From: a virus
DNA length: 60,740 nt
IMG/VR virus record: IMGVR_UViG_3300044825_002458
Span: 1-60,740 of that record
Direction: 5' to 3' (one strand)
This document shows positions 1 through 60,740 of this stretch, piece by piece. Both the position numbers and the translations under genes were made by a program. Within the stretch, counting starts at the first letter, position 1. The number at the start of each line of letters is the position of its first letter. The notes below the pieces were generated by a model. That model did no database searches, was not told where the DNA came from, and saw nothing but the letters and a program-made list of their open reading frames with translations.

Positions 1-164
1 TGCCGGGTGTTGCGGGTAGCCCGGGTAGGACCACGATTAACACGACATCATCAACCGGCACTGGTGGTTCGCCAGGTCCGTGGATTCGGCATCCAAGCTC
101 GGTATCACTTGTGTACTCACTACAGGGACTTGGGGCAGTTGCCGGCGGTATCGAGGTGTACTAA
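1..164 (+). CDS. Glycine-rich tail fibre protein, 3' fragment
   Basis: This is the last part of the same gene found complete at 59605-60732. It is open in frame from base 3 to the TAA at 162-164 and is split by the contig ends. Its stop overlaps the next start as TAATG, which indicates translational coupling to the hub gene. It is not a separate gene. Confidence 0.9.
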   Translation, partial: PGVAGSPGRTTINTTSSTGTGGSPGPWIRHPSSVSLVYSLQGLGAVAGGIEVY

Positions 165-172
165 TGAAGCTC
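1..172. repeat. Direct terminal repeat, copy 1
   Basis: Bases 1-172 match bases 60569-60740 except at position 45 (A here, G at 60613). This is the overlap expected when a circular or terminally redundant phage genome is assembled as a linear contig. It cuts through the glycine-rich fibre gene and ends inside the first codons of the hub gene. The single difference changes one codon (Thr here, Ala in the other copy). Confidence 0.95.
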
Positions 173-1252
173 ACAATCTGCGACGGTGCTAAGTCACTGC
201 TAGACTTCAACACTTACCGTATCGCAAAGCTGTGGAAGATTACTCGTAGAGACGGCTGGGTTCGCCGATACACCAGTCACAATCGAGCAATCGAGTTCAT
301 GGGTGAGGCGTTCTACCCCACTAAAGGTGCCGCGGGATCCGCCTCTCATCGCGAGACAGGGTTCAAAGGTCAAAACTTCGAAGCCATCGGCGTCATCAGT
401 GACGATGATATTACCGCTGAAGACCTGGCGAATAACAAGTTCGACGGTGCTCGGGTGTACCAGTGGCTGGTTGACTGGAAGTTCCCGTTCTTTGGTTACT
501 TCAATTACGCAGTGATGGTCATAAAAGATCATGACTTCGATGGGTCATCTTGGAAAGCCCAAGTAGAAGGCCCCGCTGCATGGCTAGAGCAAAGCATCGG
601 TGACGTCTATGACCCAACTTGCCGCCGTAGGTATGGAAAAGTTGGCTGTAATCGAATCATCGACACTGACTCGGCGGCTACTCGTAGTCAACAGCTCTAT
701 GATGCCAATGGTACTCCAACCACAATGGGGTCAATCAATGGTCATCCACAAGAAATCCTGAACGAAGCTAATCAATTGATGGGCTGGAAGGACAGGTGGA
801 TGAAGGTCACCGGCGTTCGAGTGGCCACACCGCCAATTGGTGAAACCAATTCGGACGTATCATTCTACCTCAATACCTCAGACATTGCCAACGACTACGC
901 TTCGAACGATCCCTCTGCAATTTCAGCGGGCACGGTTGACTTGTTCGACCTCCAAACCGAAGGTGGATGGTTTACTTACGGTACACTGAAGTTCGACACA
1001 GGGGCTCTAGCTTCTACATTGATCCACGAGATTCACTTGTATGAGCAACCGTATACTTCACCGTATATCAAAGTAACGCTTAGAGTCCCGCAACTTACAG
1101 CACCGAACGTCGGCGATACCGTTACTTTGATTACAGGCTGCAACCGGTCAATGGATCATTGTAGGCTCAAGAATGGTAATCAGAAGTTCTTTGGCGGGTT
1201 CATCTTCATACCAGGCCCCGACGCTATCTACCAGAGACCTGGTTCCATCTAG
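164..1252 (+). CDS. Tail hub protein, DUF2163 / phage BR0599 family
   Basis: A 362-residue structural protein expected in the baseplate hub at the tail tip, equivalent to gp13 of the Rhodobacter gene transfer agent. Visible family marks are the central WLVDW motif followed by a region ending VYDPTCRRRYG, and a C-terminal segment with CNRSMDHCRLK, a phenylalanine-rich stretch and a PGPDA end, as in the C-terminal domain of DUF2163 proteins. I chose the ATG at 164 because it overlaps the upstream stop as TAATG. An in-frame ATG at 80 would overlap the fibre gene by 85 bases. The neighbours (DUF2460 upstream, NlpC/P60 peptidase and tip protein downstream) give the gene-transfer-agent order. Family call is firm; the hub role is inferred from that order. 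Confidence 0.85.
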   Translation: MKLTICDGAKSLLDFNTYRIAKLWKITRRDGWVRRYTSHNRAIEFMGEAFYPTKGAAGSASHRETGFKGQNFEAIGVISDDDITAEDLANNKFDGARVYQWLVDWKFPFFGYFNYAVMVIKDHDFDGSSWKAQVEGPAAWLEQSIGDVYDPTCRRRYGKVGCNRIIDTDSAATRSQQLYDANGTPTTMGSINGHPQEILNEANQLMGWKDRWMKVTGVRVATPPIGETNSDVSFYLNTSDIANDYASNDPSAISAGTVDLFDLQTEGGWFTYGTLKFDTGALASTLIHEIHLYEQPYTSPYIKVTLRVPQLTAPNVGDTVTLITGCNRSMDHCRLKNGNQKFFGGFIFIPGPDAIYQRPGSI

Positions 1253-1709
1253 TGAGTTCGAAGTACCGCTCTCACTGAACGAGCAACGTCGAGTTGACTT
1301 GATACGGTATGTTGATACCGTCTTAGTTGGTAAGAAGTGGGTTCACCAGGGCCGTAACCCCGTATCGGGGTTCGACTGTATCGGATTCATCCTACTATGT
1401 TCATGGTACCTTGGCGAACGTACCAAAGACTTTACCGCGTATGGCGAAGAGCCCAAGTCGTCGCTACTTGTAGCTAACACCCAGGAAAGAGCGGTAAGAA
1501 TTTCGCTGAGCCAGTCCATACCAGGTGATTTCTTCATTTTCTGGGTCAATGAAAATACCCGACGTCCTCGACACTTTGGCATGCTCGGTTATAATCGTGC
1601 CGTGTACCACTCAGATCGACGACTCGGCGGCCTAGCTAAGGACCTAAATTCCGAGCAGCTGAATAGGGTCGATTCGGTTTGGCGATTCAAGTCGCTTTCA
1701 ATGGACTAG
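1173..1709 (+). CDS. NlpC/P60-type tail peptidase
   Basis: A cysteine peptidase of the NlpC/P60 fold that probably cleaves peptidoglycan cross-links during DNA entry, equivalent to gp14 of the gene transfer agent. The catalytic cysteine lies in a GFDCIGF motif (about residue 69), and the candidate histidine in PRHFGML (about residue 134) follows a strand starting PGDFFIF. The start is uncertain. The only in-frame ATG (1173) overlaps the hub gene by 80 bases. The conserved domain starts near 1290, so a rarer start such as CTG 1275 or TTG 1299 is possible. No strong ribosome binding site decides it. Confidence 0.8.
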   Translation: MVIRSSLAGSSSYQAPTLSTRDLVPSSEFEVPLSLNEQRRVDLIRYVDTVLVGKKWVHQGRNPVSGFDCIGFILLCSWYLGERTKDFTAYGEEPKSSLLVANTQERAVRISLSQSIPGDFFIFWVNENTRRPRHFGMLGYNRAVYHSDRRLGGLAKDLNSEQLNRVDSVWRFKSLSMD

Positions 1710-1715
1710 GTAGGT

Positions 1716-4700
1716 ATGGCAACTATCGCCTTAGGAATAGTCGGCGGATACCTAGGTGGGCCGTATGGGTCGCAGATCGGTATGGCAGTGGGGGCCTATA
1801 TCGATGCCCAGTACCTATTTCCATTGATGAACTCCACCGACCATCCGCCGTCCGTCAATGACTTCGGATTGTCGGGCCTATCGCCGGGTTCTCCCATCAT
1901 CATTGCGATAGGCGGTAAGTGTAGGTTCCCCGGTCAGTACATCTGGACAAGCGAAGTACGCGAACTTGAGTCATCACAGGGCGGAAAGCACGGTGGTGGC
2001 CAGCAAGCGTATATGTGGGACTACAATGTGGATATCGCAGTCTCACTCGGTGACGGTCCGTACTTTGTTGGTACACTTAACTCGGACGATGGGCTTCAAA
2101 AAGTACTAGCCGATAATCAAGTCATCTATGACACTAGCCCCCCGCCAGTAGCCGCGAGCAATGACTTTGAACTCGAGTCGTATGCTCAAGTGTGGATTGA
2201 CCCAACCACCGGGCAAACTCGTGTCACTATCAAAGTCCTAGTGATCCATGAGGGAACTAGTGGAATCGACTTGTCAGTATTCCGAGTAGGAGCTCAAGTT
2301 GGTACAGTTCAGATGGGCTCAGGTGTCACTGGCTCACCGTCGTATCAATACAACAACAGCCCAAGCTTTCCGCTGGTTGTCTTGAGCGCGGGTAAAACTC
2401 ACCCGGTAACTGGGAAGAGCTTCCTCAAGCTTCGTGGTGATACGTATACTTCAGTAGCGTTCGAGAGCACTCCCGCGTATGGGGGCGTCGCCGTTCTCGG
2501 CGGTCCACTCACTGAAGCCAGTGTATTCTACTGGGACCCCCAGGTATTCTCCACCTCATCATTCGCAAGTCTGACGTTCTACCCTGGCGAAGGCCTCGAG
2601 GCGTATAATCCCGCGCGGCAACCGATAGATGGTACCATCTTCGCAGAGATCAACGAAGGTCAGTCTATTGGTCATGCATTTGCAGGCCTAGCGTACTTCA
2701 AGATCCTCAATCTCAATCTGAATCCCTATGGCAATCGATTCCCGATGTTCGAGGTGATTGCCAAGCAACAGGTACACTCATATCAATCGGCTCTCGCGTA
2801 TGTCTTTAATCGCGGCGGCATGTTGGACAGTCAGTACGACGTTAGTAAAGTAGACCCATACTTAATGGGCGGATACATCATTAGGGGACCGATGGCTATT
2901 CGAGAGGCTCTTCAGCCACTAGCGGTAGCCATGGACATCCTCGGTCAGGAAGACGAAGACCGGATTCGACTGTTCAATCGCACTAACGCGGAAGTGGTGG
3001 TAATCGACGACGAGGATATCGGCACTGCACCGCCGGGCGAGCAGTCAGCATTTCCGGTTAAGTTCACCAACGTCAACAGTTCAAAGAAGGCTAGTCAGTT
3101 TGTTGTCAGCTTCAATGACATCGACAATGACTGCCAGCCTAATTCGGTAAGGGCCATTCGAGTCGATGTTGACCCTCTGCAACAACTTGTAAACCAGATC
3201 ACCCTACCGATCTCGATGACTGTTCTTGAAGCCCAGCTTATTGCTGACAGGTTGCTATGGCAAAGCAATCAGCAGGCTAAGCGGTTTCAGATGCAGTTGC
3301 CGTTCAAGTACATTATCGTAGGCGAGAACACCAAGATCCAATTCAACGCATTCGGTAAGACGTGGGTTGGGTTGGTTCAAACCGCCGAGCTCTCCGCTAC
3401 TTCGGGCTGTATCCAGGTTGAGGGCTTTATCGATCACCAGATTGAGTTCACGGCTCAGTCATCCAACTACTCCGAGAGGTCTGGTAACGTCGATAGGCCA
3501 AGTCCACTTAGTAACCCGCTCATTACCGGCATTGTCGATGTAGCGGGCCTGTTCGAGGAGGACCTGGATATCCCGGGTGTGTACTTGCCCACTACTCAGT
3601 CACACCCCGGATCACTCGGCGGTTCGGGGGCAACTGGCGGCGTCCTGTTCTATAGTGAGCATGATGCAGAGGACTATCGCCAAGTAAAGGTACTTCCCCA
3701 GAATGCCCGGATCGGTCGAACGACCGATGTTCTCGCTCCTGGTCCTATTGGTATCTGGGACACTACTTCAACCGTGAACATCGTTCTCGAGGGTGATGCG
3801 ACGCTGGAGAACAGAACTGAGGACGAGGTGCTCAATGGCGCTAATCATGGAGTTATTGGCGGCGAGGTAATCGCGTGGCAACACGCCACACTGGAGAGTG
3901 ATGGGTCATGGACACTGAGCCAACTACTTAGAGGCTTACGAGATACTGATGATGCGATAGCTCTTCACGCAGTGAATGACGGCTTTTACCAAGTCGATCG
4001 GAACACAAGGAACTTTGTCCCGCTCCATCGCGCGAACTTGGTCAATAAGACCATCGACTTCAAGTTTGTACCCACTCGAGGGCTGGTCGATGATGCTCAA
4101 GTAGTTACTGTAACCGTAAGAAGTCAAAACGCCAAGCCGTTTAAGCCCACATCTCTTACAGTCTCACCCGCTACTAATGGGTGGCTGATCGGTTGGGAAC
4201 CAGTAACCAGGGTCTTCTACGACATGTTCGGCGAGCAGTTGTGGACTGACTTGGAGACTAGCGAAGAATACAGGCTCGAGCTATTTGCTGACGGTTCTAA
4301 CGTACTGACCGATATCCCCGCCCTAACAATATCCGCTAGATCTACTGAGCACAATCTCACTAATGCTGAGGTTGAGTCTGCCTTTACTTCGATACCGACA
4401 TCTTTCATTGTATCGGTAAGGCAGCTTGGTCGAGCGGGTGTCTCAAAGCCTGCTTACACAGATGTAGCTGGTAGTAGCGGCGGAACTAGCACTGTCGACC
4501 CGTTCGAAAGCACATTGGTGACCGTGCCGCTCGCTAATGAGTTCAGCACCACCAGCGAAACCCCCGTTAACGTAACGGGGTTGGAATTCACACCCCAACC
4601 GGGTAGCACATACCTTGTAGAGGTGTACTTGATTATTCGATCGGAAGAGCCGATTGTTACAACGCTACCGGGGATCGTCATCCCGACTGAGATGACGCCA

Positions 4701-4736
4701 TCCGGACACTGGATGCAGGTCTTCGACAACAACTAG
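1716..4736 (+). CDS. Tail tip / receptor-contact protein, gp15-like
   Basis: A large 1006-residue central tip protein related to the megatron of gene transfer agents and to lambda J. The N-terminus (residues 3-28) is a glycine- and alanine-rich hydrophobic segment typical of this family and may insert in the host membrane. A segment near residues 395-440 (PLAVAMDILGQEDEDRIRL) fits the phage tail domain seen in this family (PF13550-like). The C-terminal third has Ig-like beta-rich sequence. I see no obvious TIM-barrel glycosidase insert, and the protein is shorter than cellular-type gp15 (about 1300 residues). It has a GGTAGGT stretch just before the ATG. Its position after the NlpC/P60 peptidase supports the call. 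Confidence 0.8.
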   Translation: MATIALGIVGGYLGGPYGSQIGMAVGAYIDAQYLFPLMNSTDHPPSVNDFGLSGLSPGSPIIIAIGGKCRFPGQYIWTSEVRELESSQGGKHGGGQQAYMWDYNVDIAVSLGDGPYFVGTLNSDDGLQKVLADNQVIYDTSPPPVAASNDFELESYAQVWIDPTTGQTRVTIKVLVIHEGTSGIDLSVFRVGAQVGTVQMGSGVTGSPSYQYNNSPSFPLVVLSAGKTHPVTGKSFLKLRGDTYTSVAFESTPAYGGVAVLGGPLTEASVFYWDPQVFSTSSFASLTFYPGEGLEAYNPARQPIDGTIFAEINEGQSIGHAFAGLAYFKILNLNLNPYGNRFPMFEVIAKQQVHSYQSALAYVFNRGGMLDSQYDVSKVDPYLMGGYIIRGPMAIREALQPLAVAMDILGQEDEDRIRLFNRTNAEVVVIDDEDIGTAPPGEQSAFPVKFTNVNSSKKASQFVVSFNDIDNDCQPNSVRAIRVDVDPLQQLVNQITLPISMTVLEAQLIADRLLWQSNQQAKRFQMQLPFKYIIVGENTKIQFNAFGKTWVGLVQTAELSATSGCIQVEGFIDHQIEFTAQSSNYSERSGNVDRPSPLSNPLITGIVDVAGLFEEDLDIPGVYLPTTQSHPGSLGGSGATGGVLFYSEHDAEDYRQVKVLPQNARIGRTTDVLAPGPIGIWDTTSTVNIVLEGDATLENRTEDEVLNGANHGVIGGEVIAWQHATLESDGSWTLSQLLRGLRDTDDAIALHAVNDGFYQVDRNTRNFVPLHRANLVNKTIDFKFVPTRGLVDDAQVVTVTVRSQNAKPFKPTSLTVSPATNGWLIGWEPVTRVFYDMFGEQLWTDLETSEEYRLELFADGSNVLTDIPALTISARSTEHNLTNAEVESAFTSIPTSFIVSVRQLGRAGVSKPAYTDVAGSSGGTSTVDPFESTLVTVPLANEFSTTSETPVNVTGLEFTPQPGSTYLVEVYLIIRSEEPIVTTLPGIVIPTEMTPSGHWMQVFDNN

Positions 4737-4752
4737 AAACGAGGTAACTCAC

Positions 4753-5178
4753 ATGGCAGCAGGAGCTTGGACTTTCACGAATGCGGGCCGCACGGCCCTT
4801 CTCGATGGTACGTTTGACCTGAACAGCGACACCTTCAAGTGCGCGCTGTTTCTCAGCACGTCTAACATCGGCTCGGGCAGCACGACCTATGCCGGTTTGA
4901 CGAACGAACATGCGAACGCGAACGGCTACACCACGGGCGGCATCGGGGTCACGCTGACGCTCTCGGGTACGACCGCTGTTACGGTGGACATCTCCACCGA
5001 CCCGGTGTGGACCGCATCGGGTGGCAGCATCACGGCTCGGTACGCTGTCATCTACGAGGTGGGAGGCAACGTTCTGTGCTACTGTCTGTTGGACAACACT
5101 CCGGCGGACGTCACTGCAACGAACACCAACACGCTCACCGTCGCAGCGAACGCTTCCGGCGTTTTCACACTGTCCTAG
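4753..5178 (+). CDS. Small virion structural protein
   Basis: A 141-residue protein rich in Ser, Thr, Gly and Ala with alternating beta-strand patterns. It begins with WTFTNAGRTALLDGTFDL and has a TFKCALF strand. Proteins of this type are common next to tail fibres in environmental phages, but no biochemical role is known to me. It lies between the tip protein and a fibre-like gene, and an AACGAGG stretch precedes the ATG. Tail-tip or fibre-associated function is inferred from position and composition only. Confidence 0.55.
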   Translation: MAAGAWTFTNAGRTALLDGTFDLNSDTFKCALFLSTSNIGSGSTTYAGLTNEHANANGYTTGGIGVTLTLSGTTAVTVDISTDPVWTASGGSITARYAVIYEVGGNVLCYCLLDNTPADVTATNTNTLTVAANASGVFTLS

Positions 5179-5196
5179 TAGCAGCGGGAGCCGGTC

Positions 5197-6462
5197 ATGG
5201 CAATCACCTTCTTCGGAGCTGCATCTGTTCCCGCTGACGGCGCAGCAACGACCAACGCGACAACCACTATCACGTTGACCCCACCTGCCTCGATGCAGGA
5301 CGGGGATTTGGTGATTGTCTCTCTCCTGCAGAGGGGCACTGCCACATTCTCAGTCGGCGTCGCCGGTGGACAGAGTTGGAACTCCGTCGGTAGGTCTACT
5401 GACACTAACATCGCGACTGAGACCTACTGGTGCAGGTTCAATGGGACCTGGGGAGCAAATCCGAGGTTTGACTTCTCTGCGGGAACGTGTACTAGCGCGG
5501 TGATGCACGTCTTCCGCCCGAGCACATCCACGAATCTCTGGAAGGTCGACGTAAATGCCGATCAAGCGGCATTCAGCGCATCCACTTCGGCTCGGACGAT
5601 CACTGGTCAAACGACAACGATGCCCAGCACCGTCTCGTATGCGAGATGGGTGACCGCCGACGATAATACCTGGGGTTCGTTGACTGGAACTGGCTGGTCG
5701 GTTGCGGGCGACGCGCAGTATCGGAATACTTCGGGCAGCGACCAATCGTTGTCGATGGCTTACTTCATCGGCACATCAGCAGGCGCTACCGGAAACGTGA
5801 GCAAGACTGAGTTGACACTCGGCGGAGATGCCGGTGTGTCTCTCATAATGTCTTTCGGCGAATACGTAGATACTACCGTAACGCCGGACACGATCGACAT
5901 TGGGCTTACTACGTATGCTCCAACAGTCTCGACTACTTCTAACGCCTTAGTCGTTCCTGACGCCGTCGACCTGGGCACTACGGGCTACTCCCCGACTGTA
6001 ACCGCGACCGATCACAAGGTAGTAACACCTAACGCCGTAGATCTTGGGATCACGCCGTATGCTCCGACAGTCTCAACTCCAGCAGGCGATAGCAAAGTAG
6101 TTACTCCGGATACAATCGATCTGGGTATTACTCCTTTTGCCCCAGCGGTATCAACATCCGACCACAAGACGGTAATTCCAGACCCCGCAGCGTTGACGAT
6201 CGCTGCCTATGCCCCGACCGTATTGGCATCCGGCAATATCGTCGTTACGCCGGGTACTGCATCACTAACTATTTCGACGTTCGCGCCGTCGGTAGGCGGC
6301 ACTGATCTCCTAAGGTATATGGCTATAGGCGGTTGTGTTTTAGTAACCGGCCTATCGCCGACTGGTCAAGTTCAGGTCACAGTAGCTTCGGAGGCGGCTG
6401 GGACCATCATGTCTGTACTACCCGGATCTTTCATTCGATATCGTCGAATGAGTCAGCCATAG
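5197..6462 (+). CDS. Repeat-containing tail fibre-like protein
   Basis: A 421-residue beta-rich protein. Residues 1-225 form a jelly-roll-like domain beginning AITFFGAASVPADG with PASMQDGDLVIVSLLQR, a pattern seen in phage fibre proteins. Residues about 228-367 hold six tandem repeats of 24-26 residues with the pattern VTPDxxDLGIxxYAPTVSTxxxxxV. The repeats suggest an extended stalk. GGAG lies nine bases before the ATG. The role in host contact is inferred from its place downstream of the tip gene. Confidence 0.6.
   Translation: MAITFFGAASVPADGAATTNATTTITLTPPASMQDGDLVIVSLLQRGTATFSVGVAGGQSWNSVGRSTDTNIATETYWCRFNGTWGANPRFDFSAGTCTSAVMHVFRPSTSTNLWKVDVNADQAAFSASTSARTITGQTTTMPSTVSYARWVTADDNTWGSLTGTGWSVAGDAQYRNTSGSDQSLSMAYFIGTSAGATGNVSKTELTLGGDAGVSLIMSFGEYVDTTVTPDTIDIGLTTYAPTVSTTSNALVVPDAVDLGTTGYSPTVTATDHKVVTPNAVDLGITPYAPTVSTPAGDSKVVTPDTIDLGITPFAPAVSTSDHKTVIPDPAALTIAAYAPTVLASGNIVVTPGTASLTISTFAPSVGGTDLLRYMAIGGCVLVTGLSPTGQVQVTVASEAAGTIMSVLPGSFIRYRRMSQP
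5878..6297 (+). repeat. Six tandem 24-26-residue coding repeats
   Basis: Within the fibre-like gene, six diverged copies of a repeat encode (V/I)(V/T)PDxxDLxIxxYAPTVSxx. Copies begin near 5878, 5950, 6022, 6100, 6172 and 6244. The divergence between copies suggests an old expansion under protein-level selection rather than a recent slippage event. Confidence 0.75.
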
Positions 6463-6469
6463 GTAAAGC

Positions 6470-6952
6470 ATGTCCGACCCCCAAACTTTTCTCCCCCGTC
6501 AAGAATTCGCGGCCTTTCAGCAAACGGTTCAGCGGTCATTCGACGACGTTCACCAGGAGTTCGCCGCCTCTAGGGCCGAATGGAAACGCGACTTCGGAAC
6601 ACTGGCCCAAAAGATCGACTCTCTTACGACGCGGGGGACCGATTGGAAGGCCATTTTCTCCGCAATGAGCGTCGCGGTATCAATCATTGGCGCAGTGGGC
6701 GGGGTGGTCGCGTTCGCCATCTTCGCACGAGTAGACGCCGCCGACCTACTTGCACGTGAACGGGACAATACTCAAGCCGAGCGCCTCATCTCGATCTCCA
6801 GGAGGGCAGATGAGCTTGAGTCCACAATGCGCCGGAGTTGGACAAAGGAAGACCACGTTACTTTCACCCAAAAAGAGCTCGACAAGCAAGACCGCTTGTT
6901 AGAAGAGCTTAGGGCTAGGCTTCGAGCGGTCGAAACCGGAGAAAAGAAATGA
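6470..6952 (+). CDS. Coiled-coil membrane protein
   Basis: A 160-residue protein with an N-terminal helical domain rich in charged residues (1-60), one strong membrane segment at about residues 66-88 (FSAMSVAVSIIGAVGGVVAF), and a C-terminal coiled coil (95-158) rich in Glu, Lys and Arg. A single membrane anchor with a long periplasmic-type coiled coil resembles an inner-membrane spanin or a holin-associated protein, but no family motif confirms this. It sits at the end of the late operon, where lysis genes are common, and its stop overlaps the next start as ATGA. Confidence 0.55.
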   Translation: MSDPQTFLPRQEFAAFQQTVQRSFDDVHQEFAASRAEWKRDFGTLAQKIDSLTTRGTDWKAIFSAMSVAVSIIGAVGGVVAFAIFARVDAADLLARERDNTQAERLISISRRADELESTMRRSWTKEDHVTFTQKELDKQDRLLEELRARLRAVETGEKK

Positions 6953-7614
6953 CTACCACATCAAAGCTTGGATTCAGTCGGTTAGTTGATGGTGCTCGAC
7001 ACAACTTGATCCGGGTCAATGAAGCGCTTGAGCTCATTGATGCGTTAATCGGGTGTCGGATTGCCACTGCGGAACTAACCGACGCGCCTCCTTCGTCACC
7101 CGCTAGTGGAGACGCGTACATCGTTGGAGCCTCGCCAACTGGCTTGTGGGCCGACGCCACAGAAGGTCATCTTGCAGTGTGGGTGACCACTCGTTGGATG
7201 TTCATTGACCTTGACACCGCGGGCCTTGCAACGTTGATTGATACCAATGACGGTAAGATCAAGATCAAGGAACCAGGTGAAGCCAACCTGGTGAGCGTCA
7301 TCCCCGACTACTCAATCGGCACGGCTCAATGGACGGGCCAGTTCACCAGCGACGGCCGAAAAATCTACCGTCAGAAGTTCACATTCTCGGGGTTCACCGA
7401 TCCCGGCGAAGAGGTCATCGAGCATTCACTGGCCCTTGATCTGAGCGAGACGTATGTCGAGCACATGCAAATCCTAACGGCCTCTTCGGTGAAGTCGACG
7501 TTCGGCAATGGCTTCTCGGTATACGTGGACTCCGCGTATGTGGGGCTGACTTCAACAGATACCCCATTGGATCACACGTTTCATGTCTGGATTCGATACG
7601 CATTGACAGCGTAG
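6949..7614 (+). CDS. DUF2793-containing virion protein
   Basis: The first 100 of 221 residues fit DUF2793: a helical start with VNEALELIDALIG, then PPSSPASGDAYIVGASPTGLW, then HLAVWVTTRWMFID. In relatives this module occurs in tail fibres and gene-transfer-agent-like tails. The remaining residues form a separate beta-rich domain that may contact the receptor. It is the last gene of the late transcript and is followed by a stem-loop. Function in adsorption is inferred. Confidence 0.7.
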   Translation: MTTTSKLGFSRLVDGARHNLIRVNEALELIDALIGCRIATAELTDAPPSSPASGDAYIVGASPTGLWADATEGHLAVWVTTRWMFIDLDTAGLATLIDTNDGKIKIKEPGEANLVSVIPDYSIGTAQWTGQFTSDGRKIYRQKFTFSGFTDPGEEVIEHSLALDLSETYVEHMQILTASSVKSTFGNGFSVYVDSAYVGLTSTDTPLDHTFHVWIRYALTA

Positions 7615-7706
7615 GAACGTGCCAAGAGCATGCCAGCACGTCGCGTGTTGCGTTTCTCATTCTAGAACGACTAGAATGACTAGTGCGTCATTCTCAGCGT
7701 CTAGAA
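7615..7706. terminator. Stem-loop between convergent operons
   Basis: The plus-strand late operon ends at 7614 and the minus-strand early operon ends at 7707. Between them a perfect 9-bp inverted repeat (7657-7665 and 7671-7679, loop AACGA) forms TCATTCTAG/CTAGAATGA. A degenerate copy of the same bases follows at 7687-7707. There is no clean T-tract, so bidirectional termination is likely but unproven. Confidence 0.55.
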
Positions 7707-8108
7707 TCAGCTGCCAAGCGCTTTGATTGAGACGCCCAGCGCTCGAAGCTCTTCCACCGCAGCGGGGTTTTGACATACTACCCGCATAGCGGACTCAAGG
7801 AGATCCAGTTTCTCGTCAGCCGCCTTAAGCTGTCTCTTCAAGTCAATGACTTGGTTAGTCAAGATAGTATTCTGAGCCTTGACGCACTTGTCCGACTTGT
7901 TAACCAAGGCTTCTTTGAGCTTGTCGGCCAGCTTCTCAACCTTTAGCTCGAGCCCTCTATTGGCCGATTGAGTGTTGTGTAGGGCCGCGTGAGACTCAAG
8001 CAATGCCTCGAGTACCGGAATCTCAACCTCTACGAATCGACTCCCTCGAGCTTTTGACTTTGAGCAAGCGGCGTGCAGCTTTGCTCGTTCTAGCCATGAT
8101 TTAGTCAC
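7707..8108 (-). CDS. Coiled-coil protein of unknown function
   Basis: A 133-residue protein with basic N-terminus and a long coiled coil (about 45-115, rich in Lys, Leu and Glu). I chose the GTG at 8108 because GGAGGT lies six bases upstream and it overlaps the previous stop as GTGA. An upstream in-frame ATG at 8168 would overlap 64 bases. No enzyme motif is visible. It is the last gene of the minus-strand early cluster. Confidence 0.6.
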   Translation of the reverse strand: MTKSWLERAKLHAACSKSKARGSRFVEVEIPVLEALLESHAALHNTQSANRGLELKVEKLADKLKEALVNKSDKCVKAQNTILTNQVIDLKRQLKAADEKLDLLESAMRVVCQNPAAVEELRALGVSIKALGS

Positions 8109-8641
8109 GGCGTTACCTCCCCGAGCTTCGCGAAGGCGTCTTCCAGCGCACTGTAGCCGCAGGTGCATCCACGCCAGTGCTGCGTTGCCTCGCAGACGTC
8201 GGTGTGCCCGTCGAGATCGAGGGCAGCCCGCGCGATCGCCACGAGGGCTTCGTAAGTCTCGATCTCCACCGGGATCACTCTCTCTTTCGGATACCAGTGG
8301 CGCATGTTTCGAGCCGCGACGGAAAGTTCGTCGAGCACCTTGATGGGGTCGGTCACAGTGTCCCCCCCTTGGCCGACTTCATGCATCGGGCGGTAGTCGG
8401 CGATCCAGCCAAGATCGGAAACCCGGTTGCGATCAGGTACAATGCCGAGCCTCCTGTGCGGTTGTTTCGACAGCCAATCCGTGAACGGGATGCTGAGGGT
8501 GCGATAACCGGGCTGGTTCTTCCAGATTGAGAAACCCCATATGTTCTTCGACCCGTCACGATGCGTGAGGATCTGGAACCAGTAAGGCCACACGGAACAG
8601 GCGTAGAAGCCATCGTCGAGCACCTTGGTGAGGTCCGCCAT
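8105..8641 (-). CDS. Hypothetical protein, 178 residues
   Basis: I do not recognise this protein. It has an aromatic N-terminus (FYACSVWPYWFQILTH), a Pro/Arg-rich middle, and C-terminal CTCGY preceded by HW. A zinc site using these Cys and His residues is possible but not convincing. Its start follows directly on the upstream membrane gene, within a chain of overlapping small genes. Confidence 0.55.
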   Translation of the reverse strand: MADLTKVLDDGFYACSVWPYWFQILTHRDGSKNIWGFSIWKNQPGYRTLSIPFTDWLSKQPHRRLGIVPDRNRVSDLGWIADYRPMHEVGQGGDTVTDPIKVLDELSVAARNMRHWYPKERVIPVEIETYEALVAIARAALDLDGHTDVCEATQHWRGCTCGYSALEDAFAKLGEVTP

Positions 8642-8820
8642 TAGAAGAACCTCCAGTTAGCGAGCGGCGCGGTCATCACGGCCACGAGTCCGACAGGTCC
8701 GAGGACCAGCGTCGCCAACAACGCGACCCACCATGGCGTCAGGCACCACAGAACGACGACACCGGCGAGGCACAGGACGCCGAACGCCAAGTGCGCGAGC
8801 GGCAGCAGTAGGTCAGCCAT
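8641..8820 (-). CDS. Small two-helix membrane protein
   Basis: A 59-residue protein that is almost entirely two hydrophobic helices (residues 3-28 and 30-50) with a short charged end. I place the start at ATG 8820, with GGAG nine bases upstream. An earlier in-frame ATG at 8850 adds an Arg-rich stretch inside the previous gene. It could act in holin-like, exclusion or membrane-remodelling roles; sequence alone does not decide. Confidence 0.6.
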   Translation of the reverse strand: MADLLLPLAHLAFGVLCLAGVVVLWCLTPWWVALLATLVLGPVGLVAVMTAPLANWRFF

Positions 8821-9028
8821 CGGTCGTCTCCTTCGCGTCTCTCGGGTCAACTGGGAAAGCCTTCTCGATCTCGTGCATCACGGCATCCAGAATCAGGTTC
8901 CTGAGTTTGTGCCTGTCGATGACGAGGCCACTCCACCGCGACCACTCACTCTGCCGCGCGTAGATGAGCTGGTCAATAGCGGTGAGGATGCTGCGCTCCA
9001 TGTCTGCGATGAGTCGTTGATTAGCCAT
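8813..9028 (-). CDS. Hypothetical small helical protein
   Basis: A 71-residue mostly helical protein (MANQRLIADMERSIL start) with mixed charges and no recognised motif. GGGGG lies upstream of its ATG. It overlaps both neighbours by eight bases, as expected in a coupled early operon. Confidence 0.55.
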   Translation of the reverse strand: MANQRLIADMERSILTAIDQLIYARQSEWSRWSGLVIDRHKLRNLILDAVMHEIEKAFPVDPRDAKETTDG

Positions 9029-9263
9029 CGGTCGCCCCCACTGAGTTTCGCGGGGCGTTCCACGCTACGTGTGCCCATTCGGGCCAGTCCGTATTGCTCT
9101 CGCGGACCTCGCGGGTCATCCGGAACGCTTCGATCACTACTGGCTTCTTGCGGAACTTCATCACTCCTCCTTCGCCGTTTCGATGGGAACTGTGTTGCAG
9201 GACGCTGGACTTGATGTCCTCGCTGGTGTTGGTAATCTTCGGTTCTTCTGAGTTACTGGTCAC
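9021..9263 (-). CDS. KFRKKPVVIEAF-type phage protein, C-terminally short
   Basis: The segment MKFRKKPVVIEAFRMTRE is the hallmark N-terminus of a widespread phage protein of unknown function, usually 90-120 residues. Here the match stops about 46 residues later (after WNAPRNSVGATDG), so the conserved C-terminal half is missing. Two starts look usable: GTG 9263, which overlaps the upstream stop as GTGA and has AGGAG upstream, and ATG 9161, with GGAGGAG seven bases upstream. The second gives the family-like N-terminus. Confidence 0.6.
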   Translation of the reverse strand: MTSNSEEPKITNTSEDIKSSVLQHSSHRNGEGGVMKFRKKPVVIEAFRMTREVRESNTDWPEWAHVAWNAPRNSVGATDG

Positions 9264-9472
9264 AGGTCATCTCCTTTGATTTCTCTTACGTGCTCTTGAG
9301 AACTGATTGGATTGGTAATGAGAGTATGGCCATTGTGCATAGCCCACCACGCGGTCTTCGCGATGAACTGCCTACCAAGGGAGTTTGTGAACTCAACCTT
9401 AGTCTGGCGGATCAACTCATTATGGGAGTTGTAGACCCTCAGCCTAACAAAGATTGGATTACGCTCCGACAT
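9260..9472 (-). CDS. Hypothetical protein, 70 residues
   Basis: A small protein with an N-terminal strand pattern (NPIFVRLRVYNSHNELIR). The start at ATG 9472 is chosen for the GGAGGT eight bases upstream, rather than the ATG at 9502. Function unknown. It lies within the overlapping chain of early genes. Confidence 0.55.
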   Translation of the reverse strand: MSERNPIFVRLRVYNSHNELIRQTKVEFTNSLGRQFIAKTAWWAMHNGHTLITNPISSQEHVREIKGDDL

Positions 9473-9659
9473 TTGACCTCCAGTACTCAATGACAATCGC
9501 AACGATTACCGCTGCGATCATGAACCCCATAGAAACTAGGTTGACCACATCCACAAAGTTCAACAGCTGATGCTTCCACATCAAGTAGAAGGCTCTACCG
9601 AGGGCCGAAACTGCAATCAGCCCGGCTACTACGGTGGTAATCAAAGTGGTGAGAGTCAC
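9459..9659 (-). CDS. Small two-helix membrane protein
   Basis: A 66-residue protein with two membrane segments (residues 5-24 and 38-59) joined by a charged turn. It starts at GTG 9659, overlapping the stop of the upstream gene as GTGA. It is a second tiny membrane protein in this cluster; function unknown. Confidence 0.6.
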   Translation of the reverse strand: MTLTTLITTVVAGLIAVSALGRAFYLMWKHQLLNFVDVVNLVSMGFMIAAVIVAIVIEYWRSNVGA

Positions 9660-10582
9660 TTTGAACCTCCTGCGGATCGAGCTCCGCCCTTATGACCGAG
9701 CTTCCTCAAAGTCGCCCTGATCTTCCGAGCAGTCGACTCATCGCCTCGCTCCTTGGCGATCTTCAACTGCTTAATCATCGAGTCCAAGTTACCCTTGTCG
9801 ATCGTGAGCGTGAGCTTCTCACCGCGTTCGCCCTTCTTAGCCCTGACCGAGTCGTATACGGCGCCTTCGATGAGCGACGGTACCTTACCCTCGAGCGCCA
9901 CGTGTTGAGCCGTCAAGTCGATGGCGAATGTTACTCGAGGACCTCCGGGCTCATCGCTTGTCATGTCGCAGTGGCGAGGCCCGCCCGCGGTGATGGACGC
10001 TGCTCGATGCTCCATCAACTTCGAGATCAGCATATCAAGAGTGCGGAGATTCTTAACGTGAATGATCGGCGACGATGCCAGCTGAGTCAGCTGGTCTAGG
10101 ATCGTCATCTTCCCATTGAGTTGTTGCCAGATGAACTGATTCGCCGCCGCCGTGATGTCCGCACTGAGCGACGACATGTCTTCACGCGGGTCTCGGTCGA
10201 AGTAGACGATCGACTTGATCGAGTACGACTTGCCAGACCACTTGCAGAAGATGTCGATGCAGTAGCATGGAGCTGCTAGGTGAGAATGCTTTGACCTAGT
10301 CTCGGTCATCCTCCACCACCCGTGGAATTCCACCTGTTGCCCATCCACAGGAATGTAGAACCTGAAGTTGATGTCCTTCATCCCTGCCAAGTCATACCAG
10401 ATGATCTGGTACTGCTTGAACCCGCGACTGAGCGGAGACAGCTCCTTGTGCTTCATCGTGAGTTCTTCGCCATCGTCGAATCGGACGACCGCAGTAGTGT
10501 CCGTACTGCTCAGCACTAGACCCTCATAGGGGTCGCCGTCGAACATGGCGCTTACTCGAATACCCTGCTTGATCTGACTCAT
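9656..10582 (-). CDS. Tudor-like protein with RAKLR-type basic tail
   Basis: A 308-residue protein with three visible parts. Residues 8-50 form a small barrel-like domain (GIRVSAMFDGDPYEGLVL, then VVRFDDGEEL) that closely resembles residues 172-218 of the SSB-like protein at 20466-21542. The middle is unrecognised. The last 35 residues carry the motif RKIRATLRKLGHKGG shared with three other proteins of this phage. Together these suggest a nucleic-acid-associated role, possibly with the SSB. This is inference; I know of no named family. Confidence 0.6.
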   Translation of the reverse strand: MSQIKQGIRVSAMFDGDPYEGLVLSSTDTTAVVRFDDGEELTMKHKELSPLSRGFKQYQIIWYDLAGMKDINFRFYIPVDGQQVEFHGWWRMTETRSKHSHLAAPCYCIDIFCKWSGKSYSIKSIVYFDRDPREDMSSLSADITAAANQFIWQQLNGKMTILDQLTQLASSPIIHVKNLRTLDMLISKLMEHRAASITAGGPRHCDMTSDEPGGPRVTFAIDLTAQHVALEGKVPSLIEGAVYDSVRAKKGERGEKLTLTIDKGNLDSMIKQLKIAKERGDESTARKIRATLRKLGHKGGARSAGGSK

Positions 10583-10896
10583 GACCGTTTAGCCTCCGCT
10601 TTCGCGATTTCGTCCTTGATCTGGTTAATCACTCGCTCACAGCGGTGATACGTAAGTGTGACTACCAACATGTCTACACATGATGCCCAAAGCTTAGACA
10701 TGAGCTTCCTTGCTTCGTCGTCTTCAGCTTTGTTGACCATCTCCATCACAGCGTTCCTCAACTCAATGACCAGTGATGCCCCCGTAGGTGACAACCAGAT
10801 ATCGAGTCTATTGTTGAGGTTCATCCGGTGACCCTCTTGAAGTGTCTCGAACGTCACCTTCTTGAGCCTCAAGACCGCTAGATCGGTTGTGCTCAT
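10579..10896 (-). CDS. Hypothetical helical protein, 105 residues
   Basis: A mostly alpha-helical protein with heptad-like stretches (residues 45-100) and a Lys/Arg-rich end. No motif is recognised. It sits between two genes that both encode the RAKLR-type tail and overlaps them by four bases on each side, so the three are probably co-translated. Confidence 0.6.
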   Translation of the reverse strand: MSTTDLAVLRLKKVTFETLQEGHRMNLNNRLDIWLSPTGASLVIELRNAVMEMVNKAEDDEARKLMSKLWASCVDMLVVTLTYHRCERVINQIKDEIAKAEAKRS

Positions 10897-11522
10897 TTTG
10901 CCCCTCCCTTGTGACCGAGCTTCCTTAGCTTGGCCCTGATCTTCCTCTTCTCCGAGGCATCCGTCGACTGTCGAAGTTGGTTAACCAACGTCTCGACATC
11001 CCCACTCATCGGAGCCCTCGAGGTTTCTACTTTCTTGGCGGTTGCCTCGAGGTGATAAGCCTTGGCAATGACCTGTCGATCTTCCTCGCTCAATTGAGTT
11101 CGTTCCAACCTGTCGGTCGTGAGCCGTTCACGATTCAACTCTCTCATTATTGGACCTACCTTGTAGATTAGTTCGGCCATGGTTGTTGAGAAATCCTCGC
11201 GCATCGGAGGATACTTGGTACCACCGCCTGCTTCAGCGACCTTAGTACCTAGTGCGGTTAATTTGAACGCTAGCCTGTTCCCCGCCCACTTCCACTGCAT
11301 GATGAGCTTCTTGGCCTTCAGCGCACCGAGCGCCTTCTCGAACCCTTCCCTCTGTTCTTGCAGTGGGCGATTGATCCAAGGATTCGGTAAGAATCCAAAA
11401 CGGGGCTCACCGAACTCAATCTGGCGGATCCCCTTGTTCCCATAGTAGCCGAGGAACATCATCAAGCTATGCTGAGGTTGTGACAACCCTAGTCGCATCG
11501 CGAGAGAGGTATCAGCGTTCAT
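10893..11522 (-). CDS. Putative winged-helix protein with RAKLR-type tail
   Basis: A 209-residue protein. The N-terminal 90 residues look like a winged-helix fold: a helix with LMMFLGYYG, a helix with FEKALGALKAKKLI, then a beta pair WKWAGNRLAFKLTALG. The C-terminus ends KRKIRAKLRKLGHKGGAK, the motif shared with 9656-10582, 11649-11870 and 35383-35676. DNA binding or early transcription control is plausible. It is the first gene of the 7.7-11.5 kb operon, with a promoter immediately before its ATG. Confidence 0.6.
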   Translation of the reverse strand: MNADTSLAMRLGLSQPQHSLMMFLGYYGNKGIRQIEFGEPRFGFLPNPWINRPLQEQREGFEKALGALKAKKLIMQWKWAGNRLAFKLTALGTKVAEAGGGTKYPPMREDFSTTMAELIYKVGPIMRELNRERLTTDRLERTQLSEEDRQVIAKAYHLEATAKKVETSRAPMSGDVETLVNQLRQSTDASEKRKIRAKLRKLGHKGGAK

Positions 11523-11529
11523 TCAGATT

Positions 11530-11558
11530 ATCATAGCGTTGGCATTTTGAAAGTCGAA
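11530..11558 (-). promoter_or_regulatory. Putative promoter, possibly leaderless
   Basis: On the minus strand TTCGAC (11553-11558) and TATGAT (11530-11535) are separated by exactly 17 bases. Only seven bases lie between the -10 box and the ATG at 11522, and there is no ribosome binding site. If this promoter is used, transcription would begin at or next to the start codon, giving a leaderless mRNA. Confidence 0.5.
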
Positions 11559-11586
11559 GCCGAAATCGACAATTTCAAAGCCTACG

Positions 11587-11614
11587 AAAAAGCCCCACTT
11601 TCGCGGGGCCTTTT
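11587..11614 (-). terminator. Intrinsic terminator after the 73-residue basic protein
   Basis: Read on the minus strand, AGGCCCCGCGAAAGTGGGGCT is a strong GC stem with a GAAA-type loop, followed by TTTTT. The opposite strand also ends in TTTT, so it can work both ways. It isolates the 11649-11870 gene from the downstream early operon. Confidence 0.85.
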
Positions 11615-11648
11615 CATCTCAGACGGTGCCGGTTTTACCGGCGATCAG

Positions 11649-11870
11649 TCACTTGCCTTCCTTGCGCAGGCCACCGGTGTGTCCGCGCGCACGGAGCTTC
11701 GCGCGCAGGCGACGCTTCTCGTCCGCGTCGGTCGCCTCCTCGAGCGTGGCGAGCAGCTGGTCGACGGTGCGCTCGTCACGGGGACGACCCGGCGAACGTG
11801 CCTCGTCCGACTTCGCGCTCTTCTTGGTCTTCGGGGACTTCTCGGCGGTCTTCTTGCTCTTCTTGGCCAT
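11649..11870 (-). CDS. Small basic AT-hook-like protein
   Basis: A 73-residue Lys/Arg-rich protein. Residues 1-25 are lysine-rich like a histone tail. Residues 26-31 contain SPGRPR, which fits an AT-hook core. The C-terminus is KRRLRAKLRARGHTGGLRK, the same motif as in three other proteins here. It has its own promoter inside an inverted repeat and its own terminator, which suggests separate and probably strong expression. A nucleoid-associated or DNA-condensing role is inferred. Confidence 0.7.
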   Translation of the reverse strand: MAKKSKKTAEKSPKTKKSAKSDEARSPGRPRDERTVDQLLATLEEATDADEKRRLRAKLRARGHTGGLRKEGK

Positions 11871-11928
11871 TGGTATTTCTCTCGGGGTTTGGGTCAGATG
11901 CTTGGGGAGGAGTTCCCCGTTGCGATGA

Positions 11929-11962
11929 GTTGAAGTATAGACTGAGGTCTCGTTACTTCAAC
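11929..11962 (-). promoter_or_regulatory. Promoter embedded in a 9-bp inverted repeat
   Basis: On the minus strand TTGAAG (11956-11961), a 16-base spacer and TATACT (11934-11939) make a good sigma70-type promoter for the basic protein gene. The arms GTTGAAGTA (11929-11937) and TACTTCAAC (11954-11962) are perfect inverse copies covering both promoter boxes. A dimeric repressor could bind here and block the promoter. Confidence 0.6.
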
Positions 11963-11971
11963 TATTAAAAT

Positions 11972-14071
11972 CTAGAACCCCGCAACTTTTTTCAATCGCT
12001 TCGACCATTGGATAGTCTTAGTACCCTCGACGAGTCTATTCGACCTAGCCAGCTTAATCGCCTCGTCAAGGTCAATGCCGACCTCCTTGGGGTCGACCTT
12101 CTGTGACCATCGCTTGATTACCACCTCAGCATCGACAATGATCGGCATGAAGAAGTCAGTATGGTTCTCCATTAGCCTGATGATGGTGGGTACCAGTACT
12201 CTCTGCTCAGACCTAACCATCTCAATGACCAGCTCGTCATGCACCGTCAGGATGACTCTTGACTTGTATCCGCCCTTCCTCAACATGTAGGCAATATCGA
12301 CCAAAGCTCGTTTCATCAAATCCGCTGATGTGCCTTGACAGTCATAGTTCAGGCCCTTGTATGCAAACCTGACAGGTATGTGGTACCGCCTACCGAACGG
12401 ATTTCGAATGTATCCATTACGGGACAGCTCGACCTTCAGATTGTTGGTGGTTCGTCGAACGCTGGGGAACTCATCATGGTATACTGACAACCACGACCTA
12501 GTTTGATCAGCCGTGGTCGGGAATCCATCCCTTGTCATTGTCTCCGCCAGTGTGTCGGCGCCCGATCCATACAACGGACCGAAGTTGACCTTCTTAGCGC
12601 GCTTTCGCTGCTCGTCAGTAACATCCTCCGGCCGACATCGATTGATCTTACTTGCAGTGTGGCGGTGGATATCGTTCAGGATGGCTTTCACCATCTTTGG
12701 GTCTTGGGCGAAGTGTGCGAACAGCCTCATCTCGACTTGTGAATAGTCGAAGTGCCAGTGGACTCGCCCCTTTCGGGGAATGAAGCATTCACGAGGCCCC
12801 AGCAATCTTGGCATGTTCTGAAGATTGGGCTCGGATGACGAGAACCTCCCCGTCTTGGCTTCAGCTTGATTGAACGAGCAGTGGATAATACCAACTTCTC
12901 GACCACTCGGCTCAACCTCAACATCGGTAGCCATTTGAAGCATGTTATCGTAGTATGTGCTAACCATCTTCGATAACTCGCGGAACTTCAATACGAACGG
13001 AGGGAGCAATTCACTCGTACTCAGCTTGTTAACTCTAACCGCCTTCTTGACCTCTCGATAGAACTGAGGGAATAGCCACCCTTTCTCGCCAGATTCACGG
13101 ATAACCGATTGAAGAGGTGGACTGACATACTGGATCATGGCGTACTCGTCGAACGACCATCGACCGCCGCCCCTCACCTGACCAGACTTGTCTTTCTTAG
13201 GCTTAGTTCGATGCTTAAGCTCGATACCAACCTTGTTGAACGCAGCCTCCATTTGAACAGGGCTACCAGGGTTGAACGACTCGATCTCGAGCGGTATTTG
13301 AACTTTGACCTTTTCCCCCTTTACTCGCTTGGTCTTGTTCTTCATTATCGTGAGCTTACCCACGACCTTATTCAACTGGTCTTTCAGCTTAGCCACTCCA
13401 ATAAGTGACCTCTCCCTCAGTTGCTTTACTCGAGTCAAGTCGATAGGGACACCTCGATCTTCCATATCGACACAGTCGAACATCAGCTGTTGCTCAGTTC
13501 GATACAACGCTTCACACGTCTCTCTGATTCTACTTCGGAAAATCTCGTAGAGATAGATTGTAGATTCGACGTCCCACAGGTTACGACGTTGAACGATCTC
13601 GATTGGGGCATCGCTGAAGTTAGGTGCCCTACCATGTTCGAGCATGAAGCGACGCCGATTGGCTTTGAGCCATTCGATGATCTCGTCCTTATCACCCGGG
13701 TCCCTATCCGCGAACCGAATAGCCAACGATCGGAGGTCGTGGTTTGGCAACAGCGAGTTAACAAGCTTGCTTTGAATCAGTGTGCAGTGAGTCCTCGCTC
13801 GAGGAAACTTTACACCCTCAACGCCAAGGAACTTGATCTCGGTCTTCATGTTGTGACCGACGAACTCGTTACTTGTGTTACTTACCTGGCGATTCAGCCA
13901 CTCGATCGAGCTCGGTGTGATTCGAGTAAACCCGTATTCACCCTTGTTGGTGAAGAAGCTGAAACAGAAGGCTCTGTTGCCCTTATAGACGTTAAGGCCG
14001 TTTGTCTCTACGTCAATAGCGACGATACGACCATGAAGATCGGGGAATTCACATGCTTCAGTACCTCGCAT
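11972..14071 (-). CDS. DNA polymerase, family A, with 3'-5' exonuclease
   Basis: A 699-residue replicative polymerase. The exonuclease domain shows motif I AIDVETNG (D20, E22), motif II GHNMKTEIKFL and motif III in LWDVESTIYLYE. The polymerase domain has motif A FDYSQVEMRLFAH, motif B RAKKVNFGPLYG and motif C TVHDELVIE (H611, D612, E613). All catalytic acids are present. There is no 5'-3' exonuclease domain, as usual in phage enzymes. The ATG overlaps the dCMP deaminase gene by 64 bases; no later start keeps the first exonuclease motif. It lies downstream of the nucleotide genes in one transcription unit. Confidence 0.95.
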   Translation of the reverse strand: MRGTEACEFPDLHGRIVAIDVETNGLNVYKGNRAFCFSFFTNKGEYGFTRITPSSIEWLNRQVSNTSNEFVGHNMKTEIKFLGVEGVKFPRARTHCTLIQSKLVNSLLPNHDLRSLAIRFADRDPGDKDEIIEWLKANRRRFMLEHGRAPNFSDAPIEIVQRRNLWDVESTIYLYEIFRSRIRETCEALYRTEQQLMFDCVDMEDRGVPIDLTRVKQLRERSLIGVAKLKDQLNKVVGKLTIMKNKTKRVKGEKVKVQIPLEIESFNPGSPVQMEAAFNKVGIELKHRTKPKKDKSGQVRGGGRWSFDEYAMIQYVSPPLQSVIRESGEKGWLFPQFYREVKKAVRVNKLSTSELLPPFVLKFRELSKMVSTYYDNMLQMATDVEVEPSGREVGIIHCSFNQAEAKTGRFSSSEPNLQNMPRLLGPRECFIPRKGRVHWHFDYSQVEMRLFAHFAQDPKMVKAILNDIHRHTASKINRCRPEDVTDEQRKRAKKVNFGPLYGSGADTLAETMTRDGFPTTADQTRSWLSVYHDEFPSVRRTTNNLKVELSRNGYIRNPFGRRYHIPVRFAYKGLNYDCQGTSADLMKRALVDIAYMLRKGGYKSRVILTVHDELVIEMVRSEQRVLVPTIIRLMENHTDFFMPIIVDAEVVIKRWSQKVDPKEVGIDLDEAIKLARSNRLVEGTKTIQWSKRLKKVAGF

Positions 14072-14463
14072 CCGGCGTCCCTCAATAAGTTTCGGCCTTC
14101 GGGGTCTCGGTAGTCATCTAAATAGACTACCCTTCTGATACCTCGTTGAATTATACGCTGCGCGCACATTATGCACGGTGAGTGAGTTGAGATCATGGCC
14201 AAATTAGTCTCAACACTACGAGCCCTAAGAATTGCGTTCTCCTCTGCATGAAGACACATGCATGCTCCTTGAACACCAGTGCACCGATGGCGTGGGAGTC
14301 CCTTGGCCGGCCCGTTGTAGCCGATCGACACAACTTGTGTCAGATCGGCGGTAGTGATTATCGCACCCACCTTGGTTGGGCGATTGCAGGTCGATCGACT
14401 GCTCCACAATAGCGCAGTGACCATGTGGAGCTCAAGTCGAGTCGGACGTTCATCAGAAGACAT
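14008..14463 (-). CDS. dCMP deaminase
   Basis: A 151-residue zinc-dependent cytidine/deoxycytidylate deaminase that converts dCMP to dUMP and feeds dTMP synthesis. The zinc site is complete: HAEEN (H72, E74) and SPCIMC (C97, C100). A VGAIIT strand and GYNGPAKGLPR loop match the family. It is encoded directly after the synthase-like gene, with an 11-base overlap, and before the polymerase. In T4 the same enzyme works beside dCMP hydroxymethylase and dCTPase. Confidence 0.9.
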   Translation of the reverse strand: MSSDERPTRLELHMVTALLWSSRSTCNRPTKVGAIITTADLTQVVSIGYNGPAKGLPRHRCTGVQGACMCLHAEENAILRARSVETNLAMISTHSPCIMCAQRIIQRGIRRVVYLDDYRDPEGRNLLRDAGCEVLKHVNSPIFMVVSSLLT

Positions 14464-15250
14464 TGCGATCCTTCAAGTCTCGTCGATATGCATGTAGAGA
14501 GCCAGTGAAGTAGGTGAACGTGCCGATCTTCAGATCCAGCTCTGACGCGACGAGGTCTTGGAACATCATTGCCAACAAGATGTCGACCAGGAAGTGAGTC
14601 AACAGGTCGCACGACCTCATCGTGTAGATCAAGTCGACCGCCCCTTCTCGCGACAACAGTTGGTAGTACATCGAGCAAGGGATTCGGCCAACACCCCCCG
14701 CAAGGTTCTGGTCCTGAGACAGTTGAATGTCCAGCCCATCCCCTCCGTTTCGATACACCGGTGCGGATGGCACAGACAGTCCGTTGAAGATCGAGATGAT
14801 GCACTGGCGACTGTCGGCATTGTCCCTCAGTCGTCGCAAGACCGGCTTGAGTTGCGGTACGATACGTTCCGAGTAGGTGTAGTGGAACTTACCCTCTTCG
14901 TCACAGAAGTCATTCCACACCGACTGTCGGTGCTTCGACGAGTTCCCCGGATTGAGCGGGCGATTGCGATAGAAGCGATCATGGAACTCCTCGGTGATGT
15001 AGTTGTAGACCTCATTGACTTGTTCTTCACCGATCAAGTAGGCCACCAGCGAGGTAATCTGAAACTGAGTGACTATATCTCGGCTACCACTGATCTGGAA
15101 CCCATAGGCTCGAAGCTCCTTGGTAGTGAACTCTTCGGGGTCGGTAGCGACCTTGTTCTGCATGCTGGAGGGACGGGTAATGATACCCATCTCCCAGAGG
15201 TCTCGTTCGACTTCGCGGACCGCTTCCTTGATGTTCTGATAGATTCGCAT
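14453..15250 (-). CDS. Thymidylate synthase / dCMP hydroxymethylase family protein
   Basis: A 265-residue member of the ThyA superfamily, which adds a one-carbon unit to C5 of dUMP or dCMP using methylene-tetrahydrofolate. The catalytic cysteine is in IPCSMYYQ (C192). The phosphate-binding MRSCD follows, and TYFTGSLHAYRRD fits the C-terminal His/Tyr motif. In place of the canonical LGLPFN the sequence reads THFLVD, so by my alignment the asparagine that selects uracil is replaced by aspartate. That swap is characteristic of dCMP hydroxymethylases. The N-terminal half is diverged. Substrate remains uncertain (dUMP or dCMP), and so does the product (methyl or hydroxymethyl). Confidence 0.75.
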   Translation of the reverse strand: MRIYQNIKEAVREVERDLWEMGIITRPSSMQNKVATDPEEFTTKELRAYGFQISGSRDIVTQFQITSLVAYLIGEEQVNEVYNYITEEFHDRFYRNRPLNPGNSSKHRQSVWNDFCDEEGKFHYTYSERIVPQLKPVLRRLRDNADSRQCIISIFNGLSVPSAPVYRNGGDGLDIQLSQDQNLAGGVGRIPCSMYYQLLSREGAVDLIYTMRSCDLLTHFLVDILLAMMFQDLVASELDLKIGTFTYFTGSLHAYRRDLKDRNVF

Positions 15251-16149
15251 CAGACTGCCTTTTCGAAGCCCAGAGCTTCGACTTTGAGGGTTGGTGGAAC
15301 GTTCTTCTTGCTGTGACCCATATGCTCCATCCAGCGGCGTTTGATCCGCTTGAATGGGCCGTACTTCTCGTGGCTGAGCATGTCGTTACCGTGCTCCTTG
15401 TATGCCTCAAGGATCTTCAAGTACCAGATGGTCATGTGGTACCAGGTGGGGCTCATCGAACTACGCTTCTTTTTGAGCCCCTCCCTACCGAGGTTCGCGA
15501 GCGACTCAAGCTCCTTGAACAGGTGTTTCTTCGAAAACACATACGGGAGGGTCTTGAAGCAGTGAAGCTGCTGAGATGTGATGAACCACCGGAATGCGAT
15601 GTCGCCCTCGTACCCGCTCTTCTTGGCGATCGCTGCCGCAATCCGATTAGCGATTGCAGCATCGAGCAGGGCCATGTAGCCCATGTATGTGGTCCTCGAG
15701 TAGATCGTGAGGCACGGTGAGTTCGGATCCTTCGGGGATCCCCGGAATGTTGCTCCCATGAGACATCCGCCCCATCGATGCTTCTTCGCGTATCGATCCG
15801 GGTCTCGGAACATCATGTTCGCAGTGGCACCTTGACGAGACTCGCCCGTCACGATTTCCACTGCCTGATCGATGAATCGACTCAGCGGCTCGAGGGGCAC
15901 ATACTCACGAATGAGGCGACTCCACCGCGACCGATTGAGCCACAACTCACGACCTACGTCGAGGTCGAACTTGTAGTCCGGAGTGTAGAGGCAAGTGTGA
16001 TAGAGGTGGGTCTCGATGTTGAGGACTGCGTCCGGCGCAGGGAGGTCGATATGGCCATCGACGGCATTGCTCATCAGCTCGGTCATATCCGAGCCCTCAA
16101 TGAACCACATGCCGTATCGATGGTCAAAGTTACTGTATGCGGTTCCCAT
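15250..16149 (-). CDS. Second, highly diverged thymidylate-synthase-like protein
   Basis: A 299-residue protein without a simple family match. Its core reads WGGCLMGATFR (C129), then LTIYSRTTYMGYMALLD (R152), an Ala/Ile-rich helix, and FITSQQLHCFKTL (H196). This parallels the order in ThyA enzymes: catalytic Cys, the RSxD phosphate motif, a buried helix, then a QLH-like motif. I infer the same fold with altered substrate contacts. The start is ATG 16149, overlapping the dUTPase stop as TGATG. A longer frame upstream lies wholly inside that gene. Adjacency to the first ThyA-like gene suggests consecutive steps or a heteromer. Confidence 0.55.
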   Translation of the reverse strand: MGTAYSNFDHRYGMWFIEGSDMTELMSNAVDGHIDLPAPDAVLNIETHLYHTCLYTPDYKFDLDVGRELWLNRSRWSRLIREYVPLEPLSRFIDQAVEIVTGESRQGATANMMFRDPDRYAKKHRWGGCLMGATFRGSPKDPNSPCLTIYSRTTYMGYMALLDAAIANRIAAAIAKKSGYEGDIAFRWFITSQQLHCFKTLPYVFSKKHLFKELESLANLGREGLKKKRSSMSPTWYHMTIWYLKILEAYKEHGNDMLSHEKYGPFKRIKRRWMEHMGHSKKNVPPTLKVEALGFEKAV

Positions 16150-16898
16150 CAGTAGTTGCTCCGTTGGCGAAACTGATTGACCGCATGCTTCTTGTGGTAG
16201 AAGATGAAGACATCCTTCATGCTGAGCCCCATGAACGAGATGATTCCAAAGAGCTCGTACCAGGCCGCCAGGAACATGGATCGGAACATCGCCGCGTCTG
16301 TGGCCATCTGGGATTGCTTCCACGGCTTGTTCTTGAGTGTGTTGGCGGCAAGCCCCAGATACCGGATCGTATTCCACAGCATACGATCACATGCAACCGG
16401 ATCGGACGCCACCGCCTCGGGATTCAATGACCTACGGAGCGTCGAAGTCGCGGTGAGCCCGCTTCGTTCGAACGACTTAGTCGCCATCCGAGCTACGTCG
16501 GTCGGCGAAACCATCGCGATGATGGATGCCTCGGTCATGAAGTGAACGGCATCGATCAGTTCTTCTACGCAGTGGCGGAAGCTCGATGAAGTGCCTTCCT
16601 CCACTTCACCGTATGTCGGATAGAACTCGAACGCTTCGGCCAACTCCTCAGTGGCTCGCCAGAACATGTCCTTCAACCGAGCTTGGACTTTGGAATCATC
16701 GATCGAGTAAGCCGGCCACTGGATGTCGGACATTGAAATGGCGTATTCGCCAACCTTGGTTGGAATCACCGCCCCATTACGAGCCTCAATGGGCTCGTAC
16801 TTGTGGATCAAGGCCATCTGGCCTTCGAAGATCTTGACTACCATCTCGTAGTCGGTGACCGGGATGTTGAGAGGGTTTTCCACGTCGTCGATGTTCAT
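16149..16898 (-). CDS. All-alpha dUTPase/dCTPase (MazG superfamily)
   Basis: A 249-residue nucleotide pyrophosphatase of the dimeric dUTPase type. Metal-binding acids appear in TEELAEAFEF (EExxE) and EELIDAVHFMTE (EExxD). The C-terminus has the signature KKHAVNQFRQRSNY, which binds the base and phosphates in this family. T4 dCTPase-dUTPase (gp56) belongs to the same group, so hydrolysis of dUTP, dCTP or both is possible. It would supply dUMP or dCMP to the two synthase-like proteins encoded next. Confidence 0.85.
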   Translation of the reverse strand: MNIDDVENPLNIPVTDYEMVVKIFEGQMALIHKYEPIEARNGAVIPTKVGEYAISMSDIQWPAYSIDDSKVQARLKDMFWRATEELAEAFEFYPTYGEVEEGTSSSFRHCVEELIDAVHFMTEASIIAMVSPTDVARMATKSFERSGLTATSTLRRSLNPEAVASDPVACDRMLWNTIRYLGLAANTLKNKPWKQSQMATDAAMFRSMFLAAWYELFGIISFMGLSMKDVFIFYHKKHAVNQFRQRSNY

Positions 16899-16901
16899 GG
16901 T

Positions 16902-17357
16902 TCACTTTCCTTGTTCAAGCATTGCCGAGCCGAGTACACAGTACCCGACGATATCGGTAAGGGTGTCTACGATGGACTCATTGAGGTTGTTAGTCGATGG
17001 GTTCTTGCTGAGGTTCTCGAATCGATCGACCTTGCTACCGATCCGCATGAACATACCCGCGTGACCCCACTTAATCAGTCCGCTGTCGCCGTATGCGATA
17101 TGCTTGCTCATCAACATATTGGCGAACTCACTCAAGTCGAGCATATCGCCCGACTTATTCAATTGCGCCAGAGCCAGTCGAGCAAGCTCGCAGTAGTATT
17201 TCCGAAACATCTGACGAGTTGATGTCCCCGCTCTGATCTGCTCAGAGATAGAGTCAATCGCCATCGTCAATGTGTGCAGTGGAAATATCACCGCCTCACA
17301 TCCCGCTTGGAGGTCCCAGAAAGTTTTCTTGATGTAGTCGATGTTTGGCAACAGCAT
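16902..17357 (-). CDS. DUF1599 (nucleotide modification-associated) protein
   Basis: A 151-residue helical protein matching DUF1599: IAYGDSGLIKWGHAGMFMRIGSKVDRFENL and then ESIVDTLTDIVGYCVL. The family is described as nucleotide-modification associated because it co-occurs with phage base-modification genes. Its biochemical activity is not established. It sits two bases after the primase-helicase stop and just before the dUTPase, at the head of the nucleotide block. Confidence 0.75.
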   Translation of the reverse strand: MLLPNIDYIKKTFWDLQAGCEAVIFPLHTLTMAIDSISEQIRAGTSTRQMFRKYYCELARLALAQLNKSGDMLDLSEFANMLMSKHIAYGDSGLIKWGHAGMFMRIGSKVDRFENLSKNPSTNNLNESIVDTLTDIVGYCVLGSAMLEQGK

Positions 17358-17358
17358 G

Positions 17359-20208
17359 TTACTTCTTCCTTTTTGCCTTGGTTCGATTCTGTTCGAATTC
17401 CCCGAGCCATTTGATGAACTCGGGATTCACACTATACTGAGATCCCCGGATGTGATTAACCGCGCGGTGACTGACCAGTGTGCTAAGCAGTCGGCGCGCG
17501 ATCATTGGATCACCGCTAGTCACGTTGGCCAGTGTATCGGGTGAAACCTCAGACACCGACCCAAGCAACATCAGCAGTGACGTATCGTTGGACAACAAGT
17601 CATCGAGCTCCCTAGCGAGCTTCTCTTTTTCCCGAATACCAGCTTGAGTCGAATATCGATCATAGCCGGCAGTAGGTTTCGAGTAGAAGGTGTCGATCAA
17701 CATGGAGGCGTATTTGACGTGCTCTTGTTTCACGATGAGCTTTTCGCCGCTCTTGTCGCATGAGTAGACGCGCGCAGCGATTGCTGCTGCAATCTTAGCG
17801 ATTTTGAATCGAATGTTAGCTCCCTGGATGAGAGGGATATCGCATGCTGGGTATTTCTCCATCAAGAAGATAGATTCTTCAGTGATGGTCTTTAGAGCTA
17901 CGTCGGTGAACTTGATCTGATCTTCAGTCCTAGACCATGCCCACAGTATGAGGTTCCTGAATGCCTCCACATCGAACTTATCGCTGTCGTCGGTGTTCGG
18001 TATGGTGAAGGTATTGATCTCGTCAGTGTTTACCTCATCATCGCCAATGAACAAAATGTAGTCGAATCGACGGATGTCTTCGACTGCTCCGATTAGTTCC
18101 TTGGCCGCTACTACACCATACGGGTAAGACGAGAGCAATCTACCAGTCCTTGTATTTGAGAGCCAGATCATTCGAGTCAATGCCTCGGCTCGATCATTAC
18201 GGACTTTTGTTGACTCCGCCACACCCTCGCTTCGGATTCGAGTCAACTTGCCGATGTCATTCACAGACATTGAGCTCATCTCGTCGATTAGCACCAGTCG
18301 ACCATTATTCATGGGTAACAAGCCCCACCGAATGATCCACTGCTTTCCGATGGATTCAACCGCTGCAACAAGACCGGCGTATGTCGACCCCTCACCCGAT
18401 GCTACTTGGCCTAGTCCATAGTAGTCAAGCAATCCCTCAGCGATTGACCCCTTACCCGTCGCTGAGTCACCGAGCACCAGGATATCGAGCATACCACGCT
18501 TGAGCCTCATCCCATTCAACGAGAAGCTCTTGACCGAATGGAATACAAGGTCAACGGATATATGGAGATCGGACCTACCTGGGATCTTGGTGATGTTCCT
18601 CCACTGCCAGTCAGCAATCTCCTTGATCTTTTCTTCTAGTGAGTTGTTACTTGAGACTGAGAACAGCGCTGATAGTCGTTTGCGATCGCGTGGGCTCAAC
18701 TCGAACGCTTCAACATCGGTCATGCTGATTGAAGCTCGAGGCGCAACGATTGATGCCAGCTGATTGTTCGGATCGGGTAGTACTCGACCCTCAAATGTGT
18801 ACTCTCGAGTCGGTAGTGTTCCTAAGTCGGCAGGGACTAGTGTGTTCGCAGTGACGTGGCGCCTATGACCAGATCCGATGGCGGGATTCAAGATGAGCTG
18901 AGTCAAGTACTGCCTAGATACAACCTCAACCTGACACCCGCACTCCGGCGTAGCGAACGAGAACCCAGCTTTGTTCTTCAGCTTGGTCATTATGGACGAT
19001 TTGCTCCCGCCCACATATTCCAAGAAGTCAAGCTCGTTCGGGGTAATGGTTACTTCTTTGAACTCATGATCCGTGTCTTGCATTGGGCACGTATCACAGG
19101 TCTTCTTACAGGACACACGTGCGGTATGTGGTACGACAAACGGAGTCATTGACTCGCCTGCAATACGAGCCTTGAACTTAACCTCTCGTTCGATCAAGGA
19201 GCTGTCGCTGACGACGATATCGAGCGGAGCCTCTCGAACATCTTGATCTACCACCGAGTCCGGGTTCTCGAGTTCAGGCTGAAGCTTGTCCATCTTAGCT
19301 TCCCAAGCATCGGCGGACCGCATCAGCTCGGACCCCTTCATCCAGTCCGATACGTCTTTGCCAGCATGCTTTGGAATCTTGATCCGGTATACCGCTTTAG
19401 CGATCGACCGAAGGGCCTTTAACGGTCGAGTCCAGAACCTATTACCGTCTTTGTCGTTGTCGTAGGCAATAACCACATCTAAGCCGCGGAAGTCTTCGTT
19501 GTACTCGTCGTTCCATGACTTGACTCCCGCGGTGCACGTTATCGCTGCAATACCAATGGATATTAGAGCAAGTGTGTCCCACTCACCTTCGCAGAGAACA
19601 ATGCGCCCATTACAAGTCTCCTTGGCCATAGCAAAGGAGGAAAATGGATACAGCTGTGTCGGTGACCCGAATGATCGACTTTCATTTGGGTCACGGTAGT
19701 TAATCATCTTCGGGCGACCCTTCGCCTTGGCGTCAACATCGTATTGCTTGGTGTTGATGACCTGTCCCCACCGGTCGTAGATGGGGAACACAATACGGCG
19801 GCCGTTGTATCCGAGGTTCATTCGGTCTCGGACTTCGTCGCTGACCATTCGACCTTCGATGTAGCTCTTCATCGGTTGACTCTGAGCTAACAAGCGCTTC
19901 CACTGCCTTACCTTCCTCGGTTCGATCGTCGGGTGGATGAACTCAGAGTAGATCTGGCTAGCCGCATCTTCGTGGCTTACCTTGTTGGCCTCGCTGTGGA
20001 ATTTGACGATCGATCTTCCCGCAGCGGAACAGCCATGGCAATAGAATGCACCTGTGTCCTTATTCAGATGCAAACTTGGAGTCTTCTCGCTATGGAAGAC
20101 GCACAGCACTCTAGCTTCGATTGCGTCTGGCCATCGGATCTCACCGAACACCCTCGAGTAGTATTCAGAGGGCGAAACTTTCTTACGGACGTAATCAGCG
20201 AGGCTCAT
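17359..20208 (-). CDS. CHC2-TOPRIM primase fused to MCM-like helicase
   Basis: A 949-residue replication protein. Residues 30-62 form a CHC2 zinc ribbon (C36, H39, C57, C60). Residues 200-290 form a TOPRIM domain (CEGEWD with E207; AYDNDKDG with D250 and D252) that would make primers. Residues 330-500 look like an OB domain with a cysteine cluster (C367, C371, C374, C423, C425). Residues 570-760 form an AAA+ module with Walker A GDSATGKGS, Walker B RLVLIDEMSS and an arginine-rich RIRSEG segment, closest to MCM helicases. Phage primase-helicases usually carry a RecA-type DnaB helicase, so this pairing is unusual. The C-terminus is probably winged-helix. Confidence 0.85.
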   Translation of the reverse strand: MSLADYVRKKVSPSEYYSRVFGEIRWPDAIEARVLCVFHSEKTPSLHLNKDTGAFYCHGCSAAGRSIVKFHSEANKVSHEDAASQIYSEFIHPTIEPRKVRQWKRLLAQSQPMKSYIEGRMVSDEVRDRMNLGYNGRRIVFPIYDRWGQVINTKQYDVDAKAKGRPKMINYRDPNESRSFGSPTQLYPFSSFAMAKETCNGRIVLCEGEWDTLALISIGIAAITCTAGVKSWNDEYNEDFRGLDVVIAYDNDKDGNRFWTRPLKALRSIAKAVYRIKIPKHAGKDVSDWMKGSELMRSADAWEAKMDKLQPELENPDSVVDQDVREAPLDIVVSDSSLIEREVKFKARIAGESMTPFVVPHTARVSCKKTCDTCPMQDTDHEFKEVTITPNELDFLEYVGGSKSSIMTKLKNKAGFSFATPECGCQVEVVSRQYLTQLILNPAIGSGHRRHVTANTLVPADLGTLPTREYTFEGRVLPDPNNQLASIVAPRASISMTDVEAFELSPRDRKRLSALFSVSSNNSLEEKIKEIADWQWRNITKIPGRSDLHISVDLVFHSVKSFSLNGMRLKRGMLDILVLGDSATGKGSIAEGLLDYYGLGQVASGEGSTYAGLVAAVESIGKQWIIRWGLLPMNNGRLVLIDEMSSMSVNDIGKLTRIRSEGVAESTKVRNDRAEALTRMIWLSNTRTGRLLSSYPYGVVAAKELIGAVEDIRRFDYILFIGDDEVNTDEINTFTIPNTDDSDKFDVEAFRNLILWAWSRTEDQIKFTDVALKTITEESIFLMEKYPACDIPLIQGANIRFKIAKIAAAIAARVYSCDKSGEKLIVKQEHVKYASMLIDTFYSKPTAGYDRYSTQAGIREKEKLARELDDLLSNDTSLLMLLGSVSEVSPDTLANVTSGDPMIARRLLSTLVSHRAVNHIRGSQYSVNPEFIKWLGEFEQNRTKAKRKK

Positions 20209-20465
20209 GCTTTCACGTTGACTCCGACCAGTTCAAAGTAAAGCACCGCTGCCCCCGACGTAATGGCTCATGGGATTCGATATACCCCCAGGTCAAGGGG
20301 GTCGAGTATGGACGTGGGCGCGGCTACCAGAGCGTTTTGGTCTTACCACATCCACACGACGAGATTGCTCGTCAGGCCATGAGCGCTCGACCGGTCAGAA
20401 TCGTTACGTCGAGAGCAGCGGTACAAGTATCAAAGAGCGATTGTCCCAGTCGGTGGCTAGAAGGG
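20209..20465 (-). other. 257-base leader between SSB and primase genes
   Basis: No convincing gene is seen. A GC-rich hairpin (arms 20284-20289 ACCCCC and 20297-20302 GGGGGT, loop AGGTCAA) lies mid-region and may control read-through between SSB and primase. I looked for a tRNA cloverleaf and found none. Confidence 0.4.
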
Positions 20466-21542
<1,077 letters not shown>

Positions 21543-21545
21543 TTG

Positions 21546-22316
21546 CTAGCCCTTGTTGGTTTGGGTTTGGAACGTGTTGTAGAACGCCTTGCCGTCCAGA
21601 CGCTCCAAGCCATCTGGGCGGTTTCGACGAGTTCGGTCTTTAGCGTATACCGCCTCCGAAGGTTGCGTAACCAGGGTGCGGATCTCGATCGGCTTTCCGT
21701 TCTTCTTGGCGCGAGAGAATCCACAGTACCCCGCCACAGATACCAACGGAACGATCACCTTCCATGCGCTCTTGCCCATGTCAGGCATCGTTCGATCGGT
21801 CTCGATGATGCGCGTCTTGACGGTTTTGATCGTCTCGTGGGCGATGAAGACAATCCCCGTATCCAACGCCTTCAAGCGCCCGAGGAACGTCAAGAGCTCT
21901 TTCTTGAATGCTCGCCAGCCCTTTGCAAACCCCGCATCGCCCAACGAGTCGATGCCGAGCTTCTTGCATACGTAGTCTTCGGCGGCATTCGCCCAGTCAT
22001 CTACGTGGTCCACAGCAATGATGTTGTACTTCGGCGAGTCCTTCGACTCGAGAAGCTCCAGGACCTTCAAGAAGTCCAACCATGTCGAGCACTCGATCGC
22101 CATGGTCTTCAAGTGTCGTGTGCCTCGATCCGTGGACATGAAGAGGACGTTATCGTCCATATCGTTCACGAAGGTCGTCTTCCCCACACCGGGCGGCCCA
22201 TAGAAGAGCATCACTTCGTCTTTCGGGCCGCGGGACTTGATCGACTTTTTCGTCGGCAAGTTCGAGATGGAGCTTTTTGCTCCGAGTGGCTTCTTGAGCC
22301 GAAGTGCCTGTTTCAA
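21546..22316 (-). CDS. Sak4-like RecA-fold ATPase
   Basis: A 256-residue P-loop ATPase with Walker A GPPGVGKTT (residues 40-48) and Walker B IIAVDHVDDW (D103). The length and the FIAHETIKT strand fit the AAA_24/Sak4 group of phage recombination mediators that act on ssDNA with SSB. It begins at TTG 22316 with AGGAG about seven bases upstream. Its place between SSB and a Cas4-like nuclease completes a recombination module. A purely regulatory ATPase role cannot be excluded. Confidence 0.8.
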   Translation of the reverse strand: MKQALRLKKPLGAKSSISNLPTKKSIKSRGPKDEVMLFYGPPGVGKTTFVNDMDDNVLFMSTDRGTRHLKTMAIECSTWLDFLKVLELLESKDSPKYNIIAVDHVDDWANAAEDYVCKKLGIDSLGDAGFAKGWRAFKKELLTFLGRLKALDTGIVFIAHETIKTVKTRIIETDRTMPDMGKSAWKVIVPLVSVAGYCGFSRAKKNGKPIEIRTLVTQPSEAVYAKDRTRRNRPDGLERLDGKAFYNTFQTQTNKG

Positions 22317-22395
22317 AGGGAAGCTCCTGTGTCAGTCAGAACGCGATCGACAATAACGAATGGCAGTTACAATTGCACGTTCTGAGAAAGAATGG

Positions 22396-22647
22396 TTAGA
22401 CCTTTGACCTGATCCGGTGGTTAAGTTCAGTCATCCCACAGACTGAACATACCGCATTCCCATCGATGACCTTGAACTGGTGACCGCATCGATGAATGTA
22501 GCCGAAAGCCAGCGAAGCCACCAATGTGGAGGCTTCAAACTTCGGCCTATCACCGATAAACCCGCATGAGCATTCACACTCGGTGGTCATGACCTTGGCC
22601 TGATCCCAAATCGCTGCGAGGTCAGAGAGTCTAGATTGTCGGCTCAT
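22396..22647 (-). CDS. Zinc-ribbon protein
   Basis: An 83-residue protein with a cysteine-rich centre (CECSCGF), a CGHQF segment and CSVCGM, enough for one or two zinc sites. I chose ATG 22647, which has GGAG six bases upstream, over an earlier in-frame ATG inside the nuclease gene. It overlaps the Cas4-like gene by 17 bases. Nucleic-acid or protein binding is inferred. The 79 bases before Sak4 show no gene. Confidence 0.6.
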   Translation of the reverse strand: MSRQSRLSDLAAIWDQAKVMTTECECSCGFIGDRPKFEASTLVASLAFGYIHRCGHQFKVIDGNAVCSVCGMTELNHRIRSKV

Positions 22648-23740
22648 CTCCAAGCTCCCGGTGCATCGACTCGATTTGCGTAAGACCGAGCGATGTCCCC
22701 TTGTCGAGACCTCTTGTGCAGAGGTCGTGATACTCACACATCTTGAAGTAGGCATTACAGTGAGAGTCGTTGGTATACCAGGCATTAGGCTTCGTTACGA
22801 AGCTTGTGTTACAGAACTCAGTAAACTGGGCATGAGTCAGCAAGAGATTCAAGCAGAACTCAGCCAACTGAGACCGAGTGAACTGAATCCTCTCGCGGTA
22901 GAAGTACTTGCTTGGCTGAGAGGTGTAGTCTGCAATAACCCGATCCCTGAACTCAGCCAACGGTTCGTTGCTCTTTCGCCTGAGCTTAGACTTTTGGGTC
23001 ACGTTGTAGACAATGCCCGATACTGGTTCTTCGGTAAGCATACTCAGGGCCAATTGATACCCTTGGATCTGAGTGTCCAAAGCCAGCCGTTGGATGTACT
23101 CGGGGGTGATGAGCGAAGCGGTCTTATGCTCGAGGCCCCAGTTCGTCTTCTTCTCCCTGAAGACACCATCGATCGACCCCGCATAGAAGAATGGACCCAT
23201 GTCGATCAAGAACTGGCGCTCGATGCCGATGTCTCGATCGAAATCCCACACCTCGCGATCACCCTCGTAGATCTTCGCATATCCATTGAGCATACCTTCG
23301 AAAGTGTTGACCTGCATCTCCATCTTCACTGCATCTTCTTCATCGAAGAGCGCCGCGCTTGTTCTCATCACTTCGGTGAGTTCCTTCATGGCCATGGTAG
23401 TGATCTTGGCCATAGACGACTTCTTCGACTTGTACCACTTGCCAAGGCACTCGTGGAACTTAGTACCTACGGCCAGCGCGGGCGATCCAACTCGAGGCAC
23501 TAGCCTCATCAGATACTTCCAGAAGAACTTCCGCGGACACTGCCTAAAGAGTTTGACGGATGAGGCCGTCCAGATCATCTTTTCGGGGATGATGACCTCA
23601 CCATCAAACGGATTGTGGATGATGAGCCTTCGTGTCTCGGGTGGAAGCTTAGCATTGAGCTTCTCAAGGAACTTGCTCGATGCCTTAGCGGACACGACAT
23701 GCGTATCGGCTTGAAGCCCCAGTTCAATTGGATTGACCAT
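22631..23740 (-). CDS. Cas4/RecB-type PD-(D/E)XK nuclease
   Basis: A 369-residue exonuclease-like protein. The nuclease core shows AGSIDGVF (D191), GLEHKTA (E204, K206) and a downstream Q-containing QIQGYQLAL motif, the RecB-family pattern. A cysteine in FRQCPRKFFW (C68) and a C-terminal FKMCEYHDLC cluster fit the four-cysteine iron-sulphur site of Cas4/AddB proteins. It would process DNA ends for recombination with Sak4 and SSB. Its ATG overlaps the upstream stop (TGATG). It is not part of a CRISPR locus. Confidence 0.85.
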   Translation of the reverse strand: MVNPIELGLQADTHVVSAKASSKFLEKLNAKLPPETRRLIIHNPFDGEVIIPEKMIWTASSVKLFRQCPRKFFWKYLMRLVPRVGSPALAVGTKFHECLGKWYKSKKSSMAKITTMAMKELTEVMRTSAALFDEEDAVKMEMQVNTFEGMLNGYAKIYEGDREVWDFDRDIGIERQFLIDMGPFFYAGSIDGVFREKKTNWGLEHKTASLITPEYIQRLALDTQIQGYQLALSMLTEEPVSGIVYNVTQKSKLRRKSNEPLAEFRDRVIADYTSQPSKYFYRERIQFTRSQLAEFCLNLLLTHAQFTEFCNTSFVTKPNAWYTNDSHCNAYFKMCEYHDLCTRGLDKGTSLGLTQIESMHRELGDEPTI

Positions 23741-24087
23741 CAGAATGGCTCCTCAATCAAGTAGTGCTTCATGGTGTCGATACCCTTTGCGGTACTCACT
23801 TCGCGAGCACTACGGATGATTCTGAACTTACGCTGGTTGAACCAGACTGGTTGACCATCGCTCATGTCGGTCTTGAAGTGGAAGTTGAACTGGGCCACTT
23901 CGATTTCGCCACTCGGATACTCCTTCAAGAAGCGAGTGATTTTGACACCGCTCTTCCGTTCGTAGTGTCGGAGGATTGCGTCGATGGTTTCGCCGCACGG
24001 TTCGCCATGCACACAGGGGAACGGGCTAACACATTCACCGTTAGGCAGGATGAAGCAGTTGTCTCGGATCTCTTTGAACTTGGTCAT
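23740..24087 (-). CDS. Hypothetical protein, 115 residues
   Basis: Starts at ATG 24087, overlapping the upstream stop as ATGA. An earlier ATG at 24225 lies inside that gene. The leader just before the start is A/C-rich (CACAAACCAAACCA) with no ribosome binding site. The sequence has CVSPFPCVHGEPCG, a possible metal site, and a beta-rich C-terminal part (IEVAQFNFHFKTD). I do not recognise the family. Confidence 0.55.
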   Translation of the reverse strand: MTKFKEIRDNCFILPNGECVSPFPCVHGEPCGETIDAILRHYERKSGVKITRFLKEYPSGEIEVAQFNFHFKTDMSDGQPVWFNQRKFRIIRSAREVSTAKGIDTMKHYLIEEPF

Positions 24088-24515
24088 TGGTTTGGTTTGT
24101 GGGGAGTTGGCCAGATGTATGGGAGATTGTTTGGCTCGACCCATCCGTATCGACCGTACCAGGTTGGGTCTTTTCGCAGGAGGTTCGATCGATGAGAACT
24201 GTGGAAGTCTTCGTAGAAAATCCACCAGGGCAGCTCAATGCGATCGGGTAAGTCGAACAACTTCATGGTGTTTCGAAAACCTCGCCTACACCACTCGACG
24301 ATCGCTAAGTTGTGATAGAGCTTCAGCGCGTCCAGCTTACCATCCCACATTATCCTAGCCGGGTGGTTTGCCCAACCTTTGACTACCTCACCCGATTGGA
24401 TCTTGATAGTGGCGTTAACAAGCTGCATGGCCTCTACTCTTTGTTTGCCCAGCCTCTTGTTGTCGAGCGATTCGACCGATCGACGGAAGCACGGGTATGG
24501 TAGAAACGTTTGCAT
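24084..24515 (-). CDS. MSMEG_6728-like / pyrimidine-dimer glycosylase-related protein
   Basis: A 143-residue protein beginning MQTFLPYPCF with SLDNKRLGKQRVEAMQL and then WANHPARIMWDG, the signature of the MSMEG_6728 family found in bacteria and phages. The family resembles endonuclease V-type pyrimidine-dimer DNA glycosylases, so a DNA repair role is likely but not demonstrated. It lies in the recombination and repair block, directly before the SNF2-type helicase in sequence order. Confidence 0.75.
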   Translation of the reverse strand: MQTFLPYPCFRRSVESLDNKRLGKQRVEAMQLVNATIKIQSGEVVKGWANHPARIMWDGKLDALKLYHNLAIVEWCRRGFRNTMKLFDLPDRIELPWWIFYEDFHSSHRSNLLRKDPTWYGRYGWVEPNNLPYIWPTPHKPNQ

Positions 24516-25924
24516 TACTTGAACAGGTCTTGTGGTCGTTGACCGAGCCGTAGTTGTTTGAGGATAAAGTCAGCCAGATCTGTCTTCTGACGGACAGACT
24601 CCAGTGACTTCAAGTCAGGTGAACCCTCAGTCACAAGATCATAGTAAGTGATAGAACGATGCTTCTCAGATCCAATTCGTCTGATTCTTCGTTCTGACTG
24701 CAGCCTTGACATAACGCGATCGCTGTGAGAATAGTAAATCGCGGTATCGGCTACAATCAGCTCGTTCATCCCAATGCCCGAATCAGCCTGGCCTATGAAC
24801 ACTCGGACTCTCGGATTGTCTCGGAATTGTCTCCTTGCCTCATCCTTCTGATCCTTCTCCTTACCGTAGAACCGGACATTGCTCACTTTCGCCTGACTCA
24901 GCGTTTCACTGATCTTGTCGATCTCCGCAGTGAAGGCCGCCCAAACCACTATTTTCTTCTTCCTTGCAAGTTCGTTCTTGATGAGGTCAATCAGCAATGC
25001 CATCTTTGAACACTTGAGGTATTCAGGCTTACCCCGAGCTTTACCCTCTACCTTAGGAGGGTATACGAAGCCCCCTGCAATATGCCTAAGCTTAGACAGC
25101 TTGACTATAACGTGGTCGATGTCGAATGATCCGCCTTTGAACTCGTACTCCCATTCTTCAATCACCTTCTTAGCCCTTCGGCTTTGTTCAGGCGTCATTT
25201 CCACTGACCTCATCAGCCTACGAACCGGCGGTAGTTTCAGAACGTCGTCCTCATGGACATGGAACGCGATTGTCGATAACAGTCGGGGAATCGTTCGATG
25301 ACTTTCGCTCTTGACTATCCACATAGGCGGAGCCGGAGGCCTTAGCTTGATGAAGAAGCGGTTCATGAACGACCACCAACTAGTACCGAACGTATGACCG
25401 CCGTCTATCACCATCGCCTGTGACCAGATGTCCTCCCATGCGTCGTTAGTGAGAGGTGTACCTGACAACACAAGTCGCCTAGGAATTCGCTGACTGATCT
25501 TGACCACCGCTTTGGTCTGAGCAGCTTTCCACCTCTTGATGAACTGTGACTCATCCGTTATCAAGCAATTGGCATCGAACTCGATAGCTTGATCTTTACT
25601 AGACCTAGCCCGCCCATACGTCAACATGAGCCACTTGGTCTCAGGCGGCATCTTCTTCCAGTCCTTTGGACTTTCGATTCGATGGATGCGTGAAGCATCC
25701 TCACCCTCTCGCTCAAGCTCGGACTCCCAGGTCAAGAAGTCATCACGACGGCAGATGATCAGGACCCGCTTAAAGGACCTTGCATATCGAATCGACAGGA
25801 TGGTCTTGCCCGTACCGGGGGCCATGAACACACCCGCTCGACCTCTTCGCTGAATAATAAACTTCAGCGCATCCTGCTGATACGGCTTTAGCTTCCGATA
25901 TCCTTCAACAGCCTTGACTTCCAT
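24515..25924 (-). CDS. SNF2-like DEAD/DEAH helicase
   Basis: A 469-residue superfamily 2 ATPase. Motif I is APGTGKT (residues 35-41), motif II is DESQ (D124-Q127) and motif III is LSGTP. The C-terminal lobe has a GIGMN segment and RLQSERRIRRIGSEKH, matching motifs V and VI of SNF2-family proteins. Such phage enzymes remodel or unwind DNA during replication and repair. The start at ATG 25924 overlaps the upstream ligase-like gene by 37 bases. Confidence 0.85.
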   Translation of the reverse strand: MEVKAVEGYRKLKPYQQDALKFIIQRRGRAGVFMAPGTGKTILSIRYARSFKRVLIICRRDDFLTWESELEREGEDASRIHRIESPKDWKKMPPETKWLMLTYGRARSSKDQAIEFDANCLITDESQFIKRWKAAQTKAVVKISQRIPRRLVLSGTPLTNDAWEDIWSQAMVIDGGHTFGTSWWSFMNRFFIKLRPPAPPMWIVKSESHRTIPRLLSTIAFHVHEDDVLKLPPVRRLMRSVEMTPEQSRRAKKVIEEWEYEFKGGSFDIDHVIVKLSKLRHIAGGFVYPPKVEGKARGKPEYLKCSKMALLIDLIKNELARKKKIVVWAAFTAEIDKISETLSQAKVSNVRFYGKEKDQKDEARRQFRDNPRVRVFIGQADSGIGMNELIVADTAIYYSHSDRVMSRLQSERRIRRIGSEKHRSITYYDLVTEGSPDLKSLESVRQKTDLADFILKQLRLGQRPQDLFK

Positions 25925-26892
25925 TTACTAACCTTGGGCTTTACCTTGAACTTGGTAACAAAGTTGGCCACGCTCATCATCTCACGAGTGGCTTTACCCG
26001 CGAATCGATGGAACTTTGGGTTTATCAGTGTACCGTCCGGCTCAATGCGTTCAGCCCTTACTTCAACTTTCCTCCCCCGTAGGACGTTGATGTTGTCCAT
26101 CTCAGCCAGCAGCTGAGGCATGTCCGGTGGGAACTTGGTCACTTCCAATTTGAACCTATCCATCGATACCACGATCGATCGGATATACCCGCCAGACGAA
26201 TAGGTCCACTCGACTACTTTACCGAATACCGAGACAAATGGCTTTACTAGGTAAGCTCGTGAACCGCCCTGATCGTGTTTGAGAACCCAGCCCTCGATAC
26301 CCATCTCGAGGGCTTCTTTCTCTAGGTAGTTACGTCGATCGGCCACCGTGGATAGCCGCTGGAATTGAACCATGCGCTTCACGGGAATAGCGAACATGGT
26401 CGGGAACTCAAGCGAGCTTAGCTTAGATAGTCCTGCAGTGGGTGACTCCCACAGGAGTGAATTACCATCATAGTAGGGTAACCCGACCGACCATATCTGG
26501 AAGTCGTTGCCGGATTTTCGAGCTTCAGCCGCAACCCGTCGTGAGAACCCGGGTACCATCAGTATACCCTCAACTGCACTCTTTGGTGGTATACGGTCCT
26601 GGATCATTTTGTACCATGGGTGGTTTACGAAATGCGGGAATCGGTAGGTGTATTCGAAATCATCGTCTACCTTATCACCAAGCACCGCAATACGACCCGA
26701 CGGCTGAACCCATGCAGTGACCCGAATTCCTGTTGCCCATTCCTGGATCACCGATGACATGCCTAGCGCCTGACCGGCCCACAGTTTTATCCGAGGCCAT
26801 TCGATAGCCCAATTGGATAGACCGGGCAAAGGCCTAAACTGTGGAACGGCCTGTGAGATAGGCCGTATCACTGAGCCCCGCCTCCAGGACAT
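25888..26892 (-). CDS. ATP-dependent DNA ligase-like protein, catalytic lysine apparently lost
   Basis: A 334-residue protein with a diverged ligase layout: VEGILMVPG (motif III-like), EGWVLKHDQGG (motif IV-like), YLVKPF (motif V-like), then a beta-rich OB-like C-terminus. Where ligases have KLDGIR, this protein reads WATGIR, so the nucleotidyl-accepting lysine is replaced by tryptophan in my alignment. It may be an inactive structural relative or use another residue. The neighbours are a helicase and an HTH protein. Family call is tentative. Confidence 0.5.
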   Translation of the reverse strand: MSWRRGSVIRPISQAVPQFRPLPGLSNWAIEWPRIKLWAGQALGMSSVIQEWATGIRVTAWVQPSGRIAVLGDKVDDDFEYTYRFPHFVNHPWYKMIQDRIPPKSAVEGILMVPGFSRRVAAEARKSGNDFQIWSVGLPYYDGNSLLWESPTAGLSKLSSLEFPTMFAIPVKRMVQFQRLSTVADRRNYLEKEALEMGIEGWVLKHDQGGSRAYLVKPFVSVFGKVVEWTYSSGGYIRSIVVSMDRFKLEVTKFPPDMPQLLAEMDNINVLRGRKVEVRAERIEPDGTLINPKFHRFAGKATREMMSVANFVTKFKVKPKVSKWKSRLLKDIGS

Positions 26893-27146
26893 TACTGACG
26901 AGCGCTCCGGAAGTTGATGATCCGGACAATCTTCCCGATGGTAGCCGTTGAGTATCCCATGATCGACGCGATCCTCGCCTGAGTGAAATGGGGTACGAGG
27001 GCCTCAACTAGCCTGACGGTCGACTCGGGAACCGGCCGGCGAAAACTTGCAGACATCTCGAAGTCGCCGGGCTTGTAGCAGTACTTACGCTTCCGCTTCG
27101 GCCGGTTGCTGTTGATGTAGAACGACGCTTCACGGGTTTTCTTCAA
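26892..27146 (-). CDS. Small HTH DNA-binding protein
   Basis: An 84-residue protein with a basic N-terminus and a helix-turn-helix at residues about 47-80 (EALVPHFTQARIASIMGYST then TIGKIVRII), like resolvase or sigma-type HTH domains. It is the best regulator candidate encoded near the 28-kb divergent region. It is tightly coupled to both neighbours. Whether it binds the palindromes at 31.4-35.3 kb is unknown. Confidence 0.65.
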   Translation of the reverse strand: MKKTREASFYINSNRPKRKRKYCYKPGDFEMSASFRRPVPESTVRLVEALVPHFTQARIASIMGYSTATIGKIVRIINFRSARQ

Positions 27147-27355
27147 CTTGGCATCTCCATTGATTGTTGATTATCGGGAGGTGATGGTTTTTCGAACTCC
27201 GGTCTAATGCCGGTTAGTTCTTGCAGCAGATCAGAGAACACCTTTGTGTTGGTGTTCACCCCTTCGATTAGTTCATCGAGAGATTGCTGTAGTTTATCGA
27301 TTCTGCGATTGAAGTCAGCCGCATATTTCAGAAGTTCATGTTGGTGGTAACTCAT
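27143..27355 (-). CDS. Short coiled-coil protein
   Basis: A 70-residue protein with a helical N-terminus (residues 5-50, FNRRIDKLQQSLDELIEG) predicted to form a coiled coil, and a Pro-rich tail. No family recognised. It is encoded between the first gene of the operon and the HTH gene, with four-base overlaps on both sides. Confidence 0.55.
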   Translation of the reverse strand: MSYHQHELLKYAADFNRRIDKLQQSLDELIEGVNTNTKVFSDLLQELTGIRPEFEKPSPPDNQQSMEMPS

Positions 27356-27963
27356 GTGAGTAGGTTATCAGCGGATTTGGCTTTTTCAATGAGAGCGTCA
27401 CGGTCAGAGGCTTTTACTGACCTCATCAACGAGGTAACTAGTTGTTCGACTGGGCCAATCTCACCGATGATAGACCCGTAGAAGTTGATTGTGGGGATCT
27501 CATCCCATTGGGCCGCCACTGTTCCCCATGGGTGACCTGGTGATTTTATTGCCGGGTGGTCGGTCAAGGCGTTCAGGTCATACACAGTTCGCCATACGCC
27601 ATCTCTATGGAACGTGAGGTAGAACATGGCCGAGTCCCTTCGTAGGCCGTATTCAACCACACAATAGTTCGCTTGCGGCAACTTCCCATACTTGGCAAAA
27701 TGCGCAGTGATCACGGCTTGTAGGCCGCAGGGCGCAAATAGGTAACGATGCCATCGCTTGTATGCCAACAGCCTACATGCAAGGCCCATGTGTTCGACTA
27801 TCTTACCTCGAGTCGCTGATGATACGTTGAACTCTTCACCGGCTCGGTAGTAGAGCTCGGATGTTCCTGGCGTATGGTTGCGAATCACCCACTCATCTGG
27901 GGATCGCATGGCTTCTATCAGCGCATCGACTCGAGGATAGTACGTCATTTGGCGAGTCCCCAT
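27352..27963 (-). CDS. Hypothetical protein, first gene of the minus-strand replication operon
   Basis: A 203-residue protein with mixed alpha/beta character (VIRNHTPGTSELYYRAGEEF, FYLTFHRDGVWRTVYD). I do not recognise it. Two starts are possible: ATG 27963, with no ribosome binding site, or ATG 27948, preceded by GGGGA. It is the promoter-proximal gene of the leftward operon running to the polymerase. Confidence 0.55.
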   Translation of the reverse strand: MGTRQMTYYPRVDALIEAMRSPDEWVIRNHTPGTSELYYRAGEEFNVSSATRGKIVEHMGLACRLLAYKRWHRYLFAPCGLQAVITAHFAKYGKLPQANYCVVEYGLRRDSAMFYLTFHRDGVWRTVYDLNALTDHPAIKSPGHPWGTVAAQWDEIPTINFYGSIIGEIGPVEQLVTSLMRSVKASDRDALIEKAKSADNLLT

Positions 27964-28126
27964 GTTATCACATTTTTTCGCCCTGTTCAGTTCGCTGTTC
28001 GAAAATGCGAGCGTTTTTCGCGTATCATCGTGCGCGCGCGGGAGTCCCCCTCACGAATACACACGAACGAACACGCCCCACAAACCCCCATACTATACCC
28101 CTATAATACTATACTATACCATAATA

Positions 28127-28176
28127 TATCTATCTATCTATCTATCTACTACAAACAAACAAACAAACAAACAAAC
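28127..28176. repeat. Adjacent tetranucleotide microsatellites (TATC)5 and (AAAC)6
   Basis: Five TATC units at 28127-28146 are followed by six AAAC units at 28153-28176, in the AT-rich core of the divergent region. Such simple repeats are rare in phage genomes and are the only perfect ones I saw in non-coding sequence here. Confidence 0.9.
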
Positions 28177-28236
28177 TAGAGCGCTTCTCAGCGCGCGCGC
28201 ACGATGATATGAAAAATACGCTTGACTAATTGGCAT

Positions 28237-28266
28237 TTGAGGGCGGCATTAGGATTTTGCTAAAAT
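28237..28266 (+). promoter_or_regulatory. Putative rightward early promoter
   Basis: TTGAGG (28237-28242) and TAAAAT (28261-28266) are 18 bases apart, upstream of the RuvC-like gene at 28306. A second -10-like box, TATACT at 28294-28299, lies seven bases from the ATG but has no good -35 box. Confidence 0.4.
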
Positions 28267-28305
28267 AGCGGCGTATTTCGAAGGGGAGTCAGATATACTA
28301 CGGCA

Positions 28306-28818
28306 ATGGCGAAATACCTTGTCTGTGTCGACCCGTCGATCAAAGCTCTCGGATTTGCGGTATTCAAGAAGACCGATGCCTTCTGGGCGACCTGGAAGCT
28401 TGTGACATCGACCGGCATAAAACTGAAGAACAAGGATAGAGGTAATCCGTTGTCGTGGGTCGATCGGGTCGATGAAATGACTTCGATGGTAATGGACTTG
28501 TTGCTTGATGCAACAAGCGGCATCGAAAATGCGGCAGATGCTATGTTGCTAATTGAACTCCCTGACTATCGAACAGATGCGGCATCGAATACAGGCTCAA
28601 TCGAGAAATTGGTGGCATTTGTGTTCACGCTCAGGGCTATGGCTTCAAGCTTCTGTAAGGTAACATTGGTGCCTGTTAGGAAGTGGAAGGGCAATACACC
28701 TAAGTCGATCACTCAGGCAAGGGTCGCTAAGCATTGGAACTGGTCGGGCCGTGACCATAATGAGGCCGATGCGGTAGGTATCGGTGACTGGGCAATTCGC
28801 AAGGCTAAGTTGGTCTAG
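28306..28818 (+). CDS. RuvC-like Holliday junction resolvase
   Basis: A 170-residue RNase H-fold protein. Catalytic acids appear in VCVDPSIKALGFAVF (D9), LLIELPDYR (about E86) and the C-terminal HNEADAVGIGDWAI, which fits the RuvC pattern of a late Asp pair. It would resolve branched DNA before packaging. It is the first rightward gene after the divergent control region, and no ribosome binding site is visible close to its ATG. Confidence 0.8.
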   Translation: MAKYLVCVDPSIKALGFAVFKKTDAFWATWKLVTSTGIKLKNKDRGNPLSWVDRVDEMTSMVMDLLLDATSGIENAADAMLLIELPDYRTDAASNTGSIEKLVAFVFTLRAMASSFCKVTLVPVRKWKGNTPKSITQARVAKHWNWSGRDHNEADAVGIGDWAIRKAKLV

Positions 28819-28852
28819 CCGTCTCATTCCACTAAATCCGTTTTGTTCGGGA

Positions 28853-28882
28853 TTGACAACTCGGTAAAGTTCGACCTAGAGT
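28853..28882 (+). promoter_or_regulatory. Strong promoter upstream of a terminator hairpin
   Basis: A perfect TTGACA (28853-28858) and TAGAGT (28877-28882) are 18 bases apart. Transcription would begin near 28889 and meet a terminator hairpin after only about 90 bases. Confidence 0.6.
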
Positions 28883-28888
28883 GAATCG

Positions 28889-28982
28889 ATCACTAATGGC
28901 ATGTTGCCGTTGGTGTTCTTTGGAAGCATGAGCGGAGTGCCGCCCCACGCTATGACTGGTTGGAGTAGCGTGGGGCCTTTAT
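28889..28982 (+). ncRNA. Candidate small RNA or attenuated leader
   Basis: The segment lies between a consensus promoter and a terminator, is about 94 bases long and has no ordinary gene. It contains a possible 23-codon leader frame (28929-29000) that runs through the hairpin and overlaps the start of the small-terminase-like gene. It could be a stand-alone small RNA or a translation-dependent attenuator. Confidence 0.4.
28942..28982 (+). terminator. Intrinsic terminator / attenuator
   Basis: Arms GCCCCACGCTA (28942-28952) and TAGCGTGGGGC (28966-28976) are a perfect 11-bp stem with a 13-base loop, followed by CTTTATT. It ends only about 14 bases before the next ATG, so it should limit expression of the downstream operon. 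Confidence 0.75.
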
Positions 28983-28995
28983 TCCGATACCGCAT

Positions 28996-29535
28996 ATGAA
29001 GTCGAAGTCCGAACCCTCAAGTCCGGAGATCCCCGAGTACAAACTGAATAGGGGTGAAAAGGTGTCGGGTAGCTTGAAGGATCGAATCGCCCAATGGGAA
29101 AGGATCTGGCCCTCTCCCGAACAGGCTTGGAAGACTCGTTTCCTGAAGATCTTCGCCAAGACCAAGAACATGGGTCGCGCCATCGTTTCGTGCGGCACTA
29201 ATCGCGCAGCGATCAACCGGGAACGAAAGTTCGACTCGGCTTTCGATTCGGAACTCACCGACCTTTGGGAAAGCTTCGTCGATGACCTCGAGGCATCGGC
29301 CATGGATCGGGCCACACACGGTACTTTCAGGTTCCACTATGACCGCGACGGTAACATGACTTCCGTCGAACGAAAGTACGAGACTCAGCTCACTATCTTC
29401 ATGTTGCAGGCCAACCGGTCCAAGTACAACATCAAGGTGGACGACGGTACAACGCTCGAGGACGTGGTCAATAAGTTCCATGCCATCACTCAGCGTCTGA
29501 AGAACAGTGTCCCTGAACTGCCTTCGAAGAACTGA
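28996..29535 (+). CDS. Terminase small subunit-like protein
   Basis: A 179-residue protein with the layout of small terminase relatives. An HTH-like segment reads FLKIFAKTKNMGRAIVSCGT followed by NRERKFDSAFDSELTDLWESF. Next come an acidic helix and RATHG, and the C-terminal part ends with LTIFMLQANRSKYN. This pattern (HTH, oligomerisation helices, then LxxLxxxxPxKY-like end) is typical of DNA-recognition subunits of packaging motors. It is unusual that it lies 7 kb from the large subunit at 36872. A generic phage DNA-binding protein is the alternative. Confidence 0.6.
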   Translation: MKSKSEPSSPEIPEYKLNRGEKVSGSLKDRIAQWERIWPSPEQAWKTRFLKIFAKTKNMGRAIVSCGTNRAAINRERKFDSAFDSELTDLWESFVDDLEASAMDRATHGTFRFHYDRDGNMTSVERKYETQLTIFMLQANRSKYNIKVDDGTTLEDVVNKFHAITQRLKNSVPELPSKN

Positions 29536-29566
29536 GATTCTTTTGCCGGGGGCTGATTCTTCATAA

Positions 29567-29589
29567 GTGTCACCATATACTGGTGCACT
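29567..29589 (+). promoter_or_regulatory. Inverted repeat over a -10 box
   Basis: CACCA (29571-29575) and TGGTG (29581-29585) are inverse copies around TATAC, so a TATACT -10 box (29576-29581) sits inside the palindrome. The outer GTG/CAC bases extend it. It lies directly before the ATG at 29590 and may be an operator for the zinc-protein/uracil-glycosylase operon. Confidence 0.45.
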
Positions 29590-30033
29590 ATGTCGACTCA
29601 AGAACCAGCCACCCGCGTCTGTCGCGAGTGTCGTCAAGAGCTGGCTATCGAGAACTTTTCCATAGTCAATTCGTCGCGTGCAAAGACGTATCGACGGAAT
29701 ACTTGCATAGAGTGCCGAAAGAAGTACGTTCGGCAAATCCGCAAGACGAACCGTTCGAAGTACACTAAGCGGCAAAAGTCTCGTCGTCAGTTCCGTAACC
29801 GGCTTTACCGAGACATGGTAAGGCTCTTGTTCGAGCTCAATCAGAAGGGGGTACTACCTCCCCACGGCATTGCGCTCCTTCACGATCTCAAGGCAAAGGT
29901 CACCTCAAGTGGAAATACCGAAGTCACCCTCCCAGCTCCTCAACCTGCTGAAGCAAATCCCGTCGTGTCGGAAATGCCCCGGCCTGAGCAACCCGGTATC
30001 GCCGTGGCTCCCCTCGACCAGCCCGCTGGCTGA
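29590..30033 (+). CDS. Zinc-finger protein with disordered tail
   Basis: A 147-residue protein. CRECRQELAIENF (C11, C14) and NTCIECRKKY give a four-cysteine zinc site like that at the start of many phage HNH or recombination endonuclease VII proteins. No HNH catalytic motif follows. Instead there is an Arg/Lys-rich helix and a Pro/Ala-rich tail. The last 164 bases are shared with the uracil-glycosylase gene in another frame. Nucleic-acid binding is likely; nuclease activity is not supported. Confidence 0.6.
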   Translation: MSTQEPATRVCRECRQELAIENFSIVNSSRAKTYRRNTCIECRKKYVRQIRKTNRSKYTKRQKSRRQFRNRLYRDMVRLLFELNQKGVLPPHGIALLHDLKAKVTSSGNTEVTLPAPQPAEANPVVSEMPRPEQPGIAVAPLDQPAG

Positions 30034-30544
30034 GCTCATTCCCCAGCCCCCTTTTGGGAAGTTGGTCTTGATACTCCCAAGCCCTTCGCCAAAGGACCCC
30101 GAGTCAAGGCTTACCATATCGTCTACTCCTAGTGCCGTGGCGATCAGGAACGCCCTGCGATTTGCGGTGGACGGGATCGATCCGATGATGGCATACATGA
30201 CTTATTTGACCAAATGCCCGTCGAACATCCCCGACGATGGCACTGTTCAATGTGTCAGTACTTGCATGTCGGAGTACCTGCTGCACGAACTCAAAGCCCT
30301 CGACCCGGATACCATCATCGTATTCGGCGCCAAGGTTTTTGGTGCAGTGGCAAAGAGGGCGAACCCTCATATCTCATTTGTCAATGGCCGAATCATCATC
30401 TGCCCTGGTCCTCAGAAAGAAGTGACTATCTGTTCGATGTTCCACCCGAGGTACTACTCCTACGCTCATCGTAGCATCGCTGAGTTTGAAGTAGTGTTCA
30501 GTTCGCTTGCGCAACGACTCAGTGAAAGGAAGAAGTCAAAATGA
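29870..30544 (+). CDS. Uracil-DNA glycosylase, family 4-like
   Basis: A 224-residue protein with features of iron-sulphur uracil-DNA glycosylases. CRKCPGLSN (two cysteines) lies near the N-terminus, then YLTKCPSN and CVSTCMSEYLLHELKAL supply further cysteines. The strand IIVFGAKVFGAVAK and the active-site SMFHPRYYSY motif follow. It removes uracil from DNA, or might act on a modified base given the nucleotide genes of this phage. The start is uncertain: ATG 29870 or GTG 29909, both inside the zinc-protein gene. Its stop overlaps the next start as ATGA. Confidence 0.75.
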   Translation: MRSFTISRQRSPQVEIPKSPSQLLNLLKQIPSCRKCPGLSNPVSPWLPSTSPLAELIPQPPFGKLVLILPSPSPKDPESRLTISSTPSAVAIRNALRFAVDGIDPMMAYMTYLTKCPSNIPDDGTVQCVSTCMSEYLLHELKALDPDTIIVFGAKVFGAVAKRANPHISFVNGRIIICPGPQKEVTICSMFHPRYYSYAHRSIAEFEVVFSSLAQRLSERKKSK

Positions 30545-30675
30545 GCACCGAAGAAGATGAATCAAGGGCCTGGTTGTTTGTGACCTGTCCGATCTGTCAT
30601 CAAGAAGTCCGTCGATCCAATTGGGAGCGACACTATGACGACCACCAAATCGAGACCGATCAACATTCGAATTAG
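30541..30675 (+). CDS. 44-residue C2H2 zinc-finger microprotein
   Basis: A very short gene that starts in an ATGA overlap with the uracil-glycosylase stop. The sequence contains TCPICHQEVRRSNWERHYDDH, a classic CxxC ... HxxxH zinc finger. Bases 30635-30675 overlap the next gene. The intact finger and the coupled start make it a probable real gene. Binding of DNA or protein is inferred. Confidence 0.7.
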   Translation: MSTEEDESRAWLFVTCPICHQEVRRSNWERHYDDHQIETDQHSN

Positions 30676-31027
30676 CCTCCACGACTCTCAGTTCTTCCCG
30701 ATGATGACCCCCTCCAAGCACATCGTAGTGGCTAGGGGGCTGAGGGAAAAGGTAGATGGTTGTTACTGGCAGTTCCATACCTCTATACGAGACCCGGAAT
30801 TGGCATTGGTGTTCCAAGACCTGTCGTTCAACCTGTTCTTCGGGGAGACCGCAGTAACAGCTCGCACTCGCAGAAGATTCGCTCGAGCGGACATCGACAC
30901 AATGACCCGAATCTTCCAGGACAGCATGCAAGGCAATGACCCCAACTACTTCAGGTATGGAATATTGGTCATCCCCCTCAACTGCCCTGATCTTAACTTC
31001 AAAGTCTTCATGGAACCTAACTCGTGA
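30635..31027 (+). CDS. Hypothetical protein, 130 residues
   Basis: A beta-rich protein (INIRISLHDSQFF, YWQFHTSIRDPELALVF) with no recognised motif. It overlaps the zinc-finger microprotein at its start, and the next gene by four bases at its end. It may be an early host-interaction protein, but nothing in the sequence shows this. Confidence 0.55.
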   Translation: MTTTKSRPINIRISLHDSQFFPMMTPSKHIVVARGLREKVDGCYWQFHTSIRDPELALVFQDLSFNLFFGETAVTARTRRRFARADIDTMTRIFQDSMQGNDPNYFRYGILVIPLNCPDLNFKVFMEPNS

Positions 31028-31236
31028 CAAACGAAGATCCTAAACCTCCCCGTCTCTCTATGGATGCAGCGGTCGTTGCTAAGCTCTTCGCGGCATTGAA
31101 CGCAGCGAAGACCTCACCCGCATCGTTCACGATCGAGGCCACTAACCCCGATGGAGTTCAGGCATTCAGGGTGTTGGTCATGAGCGAAGGACTGTATCGG
31201 CAAATTGCCGCGGTCTTCAGCGCTCCGCCCAAGTAA
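31024..31236 (+). CDS. Hypothetical protein, 70 residues
   Basis: Begins at GTG 31024 in a GTGA overlap. It has an Ala-rich helix and a beta pair (SFTIEATNPDGVQAFRVLVM) but no recognised family. It is the last gene of the rightward early operon. Confidence 0.5.
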   Translation: MTNEDPKPPRLSMDAAVVAKLFAALNAAKTSPASFTIEATNPDGVQAFRVLVMSEGLYRQIAAVFSAPPK

Positions 31237-31244
31237 AAAGCCAG

Positions 31245-31264
31245 TCCTCTTTTCGCTAAGAGGA
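31245..31264 (+). terminator. Stem-loop after the rightward early operon
   Basis: TCCTCTT (31245-31251) and AAGAGGA (31258-31264) form a perfect 7-bp stem with a 6-base loop, just after the stop at 31236. The T-tract is weak (GTTGTTACTT). A second small hairpin (AGCGG/CCGCT) follows near 31290. Confidence 0.5.
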
Positions 31265-31365
31265 GTTGTTACTTGCAAGAGGTTGTAGCGGTAAAAAGCC
31301 GCTCCCTCGCTCCCCGCCGATCACCCCGGCGTTTAGCGAGCAAACAAGGAACTGCCTCAGCAGAA

Positions 31366-31409
31366 GTTACGACTTCGTAACAGACATTTTGGCGTTACGA
31401 ACTCGTAAC
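31366..31409. promoter_or_regulatory. Operator pair O1: two GTTACGANNTCGTAAC palindromes
   Basis: GTTACGACTTCGTAAC (31366-31381) and GTTACGAACTCGTAAC (31394-31409) are perfect palindromes with a 2-base centre, spaced 28 bp centre to centre. The spacer AGACATTTTGGC is nearly the same as at the second locus (34809-34856). This is the form expected for cooperative binding of a dimeric repressor. Confidence 0.75.
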
Positions 31410-31582
31410 AGTCGACGGCGTTTAAAACGTCCCCCTGGTCACGATCGTCTGCACTACGTATCACTACACACATAGAATTTTGGCAGCTACAATCGACCGA
31501 TAGACGCCGGAGGTCATATCGGTGGCAATGCGTCGAACGCGTCGAACACTAAGTTCCGCAGTGGCTACGAAAAAGCCCGCAG

Positions 31583-31789
31583 TCATCGGCGAGTATAACC
31601 GCATCGACGAAGACGGGCGATCACCTCGCGGACCTTGGCAATGTTCGCAGAGGGGTAGACGACTTCCCACGGGTAGTCGGGATTGAGGCTGTATGCAACC
31701 ACAACCCACTCCCGATCGAACATCTTGGACCGGCGGATACGGTAGTGGTTGTATTTGCGGACAACGTCGATGTCGATTACGGGCATCAT
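31583..31789 (-). CDS. Hypothetical protein, 68 residues
   Basis: A small alpha/beta protein with WVVVAYSLNPDYPWEVVYPS and a basic C-terminal helix. No family recognised. It overlaps the upstream gene by four bases and is the last gene of the 31.6-32.9 kb accessory operon. Confidence 0.55.
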   Translation of the reverse strand: MMPVIDIDVVRKYNHYRIRRSKMFDREWVVVAYSLNPDYPWEVVYPSANIAKVREVIARLRRCGYTRR

Positions 31790-32124
31790 TCTAGTTCACT
31801 CGCGGCGGTAAGTAAAACGGTTACGATATGCGATTGCTCCACGGTAGGCAACTGATTCCATTCGCCTATGTTCTTCACGCCTTCTACCTTCAGATCGACG
31901 TTACGCCTCACTGCGTCCATTGCCACAATCGTAATGGTCAGGTTGGGGGAGCATCGTTGAATCGATCCGGGCAGATTCCACCTCACTGCCGATTCGCTAT
32001 GGACCACTACAGGCTTATTGTAGGCATCGACTGCGAGATGTTCGCGCACCCATTTTGAGGCATGACCCATTATCTCCGCCGCTCGCCTCAATGTTGCAGC
32101 GGCGATCGATCGAATGGTAGCCAT
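31786..32124 (-). CDS. Hypothetical protein, possibly DUF6197-like
   Basis: A 112-residue protein with an N-terminal Ala/Arg helix (LRRAAEIM) and a later AVRWNLPGSIQRC segment, weakly like the DUF6197 layout seen in phages and actinobacteria. I am not sure of this. Its ATG overlaps the stop of the upstream 30-residue membrane protein as TGATG, a strong coupling signal. Confidence 0.5.
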   Translation of the reverse strand: MATIRSIAAATLRRAAEIMGHASKWVREHLAVDAYNKPVVVHSESAVRWNLPGSIQRCSPNLTITIVAMDAVRRNVDLKVEGVKNIGEWNQLPTVEQSHIVTVLLTAASELE

Positions 32125-32216
32125 CAGATTGGCCAGAACAATGCGATGGCCAAGAAGAAGAGGATGAACAAGATGGACAGCATCTCGTTCACTCGTTCAC
32201 GTTGTCGGGTGTTCAT
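32124..32216 (-). CDS. 30-residue single-helix membrane microprotein
   Basis: A tiny gene with GGAG upstream of ATG 32216 and a stop that overlaps the next start as TGATG. The product has a charged N-terminus (NTRQRERVNE) and one strong membrane helix (LSILFILFFLAIALFW). It overlaps the upstream gene by 20 bases. Good ribosome site, coupling and clean topology support it. Function unknown; small phage membrane proteins often act in exclusion or lysis timing. Confidence 0.65.
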   Translation of the reverse strand: MNTRQRERVNEMLSILFILFFLAIALFWPI

Positions 32217-32436
32217 TGCCGGTCTCCGTGCGGTATGCGAGTAGGTGGAGGTTGAAGATCGTTCGGGGTTCCTTGTCCTTTTTCTTCTCGTCCGGGGGAA
32301 CGACCGAATAGGAAGTCAGGATCCCGGTGAGGAACGAAGTCGAATGAACGCCTACTACCTTGTAGGCATTACCCGCCTTCAGTCCTTGAGATGTCACGGT
32401 TGCGACGATTGTATCGCCTTTGTCGAACGCGGTCAT
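32197..32436 (-). CDS. Hypothetical beta-rich protein, 79 residues
   Basis: Begins at ATG 32436 with GGGGGG upstream and an ATGA overlap. The sequence FDKGDTIVATVTSQGLKAGNAYKVVGV suggests a small beta-barrel (SH3-like). It is probably nucleic-acid or protein binding. No named family recognised. Confidence 0.55.
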   Translation of the reverse strand: MTAFDKGDTIVATVTSQGLKAGNAYKVVGVHSTSFLTGILTSYSVVPPDEKKKDKEPRTIFNLHLLAYRTETGNEHPTT

Positions 32437-32699
32437 TTGTTGTTTGCCCCCCACAGGCCTGACTTTACCATGTCCTCGATGTTGCTGAGGTAATCGTCGA
32501 CCTCTGCGAGGATGTCCGTTAGGTCATCTTCGTAATACCTGTGGTAGGTATTGAGCTCGGCCATTTGCCACAAGGCATTATCGCCCAGCTCCTTCAGTGC
32601 CAACTTGATACGTTCGTTCGACGCGATTGCCGCATTGATCCTCACCCGGAACGTCCGATATGAAGTCAACAGGTTGCGGAGTTTCTGCTGCTGGCTCAT
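32433..32699 (-). CDS. Hypothetical helical protein, 88 residues
   Basis: Starts at ATG 32699 with AGGAGG seven bases upstream. An earlier ATG at 32777 lies inside the previous gene. The protein is all-helical with a Tyr-rich segment (LNTYHRYYEDDLTDILAEVDD). No family recognised. Confidence 0.6.
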   Translation of the reverse strand: MSQQQKLRNLLTSYRTFRVRINAAIASNERIKLALKELGDNALWQMAELNTYHRYYEDDLTDILAEVDDYLSNIEDMVKSGLWGANNK

Positions 32700-32911
32700 T
32701 TGATCCTCCTGACGGTAAGAAGAAATCGCCTGTCGCTGATGTCCATAGTGAGGGTGTAGTCGCTGCTTGCCCACCACGCCATGGCCTGTAGCAACAGGTC
32801 ACGGCGATCATCGCGGACAGAACGGCTACCCAAGTCATTCATCAAGGCGTCTAGCGCTTCGTCGATGAGTTGAGTAACCGCTCGAGGGCCCGCTATTTGT
32901 GGTTCTTGCAT
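32696..32911 (-). CDS. Hypothetical protein, 71 residues
   Basis: First gene of the leftward accessory operon at 31.6-32.9 kb. It has an N-terminal helical part and a beta hairpin (YTLTMDISDRRFLLTVRRI). The 80 bases before its start contain a half-operator GTTACGA (minus strand, about 32929-32935), suggesting shared control with the palindrome loci. Confidence 0.55.
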   Translation of the reverse strand: MQEPQIAGPRAVTQLIDEALDALMNDLGSRSVRDDRRDLLLQAMAWWASSDYTLTMDISDRRFLLTVRRIK

Positions 32912-32991
32912 CGTTCGTTTACCTTACGCTGTATCGTAACACTATGATCGTAATGGGGGCATATGCCAACATCAACGCCCCCGGTGTTATT

Positions 32992-33477
32992 TTACGCAGT
33001 GGAACGATTCGGCAGAATCAATTCCTCGGCAAAGGAGTAGAACGAAGTAGCGCCAATGACCATGTGATCCAGGAGTGGCACTCCTAGTAATTCGCCCGCC
33101 GCTCGCAAGCGATCGGTAATCAGGCGATCCTCCTTGGATGGTGATGGGTCACCCGATGGGTGATTGTGTGCCACGATGACACCGGCGGCGCAGCAGTGAA
33201 TGGCGGGACAGAACACCTCTCGAGGGTGAACCGTAACCGCTTCTGCCGTGCCAATGGACACGTTGTGGACCGCGATGACGTTGTTCCGTGTGTCCAGGTA
33301 GAAGGCAATGAAGTGTTCTCTCGGTTCTCGACCGATCATTGCGAACGCGATCGACTGCAGATCGTCGGCCCGTTTGACTCGCTGCACGGCGTAGCCTGTA
33401 TTGGGCTCGAGGGCCAGGGTCACACGAGGTGGGCTGCAATTCGGCCTGTGGACTTGGTCACGTTTCTTTGGAGGCAT
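32992..33477 (-). CDS. RadC-like JAB/MPN-domain protein
   Basis: A 161-residue protein matching the RadC C-terminal domain. The metalloprotease-like motif AHNHPSGDPSPSKED (H104, H106, D117) is intact. The upstream strands (EHFIAFYLDTRNNVIAVHNVSIG) and the end (ELLGVPLLDHMVIG) also match. The HhH domain of full RadC is absent. RadC-like proteins are common in mobile elements, but their reaction is unproven. I start at ATG 33477 because the leader has the conserved AAGTAACAACC box; an earlier ATG at 33579 would overlap the upstream gene. Confidence 0.85.
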   Translation of the reverse strand: MPPKKRDQVHRPNCSPPRVTLALEPNTGYAVQRVKRADDLQSIAFAMIGREPREHFIAFYLDTRNNVIAVHNVSIGTAEAVTVHPREVFCPAIHCCAAGVIVAHNHPSGDPSPSKEDRLITDRLRAAGELLGVPLLDHMVIGATSFYSFAEELILPNRSTA

Positions 33478-33487
33478 GATTCTCTTT

Positions 33488-33733
33488 TCAGGGTTGATGG
33501 TTGTTACTTCGTGATGCAGAGGATTTGTCAGATCGCGGCTGCCGATGCACAAAGGTGAGGCATGAGTAGTGGACCGCATACTCTTTGCCGTCTTTGTCCA
33601 TCCGCACCATCAGATATCCGTGTTTGGTCTTGCGGGCATTTGTGACAATGCCTTGGCCTTTGGGCTCACCCCAGTACCTTGCCTTTACTTCCACGATGTC
33701 GTGGAATTCGAACTTAGGTATGGGGGGTTTCAT
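33488..33733 (-). CDS. KOW/SH3-like small protein
   Basis: An 81-residue protein with EFHDIVEVKARYWGEPKGQG and then GYLMVRMDKDGKEYAVHY, typical of a small KOW or SH3-like barrel. The C-terminal tail is Ser/Arg-rich and its last codons form the AAGTAACAACC box used as the leader of RadC. Role unknown. Confidence 0.6.
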   Translation of the reverse strand: MKPPIPKFEFHDIVEVKARYWGEPKGQGIVTNARKTKHGYLMVRMDKDGKEYAVHYSCLTFVHRQPRSDKSSASRSNNHQP

Positions 33734-33917
33734 CGCCGTTGGCCAGGTACGGGTTAGGCGAAGGTGGCTTCAGGGCAAATACCGTCCAGTACCCGTCTTC
33801 GATCGCCCCATCGGAATCTTCGACGAAGTAGACCGCGTCCGAGTAAGTATCGAAAGGGCCTATGAAATTGTAGCCGTCAATTAGGCTACCCACTGCGAGT
33901 AGGAACTTGTCACCCAT
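33714..33917 (-). CDS. Small phage protein of the GPFD-motif type
   Basis: A 67-residue protein with LLAVGSLIDGYNFIGPFDTYSDAVYFVED, a pattern seen in many short phage proteins of unknown function (a strand, then IDGFxxxGPFD, then an alpha helix). AGGAG lies before the ATG, and the AAGTAACAACC box precedes it. Confidence 0.6.
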   Translation of the reverse strand: MGDKFLLAVGSLIDGYNFIGPFDTYSDAVYFVEDSDGAIEDGYWTVFALKPPSPNPYLANGDETPHT

Positions 33918-33950
33918 GGTTTTCTTGTTGCTCCTGTTGGTTGTTACTTG

Positions 33951-34163
33951 TTAGAGCTTTCTTTCCCAATCGGGGAAATAGGCCTTCATCATGGCATCGG
34001 CCATTACTACGGCCATCCGGAGTGGATATCCGTCCGATCGAATGATCCTTGCTAGCCGTGCCCAATGCTGCCCCGGTGTAAGGTCAAGCGCTGGGTCGGT
34101 CAGTTGGTCAAGGAATCGATCGCCCCATTCAGCAAGCAGAGAATAGAGGTATTCGTCATTCAT
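33951..34163 (-). CDS. Hypothetical helical protein, 70 residues
   Basis: An all-helical protein (YLYSLLAEWGDRFLDQL, ending MMKAYFPDWERKL) with no recognised motif. GGGGGG lies just before ATG 34163. It is part of the leftward accessory chain. Confidence 0.55.
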   Translation of the reverse strand: MNDEYLYSLLAEWGDRFLDQLTDPALDLTPGQHWARLARIIRSDGYPLRMAVVMADAMMKAYFPDWERKL

Positions 34164-34171
34164 GATCCCCC

Positions 34172-34426
34172 CTAGTAGTCGTATGCCGGGAGGTGGTTGT
34201 GTGCCCAGCGTCGTGATGTCGCAGCGACGACCCGCGCCTTGAAATCCGCGAAGTCTCGATACCCCATCTGTTGAATGAGCTCGTCTGCCCTTTTGCTGAT
34301 CGACCTAAACAACTGACCGGCACATTCCGAACTTCCGAACGTGTCCAAATCTTCGTATTGCTTGTGGACGTCGATCCAGAACGCATTCCAGCGCACTACG
34401 TGACTGCCTAGTGACTTCTTGTTCAT
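34172..34426 (-). CDS. Hypothetical protein, 84 residues
   Basis: A helical protein with an aromatic-rich start (VVRWNAFWIDVHKQYEDL). The family is unknown. Its leader contains the GAGTAACAACC box formed by the end of the upstream gene, and AAAGGA as a ribosome site. Confidence 0.55.
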   Translation of the reverse strand: MNKKSLGSHVVRWNAFWIDVHKQYEDLDTFGSSECAGQLFRSISKRADELIQQMGYRDFADFKARVVAATSRRWAHNHLPAYDY

Positions 34427-34454
34427 TGTCGTTCCTTTGTTTGCTTGAGGGTTG

Positions 34455-34706
34455 TTACTCGAGGTCTCCTTCGAACCTGTACTGATGGCATTTCACGCAG
34501 CGAGGGCCTACGTCTTCGAACATCCGCCATTTGTGGTCACAGATACCAGCCCAGGAACTAGACCCTGAGAGTGTGTTATACAGGTCGAGCCGGGCCTGGC
34601 AGAAGAGTGTATACAACGCCGGGCTGAGGGGATGGCATGCGGCTTTCATGAAGCTTCGCCATTCGTCGAACGATTGCGCATCGCTCAGTTTTCTTTGCTC
34701 GTCCAT
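34455..34706 (-). CDS. Hypothetical protein with possible zinc site
   Basis: An 83-residue protein. The C-terminal CDHKWRMFEDVGPRCVKCH supplies Cys and His residues for a possible zinc site, a pattern common in small phage proteins. The AAGTAACAACC box lies only one base from the ATG and there is no ribosome binding site, so translation may start by another mode. Operator pair O2 lies upstream at 34809-34856. Confidence 0.55.
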   Translation of the reverse strand: MDEQRKLSDAQSFDEWRSFMKAACHPLSPALYTLFCQARLDLYNTLSGSSSWAGICDHKWRMFEDVGPRCVKCHQYRFEGDLE

Positions 34707-34808
34707 AGGTTGTTACTTGCGTAGGATTGTTTCGTGGGAATGCCTGTCCGTGTGCGGTTTCATTATGCAGTGGTGATCGGCTGCAAACAAGGCGAGGGCA
34801 CCGGGGAA

Positions 34809-34856
34809 GTTACGACTTCGTAACAGACTTTTTGGCATGTGTTACGATGGCGTAAC
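34809..34856. promoter_or_regulatory. Operator pair O2: two GTTACGANNTCGTAAC palindromes
   Basis: GTTACGACTTCGTAAC (34809-34824) is identical to the first copy of O1, and GTTACGATGGCGTAAC (34841-34856) has one mismatch. The spacer AGACTTTTTGGCATGT shares the TTTTGGC element with O1 and O3. It lies between two leftward genes, about 100 bases upstream of the start at 34706. Confidence 0.75.
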
Positions 34857-34878
34857 ATACGTTGGTACGGATGCCGTG

Positions 34879-35118
34879 TCAGTCGGAGAGTGCCGCATGG
34901 AACAAGGTAATGCGTGCATCGGCGGGCAATGATTGCCTCACTGCCGTCAATACGTCGAACATATCGCGGCAATTATGTACCCTGCCCGACCGTTCGCATT
35001 CTACGACATCGAGACCATCGACGGAGTAATTGACGGAGTAATCGAATGTGTTGACCGTGTGTTCTGGGCCGATGAAAAGGTCGACGCGTTTGCCTCGATT
35101 TACTTTGAGAAGTTCCAT
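34879..35118 (-). CDS. Hypothetical protein, 79 residues
   Basis: A small alpha/beta protein (RGKRVDLFIGPEHTVNTFDY, then SLPADARITLFHAALSD). I do not recognise it. The leader has an AAGTAACAACT box about 25 bases before the ATG, and operator cluster O3 lies upstream at 35251-35320. Confidence 0.55.
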   Translation of the reverse strand: MELLKVNRGKRVDLFIGPEHTVNTFDYSVNYSVDGLDVVECERSGRVHNCRDMFDVLTAVRQSLPADARITLFHAALSD

Positions 35119-35142
35119 TGCCTGGTTCTCTTTTTGCTTGAA

Positions 35143-35156
35143 GGAGTTGTTACTTG
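35143..35156 (-). promoter_or_regulatory. AAGTAACAACY leader box (example copy)
   Basis: On the minus strand the sequence AAGTAACAACTCC precedes the ATG at 35118. Close copies precede the starts at 34706, 34426, 33917 and 33477, and another occurs at about 31267-31276. The spacing to the ATG is usually 20-30 bases, but only one base at 34706. It could be a transcription start element, a protein-binding site on mRNA, or a translation enhancer. Confidence 0.55.
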
Positions 35157-35250
35157 TGAACGTATGCCCATCGTTTTTCTGCCGTCCCCCGTCGCGTATG
35201 TGTTGAGGGGGTTTGAAATAGCAGATTTAGCGGATGGATAAAAAATGTCC

Positions 35251-35320
35251 GTTACGAGATCGTAACGCCATTCTGTCATGCGTTACGGGGTCGTAACACG
35301 GGCCGTTACGAGGTCGTAAC
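35251..35320. promoter_or_regulatory. Operator cluster O3: three GTTACGANNTCGTAAC palindromes
   Basis: GTTACGAGATCGTAAC (35251-35266), GTTACGGGGTCGTAAC (35282-35297) and GTTACGAGGTCGTAAC (35305-35320) stand in tandem. Two are perfect and one has a single change. They are followed by GCCATTTTGGCATAATGCG, again with TTTTGGC. The cluster sits upstream of the leftward gene at 35118 and just beyond the terminator at 35344. Confidence 0.8.
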
Positions 35321-35343
35321 GCCATTTTGGCATAATGCGTCGC

Positions 35344-35377
35344 GAAAAATGCCCCCGTGATTTTCGCACGGGGGCAT
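35344..35377 (-). terminator. Strong intrinsic terminator
   Basis: Arms ATGCCCCCGTG (35349-35359) and CACGGGGGCAT (35367-35377) form a perfect 11-bp stem with a 7-base loop. On the minus strand it is followed by TTTTT. It terminates the 35383-35676 gene and insulates operator cluster O3. Confidence 0.9.
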
Positions 35378-35382
35378 ATCGT

Positions 35383-35676
35383 TCACGCGATCGCGTCGAC
35401 CTTCTTCGCCTTCTTGGCCTTCTTCTTGCTGACCTTCGCGACGACCTTCTCGTCCTTCGCGTCCTTCGCGTCCTTCGCGTCCTTCGCCCCGTCGATCGCC
35501 CTCAACCCGCCGACGTGTCCCAACCGACGCAACTTCGCGCGAATGTTCTTCTGCGCACCGCGATCGCCCTTCGCGTCGCGCAACTCGACAATCGCCTGCG
35601 CGATCGCCTCGTTCCGCTGCTCCGCCGTCATCTCGACCTTCTGCTCGACCGTTTCCTTGTCGTTCTTCGTGCTCAT
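35383..35676 (-). CDS. Lysine-rich histone-like protein with RAKLR motif
   Basis: A 97-residue protein. The middle contains IRAKLRRLGHVGGLR, the motif shared with three other proteins. A (KDA)4-type repeat and a lysine-rich tail (VSKKKAKKAKK) resembling histone H1 tails follow. ATG 35676 has AAAGGT upstream; an earlier ATG at 35697 adds seven residues. With its own terminator it seems independently expressed, as does the basic protein at 11649. DNA compaction or host nucleoid interference is inferred. Confidence 0.7.
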   Translation of the reverse strand: MSTKNDKETVEQKVEMTAEQRNEAIAQAIVELRDAKGDRGAQKNIRAKLRRLGHVGGLRAIDGAKDAKDAKDAKDEKVVAKVSKKKAKKAKKVDAIA

Positions 35677-35769
35677 TGCATCTACCTTTGCGCGCATCCC
35701 TGCGCGACTTTTGTTTGTCCCGAATTATTGCGCACGACGTGTGCGCCCTTGTTCGAAACGAATTCTGTG

Positions 35770-36093
35770 TTACACGTCGTCGTTTGCCATCAGCGCAATC
35801 GCGACGTGCATACGTGTCGTTTGCACGGTTGCGCGCGCAACGTATGCGTTTGCGTCGTATTCATCGCATTCGATCGCGTGCAACGTTTGCGTCTGTACGT
35901 TGCGCAGCACGACGTTGCATTGTGTGCGTGCCACGTATGCAAACAACGTCGCGCAATATATTACGCGGATGTTCGGCACGTGCAACGCGTCAATTGCGTC
36001 GTCGTCGTCGTCGATCATGCCCGCGATGCGCAACGTCGTTACGTCGTTTTCATCGCATTCGATCGTGTGCGCGTGTTCGTGTTCGTGTGTCAT
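35770..36093 (-). CDS. Doubtful small protein in a compositionally odd region
   Basis: An open frame of 107 codons with His/Glu-rich start (THEHEHAHTIECDEND), a DDDDD run and an internal near-repeat (TIECDEND, AIECDEYDA). No ribosome binding site precedes the ATG. The region is so poor in stop codons that long frames occur in several registers, so coding is uncertain. Base use (ACG, GCG, CGT words) is unlike the neighbouring genes. Confidence 0.35.
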   Translation of the reverse strand: MTHEHEHAHTIECDENDVTTLRIAGMIDDDDDAIDALHVPNIRVIYCATLFAYVARTQCNVVLRNVQTQTLHAIECDEYDANAYVARATVQTTRMHVAIALMANDDV

Positions 36094-36194
36094 TGTGTTG
36101 TGTTGTGTTGTGTGCGTCGCGTCGTGCGACGAACGACACAATGCAAACGTCGTGCGACGCGTCGAAAAATGCGCGAAAATATTTCGATTGACGT

Positions 36195-36217
36195 AACTCG
36201 TTTAAATATAACGAGTT
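36195..36217. promoter_or_regulatory. 8-bp inverted repeat with AT-rich loop
   Basis: AACTCGTT (36195-36202) and AACGAGTT (36210-36217) are perfect inverse copies around TAAATAT. It may be an operator. The arms differ from the GTTACGA family but share the ACGA core. Confidence 0.5.
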
Positions 36218-36529
36218 GTGTCGTTGCGTGCGATCATGCACAAAATCGATGCATCGCGTTATCGTAGACGAGTCGTAACACAATACGTGTGTGTCGCAAC
36301 GTGTGTGTTTGCAACGCATTGCACTCGTGTTATCGATACGATATCGTAACAGTTTCACAAGCGGGAATTTCGTCGAGCGAGATTGGTCGAAAACGCACGG
36401 GAAAATAATGCGGGAAATGTTGATGACGAGACGGTTCGGCGGCACGGAATTTGTGCGCGTATACGGCACGGCGATTGCGTCGTGGTCGTGGCATGGTCAT
36501 TGCGATGCATGATTTTTTCGATTTTGGAG

Positions 36530-36560
36530 TTGACATGCGTCCCCCCCACCCCCCTATTTT
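36530..36560 (+). promoter_or_regulatory. Putative late promoter
   Basis: A perfect TTGACA (36530-36535) is followed after 19 bases by TATTTT (36555-36560). The spacer is longer than ideal and consists mostly of C. It lies upstream of the first late genes (36630 and the large terminase), so weak basal or activated use is plausible. Confidence 0.4.
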
Positions 36561-36629
36561 TCGCGATTGTAACGCCCGACCCCTACCCCCACGCGGTAGC
36601 GAGTTTGGGGCCCCTAACCAACCTGCATA

Positions 36630-36863
36630 ATGAGCAACCATCGTTACTCTACTCGTGAAGCTGCTTTCATCGATGAGGACGGCTTCCGGAATGCACCGTG
36701 TGAGTGTTCCCGTAAGTCGTGCCGATTCGCATGGGTTGCGCACGGTGAGACTCCCTCTGGATCACATGCCCCGTTCACCAAGATCGAGTGTCCTAAGTGT
36801 CACCGTCGAACGGGTGAAGAAGCGGAGCATCGTTATGCACCTACTCGGCGACTAAAGGGCTAG
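36630..36863 (+). CDS. Small zinc-site protein ahead of terminase
   Basis: A 77-residue protein with CECSRKSC and ECPKCH, giving four or five possible zinc ligands in a ribbon. It starts seven bases or so after a possible transcription start, without a clear ribosome site, and lies nine bases before the large terminase gene. It could assist DNA recognition in packaging, or be a regulator; there is no direct evidence. Confidence 0.55.
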   Translation: MSNHRYSTREAAFIDEDGFRNAPCECSRKSCRFAWVAHGETPSGSHAPFTKIECPKCHRRTGEEAEHRYAPTRRLKG

Positions 36864-36871
36864 CGTCCCAG

Positions 36872-38362
36872 ATGACACCCACTGCTCGTACCGCCCGCTC
36901 CCGCTCCCGTCGCATCTCTTCTCCAATAACGCAGGGTCCAGCGCCGCTCTACTCTTCGTCCCTGTCTTCTGCGGAGTACCTGGAACAGACCCTTAGCGAG
37001 GAATTGACGGAGAAAGGCCGTCGCCTGTGGACTCCGTTTCGTTATCACCCCGTCCAAAGTGCGCTCTGGTCTTCCAACGCGCGTTTTCGTATGGTGCCGG
37101 CGGGACGACGTTCGGGAAAGACTGCAATCGCAAAGCGCTTTGGAGTGTTGAGCGCTGTTACTTGCACACTCCCCGATGGTTGGTTTGTGTTCGCAGCGCC
37201 GGTTCAGAAACAAGCCGTCCAGATCTATTGGCGAGATCTGAAGGCGATGATCCCCAAGTCGTGGCAACTTCGTAGGCCGAGCGAATCGGATCGAACCATC
37301 TTCTTGATTAATGGTGCAGAGATCCAGGTGATTGGACTGGATGTGCCGGAACGACTCGAGGGTCGGCCGTTGGATGGGATCGTGATTGATGAGTATGGGA
37401 ACTGCCGAGAGGAGGCGTGGGACGCGAATATCCGACCTGCCTTGTCCACGCCAGATCGTCCGCCGGGGTGGGCGTGGCTGATCGGAGTGCCGGAAGGTCG
37501 TAATCACTACTACGATCTCTGGCAGGATGTGATATCGACGCCCGACGATGAGGAATGGGCGGGGTTCACGTGGTCTTCACGAGACATCATGGACCCCAAG
37601 GAGGTTGAGTCGCTGCGGAAGAAGCTCGACCCGAAGACGTTCTCCCAGGAAGTGGATGCAACGTTTGAGTCGTTCGATGGGGCTGTCTACTATGGCTTTG
37701 AGCGAAAGGTGCACGCCGGGACTAGGCTCCGTTACCGCCCCACCGAGCCCTTATACATCACCTTTGACTTCAACGTGGAACCTGGCACTGCGAATATCGT
37801 GCAAGAGGGTCCACCGACTCAAGGCTCGCTCCCGCAATCTGTCTTCCAGAAGTTCTCGGCCAGCGTTACACAGGTGATTGACGAGATCCATGTCCCAGTG
37901 GGATCTTCGACCCCGAGAGTGTGCCACGATATCTTGGCTAAGTATCGAAACCACAAGGGACCTGTGGTGATGATTGGCGATCCATCTGGTGGTAACCGAG
38001 AAACTAGCCAGACGGCGGGTACTGATATTGACTTGATCAAGCAGATATTCCGCCCGGTGTTCGGCGAACGCTTGCGTAATGCGTTCTCCTTGAGCAAGGT
38101 GCCGGTAAAAGCGAGGATTAACTCCGTCAATGCTCGTATCCAGTCGACCGATGAGAAGTACCACTTCCAGATCGACCCGATGACCTGTCCCCACACAGTC
38201 AAAGACTTCGAAGGTGTGATGGTGTTGAAGGGGACGGCGGGTATACCAGATAAGCGAAAGTGCGAGAAGGAGGGTATTGGTCACCACACGGACGGCATTG
38301 GCTATTACATTCACCGAAAGTTCCCCCTCCGTCGCCCAACAGCCCTATTGCAATCGGCGTAA
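36872..38362 (+). CDS. Terminase large subunit
   Basis: A 496-residue packaging motor. Walker A is AGRRSGKT (residues 77-84) and Walker B is GIVIDEYG (D173, E174). The C-terminal nuclease domain begins YITFDFNVEPG (D299) and includes GDPSGGNRETSQT, typical of the RNase H-like nuclease of Terminase_6 proteins. It cuts and pumps DNA into proheads through the portal encoded downstream. The basic, Ser/Arg-rich first 20 residues may be disordered. Confidence 0.93.
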   Translation: MTPTARTARSRSRRISSPITQGPAPLYSSSLSSAEYLEQTLSEELTEKGRRLWTPFRYHPVQSALWSSNARFRMVPAGRRSGKTAIAKRFGVLSAVTCTLPDGWFVFAAPVQKQAVQIYWRDLKAMIPKSWQLRRPSESDRTIFLINGAEIQVIGLDVPERLEGRPLDGIVIDEYGNCREEAWDANIRPALSTPDRPPGWAWLIGVPEGRNHYYDLWQDVISTPDDEEWAGFTWSSRDIMDPKEVESLRKKLDPKTFSQEVDATFESFDGAVYYGFERKVHAGTRLRYRPTEPLYITFDFNVEPGTANIVQEGPPTQGSLPQSVFQKFSASVTQVIDEIHVPVGSSTPRVCHDILAKYRNHKGPVVMIGDPSGGNRETSQTAGTDIDLIKQIFRPVFGERLRNAFSLSKVPVKARINSVNARIQSTDEKYHFQIDPMTCPHTVKDFEGVMVLKGTAGIPDKRKCEKEGIGHHTDGIGYYIHRKFPLRRPTALLQSA

Positions 38363-38382
38363 TCTACGTCTACAACCTCCGA

Positions 38383-40536
38383 ATGGATCGAATGGACATG
38401 ACTACCAACACAGACCGTGCAGTTCGCGCGAGAGCGCTCCTGTTCTACATTGCCTTGTTCGCCATGCTTGCCCTGGCGTTCACGGCATCTGTGTCCGCAC
38501 AGACCATCAACATCGCTAATCCTGCTAGCAAGGAACAGACGCGATGGGTGGTTGCCCCAATGCCACTGTCCCAGGCCGCAGCGTTGCCCGCTGCATGTCT
38601 GGCGAATGGGAAGTACCCCGCCTACAAGGCGCAGCAACTCGGTGTGACGACCCAGCTGTGGCACATCAAGTGCACGGTACCGGCCAAAGGTACCTTGTCA
38701 CTGACTACCTGGGCGCCGATCCCTCCCACGATCCCTCCCACCGCCTTCACGATGACTCCGTGGGTGCTTGACAATCCGAACCGAGTGGTCATGCGCCTGG
38801 TCATCTATGAGGGGAACGTGTGGAAGTCGAACATCGAGCTGAAGGCCGGCACGATGGTTCGAAGCTCGCAGGTGTCACAGACCTGGGAGTTCCGTGGCAA
38901 TACGGGCGCACCGAGCCAAGCGGCTAGGGGATACACGTTCACTCTGTGGACTACCTTCTGGGAAGGTCAAGACGCAGTGGACATGGAGGGGGTTGCTATT
39001 TGGAGCAATCCGCTTTCACCCAGTTGGTCACAGGGAAACGTCAAGCTCGACCTGGTCAGCGGTGCTTGGCCGATCGACGGTGAGCCGTTCTCGCTCTACA
39101 ACGCAGCGCCGAACGGGTTTGCCAAGTGGAACAAGGGCTATACGATCTACCGGGGTATGTTGCCCCATGGCGTTGGCATCGCCTTCCGCGGAGTCATCCT
39201 CCCGGTTGACGATTCGCCTTTGCCGATCTCGTTCGAAGATCAGGACAAGCATCTGAACGACGCTGACCGCGCGCGGCTTGAGGCCGCGGCGGCGGAAGCG
39301 CCGCTCGTTGCTGCCTGTGACTGGACTCAGTCGCCGAACGATTGGATGGCTTTTGGTGAGGTTCCACGGACTACACAGAGAGCAAATCCTACTGCGGTGA
39401 TCGAGGCCACGCAGCGAGCGGGAGGGTACTTCGATCCGAGGCCCTATGCTAACCACGGCAAGCACGACGATACAGGCGATCAGCTGCCATTCGGTGCCAC
39501 GAAGGATCTCATTGCGCTGCAAGGTGACCCATGGAGGGTCTACGAGCTACAAGACAGCGCCCTGGATTATTGGCGCCGAGCCGCACACCACCGAGAACTC
39601 GATGGTCGTCGCGTAACCAAGGCCATTCGACCGGGTGTTCAGACATGGCAGATGAACATCGAACCGCGAATGAGCCCTGACACCTTTGGTAAACCAGGCG
39701 GTTCGAACAACTACGTCCCAGACCTGACCATTGGGCTTCGCCACTTCTACGCGGACGACCAGCACCGCGGAGACGCCTACACACTCTGTGGCTACGCACT
39801 CAGCGGCTCCCCGCTGTTGCTCGAATGCATCCACGATATGATTACCGTGGACGAGATGCGTGCGATGCCAGCGAGAGGATGGTTCGATGCCCCTCGAGCC
39901 ACCGGTCGTCTCATGCAGAGCTGGGCGAAGATCGCTACGATCACCAACGGTGCTGACCGAGACCTTGCGCTGAGCCTTGGCCTCGCAGAACTTGCCGATC
40001 GTCAACGCGATCAGGACAAGTGGCACTACAATCCGGTTCGCGTGGTCGAGTGGAAGGACCCGGATCCGCGAGTGTTGAGCGGTGCGCGCTTCAGTGTGCC
40101 GTGGAATGATGGGCTGTGTGTCCTGGGCGCGTTGGAGGAACGACGGGCCTTCATTCGCCTCGGCCGCCTCGAGGACGCCGAGAAGTTCACCGAGTTCGCC
40201 GCGTATCTGGGCACTAGCATCATCAAGTGGTCAACCGTTACTGACTCGCGGACGGGCGATGTGTTGCCGATCAACGGCCTGAAGTGGCTCGATGGCGGCG
40301 CCGCGAACCCTGCGTCCTACTACGTCTACCCTCGAGCCGGTGCTGCCACTGATAACGCAGTGGATATGCTGGTTGGGTCGCTTGGATGGTGGAAGTGGTA
40401 CTCTGGCCCGTTGTTCGTTGCCAAGTCGCCATCACTCAATGTCAACGTGGATGATCGAGCGAAGGCCGAAGCCATCTGGCAAAGGACCGTCACGAACCCC
40501 GACCTGTCCACGCTCGAGTGGACGGCTGTGAAGTGA
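38383..40536 (+). CDS. Large secreted protein of unknown function
   Basis: A 717-residue protein with a clear signal peptide: a basic region (DRAVRARA), a hydrophobic core (LLFYIALFAMLALAF) and a cleavage-like VSAQ (after about residue 39). The rest looks like an N-terminal beta domain (40-260) followed by a large helical domain (about 380-700) with GYALSGSPLLLECIHDM and GRLEDAEKFTEFAAYL repeats, like alpha/alpha-toroid glycan lyases or hydrolases. PL26-type lyase architecture is one possibility. I chose ATG 38383, 20 bases after the terminase stop. A secreted enzyme between terminase and portal is very unusual; it may degrade capsule or polysaccharide. Confidence 0.6.
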   Translation: MDRMDMTTNTDRAVRARALLFYIALFAMLALAFTASVSAQTINIANPASKEQTRWVVAPMPLSQAAALPAACLANGKYPAYKAQQLGVTTQLWHIKCTVPAKGTLSLTTWAPIPPTIPPTAFTMTPWVLDNPNRVVMRLVIYEGNVWKSNIELKAGTMVRSSQVSQTWEFRGNTGAPSQAARGYTFTLWTTFWEGQDAVDMEGVAIWSNPLSPSWSQGNVKLDLVSGAWPIDGEPFSLYNAAPNGFAKWNKGYTIYRGMLPHGVGIAFRGVILPVDDSPLPISFEDQDKHLNDADRARLEAAAAEAPLVAACDWTQSPNDWMAFGEVPRTTQRANPTAVIEATQRAGGYFDPRPYANHGKHDDTGDQLPFGATKDLIALQGDPWRVYELQDSALDYWRRAAHHRELDGRRVTKAIRPGVQTWQMNIEPRMSPDTFGKPGGSNNYVPDLTIGLRHFYADDQHRGDAYTLCGYALSGSPLLLECIHDMITVDEMRAMPARGWFDAPRATGRLMQSWAKIATITNGADRDLALSLGLAELADRQRDQDKWHYNPVRVVEWKDPDPRVLSGARFSVPWNDGLCVLGALEERRAFIRLGRLEDAEKFTEFAAYLGTSIIKWSTVTDSRTGDVLPINGLKWLDGGAANPASYYVYPRAGAATDNAVDMLVGSLGWWKWYSGPLFVAKSPSLNVNVDDRAKAEAIWQRTVTNPDLSTLEWTAVK

Positions 40537-40549
40537 CGGTCCACTGTCG

Positions 40550-40843
40550 ATGGATGACCAGGACTTCGATCCCGATCTCGACCCGATAGGTAGCGGAGAA
40601 TCTCGAGTAATCTCAGAGGTCTTCGGTATCCCCTACGACTTGCCTATTAGTATGGAACGTAAGCTGAAGCACGACATCTACACCTGTAATGCCTACCGAA
40701 TCTGGTGGGCGTTACACAGTCGAGTTACTTTTGGCAAGTTCAACTCGAACTCATGGTGGGGTAAGCGACTTGCTCGTGACTATGCAAAGGCCGAGACCCA
40801 GATGTCTCAGATTGCCTTCGAGATCATAGAACAGCTGAGCTAG
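40550..40843 (+). CDS. Hypothetical protein, 97 residues
   Basis: An Asp-rich N-terminus (MDDQDFDPDLDPIG) followed by an aromatic helical part (YRIWWALHSRVTFGKF). No family recognised. It is encoded between the secreted protein and a lipoprotein in the late operon. Confidence 0.5.
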   Translation: MDDQDFDPDLDPIGSGESRVISEVFGIPYDLPISMERKLKHDIYTCNAYRIWWALHSRVTFGKFNSNSWWGKRLARDYAKAETQMSQIAFEIIEQLS

Positions 40844-40847
40844 TCTT

Positions 40848-41294
40848 GTGGAATCAACGTCACAAGGGTTGACGACCCAGACGCGAAAGCAGACAATCGT
40901 CGGCATGATCCATCAATGCCACAGGCTACTGGTCTTTGCGCTCATTGCGGTGCTAGGCAGCTGTAGCTGGGTCTCTTCGCTGTCGGGGAACAAGGAGCTG
41001 GTTACCAGCTTCATCAACGGCGAGCAGAAGATGGCCGCGACTTTCGAGTCGCAAACCACTCTCCTGGATCGACTCATCACCCAGATCGAGTCACTCGGAG
41101 TGTCAACGGCTCAGACCGCGCCGATTCGAGCGGCCATGAACCAGAACAAGAGCAACTATCAAACGTTGCTCGATGCTCAGTTGAGCACCATGGGCGAGCT
41201 GATCGAGCTCGACTACAAGGACCTGTGGATCAGGTTCCGTAACGGCTTCTTCTCGGCTGTTACTACTCCTCCTACTCCCTCACCCACCAAATGA
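40848..41294 (+). CDS. Phage lipoprotein, possible outer-membrane spanin
   Basis: A 148-residue frame starting at GTG 40848, or 129 residues from ATG 40905. A hydrophobic segment (LLVFALIAVLGSC) ends in a lipobox (L-G-S-C), so the mature protein would be lipid-anchored. The mature part is helical, with repeated Gln/Thr and a Pro-rich end. A lipid-anchored helical protein fits an o-spanin-like role in lysis of a Gram-negative host, or a surface-exclusion protein. No spanin partner is clearly adjacent. Confidence 0.6.
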   Translation: MESTSQGLTTQTRKQTIVGMIHQCHRLLVFALIAVLGSCSWVSSLSGNKELVTSFINGEQKMAATFESQTTLLDRLITQIESLGVSTAQTAPIRAAMNQNKSNYQTLLDAQLSTMGELIELDYKDLWIRFRNGFFSAVTTPPTPSPTK

Positions 41295-41557
41295 CGATGG
41301 TACCCAACCAGAAGCCTCCCGCGCCCGAGACCGGCCAAGTCGATCCCAACAAGGTACCGATGAGCCTCGAGGGCTTCGATCCAACCAAGTTCGCTCATCA
41401 GAAGGTCCTGGAAGGCCTCGAAATGGTCAGCGATGAGGACATCACCAAAACCGTGGTGAAGCTCCACGAAATGCGCGGCCGCATTCGAGACGACCGCATG
41501 TTCCTGGCCTCGATGGCCTCAACCCTTGGTGCCCTGCTCAGGGGCCTGGTGATCTGA
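41291..41557 (+). CDS. Hypothetical protein, 88 residues
   Basis: A Pro-rich N-terminus, then a helical C-terminal half (LHEMRGRIRDDRMFLASMASTLGALLRGLVI) that is amphipathic to hydrophobic at the end. The ATG overlaps the lipoprotein stop. A membrane-associated partner of the lipoprotein is possible; not recognised. Confidence 0.5.
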   Translation: MTMVPNQKPPAPETGQVDPNKVPMSLEGFDPTKFAHQKVLEGLEMVSDEDITKTVVKLHEMRGRIRDDRMFLASMASTLGALLRGLVI

Positions 41558-41558
41558 C

Positions 41559-41903
41559 ATGGGACAAGTTCAAGTGGCCCTCGGTACCGTCGACTCTGCG
41601 TTCTCGCAGTTCGCCCCCATTCCGGTGATGGCATCGAAGTTCTTGGACATCGGAGAAATGACCGTAACCAGTACGGCCGCTACCTCTGGGGTCCAGGCCG
41701 ATGATGCTCACCTCAACAACAACGAACCCACAAAGGTCATCTGGCGTATCGAGGTGGACGACACCGAAGACGTCTATGCGTCGTTCGGGACTCCCCCCGC
41801 TGCCGCCAGCTCGTCAACTGGCGTTCGACTCGGCAAGGGCCGAACCCACTACTTCAGCGTGACGGCCGTCGGCGAACAAGTCTCACTGGCATCGGTAGCG
41901 TAG
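41559..41903 (+). CDS. Putative virion decoration-type protein
   Basis: A 114-residue beta-rich protein with VIWRIEVDDTEDVYASFGTPP and a GKGRTHYFSVTAVGEQVSLA end, like small capsid or fibre accessory proteins that present a sugar- or metal-type fold. No family named. Its position just before the beta-helix protein suggests they may act together. Confidence 0.5.
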   Translation: MGQVQVALGTVDSAFSQFAPIPVMASKFLDIGEMTVTSTAATSGVQADDAHLNNNEPTKVIWRIEVDDTEDVYASFGTPPAAASSSTGVRLGKGRTHYFSVTAVGEQVSLASVA

Positions 41904-41917
41904 CTAGGAGTAGATCA

Positions 41918-43669
41918 ATGCTCGGACTAGGTCTAGGCCTTGGTGGTTCCTTGAAACGTCGTGGTTCACAACCAATCACGATTGCGTTGACTCCCAGCCG
42001 AACGAGTGGAGTCGCGCCGCTTGCGGTCCACTTCGATCTAACGGGAACAACCGGCGACAACGCGACAAACCCTTTCGCTGAGCTGGACTACTGGGCAGAC
42101 TTCGACGATCCGTCGGGTAGCTTCGACGGCGGCAACCGCGGGGCGGTTGTCTCCCACGTGTTCGATGCCCCCGGAACCTATGACGTCGTGTTCTATGTCC
42201 GCGACATCCTTGGCAACCTGGCAACGCGCGGTGTCACGATCACGGTCAGCGACCCCGACGTGGTGTTCGCCGGCACCGACACGGTTTGCGTCGCCTCCGA
42301 TGGCGACTTCACCGGAGCGCCATCTGGATGCACGCAGGTCACGTCGAGCGACTTCGACGCCGTGGCGTTGGCATACCTGGGGAGCGGCAAGCGAGTTCTG
42401 TTCAAGAAGGGGCAAACGTTCACATCTTCTGCAACGGTTGCAATCACAGCCACCAGTGCGGCCATCCTCGGGGCATGGGGGACTGTGGGAACACTGGATG
42501 CACGAGGTATCGACTCGAACGCGCCAATCGTCAGTGTGGCCCACAACAGCAACGTGCTGACGTTCGGTAGCTCGGGCTCGACAATCATCGCGAATGACGT
42601 TCGTGTGATGGATATCGACTTCCGCTACACGAATGGCGGGACGTCGGGGCACTTCGCAGCCTTCAGCTACCGAGGCGACCAACTCCTGTTCTACCGGTTG
42701 AAGAACAGCAGCGGCCAGTTCAACTACGACTTCAACCTGAGCACGTCGGTCCCCGAGACTTACGGGATCGACCCGCCTGACCTCAACTGCATCGCCAACT
42801 GCGACTTCTCCATCGGCTCACGGGGATACGGCGCCTACATCGGCGGCCTGCGGTGGATGTTGCTCAACACCGCGTTTGGGACGTCGGGGTCATCGACGCA
42901 CGGCACGCGCGTTCAGTTCGGCCGTAAGTGCCATTTCGCCGGCATGGTATGGGCCAAGGCCGCGAGCAGCACGCACAGCTTCACGATCCGCGCGCACGAT
43001 CACGTCGCCGGACAGGAGGAAGAAACGGGCAGCCGCTATCACGTCGTGGACGGATGCACGACCGACTGCGGGACTGTCTGGCCGTGGCACATCGGAAGCG
43101 AGAGCACCGGCCACGAGGAATACGTGGACGACGTGCTGGTGGATGGGTGCGTGTTCAACGTCGGGACGGGCGCGAACAACAGCTACCAGATCCACACTGG
43201 CGGACGTCGAATCACGATTGCCAACTGCACCGTCAACGTGAACGCAGGAGAGGGCATCACGTCCTGCGGTCTCGCGTTCGTCGATACTTACGGATTGTCG
43301 CCGCAGGCCGCCCCCGAGGACGTTCGGATCATCCACAACACGGTCGCGACCGACGTGACGATGAGCGGAACGATCCGGCTGCTCAACGCTACGTCCGGCT
43401 CCAACATCTTCTTACAGAACAACATCCTTTATGCCCCAGCGGCGACGACGCGGACGCTGAAGACCGGCGCGGCCACAGTCACGGTGGACCACAACCTGCT
43501 GGACATCGACCCGTCGTTTGTTGCGCTCCCTGGCGACCTACACCTACAATCCGGGAGCGCCGCGCGCGACTACGGGACGCCTGTCGCGTGGTCGTTCCGC
43601 GACGCCGACGGAGTTCTCCGAGACTACACGACGAGCCCGGACGCGGGCGCTTTGGAATACGTAGCATGA
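41918..43669 (+). CDS. PKD and right-handed beta-helix protein (spike-like)
   Basis: A 583-residue protein. Residues 20-110 form a PKD-like domain (PLAVHFDLTGTT, VSHVFDAPGTYDVVFYVRD). Residues 115-560 show repeated NxxF/VxNC-type turns of a parallel beta-helix (NCIANCDFSIGSRG, CVFNVGTGANNSYQI, NCTVNVN, IHNTV, QNNILY). The end resembles closing sequences of such proteins (DAGALEYVA). Beta-helices of this kind are polysaccharide-binding or cleaving spikes. It lies in the head region rather than beside the tail tip, so it could be a head-attached fibre. Enzyme activity is not shown. Confidence 0.7.
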   Translation: MLGLGLGLGGSLKRRGSQPITIALTPSRTSGVAPLAVHFDLTGTTGDNATNPFAELDYWADFDDPSGSFDGGNRGAVVSHVFDAPGTYDVVFYVRDILGNLATRGVTITVSDPDVVFAGTDTVCVASDGDFTGAPSGCTQVTSSDFDAVALAYLGSGKRVLFKKGQTFTSSATVAITATSAAILGAWGTVGTLDARGIDSNAPIVSVAHNSNVLTFGSSGSTIIANDVRVMDIDFRYTNGGTSGHFAAFSYRGDQLLFYRLKNSSGQFNYDFNLSTSVPETYGIDPPDLNCIANCDFSIGSRGYGAYIGGLRWMLLNTAFGTSGSSTHGTRVQFGRKCHFAGMVWAKAASSTHSFTIRAHDHVAGQEEETGSRYHVVDGCTTDCGTVWPWHIGSESTGHEEYVDDVLVDGCVFNVGTGANNSYQIHTGGRRITIANCTVNVNAGEGITSCGLAFVDTYGLSPQAAPEDVRIIHNTVATDVTMSGTIRLLNATSGSNIFLQNNILYAPAATTRTLKTGAATVTVDHNLLDIDPSFVALPGDLHLQSGSAARDYGTPVAWSFRDADGVLRDYTTSPDAGALEYVA

Positions 43670-43929
43670 CCGAATCAGCTCAACCGCCAGTCCCCCCCGT
43701 ACCGCCGAACAATCTCAAGCTGGTCGGCGAGGCTCTTCAGACAATCCTGGAGACCTTGGGCTCTAAGAAAGCCATGACCATGGTCTTTGGCAACGCCGCA
43801 TTCCTCAGCGCCGCGTCTGAGCTCTTGGCCAAGCACCCTGAGCTGTCAATGACCTGCGTCATCGCCGCGGCATGTATCACCTGCACCTACATTATCACGC
43901 AGGGGTATGTGGACGCGCACAAGAAGTAA
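43666..43929 (+). CDS. Small membrane protein, holin-like
   Basis: An 87-residue protein starting at ATG 43666 in an ATGA overlap. It has a Pro-rich start, then two hydrophobic helices (about 39-55 and 63-81) and a basic end (DAHKK). The layout resembles class II holins, though some relatives are of unknown role. Location before the portal gene is atypical for lysis genes, but the lipoprotein gene lies nearby upstream. Confidence 0.55.
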   Translation: MTESAQPPVPPVPPNNLKLVGEALQTILETLGSKKAMTMVFGNAAFLSAASELLAKHPELSMTCVIAAACITCTYIITQGYVDAHKK

Positions 43930-43935
43930 CATGCC

Positions 43936-45531
43936 ATGAAGAAGAAGACGAAGGCAACGGCGACAGACGCCAAGGTTCTCGACCTTAATAGCATCAACAA
44001 CGAGAGCTTGGCGTATATCGCCATCAAGCCGACTTGGTACAAGGTTGGCCCACTGGCGCTCACCGGTCATACCGACGAGATGAGGGCCAATCGAGAACTC
44101 TTCCTACCAAAGGAAGAACTCGAGGATAACGATAACTACAATATCCGCCTTACGCACTCGTTTTTGTATGGGGCGTATCGGGATACCATCGAGAAGTGTG
44201 TGGCTAAGCCGTTCTCGAGGGAGATCGTTGTTGACCATCCAACGGAGAAGTCAAAGCAGGTATTGGCCAACGCAAACGGTAGCGGTAAGTCGCTGAGCGA
44301 TGTGGCCAAACAGTTCTTTGCGTTTGGTGTGAACTACGGGGTAGCCCACTTGTTGGTCGATCTCCCCAAGAAGCCGATTGAGCCTGGGACTGCGCCTACG
44401 CTGGCCGACGACATTAAGGTTACTCCCACCTTCACTGTGATTAGTCCATACAACCTCATCTGGTGGCATCACGAAAAGGATCCCCAGACGGGTGCGTTGG
44501 AGCTCACGGAAATCCACATCCGTGATACCATCATCAAGTCCAATACCACCACCTACGTAGACACACAATACGTTCGGGTTACCAAGTATACCAAGACCTC
44601 ATGGGAGATCTACTTGGCCGAATCTGGTGGTAAGTTCGAACTCGATTCATCTGGCGCACATTCGTTTGGTCGAGTTCCGTTGTTCTCGTGGTTTGCCAAC
44701 GAGGAGCTTTCTCCGTTCGTCACTAAGCCTCCGCTGCTCGAATTGGCTGACCTCAACATCGCTCACTGGCAATCTTCGAGTCAGCAGCGAAACTATCTGC
44801 GGTTCATTCGGATTGGCTTCCTCTTCATCGCAGGCATTACCGAAGATGACCTGGTCAAGCAAGGTGGTACCATTCGAGTGGGGCCCACTAATGTGCTGGC
44901 CACCGAGAATCCAAACGCCAAGGCTAACTACCTTGAGCACCAAGGAACCGCCTACGATTCCGGTATCAAAGACCTGGATCGACTCGAACAGCAGATGACC
45001 ATCATGGGTCTTCAGCCGTTCATCGAGAAGGCCTCTGGTGACCCCACTGCTACTGGTCGTTCGATCACTGAGGCCAAGCATCAATCGCGTCTTCAGATGT
45101 GGTGCAAGCATTGCTCCACCGCCCTTACCGCCGCAGTGGCCTTCGGCCTCGAGGCGTCGAATGATGAAGTAAATCCGAAGTTTGCCGTCAACATCTACTC
45201 CGACTTCGGTATCTCAGTCGACAACATCCAGAAGGTCGACAAGCTGTTCCAAGCCCATCGTGAAAAGGCGATCACTACCGAGACGCTGCTCCGCGAGCTC
45301 CAACGCTACGGTATCGTCAGCGAGAAGATCGACCCCGAGATCGAAGTCGAAACCGCTGCGGAAGAAGCCAAGGTCGATTCGCTCAACTCGCTTGGCATTG
45401 GCGGCGATCCAGCCGTGAACGACCCGAACCTCGACGAGAACGGTCAACCCAAGAACACTCAGAACCCCGCCGTACCCCTCAAGAAGGACAAGAAGCCTCA
45501 ACCGTTCCAAGTGAAGAAGGCTAAGCAGTGA
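43936..45531 (+). CDS. Portal protein, DUF4055 family
   Basis: A 531-residue portal that forms the dodecameric channel at the capsid vertex. The N-terminal half shows the DUF4055 pattern: an initial WYKVG...RANRELFLPKEE, then FLYGAYRDTIEKCVAKPFSR, then FFAFGVNYGVAHLLVDLP and ISPYNLIWWHHE. The C-terminal part contains TATGRSITEAKHQSRLQMW. A Lys/Pro-rich tail follows. It is coupled to the MuF-like gene by a four-base overlap, the classic portal-MuF order. Confidence 0.85.
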   Translation: MKKKTKATATDAKVLDLNSINNESLAYIAIKPTWYKVGPLALTGHTDEMRANRELFLPKEELEDNDNYNIRLTHSFLYGAYRDTIEKCVAKPFSREIVVDHPTEKSKQVLANANGSGKSLSDVAKQFFAFGVNYGVAHLLVDLPKKPIEPGTAPTLADDIKVTPTFTVISPYNLIWWHHEKDPQTGALELTEIHIRDTIIKSNTTTYVDTQYVRVTKYTKTSWEIYLAESGGKFELDSSGAHSFGRVPLFSWFANEELSPFVTKPPLLELADLNIAHWQSSSQQRNYLRFIRIGFLFIAGITEDDLVKQGGTIRVGPTNVLATENPNAKANYLEHQGTAYDSGIKDLDRLEQQMTIMGLQPFIEKASGDPTATGRSITEAKHQSRLQMWCKHCSTALTAAVAFGLEASNDEVNPKFAVNIYSDFGISVDNIQKVDKLFQAHREKAITTETLLRELQRYGIVSEKIDPEIEVETAAEEAKVDSLNSLGIGGDPAVNDPNLDENGQPKNTQNPAVPLKKDKKPQPFQVKKAKQ

Positions 45532-46511
45532 AAGGGCTTGGCCTGATTCGGAACAAGAGCCTAGCGCATACGATCGCGCTCCAGCGATTGAGGGCTAGCG
45601 AGGTTCAATTTACTCGAGCTGAGGTCAGCAACCTCAACGCACGAGTATACGGCCGAGTAGCCAGCCTACTAGCCAAGCTGAAAGGCCGCGGGGGCTTCGC
45701 GTCACGGAACCCCTTCGATACTTCGGCCTACCGCAATCTCATTGACGCAGTGGAGACGACGGTGTCAAGGGGATATCAGCAGCTGCTCGATCAATTTGCG
45801 ACAAAGCTTGTATCACTAGGTGAGTACGAGCTTGAGTACCAGGCCAAGCTCCTGGTCGATAGTCTCGGTATCGTCCTGAGGATGCCCAGTTCTGGTGATG
45901 TCCTTGCTTCGGTCAAGACAAGGCCAATCCACGGACTTGCCATCGGCGAGCATTTCGATAGACTTGCCGCTGCATCGATAAACTCGATCAAGGCCGAGAT
46001 CAACCGGGGGATCCTTGAAGGCCTGCAAACCTCAGACATCCTGAAGAACCTTGAGAGCACTTCGTTTGCGCTTACGGGCAACCAGGTCGAAGCTGTTACG
46101 GGTACCGCTGTAGCCCATACCGCAAACCACAGTCGCGAAGCCCTGTGGGATAGTAACGGCGACGAGATCATTGGAGTAGTGTATGTCGCAGTGTTGGATA
46201 CCCACACTACGCTGATATGCGCTAGCTTGAACGGCAACGTATATGAGCTAGACGACGGTCCCCGACCGCCGCAGCACCACGAGTGCCGTAGCACTACGTG
46301 GCCAGTTACGAAGAAGTTCGGTGCACCCAAGGTACCCGAGACCGATGAGTGGCTCAGGGGCCTAACCAACAATGAGCTCGTTGAGTTGTTCGGCGAGACT
46401 CGTGCTAAGTGGTACCAGGACGGTAAGATAAAGTCGATTAGGCAGCTAGTCGACCAGTCTAACAGACCACTTACTTTGAATGAGATTCGACGTTCCGAGG
46501 GGTTGAGGTAA
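45528..46511 (+). CDS. MuF-like head morphogenesis protein
   Basis: A 327-residue minor head protein related to SPP1 gp7/Mu F. The conserved part is the C-terminal third: GVVYVAVLDTHTTLICASLNGNVYEL and then PPQHHECRSTTW, the Cys/His pattern typical of the family. The N-terminal two thirds are helical. It probably binds the portal or enters the prohead with it. It begins at ATG 45528 inside the portal stop. Confidence 0.8.
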   Translation: MKGLGLIRNKSLAHTIALQRLRASEVQFTRAEVSNLNARVYGRVASLLAKLKGRGGFASRNPFDTSAYRNLIDAVETTVSRGYQQLLDQFATKLVSLGEYELEYQAKLLVDSLGIVLRMPSSGDVLASVKTRPIHGLAIGEHFDRLAAASINSIKAEINRGILEGLQTSDILKNLESTSFALTGNQVEAVTGTAVAHTANHSREALWDSNGDEIIGVVYVAVLDTHTTLICASLNGNVYELDDGPRPPQHHECRSTTWPVTKKFGAPKVPETDEWLRGLTNNELVELFGETRAKWYQDGKIKSIRQLVDQSNRPLTLNEIRRSEGLR

Positions 46512-46541
46512 CTCCCCGGCGGCGATAATGTTTCAGTGAAA

Positions 46542-46590
46542 GGTTGGCGGGAAGCCAGCCATCGACTACCCTTGGCGGGAAGCTAAGGGG
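46542..46590 (+). ncRNA. Tandem RNA hairpins with identical GGGAA loops
   Basis: In the 99-base leader before the scaffold gene, two hairpins share the same loop: GGTTGGC-GGGAA-GCCAGCC (46542-46560) and CCCTTGGC-GGGAA-GCTAAGGG (46569-46589), with G-U pairs in each stem. Identical loops on different stems suggest recognition by a protein, for example control of scaffold or capsid translation. The structure does not match a riboswitch I know. Confidence 0.55.
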
Positions 46591-46610
46591 CAACCAACGA
46601 GTAGAACCAA

Positions 46611-47438
46611 ATGCTGAAGGCGATTGTCACCGAAGACGAGTTCAAGGCGCTGTCCGATTCGGACAAGGCCCACTACGTCAAGAAGAACGGCAAGTACCAC
46701 TTGTCCGTAGAGGGAGTGGACGGCTTCAAACTGGAAGACGTCAATGCCCTCAATACCGCGCTCGAGCGTGAACGTGAGAACTTCAAGGAGGCCAAGAAGG
46801 CCAAGGCCGATCTCGAAGCCAAGCTCGAAGGCTTGGACATCGACGAAGCCAAGCGACTCATCGAACGCAAGAAGAGCGGGAAGGGTGCGCCCGACGATGC
46901 CGAGCTCCAGTCCGCCATCGCACAAGCGATCGATAAGGAGCAGAAGGCCCATACCGCGACTAAGTCACAGCTCGAGCTGACTCGTAATCAGCTCAACCAC
47001 GTGATGATCGAGTCCGAGGCAATGGCCGCCATCGTGGCGGAAGAGGGGTTCCCCAATCTTCTGAAGCCGCATGTTACTGCACGGTGCAAGCTCATCGACC
47101 TCGAAGACGGGAAGGTTGCCGTCCGTGTGGTCGACGAGAAGGGCCAGGTGCGAATGAGCATGCTGCCGGACAACAATGGCCCAATGGGCATTCGCGAACT
47201 CGTTTCGTCGATGAAGAAGGACCCCACTTTCCAACCGGGGTTCAAAGGCAAGGGGGCTAATGGCCTTGGTCGAGACCCGGCGGGCGGTCCGCTGGGAGAT
47301 GTTTCGGATCTCTCGGCCGACCCCAAGAGCCCCAAGTTCAACTTGACGGAGCTCAGTAAGCTCCAAAAGAGCAATCCCGCCCAATACAAGAAGCTGCTCG
47401 ATGAATACCGAAGCAGCCAACGGGCGGCCGCTCACTAA
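46611..47438 (+). CDS. Capsid scaffolding protein
   Basis: A 275-residue protein encoded directly before the major capsid gene, as expected for scaffold. The N-terminal part is a helical coiled coil with ALERERENFKEAKKAKADLE. A small beta domain lies near residues 145-190 (LIDLEDGKVAVRVVDEKGQV), and the C-terminus is helical and basic (LQKSNPAQYKKLLDEYRSSQ), typical of the capsid-binding end of scaffolds. Two RNA hairpins precede it. Confidence 0.8.
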   Translation: MLKAIVTEDEFKALSDSDKAHYVKKNGKYHLSVEGVDGFKLEDVNALNTALERERENFKEAKKAKADLEAKLEGLDIDEAKRLIERKKSGKGAPDDAELQSAIAQAIDKEQKAHTATKSQLELTRNQLNHVMIESEAMAAIVAEEGFPNLLKPHVTARCKLIDLEDGKVAVRVVDEKGQVRMSMLPDNNGPMGIRELVSSMKKDPTFQPGFKGKGANGLGRDPAGGPLGDVSDLSADPKSPKFNLTELSKLQKSNPAQYKKLLDEYRSSQRAAAH

Positions 47439-47455
47439 CCACCGAGCAGAAAGTC

Positions 47456-48460
47456 ATGGCAATCACCCGTCTGTCCGATCTCATCGTCCCGGATGTCTTC
47501 CAGGACTACCTGAGCCTGATGTCCACCGAGAGGAACCGGCTGATCCAGTCCGGCATCGTCGGTCGAGACCCGCGCATCGATGCGCTTCTCGCCGGCGGTG
47601 GCCGAACGTTCAACCTGCCGTTCTGGAACGACCTGGCGAACACCGAAGCGAACGTCTCGACCGACGATCCGGCCGTGACCGCAACGGCTCAGCCCATCAC
47701 CACTGGCAAGGACGTGGCCATTCGCCACAACCGGAACCAGATGTGGGGCGCGGCCGATCTCGAGGCGGCTCTCGTCGGTGAAGATCCGATGGCGGAGATC
47801 ATCGGTAAGGTGTCCGGCTACTGGCGCCGTCAGGATCAGCGAACGCTCATCAACTCGCTCGTCGGCCTGTTCGCGGACAACGTCGCGAATGACTCGAGCG
47901 ACATGGTGAACTCGATCGCTCTCAAGGCCGCCGGCACTCCTGGTGCGTCGAACAAGATCTCGGCCGATGCAGTGCTCGACACCCGCCAGACGATGGGCGA
48001 TGCGGGCGACAACCTGGTCGCGATCGCCATGCACTCGGCGATCCTGACGTCCCTGAAGAAGCAGAACCTCATCTCGTTCATCCCCGCGAGCGATGGCAAG
48101 GTCAACTTCGCCACGTTCATGGGGCTGTTTGTCATCGAGGACGATGGCATCACCCCCTACACCGCTACGCAGACGGTGCATCGGGTGTTCCTGCTCGGCG
48201 CCGGTGCATTCCGCTGGGGCGAAGGCCGTCCGAAGGTCCCGGTCGAAGTCGAGCGTCAGGCCACCCAGGGCCGCGGCGCAGGCGTCGAGTACCTCGTGAG
48301 CCGTCGCGAGTACATCCTGCACCCGGCCGGCTACAAGTTCGTCCCGACGAGCATCGCCGGTCAGTCGCCCACGTGGGCGGAATTGGCCGCGGCCGCTCAG
48401 TGGGACCGCGTCTACGATCGCAAGCTGATCCCGCTGGCGATGCTCGAGGTCAACCCGTAG
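47456..48460 (+). CDS. Major capsid protein
   Basis: A 334-residue protein beginning ITRLSDLIVPDVFQDYLSLM, with GRDPRIDALLAGGGRTFNLPFWNDL, a pattern of many phage coat proteins with the HK97 fold. The E-loop-like and A-domain segments (DNLVAIAMHSAILTSLKKQN, VIEDDGITPY) are also typical. It builds the icosahedral shell and is followed by a strong hairpin. Order scaffold-capsid-hairpin fits a highly expressed gene. Confidence 0.9.
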   Translation: MAITRLSDLIVPDVFQDYLSLMSTERNRLIQSGIVGRDPRIDALLAGGGRTFNLPFWNDLANTEANVSTDDPAVTATAQPITTGKDVAIRHNRNQMWGAADLEAALVGEDPMAEIIGKVSGYWRRQDQRTLINSLVGLFADNVANDSSDMVNSIALKAAGTPGASNKISADAVLDTRQTMGDAGDNLVAIAMHSAILTSLKKQNLISFIPASDGKVNFATFMGLFVIEDDGITPYTATQTVHRVFLLGAGAFRWGEGRPKVPVEVERQATQGRGAGVEYLVSRREYILHPAGYKFVPTSIAGQSPTWAELAAAAQWDRVYDRKLIPLAMLEVNP

Positions 48461-48506
48461 TAGGTAGTGACCCCGAGGCCGGTGGGTCAGACAACGCAGA
48501 GGGCCC

Positions 48507-48546
48507 AAGCCTCGGGCGTCAACAGTGACGCTCGGGGCTTGTTTCG
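48507..48546 (+). terminator. Hairpin after the major capsid gene
   Basis: A 15-bp stem (48507-48521 and 48526-48540) with two G-U pairs and an ACAG loop is followed by GTTTCGTT. It probably acts as a partial terminator or 3' stabiliser, making capsid mRNA more abundant than downstream tail mRNA. Confidence 0.75.
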
Positions 48547-48583
48547 TTCACCCAGACCCAAAACTCCAAACCCAAATCTACCA

Positions 48584-48925
48584 ATGAGCAAGAAGAATCG
48601 CAAGAACCCAGCAGATGAAGTCGATCCGCTGCTGGATCCCGAGGTCGAGACCGAAGTTGAGACCGAGACCGAAGATCCTGCGCCGGACCCCGAGAACCAG
48701 GCCCAGGCTGACGAACCTCGCGAATTGACACTCGCCGAGATCAACGCGATCCATCGCGAAGCCGATCGTCAAGCTCGTGAGGCCAAGACCAAGGGGCTCT
48801 CGGACGCCGAGCTCATCATCCACAACGCCAACGAGGAAGCCGGCAAGATCATTTCCGCAGCGAAGATTCGTGCCGACGGCATCATCCAGGCCGCACTGAT
48901 GCAGGCCTCACAGTCCACTAAGTAG
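48584..48925 (+). CDS. Acidic helical head-region protein
   Basis: A 113-residue protein with a Glu/Asp/Pro-rich N-terminal half (about 10-50) and a helical C-terminal half (ELTLAEINAIHREADRQARE, then INNANEE-like). No enzyme motif. It starts at ATG 48584 after an A/C-rich leader with CCAAACCCAAA and no ribosome site. It sits where head-decoration or head-completion proteins occur. Confidence 0.55.
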   Translation: MSKKNRKNPADEVDPLLDPEVETEVETETEDPAPDPENQAQADEPRELTLAEINAIHREADRQAREAKTKGLSDAELIIHNANEEAGKIISAAKIRADGIIQAALMQASQSTK

Positions 48926-48932
48926 CACTCCG

Positions 48933-51900
48933 ATGACCGACTACACTCACTACTACCTCATTGTCGGCGACGGCCACATCAAGGGACGGCGAAGCCCGAC
49001 CATGGTGGATCCTGTCGTCGGTGTAACGCTTACGCACCTCGGCCCGACCCAACCGGTCGTGAACACAATCGGGCGAGGCGCGACCAGCGGCGCTGTGATG
49101 CGAGTCACCAAGATTCACAGCACAAGCCTTGTTGAGGGAGAAGCGATCGTAGCGGTCTCGATTAGTGCCTTCATCCCGGGTGAGACCATCAACTGGGACA
49201 GCGGTGGGTCGGCGACGGTCGGGGTCTTCGTGCAGGCCAGCGACGTCCCGCAGACCGCGCAGTACGCGCCCGAGCGCTACGATGCGATCACCAACGCTCA
49301 AACGCCGAGCGATGCGTCCGATACACCATGGTGGGATCAAGGCGCAAAACTGGCGCGAACCATCACTGTAGCCTCTGGGTTCACCGGCACGTTCGTCAAG
49401 GGAGATCGGTGCACCTGCACGTCGGGCGCGGCGTTCACGGTGCTCAAGGTCACGGCCGGCGCCGGCGGCACGCTCAACCTCTACGTGATGCGCGTCACGG
49501 GCTCGCCCGTCGTGAGCGACGTCATCACGAACACGACGCGGGCCGGATCCGGGACCATCGCCGCGGTGCAGTCGGATACCCCAACCGGTGCCTGGGTCCA
49601 GCACCACTGCCTGCCGAACATCGGCGGTGCTGGCGCTGACCTCTACGAGGTGATCCCGAACGGCAACGCAACGTCTCGCGTAACTAACCTGAAGCCCGGT
49701 CTCGGTCTTGACATCTGGGTAACACAGCAGGCGTTCGCCAAGCACAATGCATCCGCCTCTGGAGCGGATCGCGGTGCTCGTGTGCTCACCTATTCGACGT
49801 TCGACCAGAACACAAGCGGCGTCGATGGGAACCTCGGCGGCGTCACGATCCAGACCGTGAAATGCACCGGTACCTTCGGCAACACCTGGGTGATTGGCGA
49901 GACGGTCACGTCCGGTAGCTGGAGCGCCGTCGTCCACGGATTCAGCGAATCGAACAAGTACGTCTTCGTGCGACGCACCAACGGCGAGACGTTGGCCGCT
50001 GGTACTATCACCGGTTCAACGAGCGGAACTACGGCAACGGCCACCGGGCCCGCTTATGGGTGGCAACCCGGCAGCCTCTACTGGAACCAGTTCTGGGCGC
50101 AGCACGCGGCGGCCACCGGCGCCAGCAACGCTCTCCGTTCCGGTAGCCCCATCAAATACGAACACCTCGCGGCCATGATGTGGGAGACCGAAATTGGCCC
50201 GATCAACTCGGCCATCGGCGCCCCATGGCCGACCGAGACTCAAGTTGTGCAGGAGTGGGAGTCGTGGATCACCGCGATGCGAACGGCGCTCGGCCGACCT
50301 GACCTCCCGGTGTCATTGCTGAACATGGACGTCCGGTCGCAAGGCGGCACAATCTTCGGCGTCCCGTTCAGCTACTTCTTGCGCAGCGTCCAAGTTACGA
50401 TGCGCGACCAGATCCCAGGCATTATCCTGGTAAGTACTGATGGCTTCCAGCCAGGCACTACTGCATCGACCAATCCATCGACTCTGTTGGTCTATCGAAC
50501 TGAGGACTACATCGAACTTGGTCGTCGCCTGTGGCGCGCGATGGAGTACGCGGAATGGATCCCCGGTACTGGTAACTTTGAGCCGTTGCCAATTGTACTC
50601 GTCCTTGGTCAGTCTCAAGCCGTGAGTGCAATCCCCGGCACATTCATGGCGCTTGACTTGGACCCCGATCTCTACCCGTCCGCTTACTTCCCGGGCGTCA
50701 GTACGATCGACCCAGACGTGTGGATCTGGAATGCCAACGACCTCGTAAAGTCGTGGGAGAACCTGGACTGCGCAACAAACGGGAACACATTCTTCGGTCA
50801 AGCGCCCGGTACATTCTCGGGCATCACTACGGTATTGGCGCAGCGATTCAAGCGGCGCTTCTCAAACGATGATGGGTCGGCTCAGGTGGCTTTCATCCAC
50901 CTTCCGGTCTCAAGCGCCAGCGCATACGGCGGTGCACCGGTGCCGTGGACGTTCGATCCGCAGATCACTGGCCAGCAACAAGTCTCTGGTAACTACACAG
51001 TCACTGCTTACGCCGCAAGTGGTAGCAATCCTGCCAGAGGTCGGTTCACTGCAACCACAGGAACGTTCGCTGGATGGGATGTTGGCGGATACGTCAATGT
51101 CGCAGGTAGCGCGCTTGGTTTGCTAGGCGCAGGAGGCAACAACCACGCTAACTACAACAACGCTCAGATCTATGCTATCTCAGGTGACGGCTCATGGATC
51201 GAAATCATCGGAGCGTTTGTCAATGAGGGGCCCGAAAGCTTCACCCTGTCTTACGGACCATGGGCGTTGTGGCCTCTGGCCGAGGCGCAGATCGAGGCCG
51301 CGCTGGAGAAGTGCGTCACGCAGCTTAGGCGGATCCCGAGGCCGGCTGGGTGGGTGTGGTGGAACGGCGAGAGCGATGTTTCGGTAAGCGAGTTCTACCA
51401 AGCCGCGCTCAATCGAATCATCGAGCGCATCGACCTCGTCTTCGGGATGCGCGTGAAGGGTGACGGTCCGATCCCCGGGGCGCTTCTGGAGCTGACGCCG
51501 AACACGCCGGTCGGAACGGATGAGCAGGTCACGGCTATCATCGCGGCGCAGCGCGCCATTGCCGCGGCGCGTCCAAACACGGTCTCAATCGACACCAGCA
51601 AGCTACCGTTGCAGATCAGCGGGACCGCATGGCCTCGGACTACGCGGCAGCAGAACGGCATTCACCACACGATGCGTGGCTACCTGATGGCCGGCTACAT
51701 GACCGATAAAGCCATGGGAACGCTGACGGGTATTCCTGAACACCCCGACGGTGATGCCGCCGTCGACTTCGGCGCGGTCGGCGGCGGATACACTTCTGGC
51801 GCCGGTACCGATACTATTGGCACTGACAGCACCCTGATTATCGAAGATGGATCAGGTGTGGATGGGGCCAATGCATTCTTCGATACTCCGTATGTGGACG

Positions 51901-52349
51901 CCTACAATGACAACCACGACCAGGTTACTGAGTGGGCGGCCGGCAGCGTAGATGACAAACAGAAGTGGATCAGGCAAGGCACCGCATATGTGGCTAGGCA
52001 GTACGCTTCAAGATGGCCCGGTGTTAGGGCCTATCAAAATCAGTCACTCCCGTGGCCAAGATACGGAGTGGTCGACTCTGACGGCTATGCCGTGTCATCC
52101 TCGTCCATCCCCGTCGGTATCCTCGAGGCATGCGCGGAAGCTTCCGTTAAGGCTGCGAGCGGGGCGCTATTCCTGACCGACGAAGCCGGCGGGTCAAACC
52201 TGCAGAGTGAAACCCTGACATTGGATGTGCTCACCCTTTCTAGCGTGTTTGTCGGATCGAAGGGTAATCAAACTCGGTTTGTCTCCATCGATCAAATCCT
52301 AATGGCCGCCGGGCTTATCAATGCCGGACTGAGAGTGAGGAGGTCATAA
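48933..52349 (+). CDS. Fibre-esterase fused to DnaT_2-like head-tail connector
   Basis: A 1138-residue protein with an unusual architecture. Residues about 560-940 form an SGNH/sialate-O-acetylesterase-like domain with VLVLGQSQAVS (block I), WVWWNGESDVS (block III) and NGIHHTMRGYLMAG (block V). Residues 1-550 look like an earlier, degenerate copy: LIVGDGHIKG, AAMMWETEIG, TEDYIELGRRLWRAM. The last 165 residues (from about 965, LIIEDGSGVDGANAF ... WPGVRAYQNQSLPWPRYG ... GLRVRRS) match the putative DnaT-like connector family (PF20557 type). Usually that module is a separate neck protein. The position between capsid and neck genes agrees. Confidence 0.7.
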   Translation: MTDYTHYYLIVGDGHIKGRRSPTMVDPVVGVTLTHLGPTQPVVNTIGRGATSGAVMRVTKIHSTSLVEGEAIVAVSISAFIPGETINWDSGGSATVGVFVQASDVPQTAQYAPERYDAITNAQTPSDASDTPWWDQGAKLARTITVASGFTGTFVKGDRCTCTSGAAFTVLKVTAGAGGTLNLYVMRVTGSPVVSDVITNTTRAGSGTIAAVQSDTPTGAWVQHHCLPNIGGAGADLYEVIPNGNATSRVTNLKPGLGLDIWVTQQAFAKHNASASGADRGARVLTYSTFDQNTSGVDGNLGGVTIQTVKCTGTFGNTWVIGETVTSGSWSAVVHGFSESNKYVFVRRTNGETLAAGTITGSTSGTTATATGPAYGWQPGSLYWNQFWAQHAAATGASNALRSGSPIKYEHLAAMMWETEIGPINSAIGAPWPTETQVVQEWESWITAMRTALGRPDLPVSLLNMDVRSQGGTIFGVPFSYFLRSVQVTMRDQIPGIILVSTDGFQPGTTASTNPSTLLVYRTEDYIELGRRLWRAMEYAEWIPGTGNFEPLPIVLVLGQSQAVSAIPGTFMALDLDPDLYPSAYFPGVSTIDPDVWIWNANDLVKSWENLDCATNGNTFFGQAPGTFSGITTVLAQRFKRRFSNDDGSAQVAFIHLPVSSASAYGGAPVPWTFDPQITGQQQVSGNYTVTAYAASGSNPARGRFTATTGTFAGWDVGGYVNVAGSALGLLGAGGNNHANYNNAQIYAISGDGSWIEIIGAFVNEGPESFTLSYGPWALWPLAEAQIEAALEKCVTQLRRIPRPAGWVWWNGESDVSVSEFYQAALNRIIERIDLVFGMRVKGDGPIPGALLELTPNTPVGTDEQVTAIIAAQRAIAAARPNTVSIDTSKLPLQISGTAWPRTTRQQNGIHHTMRGYLMAGYMTDKAMGTLTGIPEHPDGDAAVDFGAVGGGYTSGAGTDTIGTDSTLIIEDGSGVDGANAFFDTPYVDAYNDNHDQVTEWAAGSVDDKQKWIRQGTAYVARQYASRWPGVRAYQNQSLPWPRYGVVDSDGYAVSSSSIPVGILEACAEASVKAASGALFLTDEAGGSNLQSETLTLDVLTLSSVFVGSKGNQTRFVSIDQILMAAGLINAGLRVRRS

Positions 52350-52350
52350 C

Positions 52351-52752
52351 ATGACCACCGAGTTGGATAGGAAACTTGCCAACAAAGTCGAACTTGCGCT
52401 TCGACGGGTTGGAATATCCGCGTCATTGGTCACGGTTGTTCGATCTTACAACCCGTTAACAAGCCGTACCACTACGACCGAGACAACCACCACCATCATT
52501 TGCACACCACCCGTCGGCTGCATCGTGAACAGAGGGACTCTCCCAGCGTCAGCGGAAGGTAATCAGTCTGCGCAGTCGACGGGTCTCCGTATCATCACCA
52601 CTCCGAGCTTGATGAGTAACGTTAGCCCACATATCGGAGATACCGTGATTATCTCAAGCCGCCGGTACCGCATCACATCGTATGAGCCGATCTACTCTGG
52701 CGACTTCCTACAGCTCTATAAGATCTACTTGATCGGCGTCAATGGCATCTAA
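52351..52752 (+). CDS. Head-closure / neck protein
   Basis: A 133-residue beta-rich protein (SLMSNVSPHIGDTVIISSRRYRITSYEPIYSGDFLQLYKIYLIGVNG) in the exact place of head-closure proteins: after the connector and before the gp10-like protein. Only structure-level similarity is visible. ATG follows one base after the previous stop. Confidence 0.6.
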   Translation: MTTELDRKLANKVELALRRVGISASLVTVVRSYNPLTSRTTTTETTTTIICTPPVGCIVNRGTLPASAEGNQSAQSTGLRIITTPSLMSNVSPHIGDTVIISSRRYRITSYEPIYSGDFLQLYKIYLIGVNGI

Positions 52753-53230
52753 CTACAGAGCATGGAGCAAGCACATCCGGCTCTATGGCCAAGAGGTTAG
52801 AGGCCGAGTAAAGAGGTTCCACGGAGCTAGGTTCCTTCAGCTGGTTCGGATGGTGCTCAAGCAAACACCGAAGGATACTAGGCGAACAGTCGGTGAGTGG
52901 CAGGCAAGCGCTTACTTCCCAAAGACAGGGCTAGTCGGACACGTCCGCCCAATGTCCGAGGTCATTCAAGAAGCCCAGCAAGTTGTAGCTACCATGAACC
53001 CATTTAGTCGGACATGGTTAGTTAACAATATGAAGCATATCCGAATCCTTGAGTATGGACTGTTCATACCAAGGAATCCGGGACCGTCCAAAGATCGCCG
53101 ACCTCATCGATTTGGTAAGGTGTGGGTGGTCAATGGGTTCTCTATCCAAGCACCAAACGGTATTGTCCGCCCCGTGCTCGAATCACTTAACTCAGGTGTC
53201 GGCTCGTCATTCAAGATCAGCGGAGATTAG
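52742..53230 (+). CDS. HK97 gp10-like tail completion protein
   Basis: A 162-residue protein matching the gp10 family: VLKQTPKDTRRTVGEWQASAY, later EYGLFIP and PNGIVRPVLESL, the conserved 'TPVDTGR...N....EYG....P.GmvR' pattern. It joins the neck to the tail in many siphoviruses. Overlaps the previous gene by 11 bases. Confidence 0.8.
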   Translation: MASNYRAWSKHIRLYGQEVRGRVKRFHGARFLQLVRMVLKQTPKDTRRTVGEWQASAYFPKTGLVGHVRPMSEVIQEAQQVVATMNPFSRTWLVNNMKHIRILEYGLFIPRNPGPSKDRRPHRFGKVWVVNGFSIQAPNGIVRPVLESLNSGVGSSFKISGD

Positions 53231-53284
53231 TAGGTCTAGCGCAATCTGGGTTTGGGGGCGGGCCGACACCCCTCAACAACTAAA

Positions 53285-53710
53285 ATGGGCACTCATACTG
53301 AACTCACTAACTCCATCCAATCGCGATGGAAGACCCTGGTCGAAGATGCAATGAGCGTCCCGACTAAGTATCCAAACGTAGTATGGGTACCGCCCGATAC
53401 CGGCGAAGTGTGGGCTGACATCACAATTACAGTGGCCGCATCCGACCAGATCGACCTCGGCACTGAGGATCGAACCGTAAGGCATGTGGGCTTTGGTAAC
53501 GTCAACCTGTATTTCCAACAGGGTGGAACCTCTACCGCTCCACAAGAGCTCGTGGATCAGATCGTACCACTATTCAGAATGCTCACCGTGACAACCGAGA
53601 GCGAACTTGGTATTGTATTCCGTGTGCCTCGCGTAGCCGTCATCGGTGACTACCAACAGTGGTATGTCATTAACCTTACCCTTCCCTTTTACCTGGACGA
53701 GGTAGCCTAG
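53285..53710 (+). CDS. Tail terminator-like protein (DUF4128 type)
   Basis: A 141-residue protein with VWADITITVAASDQIDLGTEDRTVRHVGFGNVNLYF and a C-terminal strand TLPFYLDEVA. This is the alternating strand pattern of the tail-terminator fold that caps the tail tube. It precedes the tail-tube gene directly. I start at ATG 53285, because the earlier ATG at 53252 has no support. The leader is A/C-rich with no ribosome site. Confidence 0.7.
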   Translation: MGTHTELTNSIQSRWKTLVEDAMSVPTKYPNVVWVPPDTGEVWADITITVAASDQIDLGTEDRTVRHVGFGNVNLYFQQGGTSTAPQELVDQIVPLFRMLTVTTESELGIVFRVPRVAVIGDYQQWYVINLTLPFYLDEVA

Positions 53711-53712
53711 TC

Positions 53713-54903
53713 ATGTCACAGATCGCAAGCGCATCAGTCACCCGCCTTGCCCGAGCGAAGGAGAGTACCTACGCAACGGCCCCCACCACCGGCTCCGCGT
53801 ATACCAAGATGCGGTATACTGGTGAGTCGCTGAGTCAGGAAGTTCAAACCGCCACCAGTAACGAGATCAACGACGACCGCCAGACGTCTGACTTGATCCG
53901 CACCGACCTCGGTGCAGCCGGCGGCATCAACTTCGAGTTCAGCTACGGTACCTACGACCTGGAGCTCCTGGCGCTCCTCCACGAGGACACCGGAGACTGG
54001 GTCGCGGGTGCCACCCACAACCTGGCATCTTGCAACATCACCGGCGGAAATGCACTGTCGGGCGACTGGAGCTCGTTGACCGCCCACGCTGGCAAGTTCG
54101 CTCGCATCGTTGTCCGCGCAGCGGGCCCCGGCGCCATCGAACAAACGGTGATCGCCAAGCTGAGCACAGCTACGGCGGGTGGTGCCACACTCACGCTGAT
54201 GGAAACCGCGCTGACCAACGTCACTGGCAAGGACGTCACGGTCACCGTGATGAAGATGGCCACGAACGGTGTCACCCGTCAATCGTTCACCTACGAGAGA
54301 TTCTTCTCAGACGCTGAAGGCGGCACTGGCAACTACGCCTACAACAAGGGCTATACGCCCAACTCGATCAGCCTCTCAATCTCCGCAGGGGCAATCATCA
54401 CTGGTTCCATCGAGTTCATCGGCTCGATCGAAACCGCCGAAACCGCCGCGCTGTGGACCGGCTCGCAGAACGCGGCGACCACCACCAAGGTGATGAACGG
54501 CATCGATCACGTGGAGGCAGTGCTCGAAGGCGGATCGGGGTTCAGGTTCTCGCGCCTCGATCTGACCATCGGCAACAACATCAACGCTCACAAGGCCGTC
54601 TCGATTCTCGGCGCATTCGAGCTGACCAGCGGCCAGCTTGCAGTGTCGGGGTCGGTGAGCGCATACTTCAACACCAAGGCTCAGTTCGACAAGTTCTTGA
54701 ACTTCGTGGATACCAACCTTGTGTTGATGTTCCGTGACCAAACCGGTAACGAATACGTCCTTGAGATCCCGGACGTGAAGTTCACCGCCGGCAAGCGCAA
54801 CGCCGCGGGCATCAACCAACCAGTCATCGCCGAGCTCTCATTCGGTGCCATCAAGGACCCGACGATCGGCAAGACTCTCCGACTGTTCGCGCTCGACGCC
54901 TAG
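53713..54903 (+). CDS. Major tail tube protein
   Basis: A 396-residue protein of the phage tail-tube type. The N-terminal domain starts ARAKESTYATAPTTGSAYTKMRYTGESL and continues with NEINDDRQTSDLIRTDLGAAGGINFEFSYGTYD, classic tail-tube motifs. A Thr/Ala-rich insert (about 100-190) may be an outer Ig-like decoration. The C-terminal domain repeats the fold (LTIGNNINAHKAVSILGAFE). Stacked hexamers form the tail tube; the tape measure downstream sets its length. Confidence 0.88.
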   Translation: MSQIASASVTRLARAKESTYATAPTTGSAYTKMRYTGESLSQEVQTATSNEINDDRQTSDLIRTDLGAAGGINFEFSYGTYDLELLALLHEDTGDWVAGATHNLASCNITGGNALSGDWSSLTAHAGKFARIVVRAAGPGAIEQTVIAKLSTATAGGATLTLMETALTNVTGKDVTVTVMKMATNGVTRQSFTYERFFSDAEGGTGNYAYNKGYTPNSISLSISAGAIITGSIEFIGSIETAETAALWTGSQNAATTTKVMNGIDHVEAVLEGGSGFRFSRLDLTIGNNINAHKAVSILGAFELTSGQLAVSGSVSAYFNTKAQFDKFLNFVDTNLVLMFRDQTGNEYVLEIPDVKFTAGKRNAAGINQPVIAELSFGAIKDPTIGKTLRLFALDA

Positions 54904-54942
54904 TAACGTCGGGCTCTCCCAAACCCAAACCCAATCACTACT

Positions 54943-55371
54943 ATGCCAAGCCTGAAGAACACTCTCCTCAACATCGAAGCCCTGGACGATGGCGTCTGGC
55001 AGACCTTCTACACCGATCCCGAGACGGGGTTGGAGATTCGTGCCAAGGTTGCGTCGGCGACTTCGCCGAACTACACCAAGGCCGTTTCGAAGATCACCCG
55101 TCGGTATCGATCCGAGCTTCGGGGAGTCGGGCAGAACATCCCGGCTGAGCTGATGAACAAGATCCAACGTGAGGCCGCGGGAGAAGCACTGCTTACCGAC
55201 TGGACCGGGATCGAAGACGACAATGGTACTACGATCACCTTCTCGAAGGAGAAGGCGATCGAGTTCATGACCGATCGAGCCTACACCGAGTTCTTCGAAT
55301 GGGTCACTGAAGTGGCCAGCAATCGATCGCTGTTCCGCAAGGAAGCAATCGATCACGCCGCAAAAAACTGA
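54943..55371 (+). CDS. Tail assembly chaperone, short form (G-like)
   Basis: A 142-residue protein between tail-tube and tape-measure genes, where the tail chaperone always lies. It ends at a TGA that follows the slippery heptamer A-AAA-AAC (55362-55368) in the correct register. The leader has CCCAAACCCAAACCC and no ribosome site. It should assist assembly around the tape measure and be absent from virions. Confidence 0.85.
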   Translation: MPSLKNTLLNIEALDDGVWQTFYTDPETGLEIRAKVASATSPNYTKAVSKITRRYRSELRGVGQNIPAELMNKIQREAAGEALLTDWTGIEDDNGTTITFSKEKAIEFMTDRAYTEFFEWVTEVASNRSLFRKEAIDHAAKN

Positions 55372-55709
55372 TAGCGCGCTTCGCCTGGGAGCTCGAGTGG
55401 CTCCGAGACGAAGCGCTGCTCATACTCCTTGAGAACGAACAGGAAAATGGTCGTGAAGTCCCCGAGGATTTTGCAAACCCACCTGAGGTTCAATGGGAGT
55501 ATGTCCACTACTGGAGCTTCTTCATTACGCTCCACAACTTTCGACACAGCGCACAAGTACCAATCGCGCTGCACGACATTGAAGCTTTGCTCAACATCAG
55601 CGGTGTTAGCGACCCCGAAGATCGGATGGACTACACCACGATTGTCAGCCAAGTCGATGTCCACTTTCGTACCAAGCTGTTACCGAAGTACACGAGCGAA
55701 AACAAATGA
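54943..55709 (+). CDS. Tail assembly chaperone, -1 frameshift long form (GT-like)
   Basis: Slippage by -1 at AAAAAAC (55362-55368) skips the TGA at 55369 and continues for 113 codons (LIARFAWELEWLRDEALLIL ... KYTSENK) to a TGA at 55707-55709. The extension has no start codon of its own near its beginning and no ribosome site. Its stop overlaps the tape-measure ATG (55706) as ATGA. The predicted product is 255 residues. This matches the G/GT chaperone pair of lambda and many siphoviruses. Confidence 0.85.
55362..55368 (+). promoter_or_regulatory. Programmed -1 frameshift slippery site
   Basis: The heptamer A AAA AAC is aligned with the zero frame (gcA AAA AAC TGA), the most efficient bacterial -1 slippery sequence. 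The stop codon follows at once. GC-rich sequence (55374-55400) downstream could form a stimulating structure. Confidence 0.85.
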
Positions 55710-58636
55710 GCAGCAGCGACCTTCCGGCACCCGGCGGCGGTAACACACTCGTTATCGCGGTCGATAGTACTCGAGCAGTCTCGAGCGTCAACCGGCTCAG
55801 CGATGCATTCGGTACCATCGACAATCGAGCCCGTAAGGCCACGGAGGAGATCGTTCAATACGAAAGAGCCGTAGACGATGCGGGGATCCAGGTTGACGAT
55901 CTGACCAAGTTGCTTGCTAAGTTGGCGGCCGCGTATGCCGGGTTCCAAGGACTCAAGCAAGCGGTAAACAACATGGCTAGCTTTGAACAAGCGGTAGCCA
56001 ACATCGCTGCATCAAGCCACAGCGGGGCTGAAAGTTTCGAGCTCATTTCAAACAGCCTAAAGGAACTTAACCTCACTACTAGATTCTCGCTGAACGAGAT
56101 CGAAACCGCGCTCCTCAAAATCACGCGAGCTGGATTCACACTCGAAGACAGCCTTAAGATCCTACCTCAGTCGCTCACACTCGCCGCTGCGTCATTCGGA
56201 GATGTCGCAGTGTCTGCGGACACTACGTCGGATGTTATCAAGTCATTCAACCTCTCAGTGGATGATAGCAGCCGAGTAGTCGACGTTCTCGGTAAGTTGG
56301 CTAATACCACTGCCGCCGATGTTGTGGAGATCAAGGACGCTATCGCCACGGTTGCGCCCGTCGCAAATCAGTTCGGTGTATCGCTAGAGGAAGTCGCAGC
56401 GGGCATCGCCACCTTGACGGAACGTGGTATTCGCGCACGTATCGGCGGCCTTGGTCTGAAGGAGATGCTCATTCAGCTAGGCCCCGCAATGGACAAGGCC
56501 AATCCACAACGTGTAGGGTTGCTGACGGCCCTCGAGAAATTGGCTGATCGCCAGTTCACCGCATCCGAGCAAACCGCAATCTTCAGTAAAGAGGTTGTCC
56601 AGGTTACCTCAACACTGCTCAACAATGTTGCTCGGTACCGAGAACTGGTTGAGGCCTCAAAGGAAGTTGGCTCAGCGCACGAGATCGTTAACGCCCAGCA
56701 TCAGACGCTCGAGTTTGGTTTTAAGCAAGTTGGCGCAGCGGCGCAAGAGCTGTTCCTTAACTACACCGAGCACTTGGTACCGTCTACCAAGGACTTTCTT
56801 AAGAACCTCAAAGACGCGGTCTTGATATTGGCCGGTAATGATGAGGCCATGCGAAATGCATCCGAGGGCGCCAACAAGTTGGCTCGAGCTCTCGCCATCG
56901 CTTTCGACGTTGCCATCATCGTATCAGTGGTTGCTATCACCGACGCAATCGCTGGAATGATCGCGGCTTTGATTGCAGCGACCGGTCCGATCGGCGCAGT
57001 CGCGGTTGCGTTCACGTTGCTCCTTACCTACCTCACCAATACGGAAGAGAGCGTGAACAATGTGGACAAGTCATTTAGGAACCTTAAGGATACAGTAGTT
57101 GACCTGAGACTTGTTCCTGTAAGCATCGACGCCGACATCCAGAAGATTACCAAGCTGACGGCCGAGATCAACCTGGCTCGTGATACCGCAGCTAAGAGAG
57201 AAGCGGTAAACGCAAAGATGGCACAGCTCGAGGCCCTTAAACACGAGCTCGAACTGCTTAGCGATGAAGGAAGGTATGCATCAACCAGCATTCTCGAGCT
57301 GGCGCACGCATTCCGAATTGACCCCAATGATGTGGCTCAGATCGAATCGGTTCAGAATATCCTTCGTGGCTTGAAGCTGGCTAACTTTGCGCCTGACACA
57401 CCCGACAGTGCGTTCTTCAGTACCAAGGACGTCGTCCCCACCGAGGGCATCATGGCCGTTGTCAAGCAGGAGATATACCGCTTGAACGACATGATCGAGA
57501 AGGACCCGACATTGAAGATCGACGTGGTCCACCCCGACGAAGATGCCGCTAAGAAAGTTACGAAGACCATCGACGAGATCTTGGACAAGCTCCAGCAGCG
57601 AGCTGAGAATGCGGGTAACATCGACGTTTTCGATACCTACCTCAATAAGCTCAAGGAAGAAACCCAGAAGCTGGCGGGCGATAACTTCGAGCGCGCTAAA
57701 TCAAAGGCACTGATTGAAGGCGAGAACTTTGCTCGTCAACACGGCGTAAAGTTTACGAAGGATCAAATCAAGGCCATCGAGGACGAGGCCGATGCTCAGC
57801 AACGGCTCATCGAGACTCGTAAGAAAGAAGCCGACTACATTCGAATCAATCGCGAAAAGACCCAGGAAGCGATCGACCTCATTCAAGCACTTAAGACCGA
57901 GCAAGAAGCGGTTAACCTTACTAGCATCGAACGCGAGAGGCTCATTACCATCCGCCACGCAGATGCTATTGCGATGAAGGCTCAGTCCGACGAGGTCGAT
58001 GAGCTGGCAAAGAACATCAAAGAGGAAGCCGATAAACTGGCCAAGCTTCAGGCCGGTAAAGTGATTGCCGACGGCATTGTCGACCCAATCATCTCGGGCC
58101 TTGAAGATGCAATCTTCGAGTTCAACAAGCTCAATGACGTGGTTAAGAACGTCATGGAGTCAATCGCCAGAAACATCCTAAGGGAGACCGCCCTAGAGCC
58201 TCTTAAGAAGGCCCTCACTAACCTCATCTTCAGCATCGTCACTTCAGCAGCGACAGGGACTAGTAGCGGCAGCGGGAACTTCGGCGGAGTCCAGTCGAAC
58301 GGTGGAGGAGGCCTACTTGGCCCTTCTGTGGGCGTAAGCGGACATGCGGTGGGCGATACGTTCTCGGGCGGTATGGCGCGTGCGTTCAGCCGTCCAACGC
58401 TTCTGGATTCCGGTGTGTCCGGTCATCGATTCCTTCTGGGTGAGAAAGATCCTGAGGGCGCATTCCCCCTTACGCGTGACTCACAAGGTCGATTGGCCAT
58501 CCGAGGTACTGGCGGAGGCGGCACTGTCATCAATGCCAATATGACAGTAGTGGCCTCTAATCCCGCAGACTTCGGTAGGAGTCAGCGACAAGTGATGGAC
58601 TCACTCCGGTCAGCAATTCGACTTTCCATTCGGTAA
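55706..58636 (+). CDS. Tape measure protein
   Basis: A 976-residue protein that fills the tail and sets its length; by the usual 0.15 nm per residue this predicts a tail near 145 nm. Residues 65-250 match the TP901-type tape-measure core (FEQAVANIAASSHSGAESFE, TTRFSLNEIETALLKITRAG). A hydrophobic zone lies at about 393-450 (AFDVAIIVSVVAITDAIAGM). Long coiled coils fill 480-800, and the Gly/Ser-rich C-terminus (GTSSGSGNFGG) ends in a folded tip domain. ATG overlaps the frameshift product stop. Confidence 0.92.
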   Translation: MSSSDLPAPGGGNTLVIAVDSTRAVSSVNRLSDAFGTIDNRARKATEEIVQYERAVDDAGIQVDDLTKLLAKLAAAYAGFQGLKQAVNNMASFEQAVANIAASSHSGAESFELISNSLKELNLTTRFSLNEIETALLKITRAGFTLEDSLKILPQSLTLAAASFGDVAVSADTTSDVIKSFNLSVDDSSRVVDVLGKLANTTAADVVEIKDAIATVAPVANQFGVSLEEVAAGIATLTERGIRARIGGLGLKEMLIQLGPAMDKANPQRVGLLTALEKLADRQFTASEQTAIFSKEVVQVTSTLLNNVARYRELVEASKEVGSAHEIVNAQHQTLEFGFKQVGAAAQELFLNYTEHLVPSTKDFLKNLKDAVLILAGNDEAMRNASEGANKLARALAIAFDVAIIVSVVAITDAIAGMIAALIAATGPIGAVAVAFTLLLTYLTNTEESVNNVDKSFRNLKDTVVDLRLVPVSIDADIQKITKLTAEINLARDTAAKREAVNAKMAQLEALKHELELLSDEGRYASTSILELAHAFRIDPNDVAQIESVQNILRGLKLANFAPDTPDSAFFSTKDVVPTEGIMAVVKQEIYRLNDMIEKDPTLKIDVVHPDEDAAKKVTKTIDEILDKLQQRAENAGNIDVFDTYLNKLKEETQKLAGDNFERAKSKALIEGENFARQHGVKFTKDQIKAIEDEADAQQRLIETRKKEADYIRINREKTQEAIDLIQALKTEQEAVNLTSIERERLITIRHADAIAMKAQSDEVDELAKNIKEEADKLAKLQAGKVIADGIVDPIISGLEDAIFEFNKLNDVVKNVMESIARNILRETALEPLKKALTNLIFSIVTSAATGTSSGSGNFGGVQSNGGGGLLGPSVGVSGHAVGDTFSGGMARAFSRPTLLDSGVSGHRFLLGEKDPEGAFPLTRDSQGRLAIRGTGGGGTVINANMTVVASNPADFGRSQRQVMDSLRSAIRLSIR

Positions 58637-58639
58637 CCC

Positions 58640-59605
58640 ATGACATTCTCCAATCAGCTGTTCCCGGTAAAGATCTCATTTGGGTCACTGGGAGGTCCTC
58701 GCCACGGCGGAGTAGTAAGTGAGCTACCGAGCGGTCAACGAAAAGTGACAGTCCGGTGGGACGGGGCACTTCGTCGATACGATGCGAAATGGGGACTCAA
58801 GACTCAACAAGACCTATACTTGGTATACAACTTTGTGTTGGCCCACAACGGAGCTGAACACACATTCCGATACCGAGACCACCTAGACTACTCGTCAAAC
58901 GCCATCGACGGAGGTAGTACTGTCATTGCGGGCGATGATCAGCTATGCGGTGTTGGCGATGGGTCGAATCGGTCATTCTTCCTATCGAAGGTATACAACG
59001 CCGGACCTGTGGAGAAAGTTCGTCGTATCCAACTACCGTGGACATCACCCGCTCCAATTGTATGGGTCGATGGCGTACTTCAAGTTGAAGGGTCAGACCA
59101 TACCATCGACTACACGACAGGCGAGATCTTGTTCGGAACTGCTCCGTCAATGGGCCTCGAGGTGACCGCCGGGTTCATGTTCGATGTGCACTGCCAGTTT
59201 ACCCAAGAAGTAGACAACTTCCTTCAAGTAGCTATCACTGGGTTCAAGGCGGGCGAAATTCCTAGCATTACCATTGATGAAGTCTCGAGCGATGCTTCGA
59301 ACAGCGTTAGTCGGTCGTTCGGAGGCAGTCGACTTATCAACCTGACTGCCGACCTCAGAATGTCGTTGAATATGGGCGAACTGCTCATTGTCAACCCCAG
59401 CGCTTCGGGGTTTTCGATGTGGCTACCCAACGTCAAAGGCCTCGGTAGCGGAAAGCTATACTTCATCATATCCAACATCTCAGCATTCTCATTCGACCTA
59501 AACAGTCATACGGGAATACTCCAGAGCACCATCGGCCCCGGCGAAACCTGGTTCATCTCACTTCTCGATAACGGCGATAATACCAAGTCCTGGGTAATCT
59601 CATAA
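58640..59605 (+). CDS. Distal tail protein, DUF2460 family
   Basis: A 321-residue protein. Residues 1-205 match DUF2460: FPVKISFGSLGGPRHGGVVSE, RYDAKWGLKTQQDLYLVYNF, TIDYTTGEILFGTAPSMGLEVTAGF-type strands (SDHTIDYTTGEILFG). This family is the distal tail protein of gene-transfer-agent-like tails and joins tube to hub. The remaining 115 residues are an added beta-rich domain (FSMWLPNVKGLGSGKLYFII) resembling fibre heads. Its stop overlaps the next ATG as TAATG. Confidence 0.85.
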   Translation: MTFSNQLFPVKISFGSLGGPRHGGVVSELPSGQRKVTVRWDGALRRYDAKWGLKTQQDLYLVYNFVLAHNGAEHTFRYRDHLDYSSNAIDGGSTVIAGDDQLCGVGDGSNRSFFLSKVYNAGPVEKVRRIQLPWTSPAPIVWVDGVLQVEGSDHTIDYTTGEILFGTAPSMGLEVTAGFMFDVHCQFTQEVDNFLQVAITGFKAGEIPSITIDEVSSDASNSVSRSFGGSRLINLTADLRMSLNMGELLIVNPSASGFSMWLPNVKGLGSGKLYFIISNISAFSFDLNSHTGILQSTIGPGETWFISLLDNGDNTKSWVIS

Positions 59606-60732
59606 TGCTCGCTGAACAATACTACGGCGGATCAGTCGATGCGGGCGTAATTACCCGCGACTACATCATTGGGCCTAAGTCGCTGGTAGTCGTCCAGCCA
59701 GCATCTGCCGGGCCATCGGTTATCCTCCCCGACCCAAACAAGCGGTACCTTGCTCGTGGTGCTCACTACCACATCGTAAACTCATCACCGACGTACTCCC
59801 TACCCGTAAAGGACCATACCTCTACCTATACTCTATTCATCATCCCTCCGATGTCGGGGGTGTTTGCAGTATGGGGCGGAGGTGTTGCAATCCACGGTTG
59901 GGTAGTCACCATTCGTAACCCAGGCGGCGCTACTATCGGATCCGCATTGGCCGCTAACGCGGAATCCATGCTGATCGAGCTGAAGTCGCCACAGTCTCAC
60001 TTTATGGTGAGGAACGCGGCCATCGCCAAGGGCTGGGATACCACGACACCATTAGCTATCATACTGCTAATTGAGACCTCAGCGGTTATCTACTCCTACA
60101 ATACTAGCGTCGCCTCAATTCGCAGTGGAGACTGGTGGCCAGCTGGTTCGTCTCTGTTCATCATCTGCAGGGGACAAGTGTATGGGAAAGGCGGCAATGC
60201 GGGGAGAGGTGGGATTGCAAGTACGGCCTCACCCGGCGGCTACCCAGGTAGTAACGGCGGGCCAGCCATCGATACCCTACTGGACACCATCGTTGTTGTC
60301 TCGGGCGAAATCAAAGGTGGCGGTGGTGGCGGTGGCGGCGGCGATGGAGCAGCTACTCCATCACTGAATCACGGCGGTGGCGGAGGTGGTGGTTGCCCGG
60401 GCGGATTGGGAGGCGCCGCAACCCCAAGTGCACACGTCGGCGGTAACTCACCCCTCTTTACATCGTCGGGTAGAATTCCGTCAGTTGCTATCAATACAAC
60501 TGCGGCAGGGGCTGGCGGCGCAAATGCCGCAGGTGCTCCGAACAATGGTCGAGGTGGAACTGGCGGATTGCCGGGTGTTGCGGGTAGCCCGGGTAGGACC
60601 ACGATTAACACGGCATCATCAACCGGCACTGGTGGTTCGCCAGGTCCGTGGATTCGGCATCCAAGCTCGGTATCACTTGTGTACTCACTACAGGGACTTG
60701 GGGCAGTTGCCGGCGGTATCGAGGTGTACTAA
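59605..60732 (+). CDS. Glycine-rich fibre / adhesin-like protein
   Basis: A 375-residue protein. Residues 1-110 form a beta-rich domain like the end of the preceding DUF2460 protein (VVVQPASAGPSVILPDPNKR). Residues about 195-365 are glycine-rich: nine consecutive glycines near residue 237, then GGGGGGGCPGGLGG and several GGxGG runs. Such runs build polyglycine helix sandwiches in adhesins like gp38 of T-even phages. It sits between distal tail and hub genes, so it is a likely receptor-binding fibre. The 3' end is duplicated at 1-164. Confidence 0.7.
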   Translation: MLAEQYYGGSVDAGVITRDYIIGPKSLVVVQPASAGPSVILPDPNKRYLARGAHYHIVNSSPTYSLPVKDHTSTYTLFIIPPMSGVFAVWGGGVAIHGWVVTIRNPGGATIGSALAANAESMLIELKSPQSHFMVRNAAIAKGWDTTTPLAIILLIETSAVIYSYNTSVASIRSGDWWPAGSSLFIICRGQVYGKGGNAGRGGIASTASPGGYPGSNGGPAIDTLLDTIVVVSGEIKGGGGGGGGGDGAATPSLNHGGGGGGGCPGGLGGAATPSAHVGGNSPLFTSSGRIPSVAINTTAAGAGGANAAGAPNNGRGGTGGLPGVAGSPGRTTINTASSTGTGGSPGPWIRHPSSVSLVYSLQGLGAVAGGIEVY

Positions 60733-60740
60733 TGAAGCTC
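60569..60740. repeat. Direct terminal repeat, copy 2
   Basis: Matches bases 1-172 with one difference (G at 60613 against A at 45). It contains the end of the fibre gene and the first bases of the hub gene (ATG 60732). It marks the artificial or permuted end of the contig. Confidence 0.95.

Follow-up and report, generated by a model that had tools for sequence, protein, structure and literature searches.

A block of five coupled minus-strand genes, at positions 14008–17357 of the 60,740-nucleotide viral stretch analysed here (the window), probably makes a chemically altered cytosine by means of two related enzymes that are almost always encoded next to each other, one of them so far uncharacterised. 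The block is present in more than 100 other phages, and we hold it moderately likely to be a variant, not described before, of the phage cytosine-modification systems. An earlier note, made from the DNA letters alone, had proposed a pyrimidine modification system; cytosine modification is the best reading of it, given the base-selecting aspartate, the two thymidylate synthase folds and the T4-like company described below. The genes adjoin DNA polymerase A and are arranged as follows:

16902–17357, minus strand: DUF1599/nucleotide-modification-associated-domain-1-like protein (151 aa; PF07659 E 3e-4, phrog_1485 1.7e-13)
16149–16898, minus strand: all-alpha dUTPase/dCTPase-like nucleotide pyrophosphohydrolase (249 aa; PF08761 1.7e-6, phrog_12184 3e-21)
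15250–16149, minus strand: TSL, diverged thymidylate-synthase-fold protein (299 aa; phrog_13667, AF2, Foldseek, conservation)
14453–15250, minus strand: TS, Asp177-type thymidylate-synthase homologue (265 aa; PF00303 4.8e-13, AF2, Foldseek, family census)
14008–14463, minus strand: dCMP deaminase (151 aa; PF00383 3.9e-18, phrog_174 2.6e-39, PDB 4p9c 2.2e-17)
11972–14071, minus strand: DNA polymerase A, next in the operon (PF00476 2e-71)

All five coupled genes of the earlier note are open reading frames at these positions, and they are tightly packed. Three nucleotides separate the DUF1599-like gene from the dUTPase gene, the dUTPase/TSL and TSL/TS junctions each have one base in common (TGATG), and the overlaps between TS and deaminase and between deaminase and polymerase genes are 11 and 64 nt, respectively. 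The deaminase carries the zinc motifs HAE and PCIMC, matches PF00383 at 65.7 bits (cut-off 25), and has a PDB match to a deoxycytidylate deaminase, 4p9c; the pyrophosphohydrolase matches the all-alpha family PF08761 (dUTPase_2) at 28.9 bits (cut-off 22.9). The T4-like company claimed for the block is present, and relatives add a dNMP-type kinase; these precursor enzymes resemble those serving the T4 dCMP hydroxymethylase gp42. Less firm is the DUF1599 identity given to 16902–17357: a match to PF07659 (DUF1599/Nmad1) exists, albeit at 21.5 bits against a cut-off of 25. This gene sits where most relatives have the dNMP-type kinase, and the nearest relative of the window (L005) has two DUF1599-like genes at that place. 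No glycosyltransferase, carbamoyltransferase or dNMP kinase was found in the window among the open reading frames scanned, which included the small ones in part.

TS belongs to the thymidylate synthase superfamily, matching PF00303 (Thymidylat_synt) at 49 bits (cut-off 24.3) and, as a profile, E. coli TS at 9e-35. Structure prediction of both synthase-like proteins, which the earlier note had put forward as a check, yields a TS fold in each. For TS (AF2 pLDDT 84), Foldseek returns 396 PDB matches at E<=0.001, the top 50 being TS-fold. The best is MilA (E 1.7e-15, TM 0.65 by query length), the CMP hydroxymethylase of mildiomycin, which, unlike the window TS, is a ribonucleotide enzyme from antibiotic biosynthesis in Streptomyces; the two share 17–18% identity. 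Alignment of the TS stretch RSCDLLTHFLVD with RSCDVFLGLPFN of E. coli TS places Asp223 (14582–14584) at the uracil-selecting Asn177, which bears out the reading of THFLVD in the earlier note. The nucleophile is Cys192 (14675–14677; Cys146 of the TS family) and the phosphate-binding residue Arg212 (14615–14617; Arg166), followed by Ser213 (Ser167) and Asp215, the pterin-binding Asp169 equivalent. TS also carries His253 and Arg148, the latter equivalent to R126 and kept in all TS relatives. Fold and the order of Cys, Arg, Asp169 and His207 are those of canonical ThyA, whereas Asn177, His147 and Leu143 are replaced by Asp, Ser (Ser193) and Arg, and the C-terminal tail is absent; the Asn177–His147 pair of a dUMP-specific ThyA is therefore missing.

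Replacement of Asn by Asp at position 177 redirects TS to dCMP, and on modified-cytosine contigs the Asp177 synthases were the prevailing kind (PMC8670742). T4 gp42 likewise has an aspartate here (Asp179) and is similar to TS in its Cys, Arg and Asp169. The T4-type hydroxymethylases are marked by an acidic residue, Asp or Glu, at position −3 relative to the Cys, with Asp145 needed for water activation (PMC6400193); the window TS instead has Arg189 (14684–14686) there, and therefore, judged by sequence, it is not a T4-type hydroxymethylase. The likeness to dCMP hydroxymethylases drawn in the earlier note thus extends to the base-selecting aspartate and stops at position −3. Both features are family-wide: Arg at −3 occurs in 154 of 156 scorable relatives of a wider set, and Asp177 in 154/156 of that set and in 74/75 TS sequences of a set anchored on TSL, the single exception being an extra canonical ThyA with Asn in phage Triscuit. 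Further departures from T4 are a second TS-fold gene almost always alongside, a family-A polymerase, and no recognised glucosyltransferase.

TSL has no significant Pfam match, and none of 45 TSL members examined gave a Pfam TS match. Its family is catalogued but uncharacterised: TSL matches phrog_13667, a family listed without a function, at E 4.8e-26 over residues 40–274, and two records give diverged members the name 'pyrimidine hmase synthase'. The earlier note had called this protein seemingly undescribed, which is right as to its characterisation but not as to its cataloguing. The confident AF2 model (pLDDT 91.8, pTM 0.90) has a TS fold: the top 50 Foldseek PDB matches are all TS-fold, 12 of them at E<=0.001, with the phage dCMP hydroxylase AfhB (9iqu) first at 1.5e-5, although the TM-scores against TS structures, which do not exceed 0.46 by query length or 0.60 by target length, are modest. 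The motifs WGGCL, YSRTTY and SQQLH do follow the ThyA order, as had been noticed, and hold Cys129 (15763–15765), Arg152 (15694–15696) and His196 (15562–15564); Asp163 (15661–15663) lies eleven residues past Arg152. The pterin-binding Asp169 is lost, its place being taken by Tyr155. Cys, Arg and Asp are invariant in all 79 relatives covering those positions. Between the TSL proteins of the window and its nearest relative, 165 of 286 aligned residues are identical, and the base differences at codon positions 1, 2 and 3 number 98, 83 and 173; this concentration at third positions, together with the residues in common, indicates that the conservation is not due to chance.

Homology between TSL and TS rests on fold, key-residue spacing and an iterated profile, because direct profile–profile comparison (hhalign) gave no significant similarity (probability 3.5%) and a search of TSL against PDB sequences no match. 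When the TSL profile is iterated, 39 TS members score at E<1, the best at 8e-5, and their active sites line up with that of TSL; a reversed-sequence control did no better than 0.86. Apart from TSL itself, the only good matches of this profile in the examined loci are the TS family and AfhB. Two narrow scans of 84,980 prokaryote genomes, which cover close relatives of their queries, did not find TSL.

TSL and TS form an almost obligate gene pair. Among 71 contigs with TSL, all 68 that continue past it have TS directly downstream, the other three being cut off at TSL; TSL without TS was never seen on an uncut contig. In 102 TSL loci with full flanks, the neighbours are polymerase (100), deaminase (90), kinase-like (79) and dUTPase (69) genes, and the recurring order is kinase, dUTPase/dCTPase, TSL, TS, dCMP deaminase and polymerase, with DNA polymerase A as the constant downstream neighbour. 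This order is common to phages of Actinobacteria and Proteobacteria, recurring in those of Mycobacterium (Muddy), Streptomyces, Microbacterium, Serratia, Pseudomonas and Yersinia. Carriers of the module in culture include Muddy (host M. smegmatis mc2 155), whose TS and TSL are gp46 and gp47, Zuko (host Streptomyces griseofuscus), Serbin, and PMBT14 (host P. fluorescens ATCC 13525). Of 157 loci, 29 have TS but no TSL that could be recognised, among them 13 with full flanks, and TS can therefore work alone or with other partners; in loci of this kind TS often lies near C5-methylase-like and asparagine-synthase/amidotransferase genes, plausibly a modification context. LicD/IspD was considered as a general partner of the module and rejected, being present in a single locus (L004) among those examined.

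On balance, we favour the block as a phage pathway making C5-modified dCMP for incorporation into phage DNA, with TSL acting without folate or as a partner. Sequence or model shows four of its parts: the dCMP deaminase, the all-alpha dUTPase/dCTPase, and TS and TSL, each of TS fold and each with the nucleophilic Cys, the Arg that binds phosphate, and Asp instead of Asn where the base is selected. By analogy with established TS chemistry, Cys192 of TS would attack C6 of dCMP, Asp223 would select and protonate the cytosine, and a one-carbon unit from methylene-tetrahydrofolate would be added at C5; folate use is suggested because Asp215 is kept. Meanwhile the pyrophosphatase would remove dCTP and dUTP, and dCMP left unmodified would be turned into dUMP by the deaminase. 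A kinase, which most of the related phages encode themselves and which here is probably the host's, would pass modified dCMP to the phage polymerase. The role of TSL is the least certain: lacking the pterin-binding Asp, it may use this cytosine nucleotide as well, but independently of folate, and either exchange or oxidise the substituent just placed at C5 or help to form a complete active site in its partner. Against this pathway stand the missing Asp/Glu that the T4 hydroxymethylase uses to activate water, the lack of a recognised kinase or transferase in the window to finish hypermodification, the invisibility of TSL–TS homology to direct profile comparison and the modest TM-scores. To our knowledge, no chemistry has been reported for any phage with this module, and no nucleoside analysis was found in papers on the cultured phages that bear it. 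EcoRI patterns served to type Brevundimonas isolates from a set in which two carry the module (PMC10070969), and this is weak evidence against a bulky modification of every cytosine.

The further C5 step that the earlier note ascribed to TSL is a conjecture. In its fullest form, which we regard as possible though somewhat unlikely, TSL would be a folate-independent TS-fold enzyme performing a second C5 reaction on the TS product; for example, its Cys could attack C6 of a 5-hydroxymethyl-type dCMP, after which water would leave and the resulting exocyclic methylene would take up a new nucleophile. Two consecutive TS-fold enzymes would then make a hypermodified cytosine wholly at the mononucleotide stage, and the Arg at −3 of TS would hold an acidic nucleophile that takes the part of water.

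In thymidylate synthases, each active site makes use of Arg126/127 of the adjacent subunit. TSL and TS might accordingly be two subunits of one enzyme, as a heterodimer or regulatory pair carrying out a single reaction from dCMP to a 5-substituted dCMP, an arrangement to which we give a tentative, minority weight. It would suit the position of TSL, which in 121 of the 134 pairs lies just upstream of TS at less than 1 kb and in the window overlaps it by one base, the constant presence of TS on uncut TSL contigs, and a basic residue of TSL near the Arg126/127 place in 75/80 members, alongside the universal Arg148 of TS. The exceptionless retention of TSL's own Cys, Arg and Asp is, however, unexpected for a mere scaffold, and the loci with TS alone count against such a pair.

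It is improbable that TSL, like AfhB of RB69-type phages, depends on flavin and synthesises 5-hydroxy-dCMP, so that the modified base starts from 5-hydroxycytosine and TS makes a second kind of change. This activity is established in the TS superfamily (PMC13390438), and AfhB (9iqu; 9iqc with dCMP and FAD) is not only the best fold match but also a weak sequence match to the TSL profile, with Asp177 kept and Asp169 lost in both (Asn in AfhB, Tyr in TSL). Identity is only about 10%, however, and the profile finds TS family members too; moreover, AfhB is linked to arabinose-type sugar genes and has no TS partner that we found, the RB69 region having a single TS-fold gene, and no flavin reductase was recognised among the module genes, albeit without a dedicated search.

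Ordinary dTMP supply, by a diverged thymidylate synthase with the usual dUTPase and dCMP deaminase and no modified base, is improbable to the same degree. The deaminase and dUTPase serve dTMP synthesis too, and the records annotate the gene plainly as thymidylate synthase; yet Asp177 runs throughout the TS family, Triscuit has its separate Asn177 ThyA adjoining the Asp177 synthase, MW202455 has a separate FAD-dependent thymidylate synthase besides the module, and TSL is left unexplained. Least likely is a dCMP methylase giving 5-methylcytosine throughout the DNA, as in Xanthomonas phage Xp12: Asn177Asp alone makes TS such a methylase (Liu and Santi 1992, as quoted in PMC8670742), and the Xp12 relative AXL1, used for the comparison, has a similar set of Asp177-type TS, deaminase and pyrophosphohydrolase, but its synthase has GLPYD, Asn at −3 and a long ThyA-like C-terminus, in all of which the window TS differs, DHFR is present, and TSL was not found nearby in the AXL1 stretch examined.

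If the C5-modified dCMP pathway is correct, the DNA of the module phages has a modified, perhaps new, base, which would bear on restriction and CRISPR resistance, on the genetic manipulation of these phages and on the barrier that type IV restriction sets up in hosts. The TS superfamily would gain a further branch, and the Asp177 enzymes would come with no fewer than three further kinds of active site at −3 (Asp/Glu, Asn and Arg). The putative cytosine-modification module, as yet uncharacterised, seems to be carried by phages of many hosts, among them Mycobacterium phage Muddy, many Gordonia phages and phages of Serratia, Pseudomonas and Yersinia. Its genes are mostly annotated as 'thymidylate synthase' and 'hypothetical protein'.

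Five close-set genes lead into a family-A DNA polymerase gene in the window, which spans the entire virus record of 60,740 bases:

17357 down to 14008, minus strand: five close-set genes, namely a DUF1599-like gene, a dUTPase/dCTPase, a diverged thymidylate-synthase-fold protein (TSL), a thymidylate synthase homologue (TS), and dCMP deaminase
11972-14071, minus strand: family-A DNA polymerase, next after the five-gene block

The families of the five genes are those named in the earlier note, with the qualification that the DUF1599 match falls under the Pfam cut-off; DUF1599-like genes fill the kinase slot of the module both in the window and in its nearest relative, L005.

A profile built from relatives of TS (14453-15250) matches E. 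coli thymidylate synthase at 9e-35. In the alignment with the E. coli enzyme, Cys192 occupies the nucleophile position, Arg212-Ser213 forms the phosphate site, and Asp215 lies opposite the pterin-binding Asp169. Asp223 aligns with Asn177, and the proposed replacement of the uracil-selecting Asn by Asp thus stands. The AlphaFold model (pLDDT 84) has the CMP hydroxymethylase MilA as its closest fold. Because an Asn-to-Asp change at 177 switches thymidylate synthase from dUMP to dCMP, and because most synthases on modified-cytosine contigs carry Asp at this position (PMC8670742), the substrate of TS is, judging by its sequence, very likely dCMP.

The likeness to dCMP hydroxymethylases claimed in the earlier note extends to Asp177 and stops three residues before the catalytic Cys (-3). 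In T4 gp42, this position is occupied by Asp145, a residue described as conserved (Asp or Glu) and as indispensable for water activation (PMC6400193). The corresponding residue is Glu in the RB69-type 5-hydroxy-dCMP synthase, Asn in phage AXL1, Leu in canonical E. coli TS, and Arg in the window TS family. Arg at -3, Ser or Thr at 147, and Asp at 177 occur together in 154 of the 156 scorable synthases, the exceptions being an extra canonical ThyA in Microbacterium phage Triscuit and a degenerate copy in locus L136. A T4-type hydroxymethylase is accordingly rejected by sequence, the window TS differing from that class at a defining residue, and the TS product is therefore not readable from known members. 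The synthase of Stenotrophomonas phage AXL1 (L167:6623-7564) combines Asp177 in a GLPYD motif with Asn at -3, and this combination is a candidate hallmark of dCMP methylases; AXL1 is a restriction-resistant relative of Xp12, and its published description did not settle the genetic mechanism (PMC9206674).

TSL (15250-16149) matches phrog_13667, annotated as function unknown, and none of 45 members has a meaningful Pfam family. Its AlphaFold model is confident (pLDDT 91.8, pTM 0.90) and supports the suggestion of a second TS-fold protein: every one of the top 50 PDB matches has this fold, as do most top-ranking named viral matches. The best are the phage dCMP hydroxylase AfhB (9iqu, 1.5e-5) and its FAD complex (9iqc). 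Cys129 lies immediately ahead of a strand, Arg152 three residues short of the next strand's end, and Asp163 eleven residues on, in the following helix; this layout equals that of Cys192/Arg212/Asp223 in the TS model. All three residues are kept in 79/79 covering relatives (80 aligned), and His196 is present in 76 of the 80. Sequence support for TSL-TS homology is thin: direct profile comparison gave no match, and the only other good matches of an iterated TSL profile in the fetched loci were TS members and AfhB, with active sites in register; a reversed-sequence control did not find them.

Scanning 2.9 million viral contigs yielded 71 TSL loci, 68 of which have an Asp177 synthase downstream; the remaining three sit on contigs that terminate at or inside TSL. 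From the synthase side, TSL is present in 51 of 80 loci (the best 80 of 511). Because the loci share descent and some contigs came up twice, these counts do not represent independent events. The order kinase, dUTPase/pyrophosphatase, TSL, TS, deaminase, DNA polymerase I is shared by the cultured phages Zuko, Triscuit, Shrew, Nodigi, CherryonLim, Serbin, Almagne, and Yersinia P744, and by Muddy and Strzyga, in which the deaminase is not annotated. Triscuit carries three TS-fold genes in 3.1 kb (L001:6031-9108): TSL, the Asp177 synthase, and the canonical Asn177 ThyA. In L136 (5066-7387), TSL is followed by a TS copy that has lost its Cys (Thr aligns there) and carries Asn at 177, and next by a normal Asp177 TS; we read the Cys-less gene as a third copy, decaying or repurposed. 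The iterated TSL profile also matches (1e-8) a short ORF that follows TS in Pseudomonas phage Almagne (L165:6640-7203), which suggests a second, partial TSL.

By analogy with TS chemistry, TS would transfer a one-carbon unit to C5 of dCMP, while the pyrophosphatase and deaminase would clear nucleotides, much as in the T4 precursor pathway; the observed basis is gene content, folds, active-site residues, and gene pairing. The role of TSL is conjecture. The place of the pterin-binding Asp169 is taken by Tyr in 76 of 80 aligned relatives, and this loss suggests that TSL probably works without folate. Going by its PDB entry title, the solved structure closest in fold is flavin-dependent, and TSL may be an enzyme of this type. 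It may equally serve as a second subunit to TS: the active sites of thymidylate synthases draw on both halves of the dimer, and 75/80 TSL relatives keep a basic residue close to the Arg126/127 position.

Recognisable TSL is absent from 29/157 synthase loci, many of them short. It is missing from 12 of the 13 loci with C5-methylase-like genes near TS and from all 11 with asparagine-synthase/amidotransferase genes there. Neighbour-context labels cluster on the synthase tree, yet several changes are needed. We infer that TSL and the other contexts carry out different further reactions on a product that the synthase makes in all cases, and the following mostly TSL-less neighbourhoods form a putative separate modification cluster:

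L112, L117, L128, L130, L133, L138, L139, L141, L142, L145-L147, L149, L152-L157: Asp177/Arg(-3) synthases near C5-cytosine-methylase-like, asparagine-synthase/amidotransferase, DUF6378, or N4/N6-methylase-like genes

In gut phage DP SC_6_H4_2017, the genes that come after two TSL copies and TS, beside the DNA polymerase, encode an IspD cytidylyltransferase (1e-26) and a LicD phosphotransferase (8e-39) (L004:7148-8774). The pair, absent from every other fetched locus, may transfer a CDP-polyol onto the modified base or may have a surface role unrelated to it.

Provisionally, we place the module among phage cytosine-modification systems as a new version, set apart by a second TS-fold component that is uncharacterised. 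A search for nucleoside analyses of carriers turned up none; EcoRI digestion was used to type a set of Brevundimonas isolates to which two carriers belong (PMC10070969), which argues weakly against a bulky change.

Elsewhere in the window, on the minus strand, three neighbouring proteins (9656-10582, 10893-11522, and 11649-11870) bear near-identical basic tails (RKIRATLRKLGHKGG, RKIRAKLRKLGHKGG, and RRLRAKLRARGHTGG), a motif also found in L005:10656-11375 (RKIRARLRALGHTGG). The same strand encodes a pyrimidine-dimer DNA glycosylase, a T4 DenV-type repair enzyme (24084-24515; PF03013, 4e-21), and a RadC-like JAB-domain protein (32992-33579; PF04002, 5e-40).

Follow-up and report, generated by a model that had tools for sequence, protein, structure and literature searches.

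The adaptor of roseophage R4C is a dodecamer with an N-terminal Ig-like domain at the periphery outside the capsid (PMC10276861). In the adaptor of RcGTA, the attachment domain lies on the rim of the 12-mer, likewise outside the capsid, and in both adaptors a C-terminal hook grips the portal. An outer beta-sandwich is present in the adaptor of phage 812. In lactococcal 936 phages, the neck passage structures, as presented in the relevant part of PMC6669499, involve a neck protein of 500-900 aa with carbohydrate-binding (CBM) or pectin/alginate-lyase-like parts, and neck passage proteins are a known hotspot of domain shuffling (PMC10684548). Phage phi29 carries twelve pre-neck appendages near the collar, formed by p12, which engage a host surface polymer (PMC11476376). 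SGNH deacetylases are known from the tail fibres G7C gp63.1 and Possum gp66, which target O-acetylated surface polysaccharide and for which deacetylation has been shown experimentally (PMC9569702). Phage receptor-binding proteins often contain SGNH deacetylase domains, and the SGNH domains of Klebsiella prophage fibres are active esterases.

In the window, i.e. the whole stretch of 60,740 nucleotides analysed here, a head-tail adaptor of the Ad1 (DnaT_2) family is joined to a large N-terminal arm, and this fusion is clear from the sequence (Table 1). It is considered fairly probable that the only adaptor of this phage forms the C-terminal domain of a protein of ~120 kDa, the tandem SGNH-derived arm of which would project from the neck and bind glycans, with deacetylation being possible.

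Table 1. Features of the fusion gene and its neighbourhood, with coordinates in the window.
Feature	Coordinates	Strand	Basis
Major capsid protein	47456..48460	+	PHROG_247, E 2e-109
Intrinsic-terminator-like hairpin between capsid gene and fusion operon, 16 pairs, T-rich tail	48506..48541	+	consensus scan
113-aa protein, charged and coil-like, in the interval from capsid gene to fusion	48584..48925	+	sequence
Fusion gene (N-terminal SGNH-like arm and C-terminal Ad1)	48933..52349	+	1138 aa, stop-free frame
Degenerate SGNH-like half, residues 1-545	48933..50567	+	motifs by eye; hhalign marginal
SASA-type SGNH hydrolase-like domain, residues 546-935, insert at ~685-780	50568..51737	+	hhalign, hmmsearch, motifs
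Gly-rich linker, residues 936-966	51738..51830	+	sequence; start/SD scan; frame-specific codon score
Complete Ad1 (DnaT_2) head-tail adaptor domain, residues 967-1138	51831..52346	+	PF20557, PHROG_477, AF2, BFVD
Head closure Hc1	52351..52752	+	PHROG_161, E 2e-4
Neck1 / tail completion	52742..53230	+	PHROG_169, E 1e-8
Tail terminator	53252..53710	+	PF13554, 1e-9; PHROG_179, 2e-21

The assignment of the last ~165 residues to the DnaT_2-like connector family, proposed by an earlier sequence-only reading of this DNA, is borne out by two profiles. PF20557 (DnaT_2) matches residues 967-1126 with an E-value of 3e-27 and 96 bits compared to a cut-off of 27, covering positions 2-153 of the 168 in the profile, and PHROG_477 'head-tail adaptor Ad1' matches residues 967-1132 (E 3e-29), so that the complete domain qualifies as Ad1 above the curated cut-off. 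The Ad1 part was modelled with AF2 from an alignment of 45 natural sequences, and the model reached a mean pLDDT of 83 with values above 90 in the core. Its best viral matches in BFVD are DnaT-like proteins (E 1e-10 to 5e-4), and the modelled fold is like that of other DnaT_2/Ad1 proteins. A C-terminal fold unlike connectors, named beforehand as an outcome that would contradict the reading, was not encountered as far as this can be checked. A Foldseek search of the PDB with the model gave no matches at E<=0.001, and in a weak second structural comparison the three highest-ranking chains came from entries for phage necks or tails (8q01_b, Z 5.2; 5mu4_B, Z 3.5; 9vvr_U, Z 3.3).

The fusion gene occupies the usual Ad1 slot between the capsid gene and the head-closure and neck genes, as judged against nine annotated phage regions. 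The gene order is portal (PHROG_145; 43936-45531), Mu-F-like head protein, scaffold, capsid, hairpin, 113-aa gene, fusion, Hc1, neck/tail completion, terminator and tail tube. A direct terminal repeat at positions 1-172 and 60569-60740 of the window, with 171 of 172 bases identical, suggests that this uncultivated phage genome of ~60.57 kb is complete, and the fusion is the one Ad1 copy found in it. Because a single-copy adaptor gene lies in the canonical position, its arm is expected to be exposed at the neck. The Shine-Dalgarno (SD) sequence of Hc1, AGGAGG, sits within the 3' end of the fusion gene. The hairpin that follows the capsid gene was recognised by consensus, which on its own does not demonstrate a function; it could dampen transcription of the neck genes. 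For the 113-aa protein, family searches gave nothing above chance.

Further genes of this genome encode possible surface or tail proteins. Directly 5' of the portal gene, a 583-aa protein (41918-43669, +) shows weak similarity to tailspikes (PHROG_2234, 4e-4) as well as a PKD-like domain (3.7e-5, sub-threshold in Pfam), so that a tailspike-like gene is located within the head module. The interval between terminase and portal contains a 758-aa ORF (38260-40536, +) with a signal-peptide-like stretch and a start that is probably the ATG near 38383; it had no match in family searches and is possibly a secreted or surface protein. A Gly-rich tail adhesin (59605-60732, +; Pfam GP38, 4e-7) adjoins DUF2460 and other gene-transfer-agent-like tail-tip genes (Gp84 hub, BR0599, Rcc01698_C), and these are a hint at an alphaproteobacterial host.

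The fusion gene is one uninterrupted frame without internal stops. From 51400 to about 52240, codon preference favours one frame and the other two are negative throughout. A stop or frameshift at residues 940-970, which had been set beforehand as a refutation of the join, is absent from the present sequence, and both frame and codon bias are continuous there. A scan for in-frame start codons between Met928 and Val976 found none, and no SD-like site was found at 51700-51870 ahead of the Ad1 part. The Ad1 part opens with DSTLIIEDGSG; its relatives open with M-A-L-I-V-E-D-G or similar. Because an Ad1 start codon and SD site are absent, a separate Ad1 could hardly be made, even with one base misread, and the production of a free Ad1 via an internal start was rejected. 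Composition gives no sign that the arm is foreign, since its GC content of 0.60-0.63 is similar to that of the capsid and PKD genes (0.62-0.65), although higher than in the neck genes (0.51-0.55).

These observations bear on two other explanations of the join. The SGNH-Ad1 fusion is known from one metagenomic genome and a second example is lacking, as might be expected if an SGNH protein gene and an ordinary Ad1 had been wrongly joined in the metagenome contig by assembly or sequencing. However, there is no break in frame, linker or codon bias, a single indel would not recreate two genes because the Ad1 start codon and SD site are missing, and the fusion is placed exactly at the Ad1 gene position. 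An assembly error behind the join is unlikely, and such an artefact in general is given a very small probability. Alternatively, the single chain could be cut in the linker, leaving a free Ad1 at the neck and the arm elsewhere, either soluble or as a separate fibre. The linker is Gly-rich and probably exposed, and a free Ad1 is the rule among relatives, but a prohead-protease gene was not recognised among the head genes scanned and the sequence bears no mark of a cleavage site. Cleavage is held to be quite improbable.

Among the relatives compared, Ad1 is encoded by a gene of its own. Ad1 loci were gathered via the capsid protein and the Ad1 consensus sequence. Two of the 70 Ad1 ORFs measured are the window itself (1138 aa), and the other 68 have lengths of 60-194 aa, the shortest being clipped by contig ends. 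All 68 are stand-alone, and the same applies to the Ad1 genes (163-180 aa) in the nine annotated regions among some 1347 phage records holding an Ad1 relative, in agreement with the earlier statement that Ad1/DnaT_2 is normally a stand-alone protein. With nine regions compared, another fusion among these ~1347 records is possible. The BFVD proteins that match the Ad1 model with E<=0.001 range from 123 to 198 aa, with one exception of 298 aa. The Ad1 search of bacterial genomes resulted in 19 matches over the cut-off in 385 genomes and 3 in 369, in frames that measure 158-399 aa from stop to stop. The longest ones checked, of 399, 359 and 283 aa, were rejected as fusions: in two of them an ATG lies where the domain begins, and the third, which likewise has an ATG there, amounts to 162 aa in the stretch retrieved, so that all are stand-alone. 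The 'Ad1' and 'endolysin' of phage M6 were also rejected as a fusion, as they are two adjacent genes.

Relatives of the arm were found neither by tblastn against 50,697 phage records, nor by scanning viral contigs for peptide patterns of the whole protein, of its second half and of its Ad1 part, nor in 385 alphaproteobacterial genomes. The DNA pattern for WWNGE[ST]D occurred at six loci, all unrelated to the arm. The term 'orphan' is used for the arm in the sense of none detected, because such scans miss distant relatives. Residues 1-965 had no match among Pfam, PHROG, NCBIfam and PDB-sequence families. AF2 applied to the full 1138-aa protein without relatives gave a pLDDT of 31, and this model was set aside.

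The second half of the arm was compared to a custom SASA-type SGNH profile built from seven genome proteins that were found with PF03629. For residues 546-945, hhalign scores of 38.8-39.2 were obtained, compared to a maximum of 22.3 in 100 shuffles and 12.3 for the Ad1 part as a control, and the match spans the C-terminal SGNH blocks; hmmsearch gave 19 bits for residues 546-935. The remote profile similarity of this half to SASA/PF03629 SGNH hydrolases is therefore above chance. It does not reach the Pfam gathering score, and since no Pfam match was obtained even at E<=10, the half is not filed as a PF03629 member. Its motifs follow in the expected order as Gly-Gln-Ser561-Gln, Asn811-Gly-Glu-Ser-Asp and His911. 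The 'DxxH' block, however, reads Asn908-Gly-Ile-His911, with Asn908 replacing the Asp found at the acid position in all seven SASA sequences used, so the full set of Ser, [QN]GE[ST] and DxxH is not present. A putative divergent SASA-type SGNH hydrolase-like domain is thus detectable in residues 546-935, which may have esterase activity on O-acetyl sugars. With Asn at the catalytic-acid position, it may either cut or only bind, and no relative of the arm was found with which the conservation of the catalytic residues could be compared.

The first half is more degenerate. By eye, it contains G12-D-G14-H-I-K-G, W-E-T-E-I-G at 417-422 and inserted beta-repeat-like stretches at about 45-375. A catalytic Ser and His are missing from residues 1-545, as Gly12-Asp-Gly14 replaces GxS and the last block is without His. 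The hhalign score against the SASA profile is marginal (26.4 compared to a maximum of 25.2 in 150 shuffles). BLASTP showed no significant similarity between the two halves, and an internal duplication visible to this method was rejected. Residues 1-545 are, judging from these motifs, a probable catalytically dead SGNH copy. The sequence-only reading had described two SGNH motif sets, one complete and one eroded. An SGNH-like second half and an eroded N-terminal half were recovered, the latter with the marginal profile support given above, but the supposedly complete set lacks its acid.

The losses in both halves, i.e. Asp to Asn in the second domain and Ser to Gly with a missing His in the first, would also fit a purely structural arm of two non-catalytic SGNH domains, which would decorate the neck and either stabilise the junction of head and tail or provide weak adsorption. 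The authors of the R4C structure likewise take the Ig domain of that adaptor as local stabilisation (PMC10276861). However, Ser561, the N-G-E-S-D motif and His911 are kept in order, which drift after a loss of function would not favour, and a purely structural role is regarded as unlikely.

Under the preferred reading of a glycan-binding, neck-projecting arm, the 960 N-terminal residues would form a tandem SGNH-hydrolase-derived extension of the sole Ad1. By analogy with its family, the Ad1 part would build a dodecameric ring on the portal. The layouts of the R4C, RcGTA and phage 812 adaptors suggest that the N-terminal fusion is on the side that tolerates extra domains. With the Ad1 N-terminus presumably at the outer rim of the ring, the arms would project around the neck, and up to 12 of them, a copy number taken from the solved adaptors, could form a collar. 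The second SGNH domain would most likely bind acetylated glycan on the host surface, with its deacetylation as a further possibility, and the first, dead domain could serve as a spacer or glycan-binding module. A stronger version, in which the obligatory adaptor ring carries an active glycan esterase, with up to twelve covalent SGNH arms clearing acetylated polysaccharide at the neck and zero free adaptor, is considered doubtful. Of the earlier proposal of sugar esterases at the neck, the SGNH-type arm on an adaptor in the canonical slot is retained, but an active esterase, given the Asn at the catalytic-acid position and the apparently dead first half, is putative, and so is a fibre.

The Ad1 adaptors measured otherwise all have fewer than 200 residues and must pack tightly into a ring that links portal and tail. 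Such a chain with a 960-residue arm would demonstrate that large cargo is tolerated at the portal vertex when attached to the N-terminal rim. With an active arm, glycan-modifying enzymes of a siphovirus would have a site at the neck in addition to those at the tail tip and on capsid spikes.

A covalent fusion of an SGNH arm with an adaptor was not found in the literature searches or the sequence data. The earlier claim of a design unknown in other phages holds for this fusion, but not for neck-borne carbohydrate-active domains or an N-terminal adaptor domain, which are known; each element has precedent and the combination was not found elsewhere. The protein shares the whole Ad1 domain with the adaptors of Caulobacter phage DMCA, Vibrio phage 033B and Escherichia phage CAjan, and its genome shares with Ad1/DnaT_2 phages the order capsid, small gene(s), Ad1, head closure, neck, terminator and tube. 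In contrast to the known stand-alone Ad1 proteins, about 960 residues precede the domain. In Vibrio phage 033B, a 387-aa unannotated protein with an Ig-like look is encoded directly 5' of the stand-alone Ad1 (L004:3819-4979) and could represent the equivalent of a neck decoration in unfused form. G7C gp63.1 and Possum gp66 share a virion SGNH hydrolase domain with the fusion, but are tail fibres joined through other proteins (PMC9569702). The twelve neck-near, polymer-contacting appendages of phi29 p12 resemble the proposed collar, although p12 is trimeric, has a tailspike-like fold and is encoded by a separate gene, unlike a covalent adaptor arm (PMC11476376). The lactococcal 936 neck passage structure also places carbohydrate-active-type parts at the neck, but its neck protein is separate with a conserved ~180-aa N-terminal part, and the relevant part of the source describes neither an adaptor fusion nor an SGNH domain (PMC6669499). 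The R4C adaptor likewise has an extra N-terminal domain, a likeness drawn on architecture; this domain has 106 residues and is Ig-like and non-enzymatic, whereas the fusion carries a 960-residue SGNH-type arm (PMC10276861).
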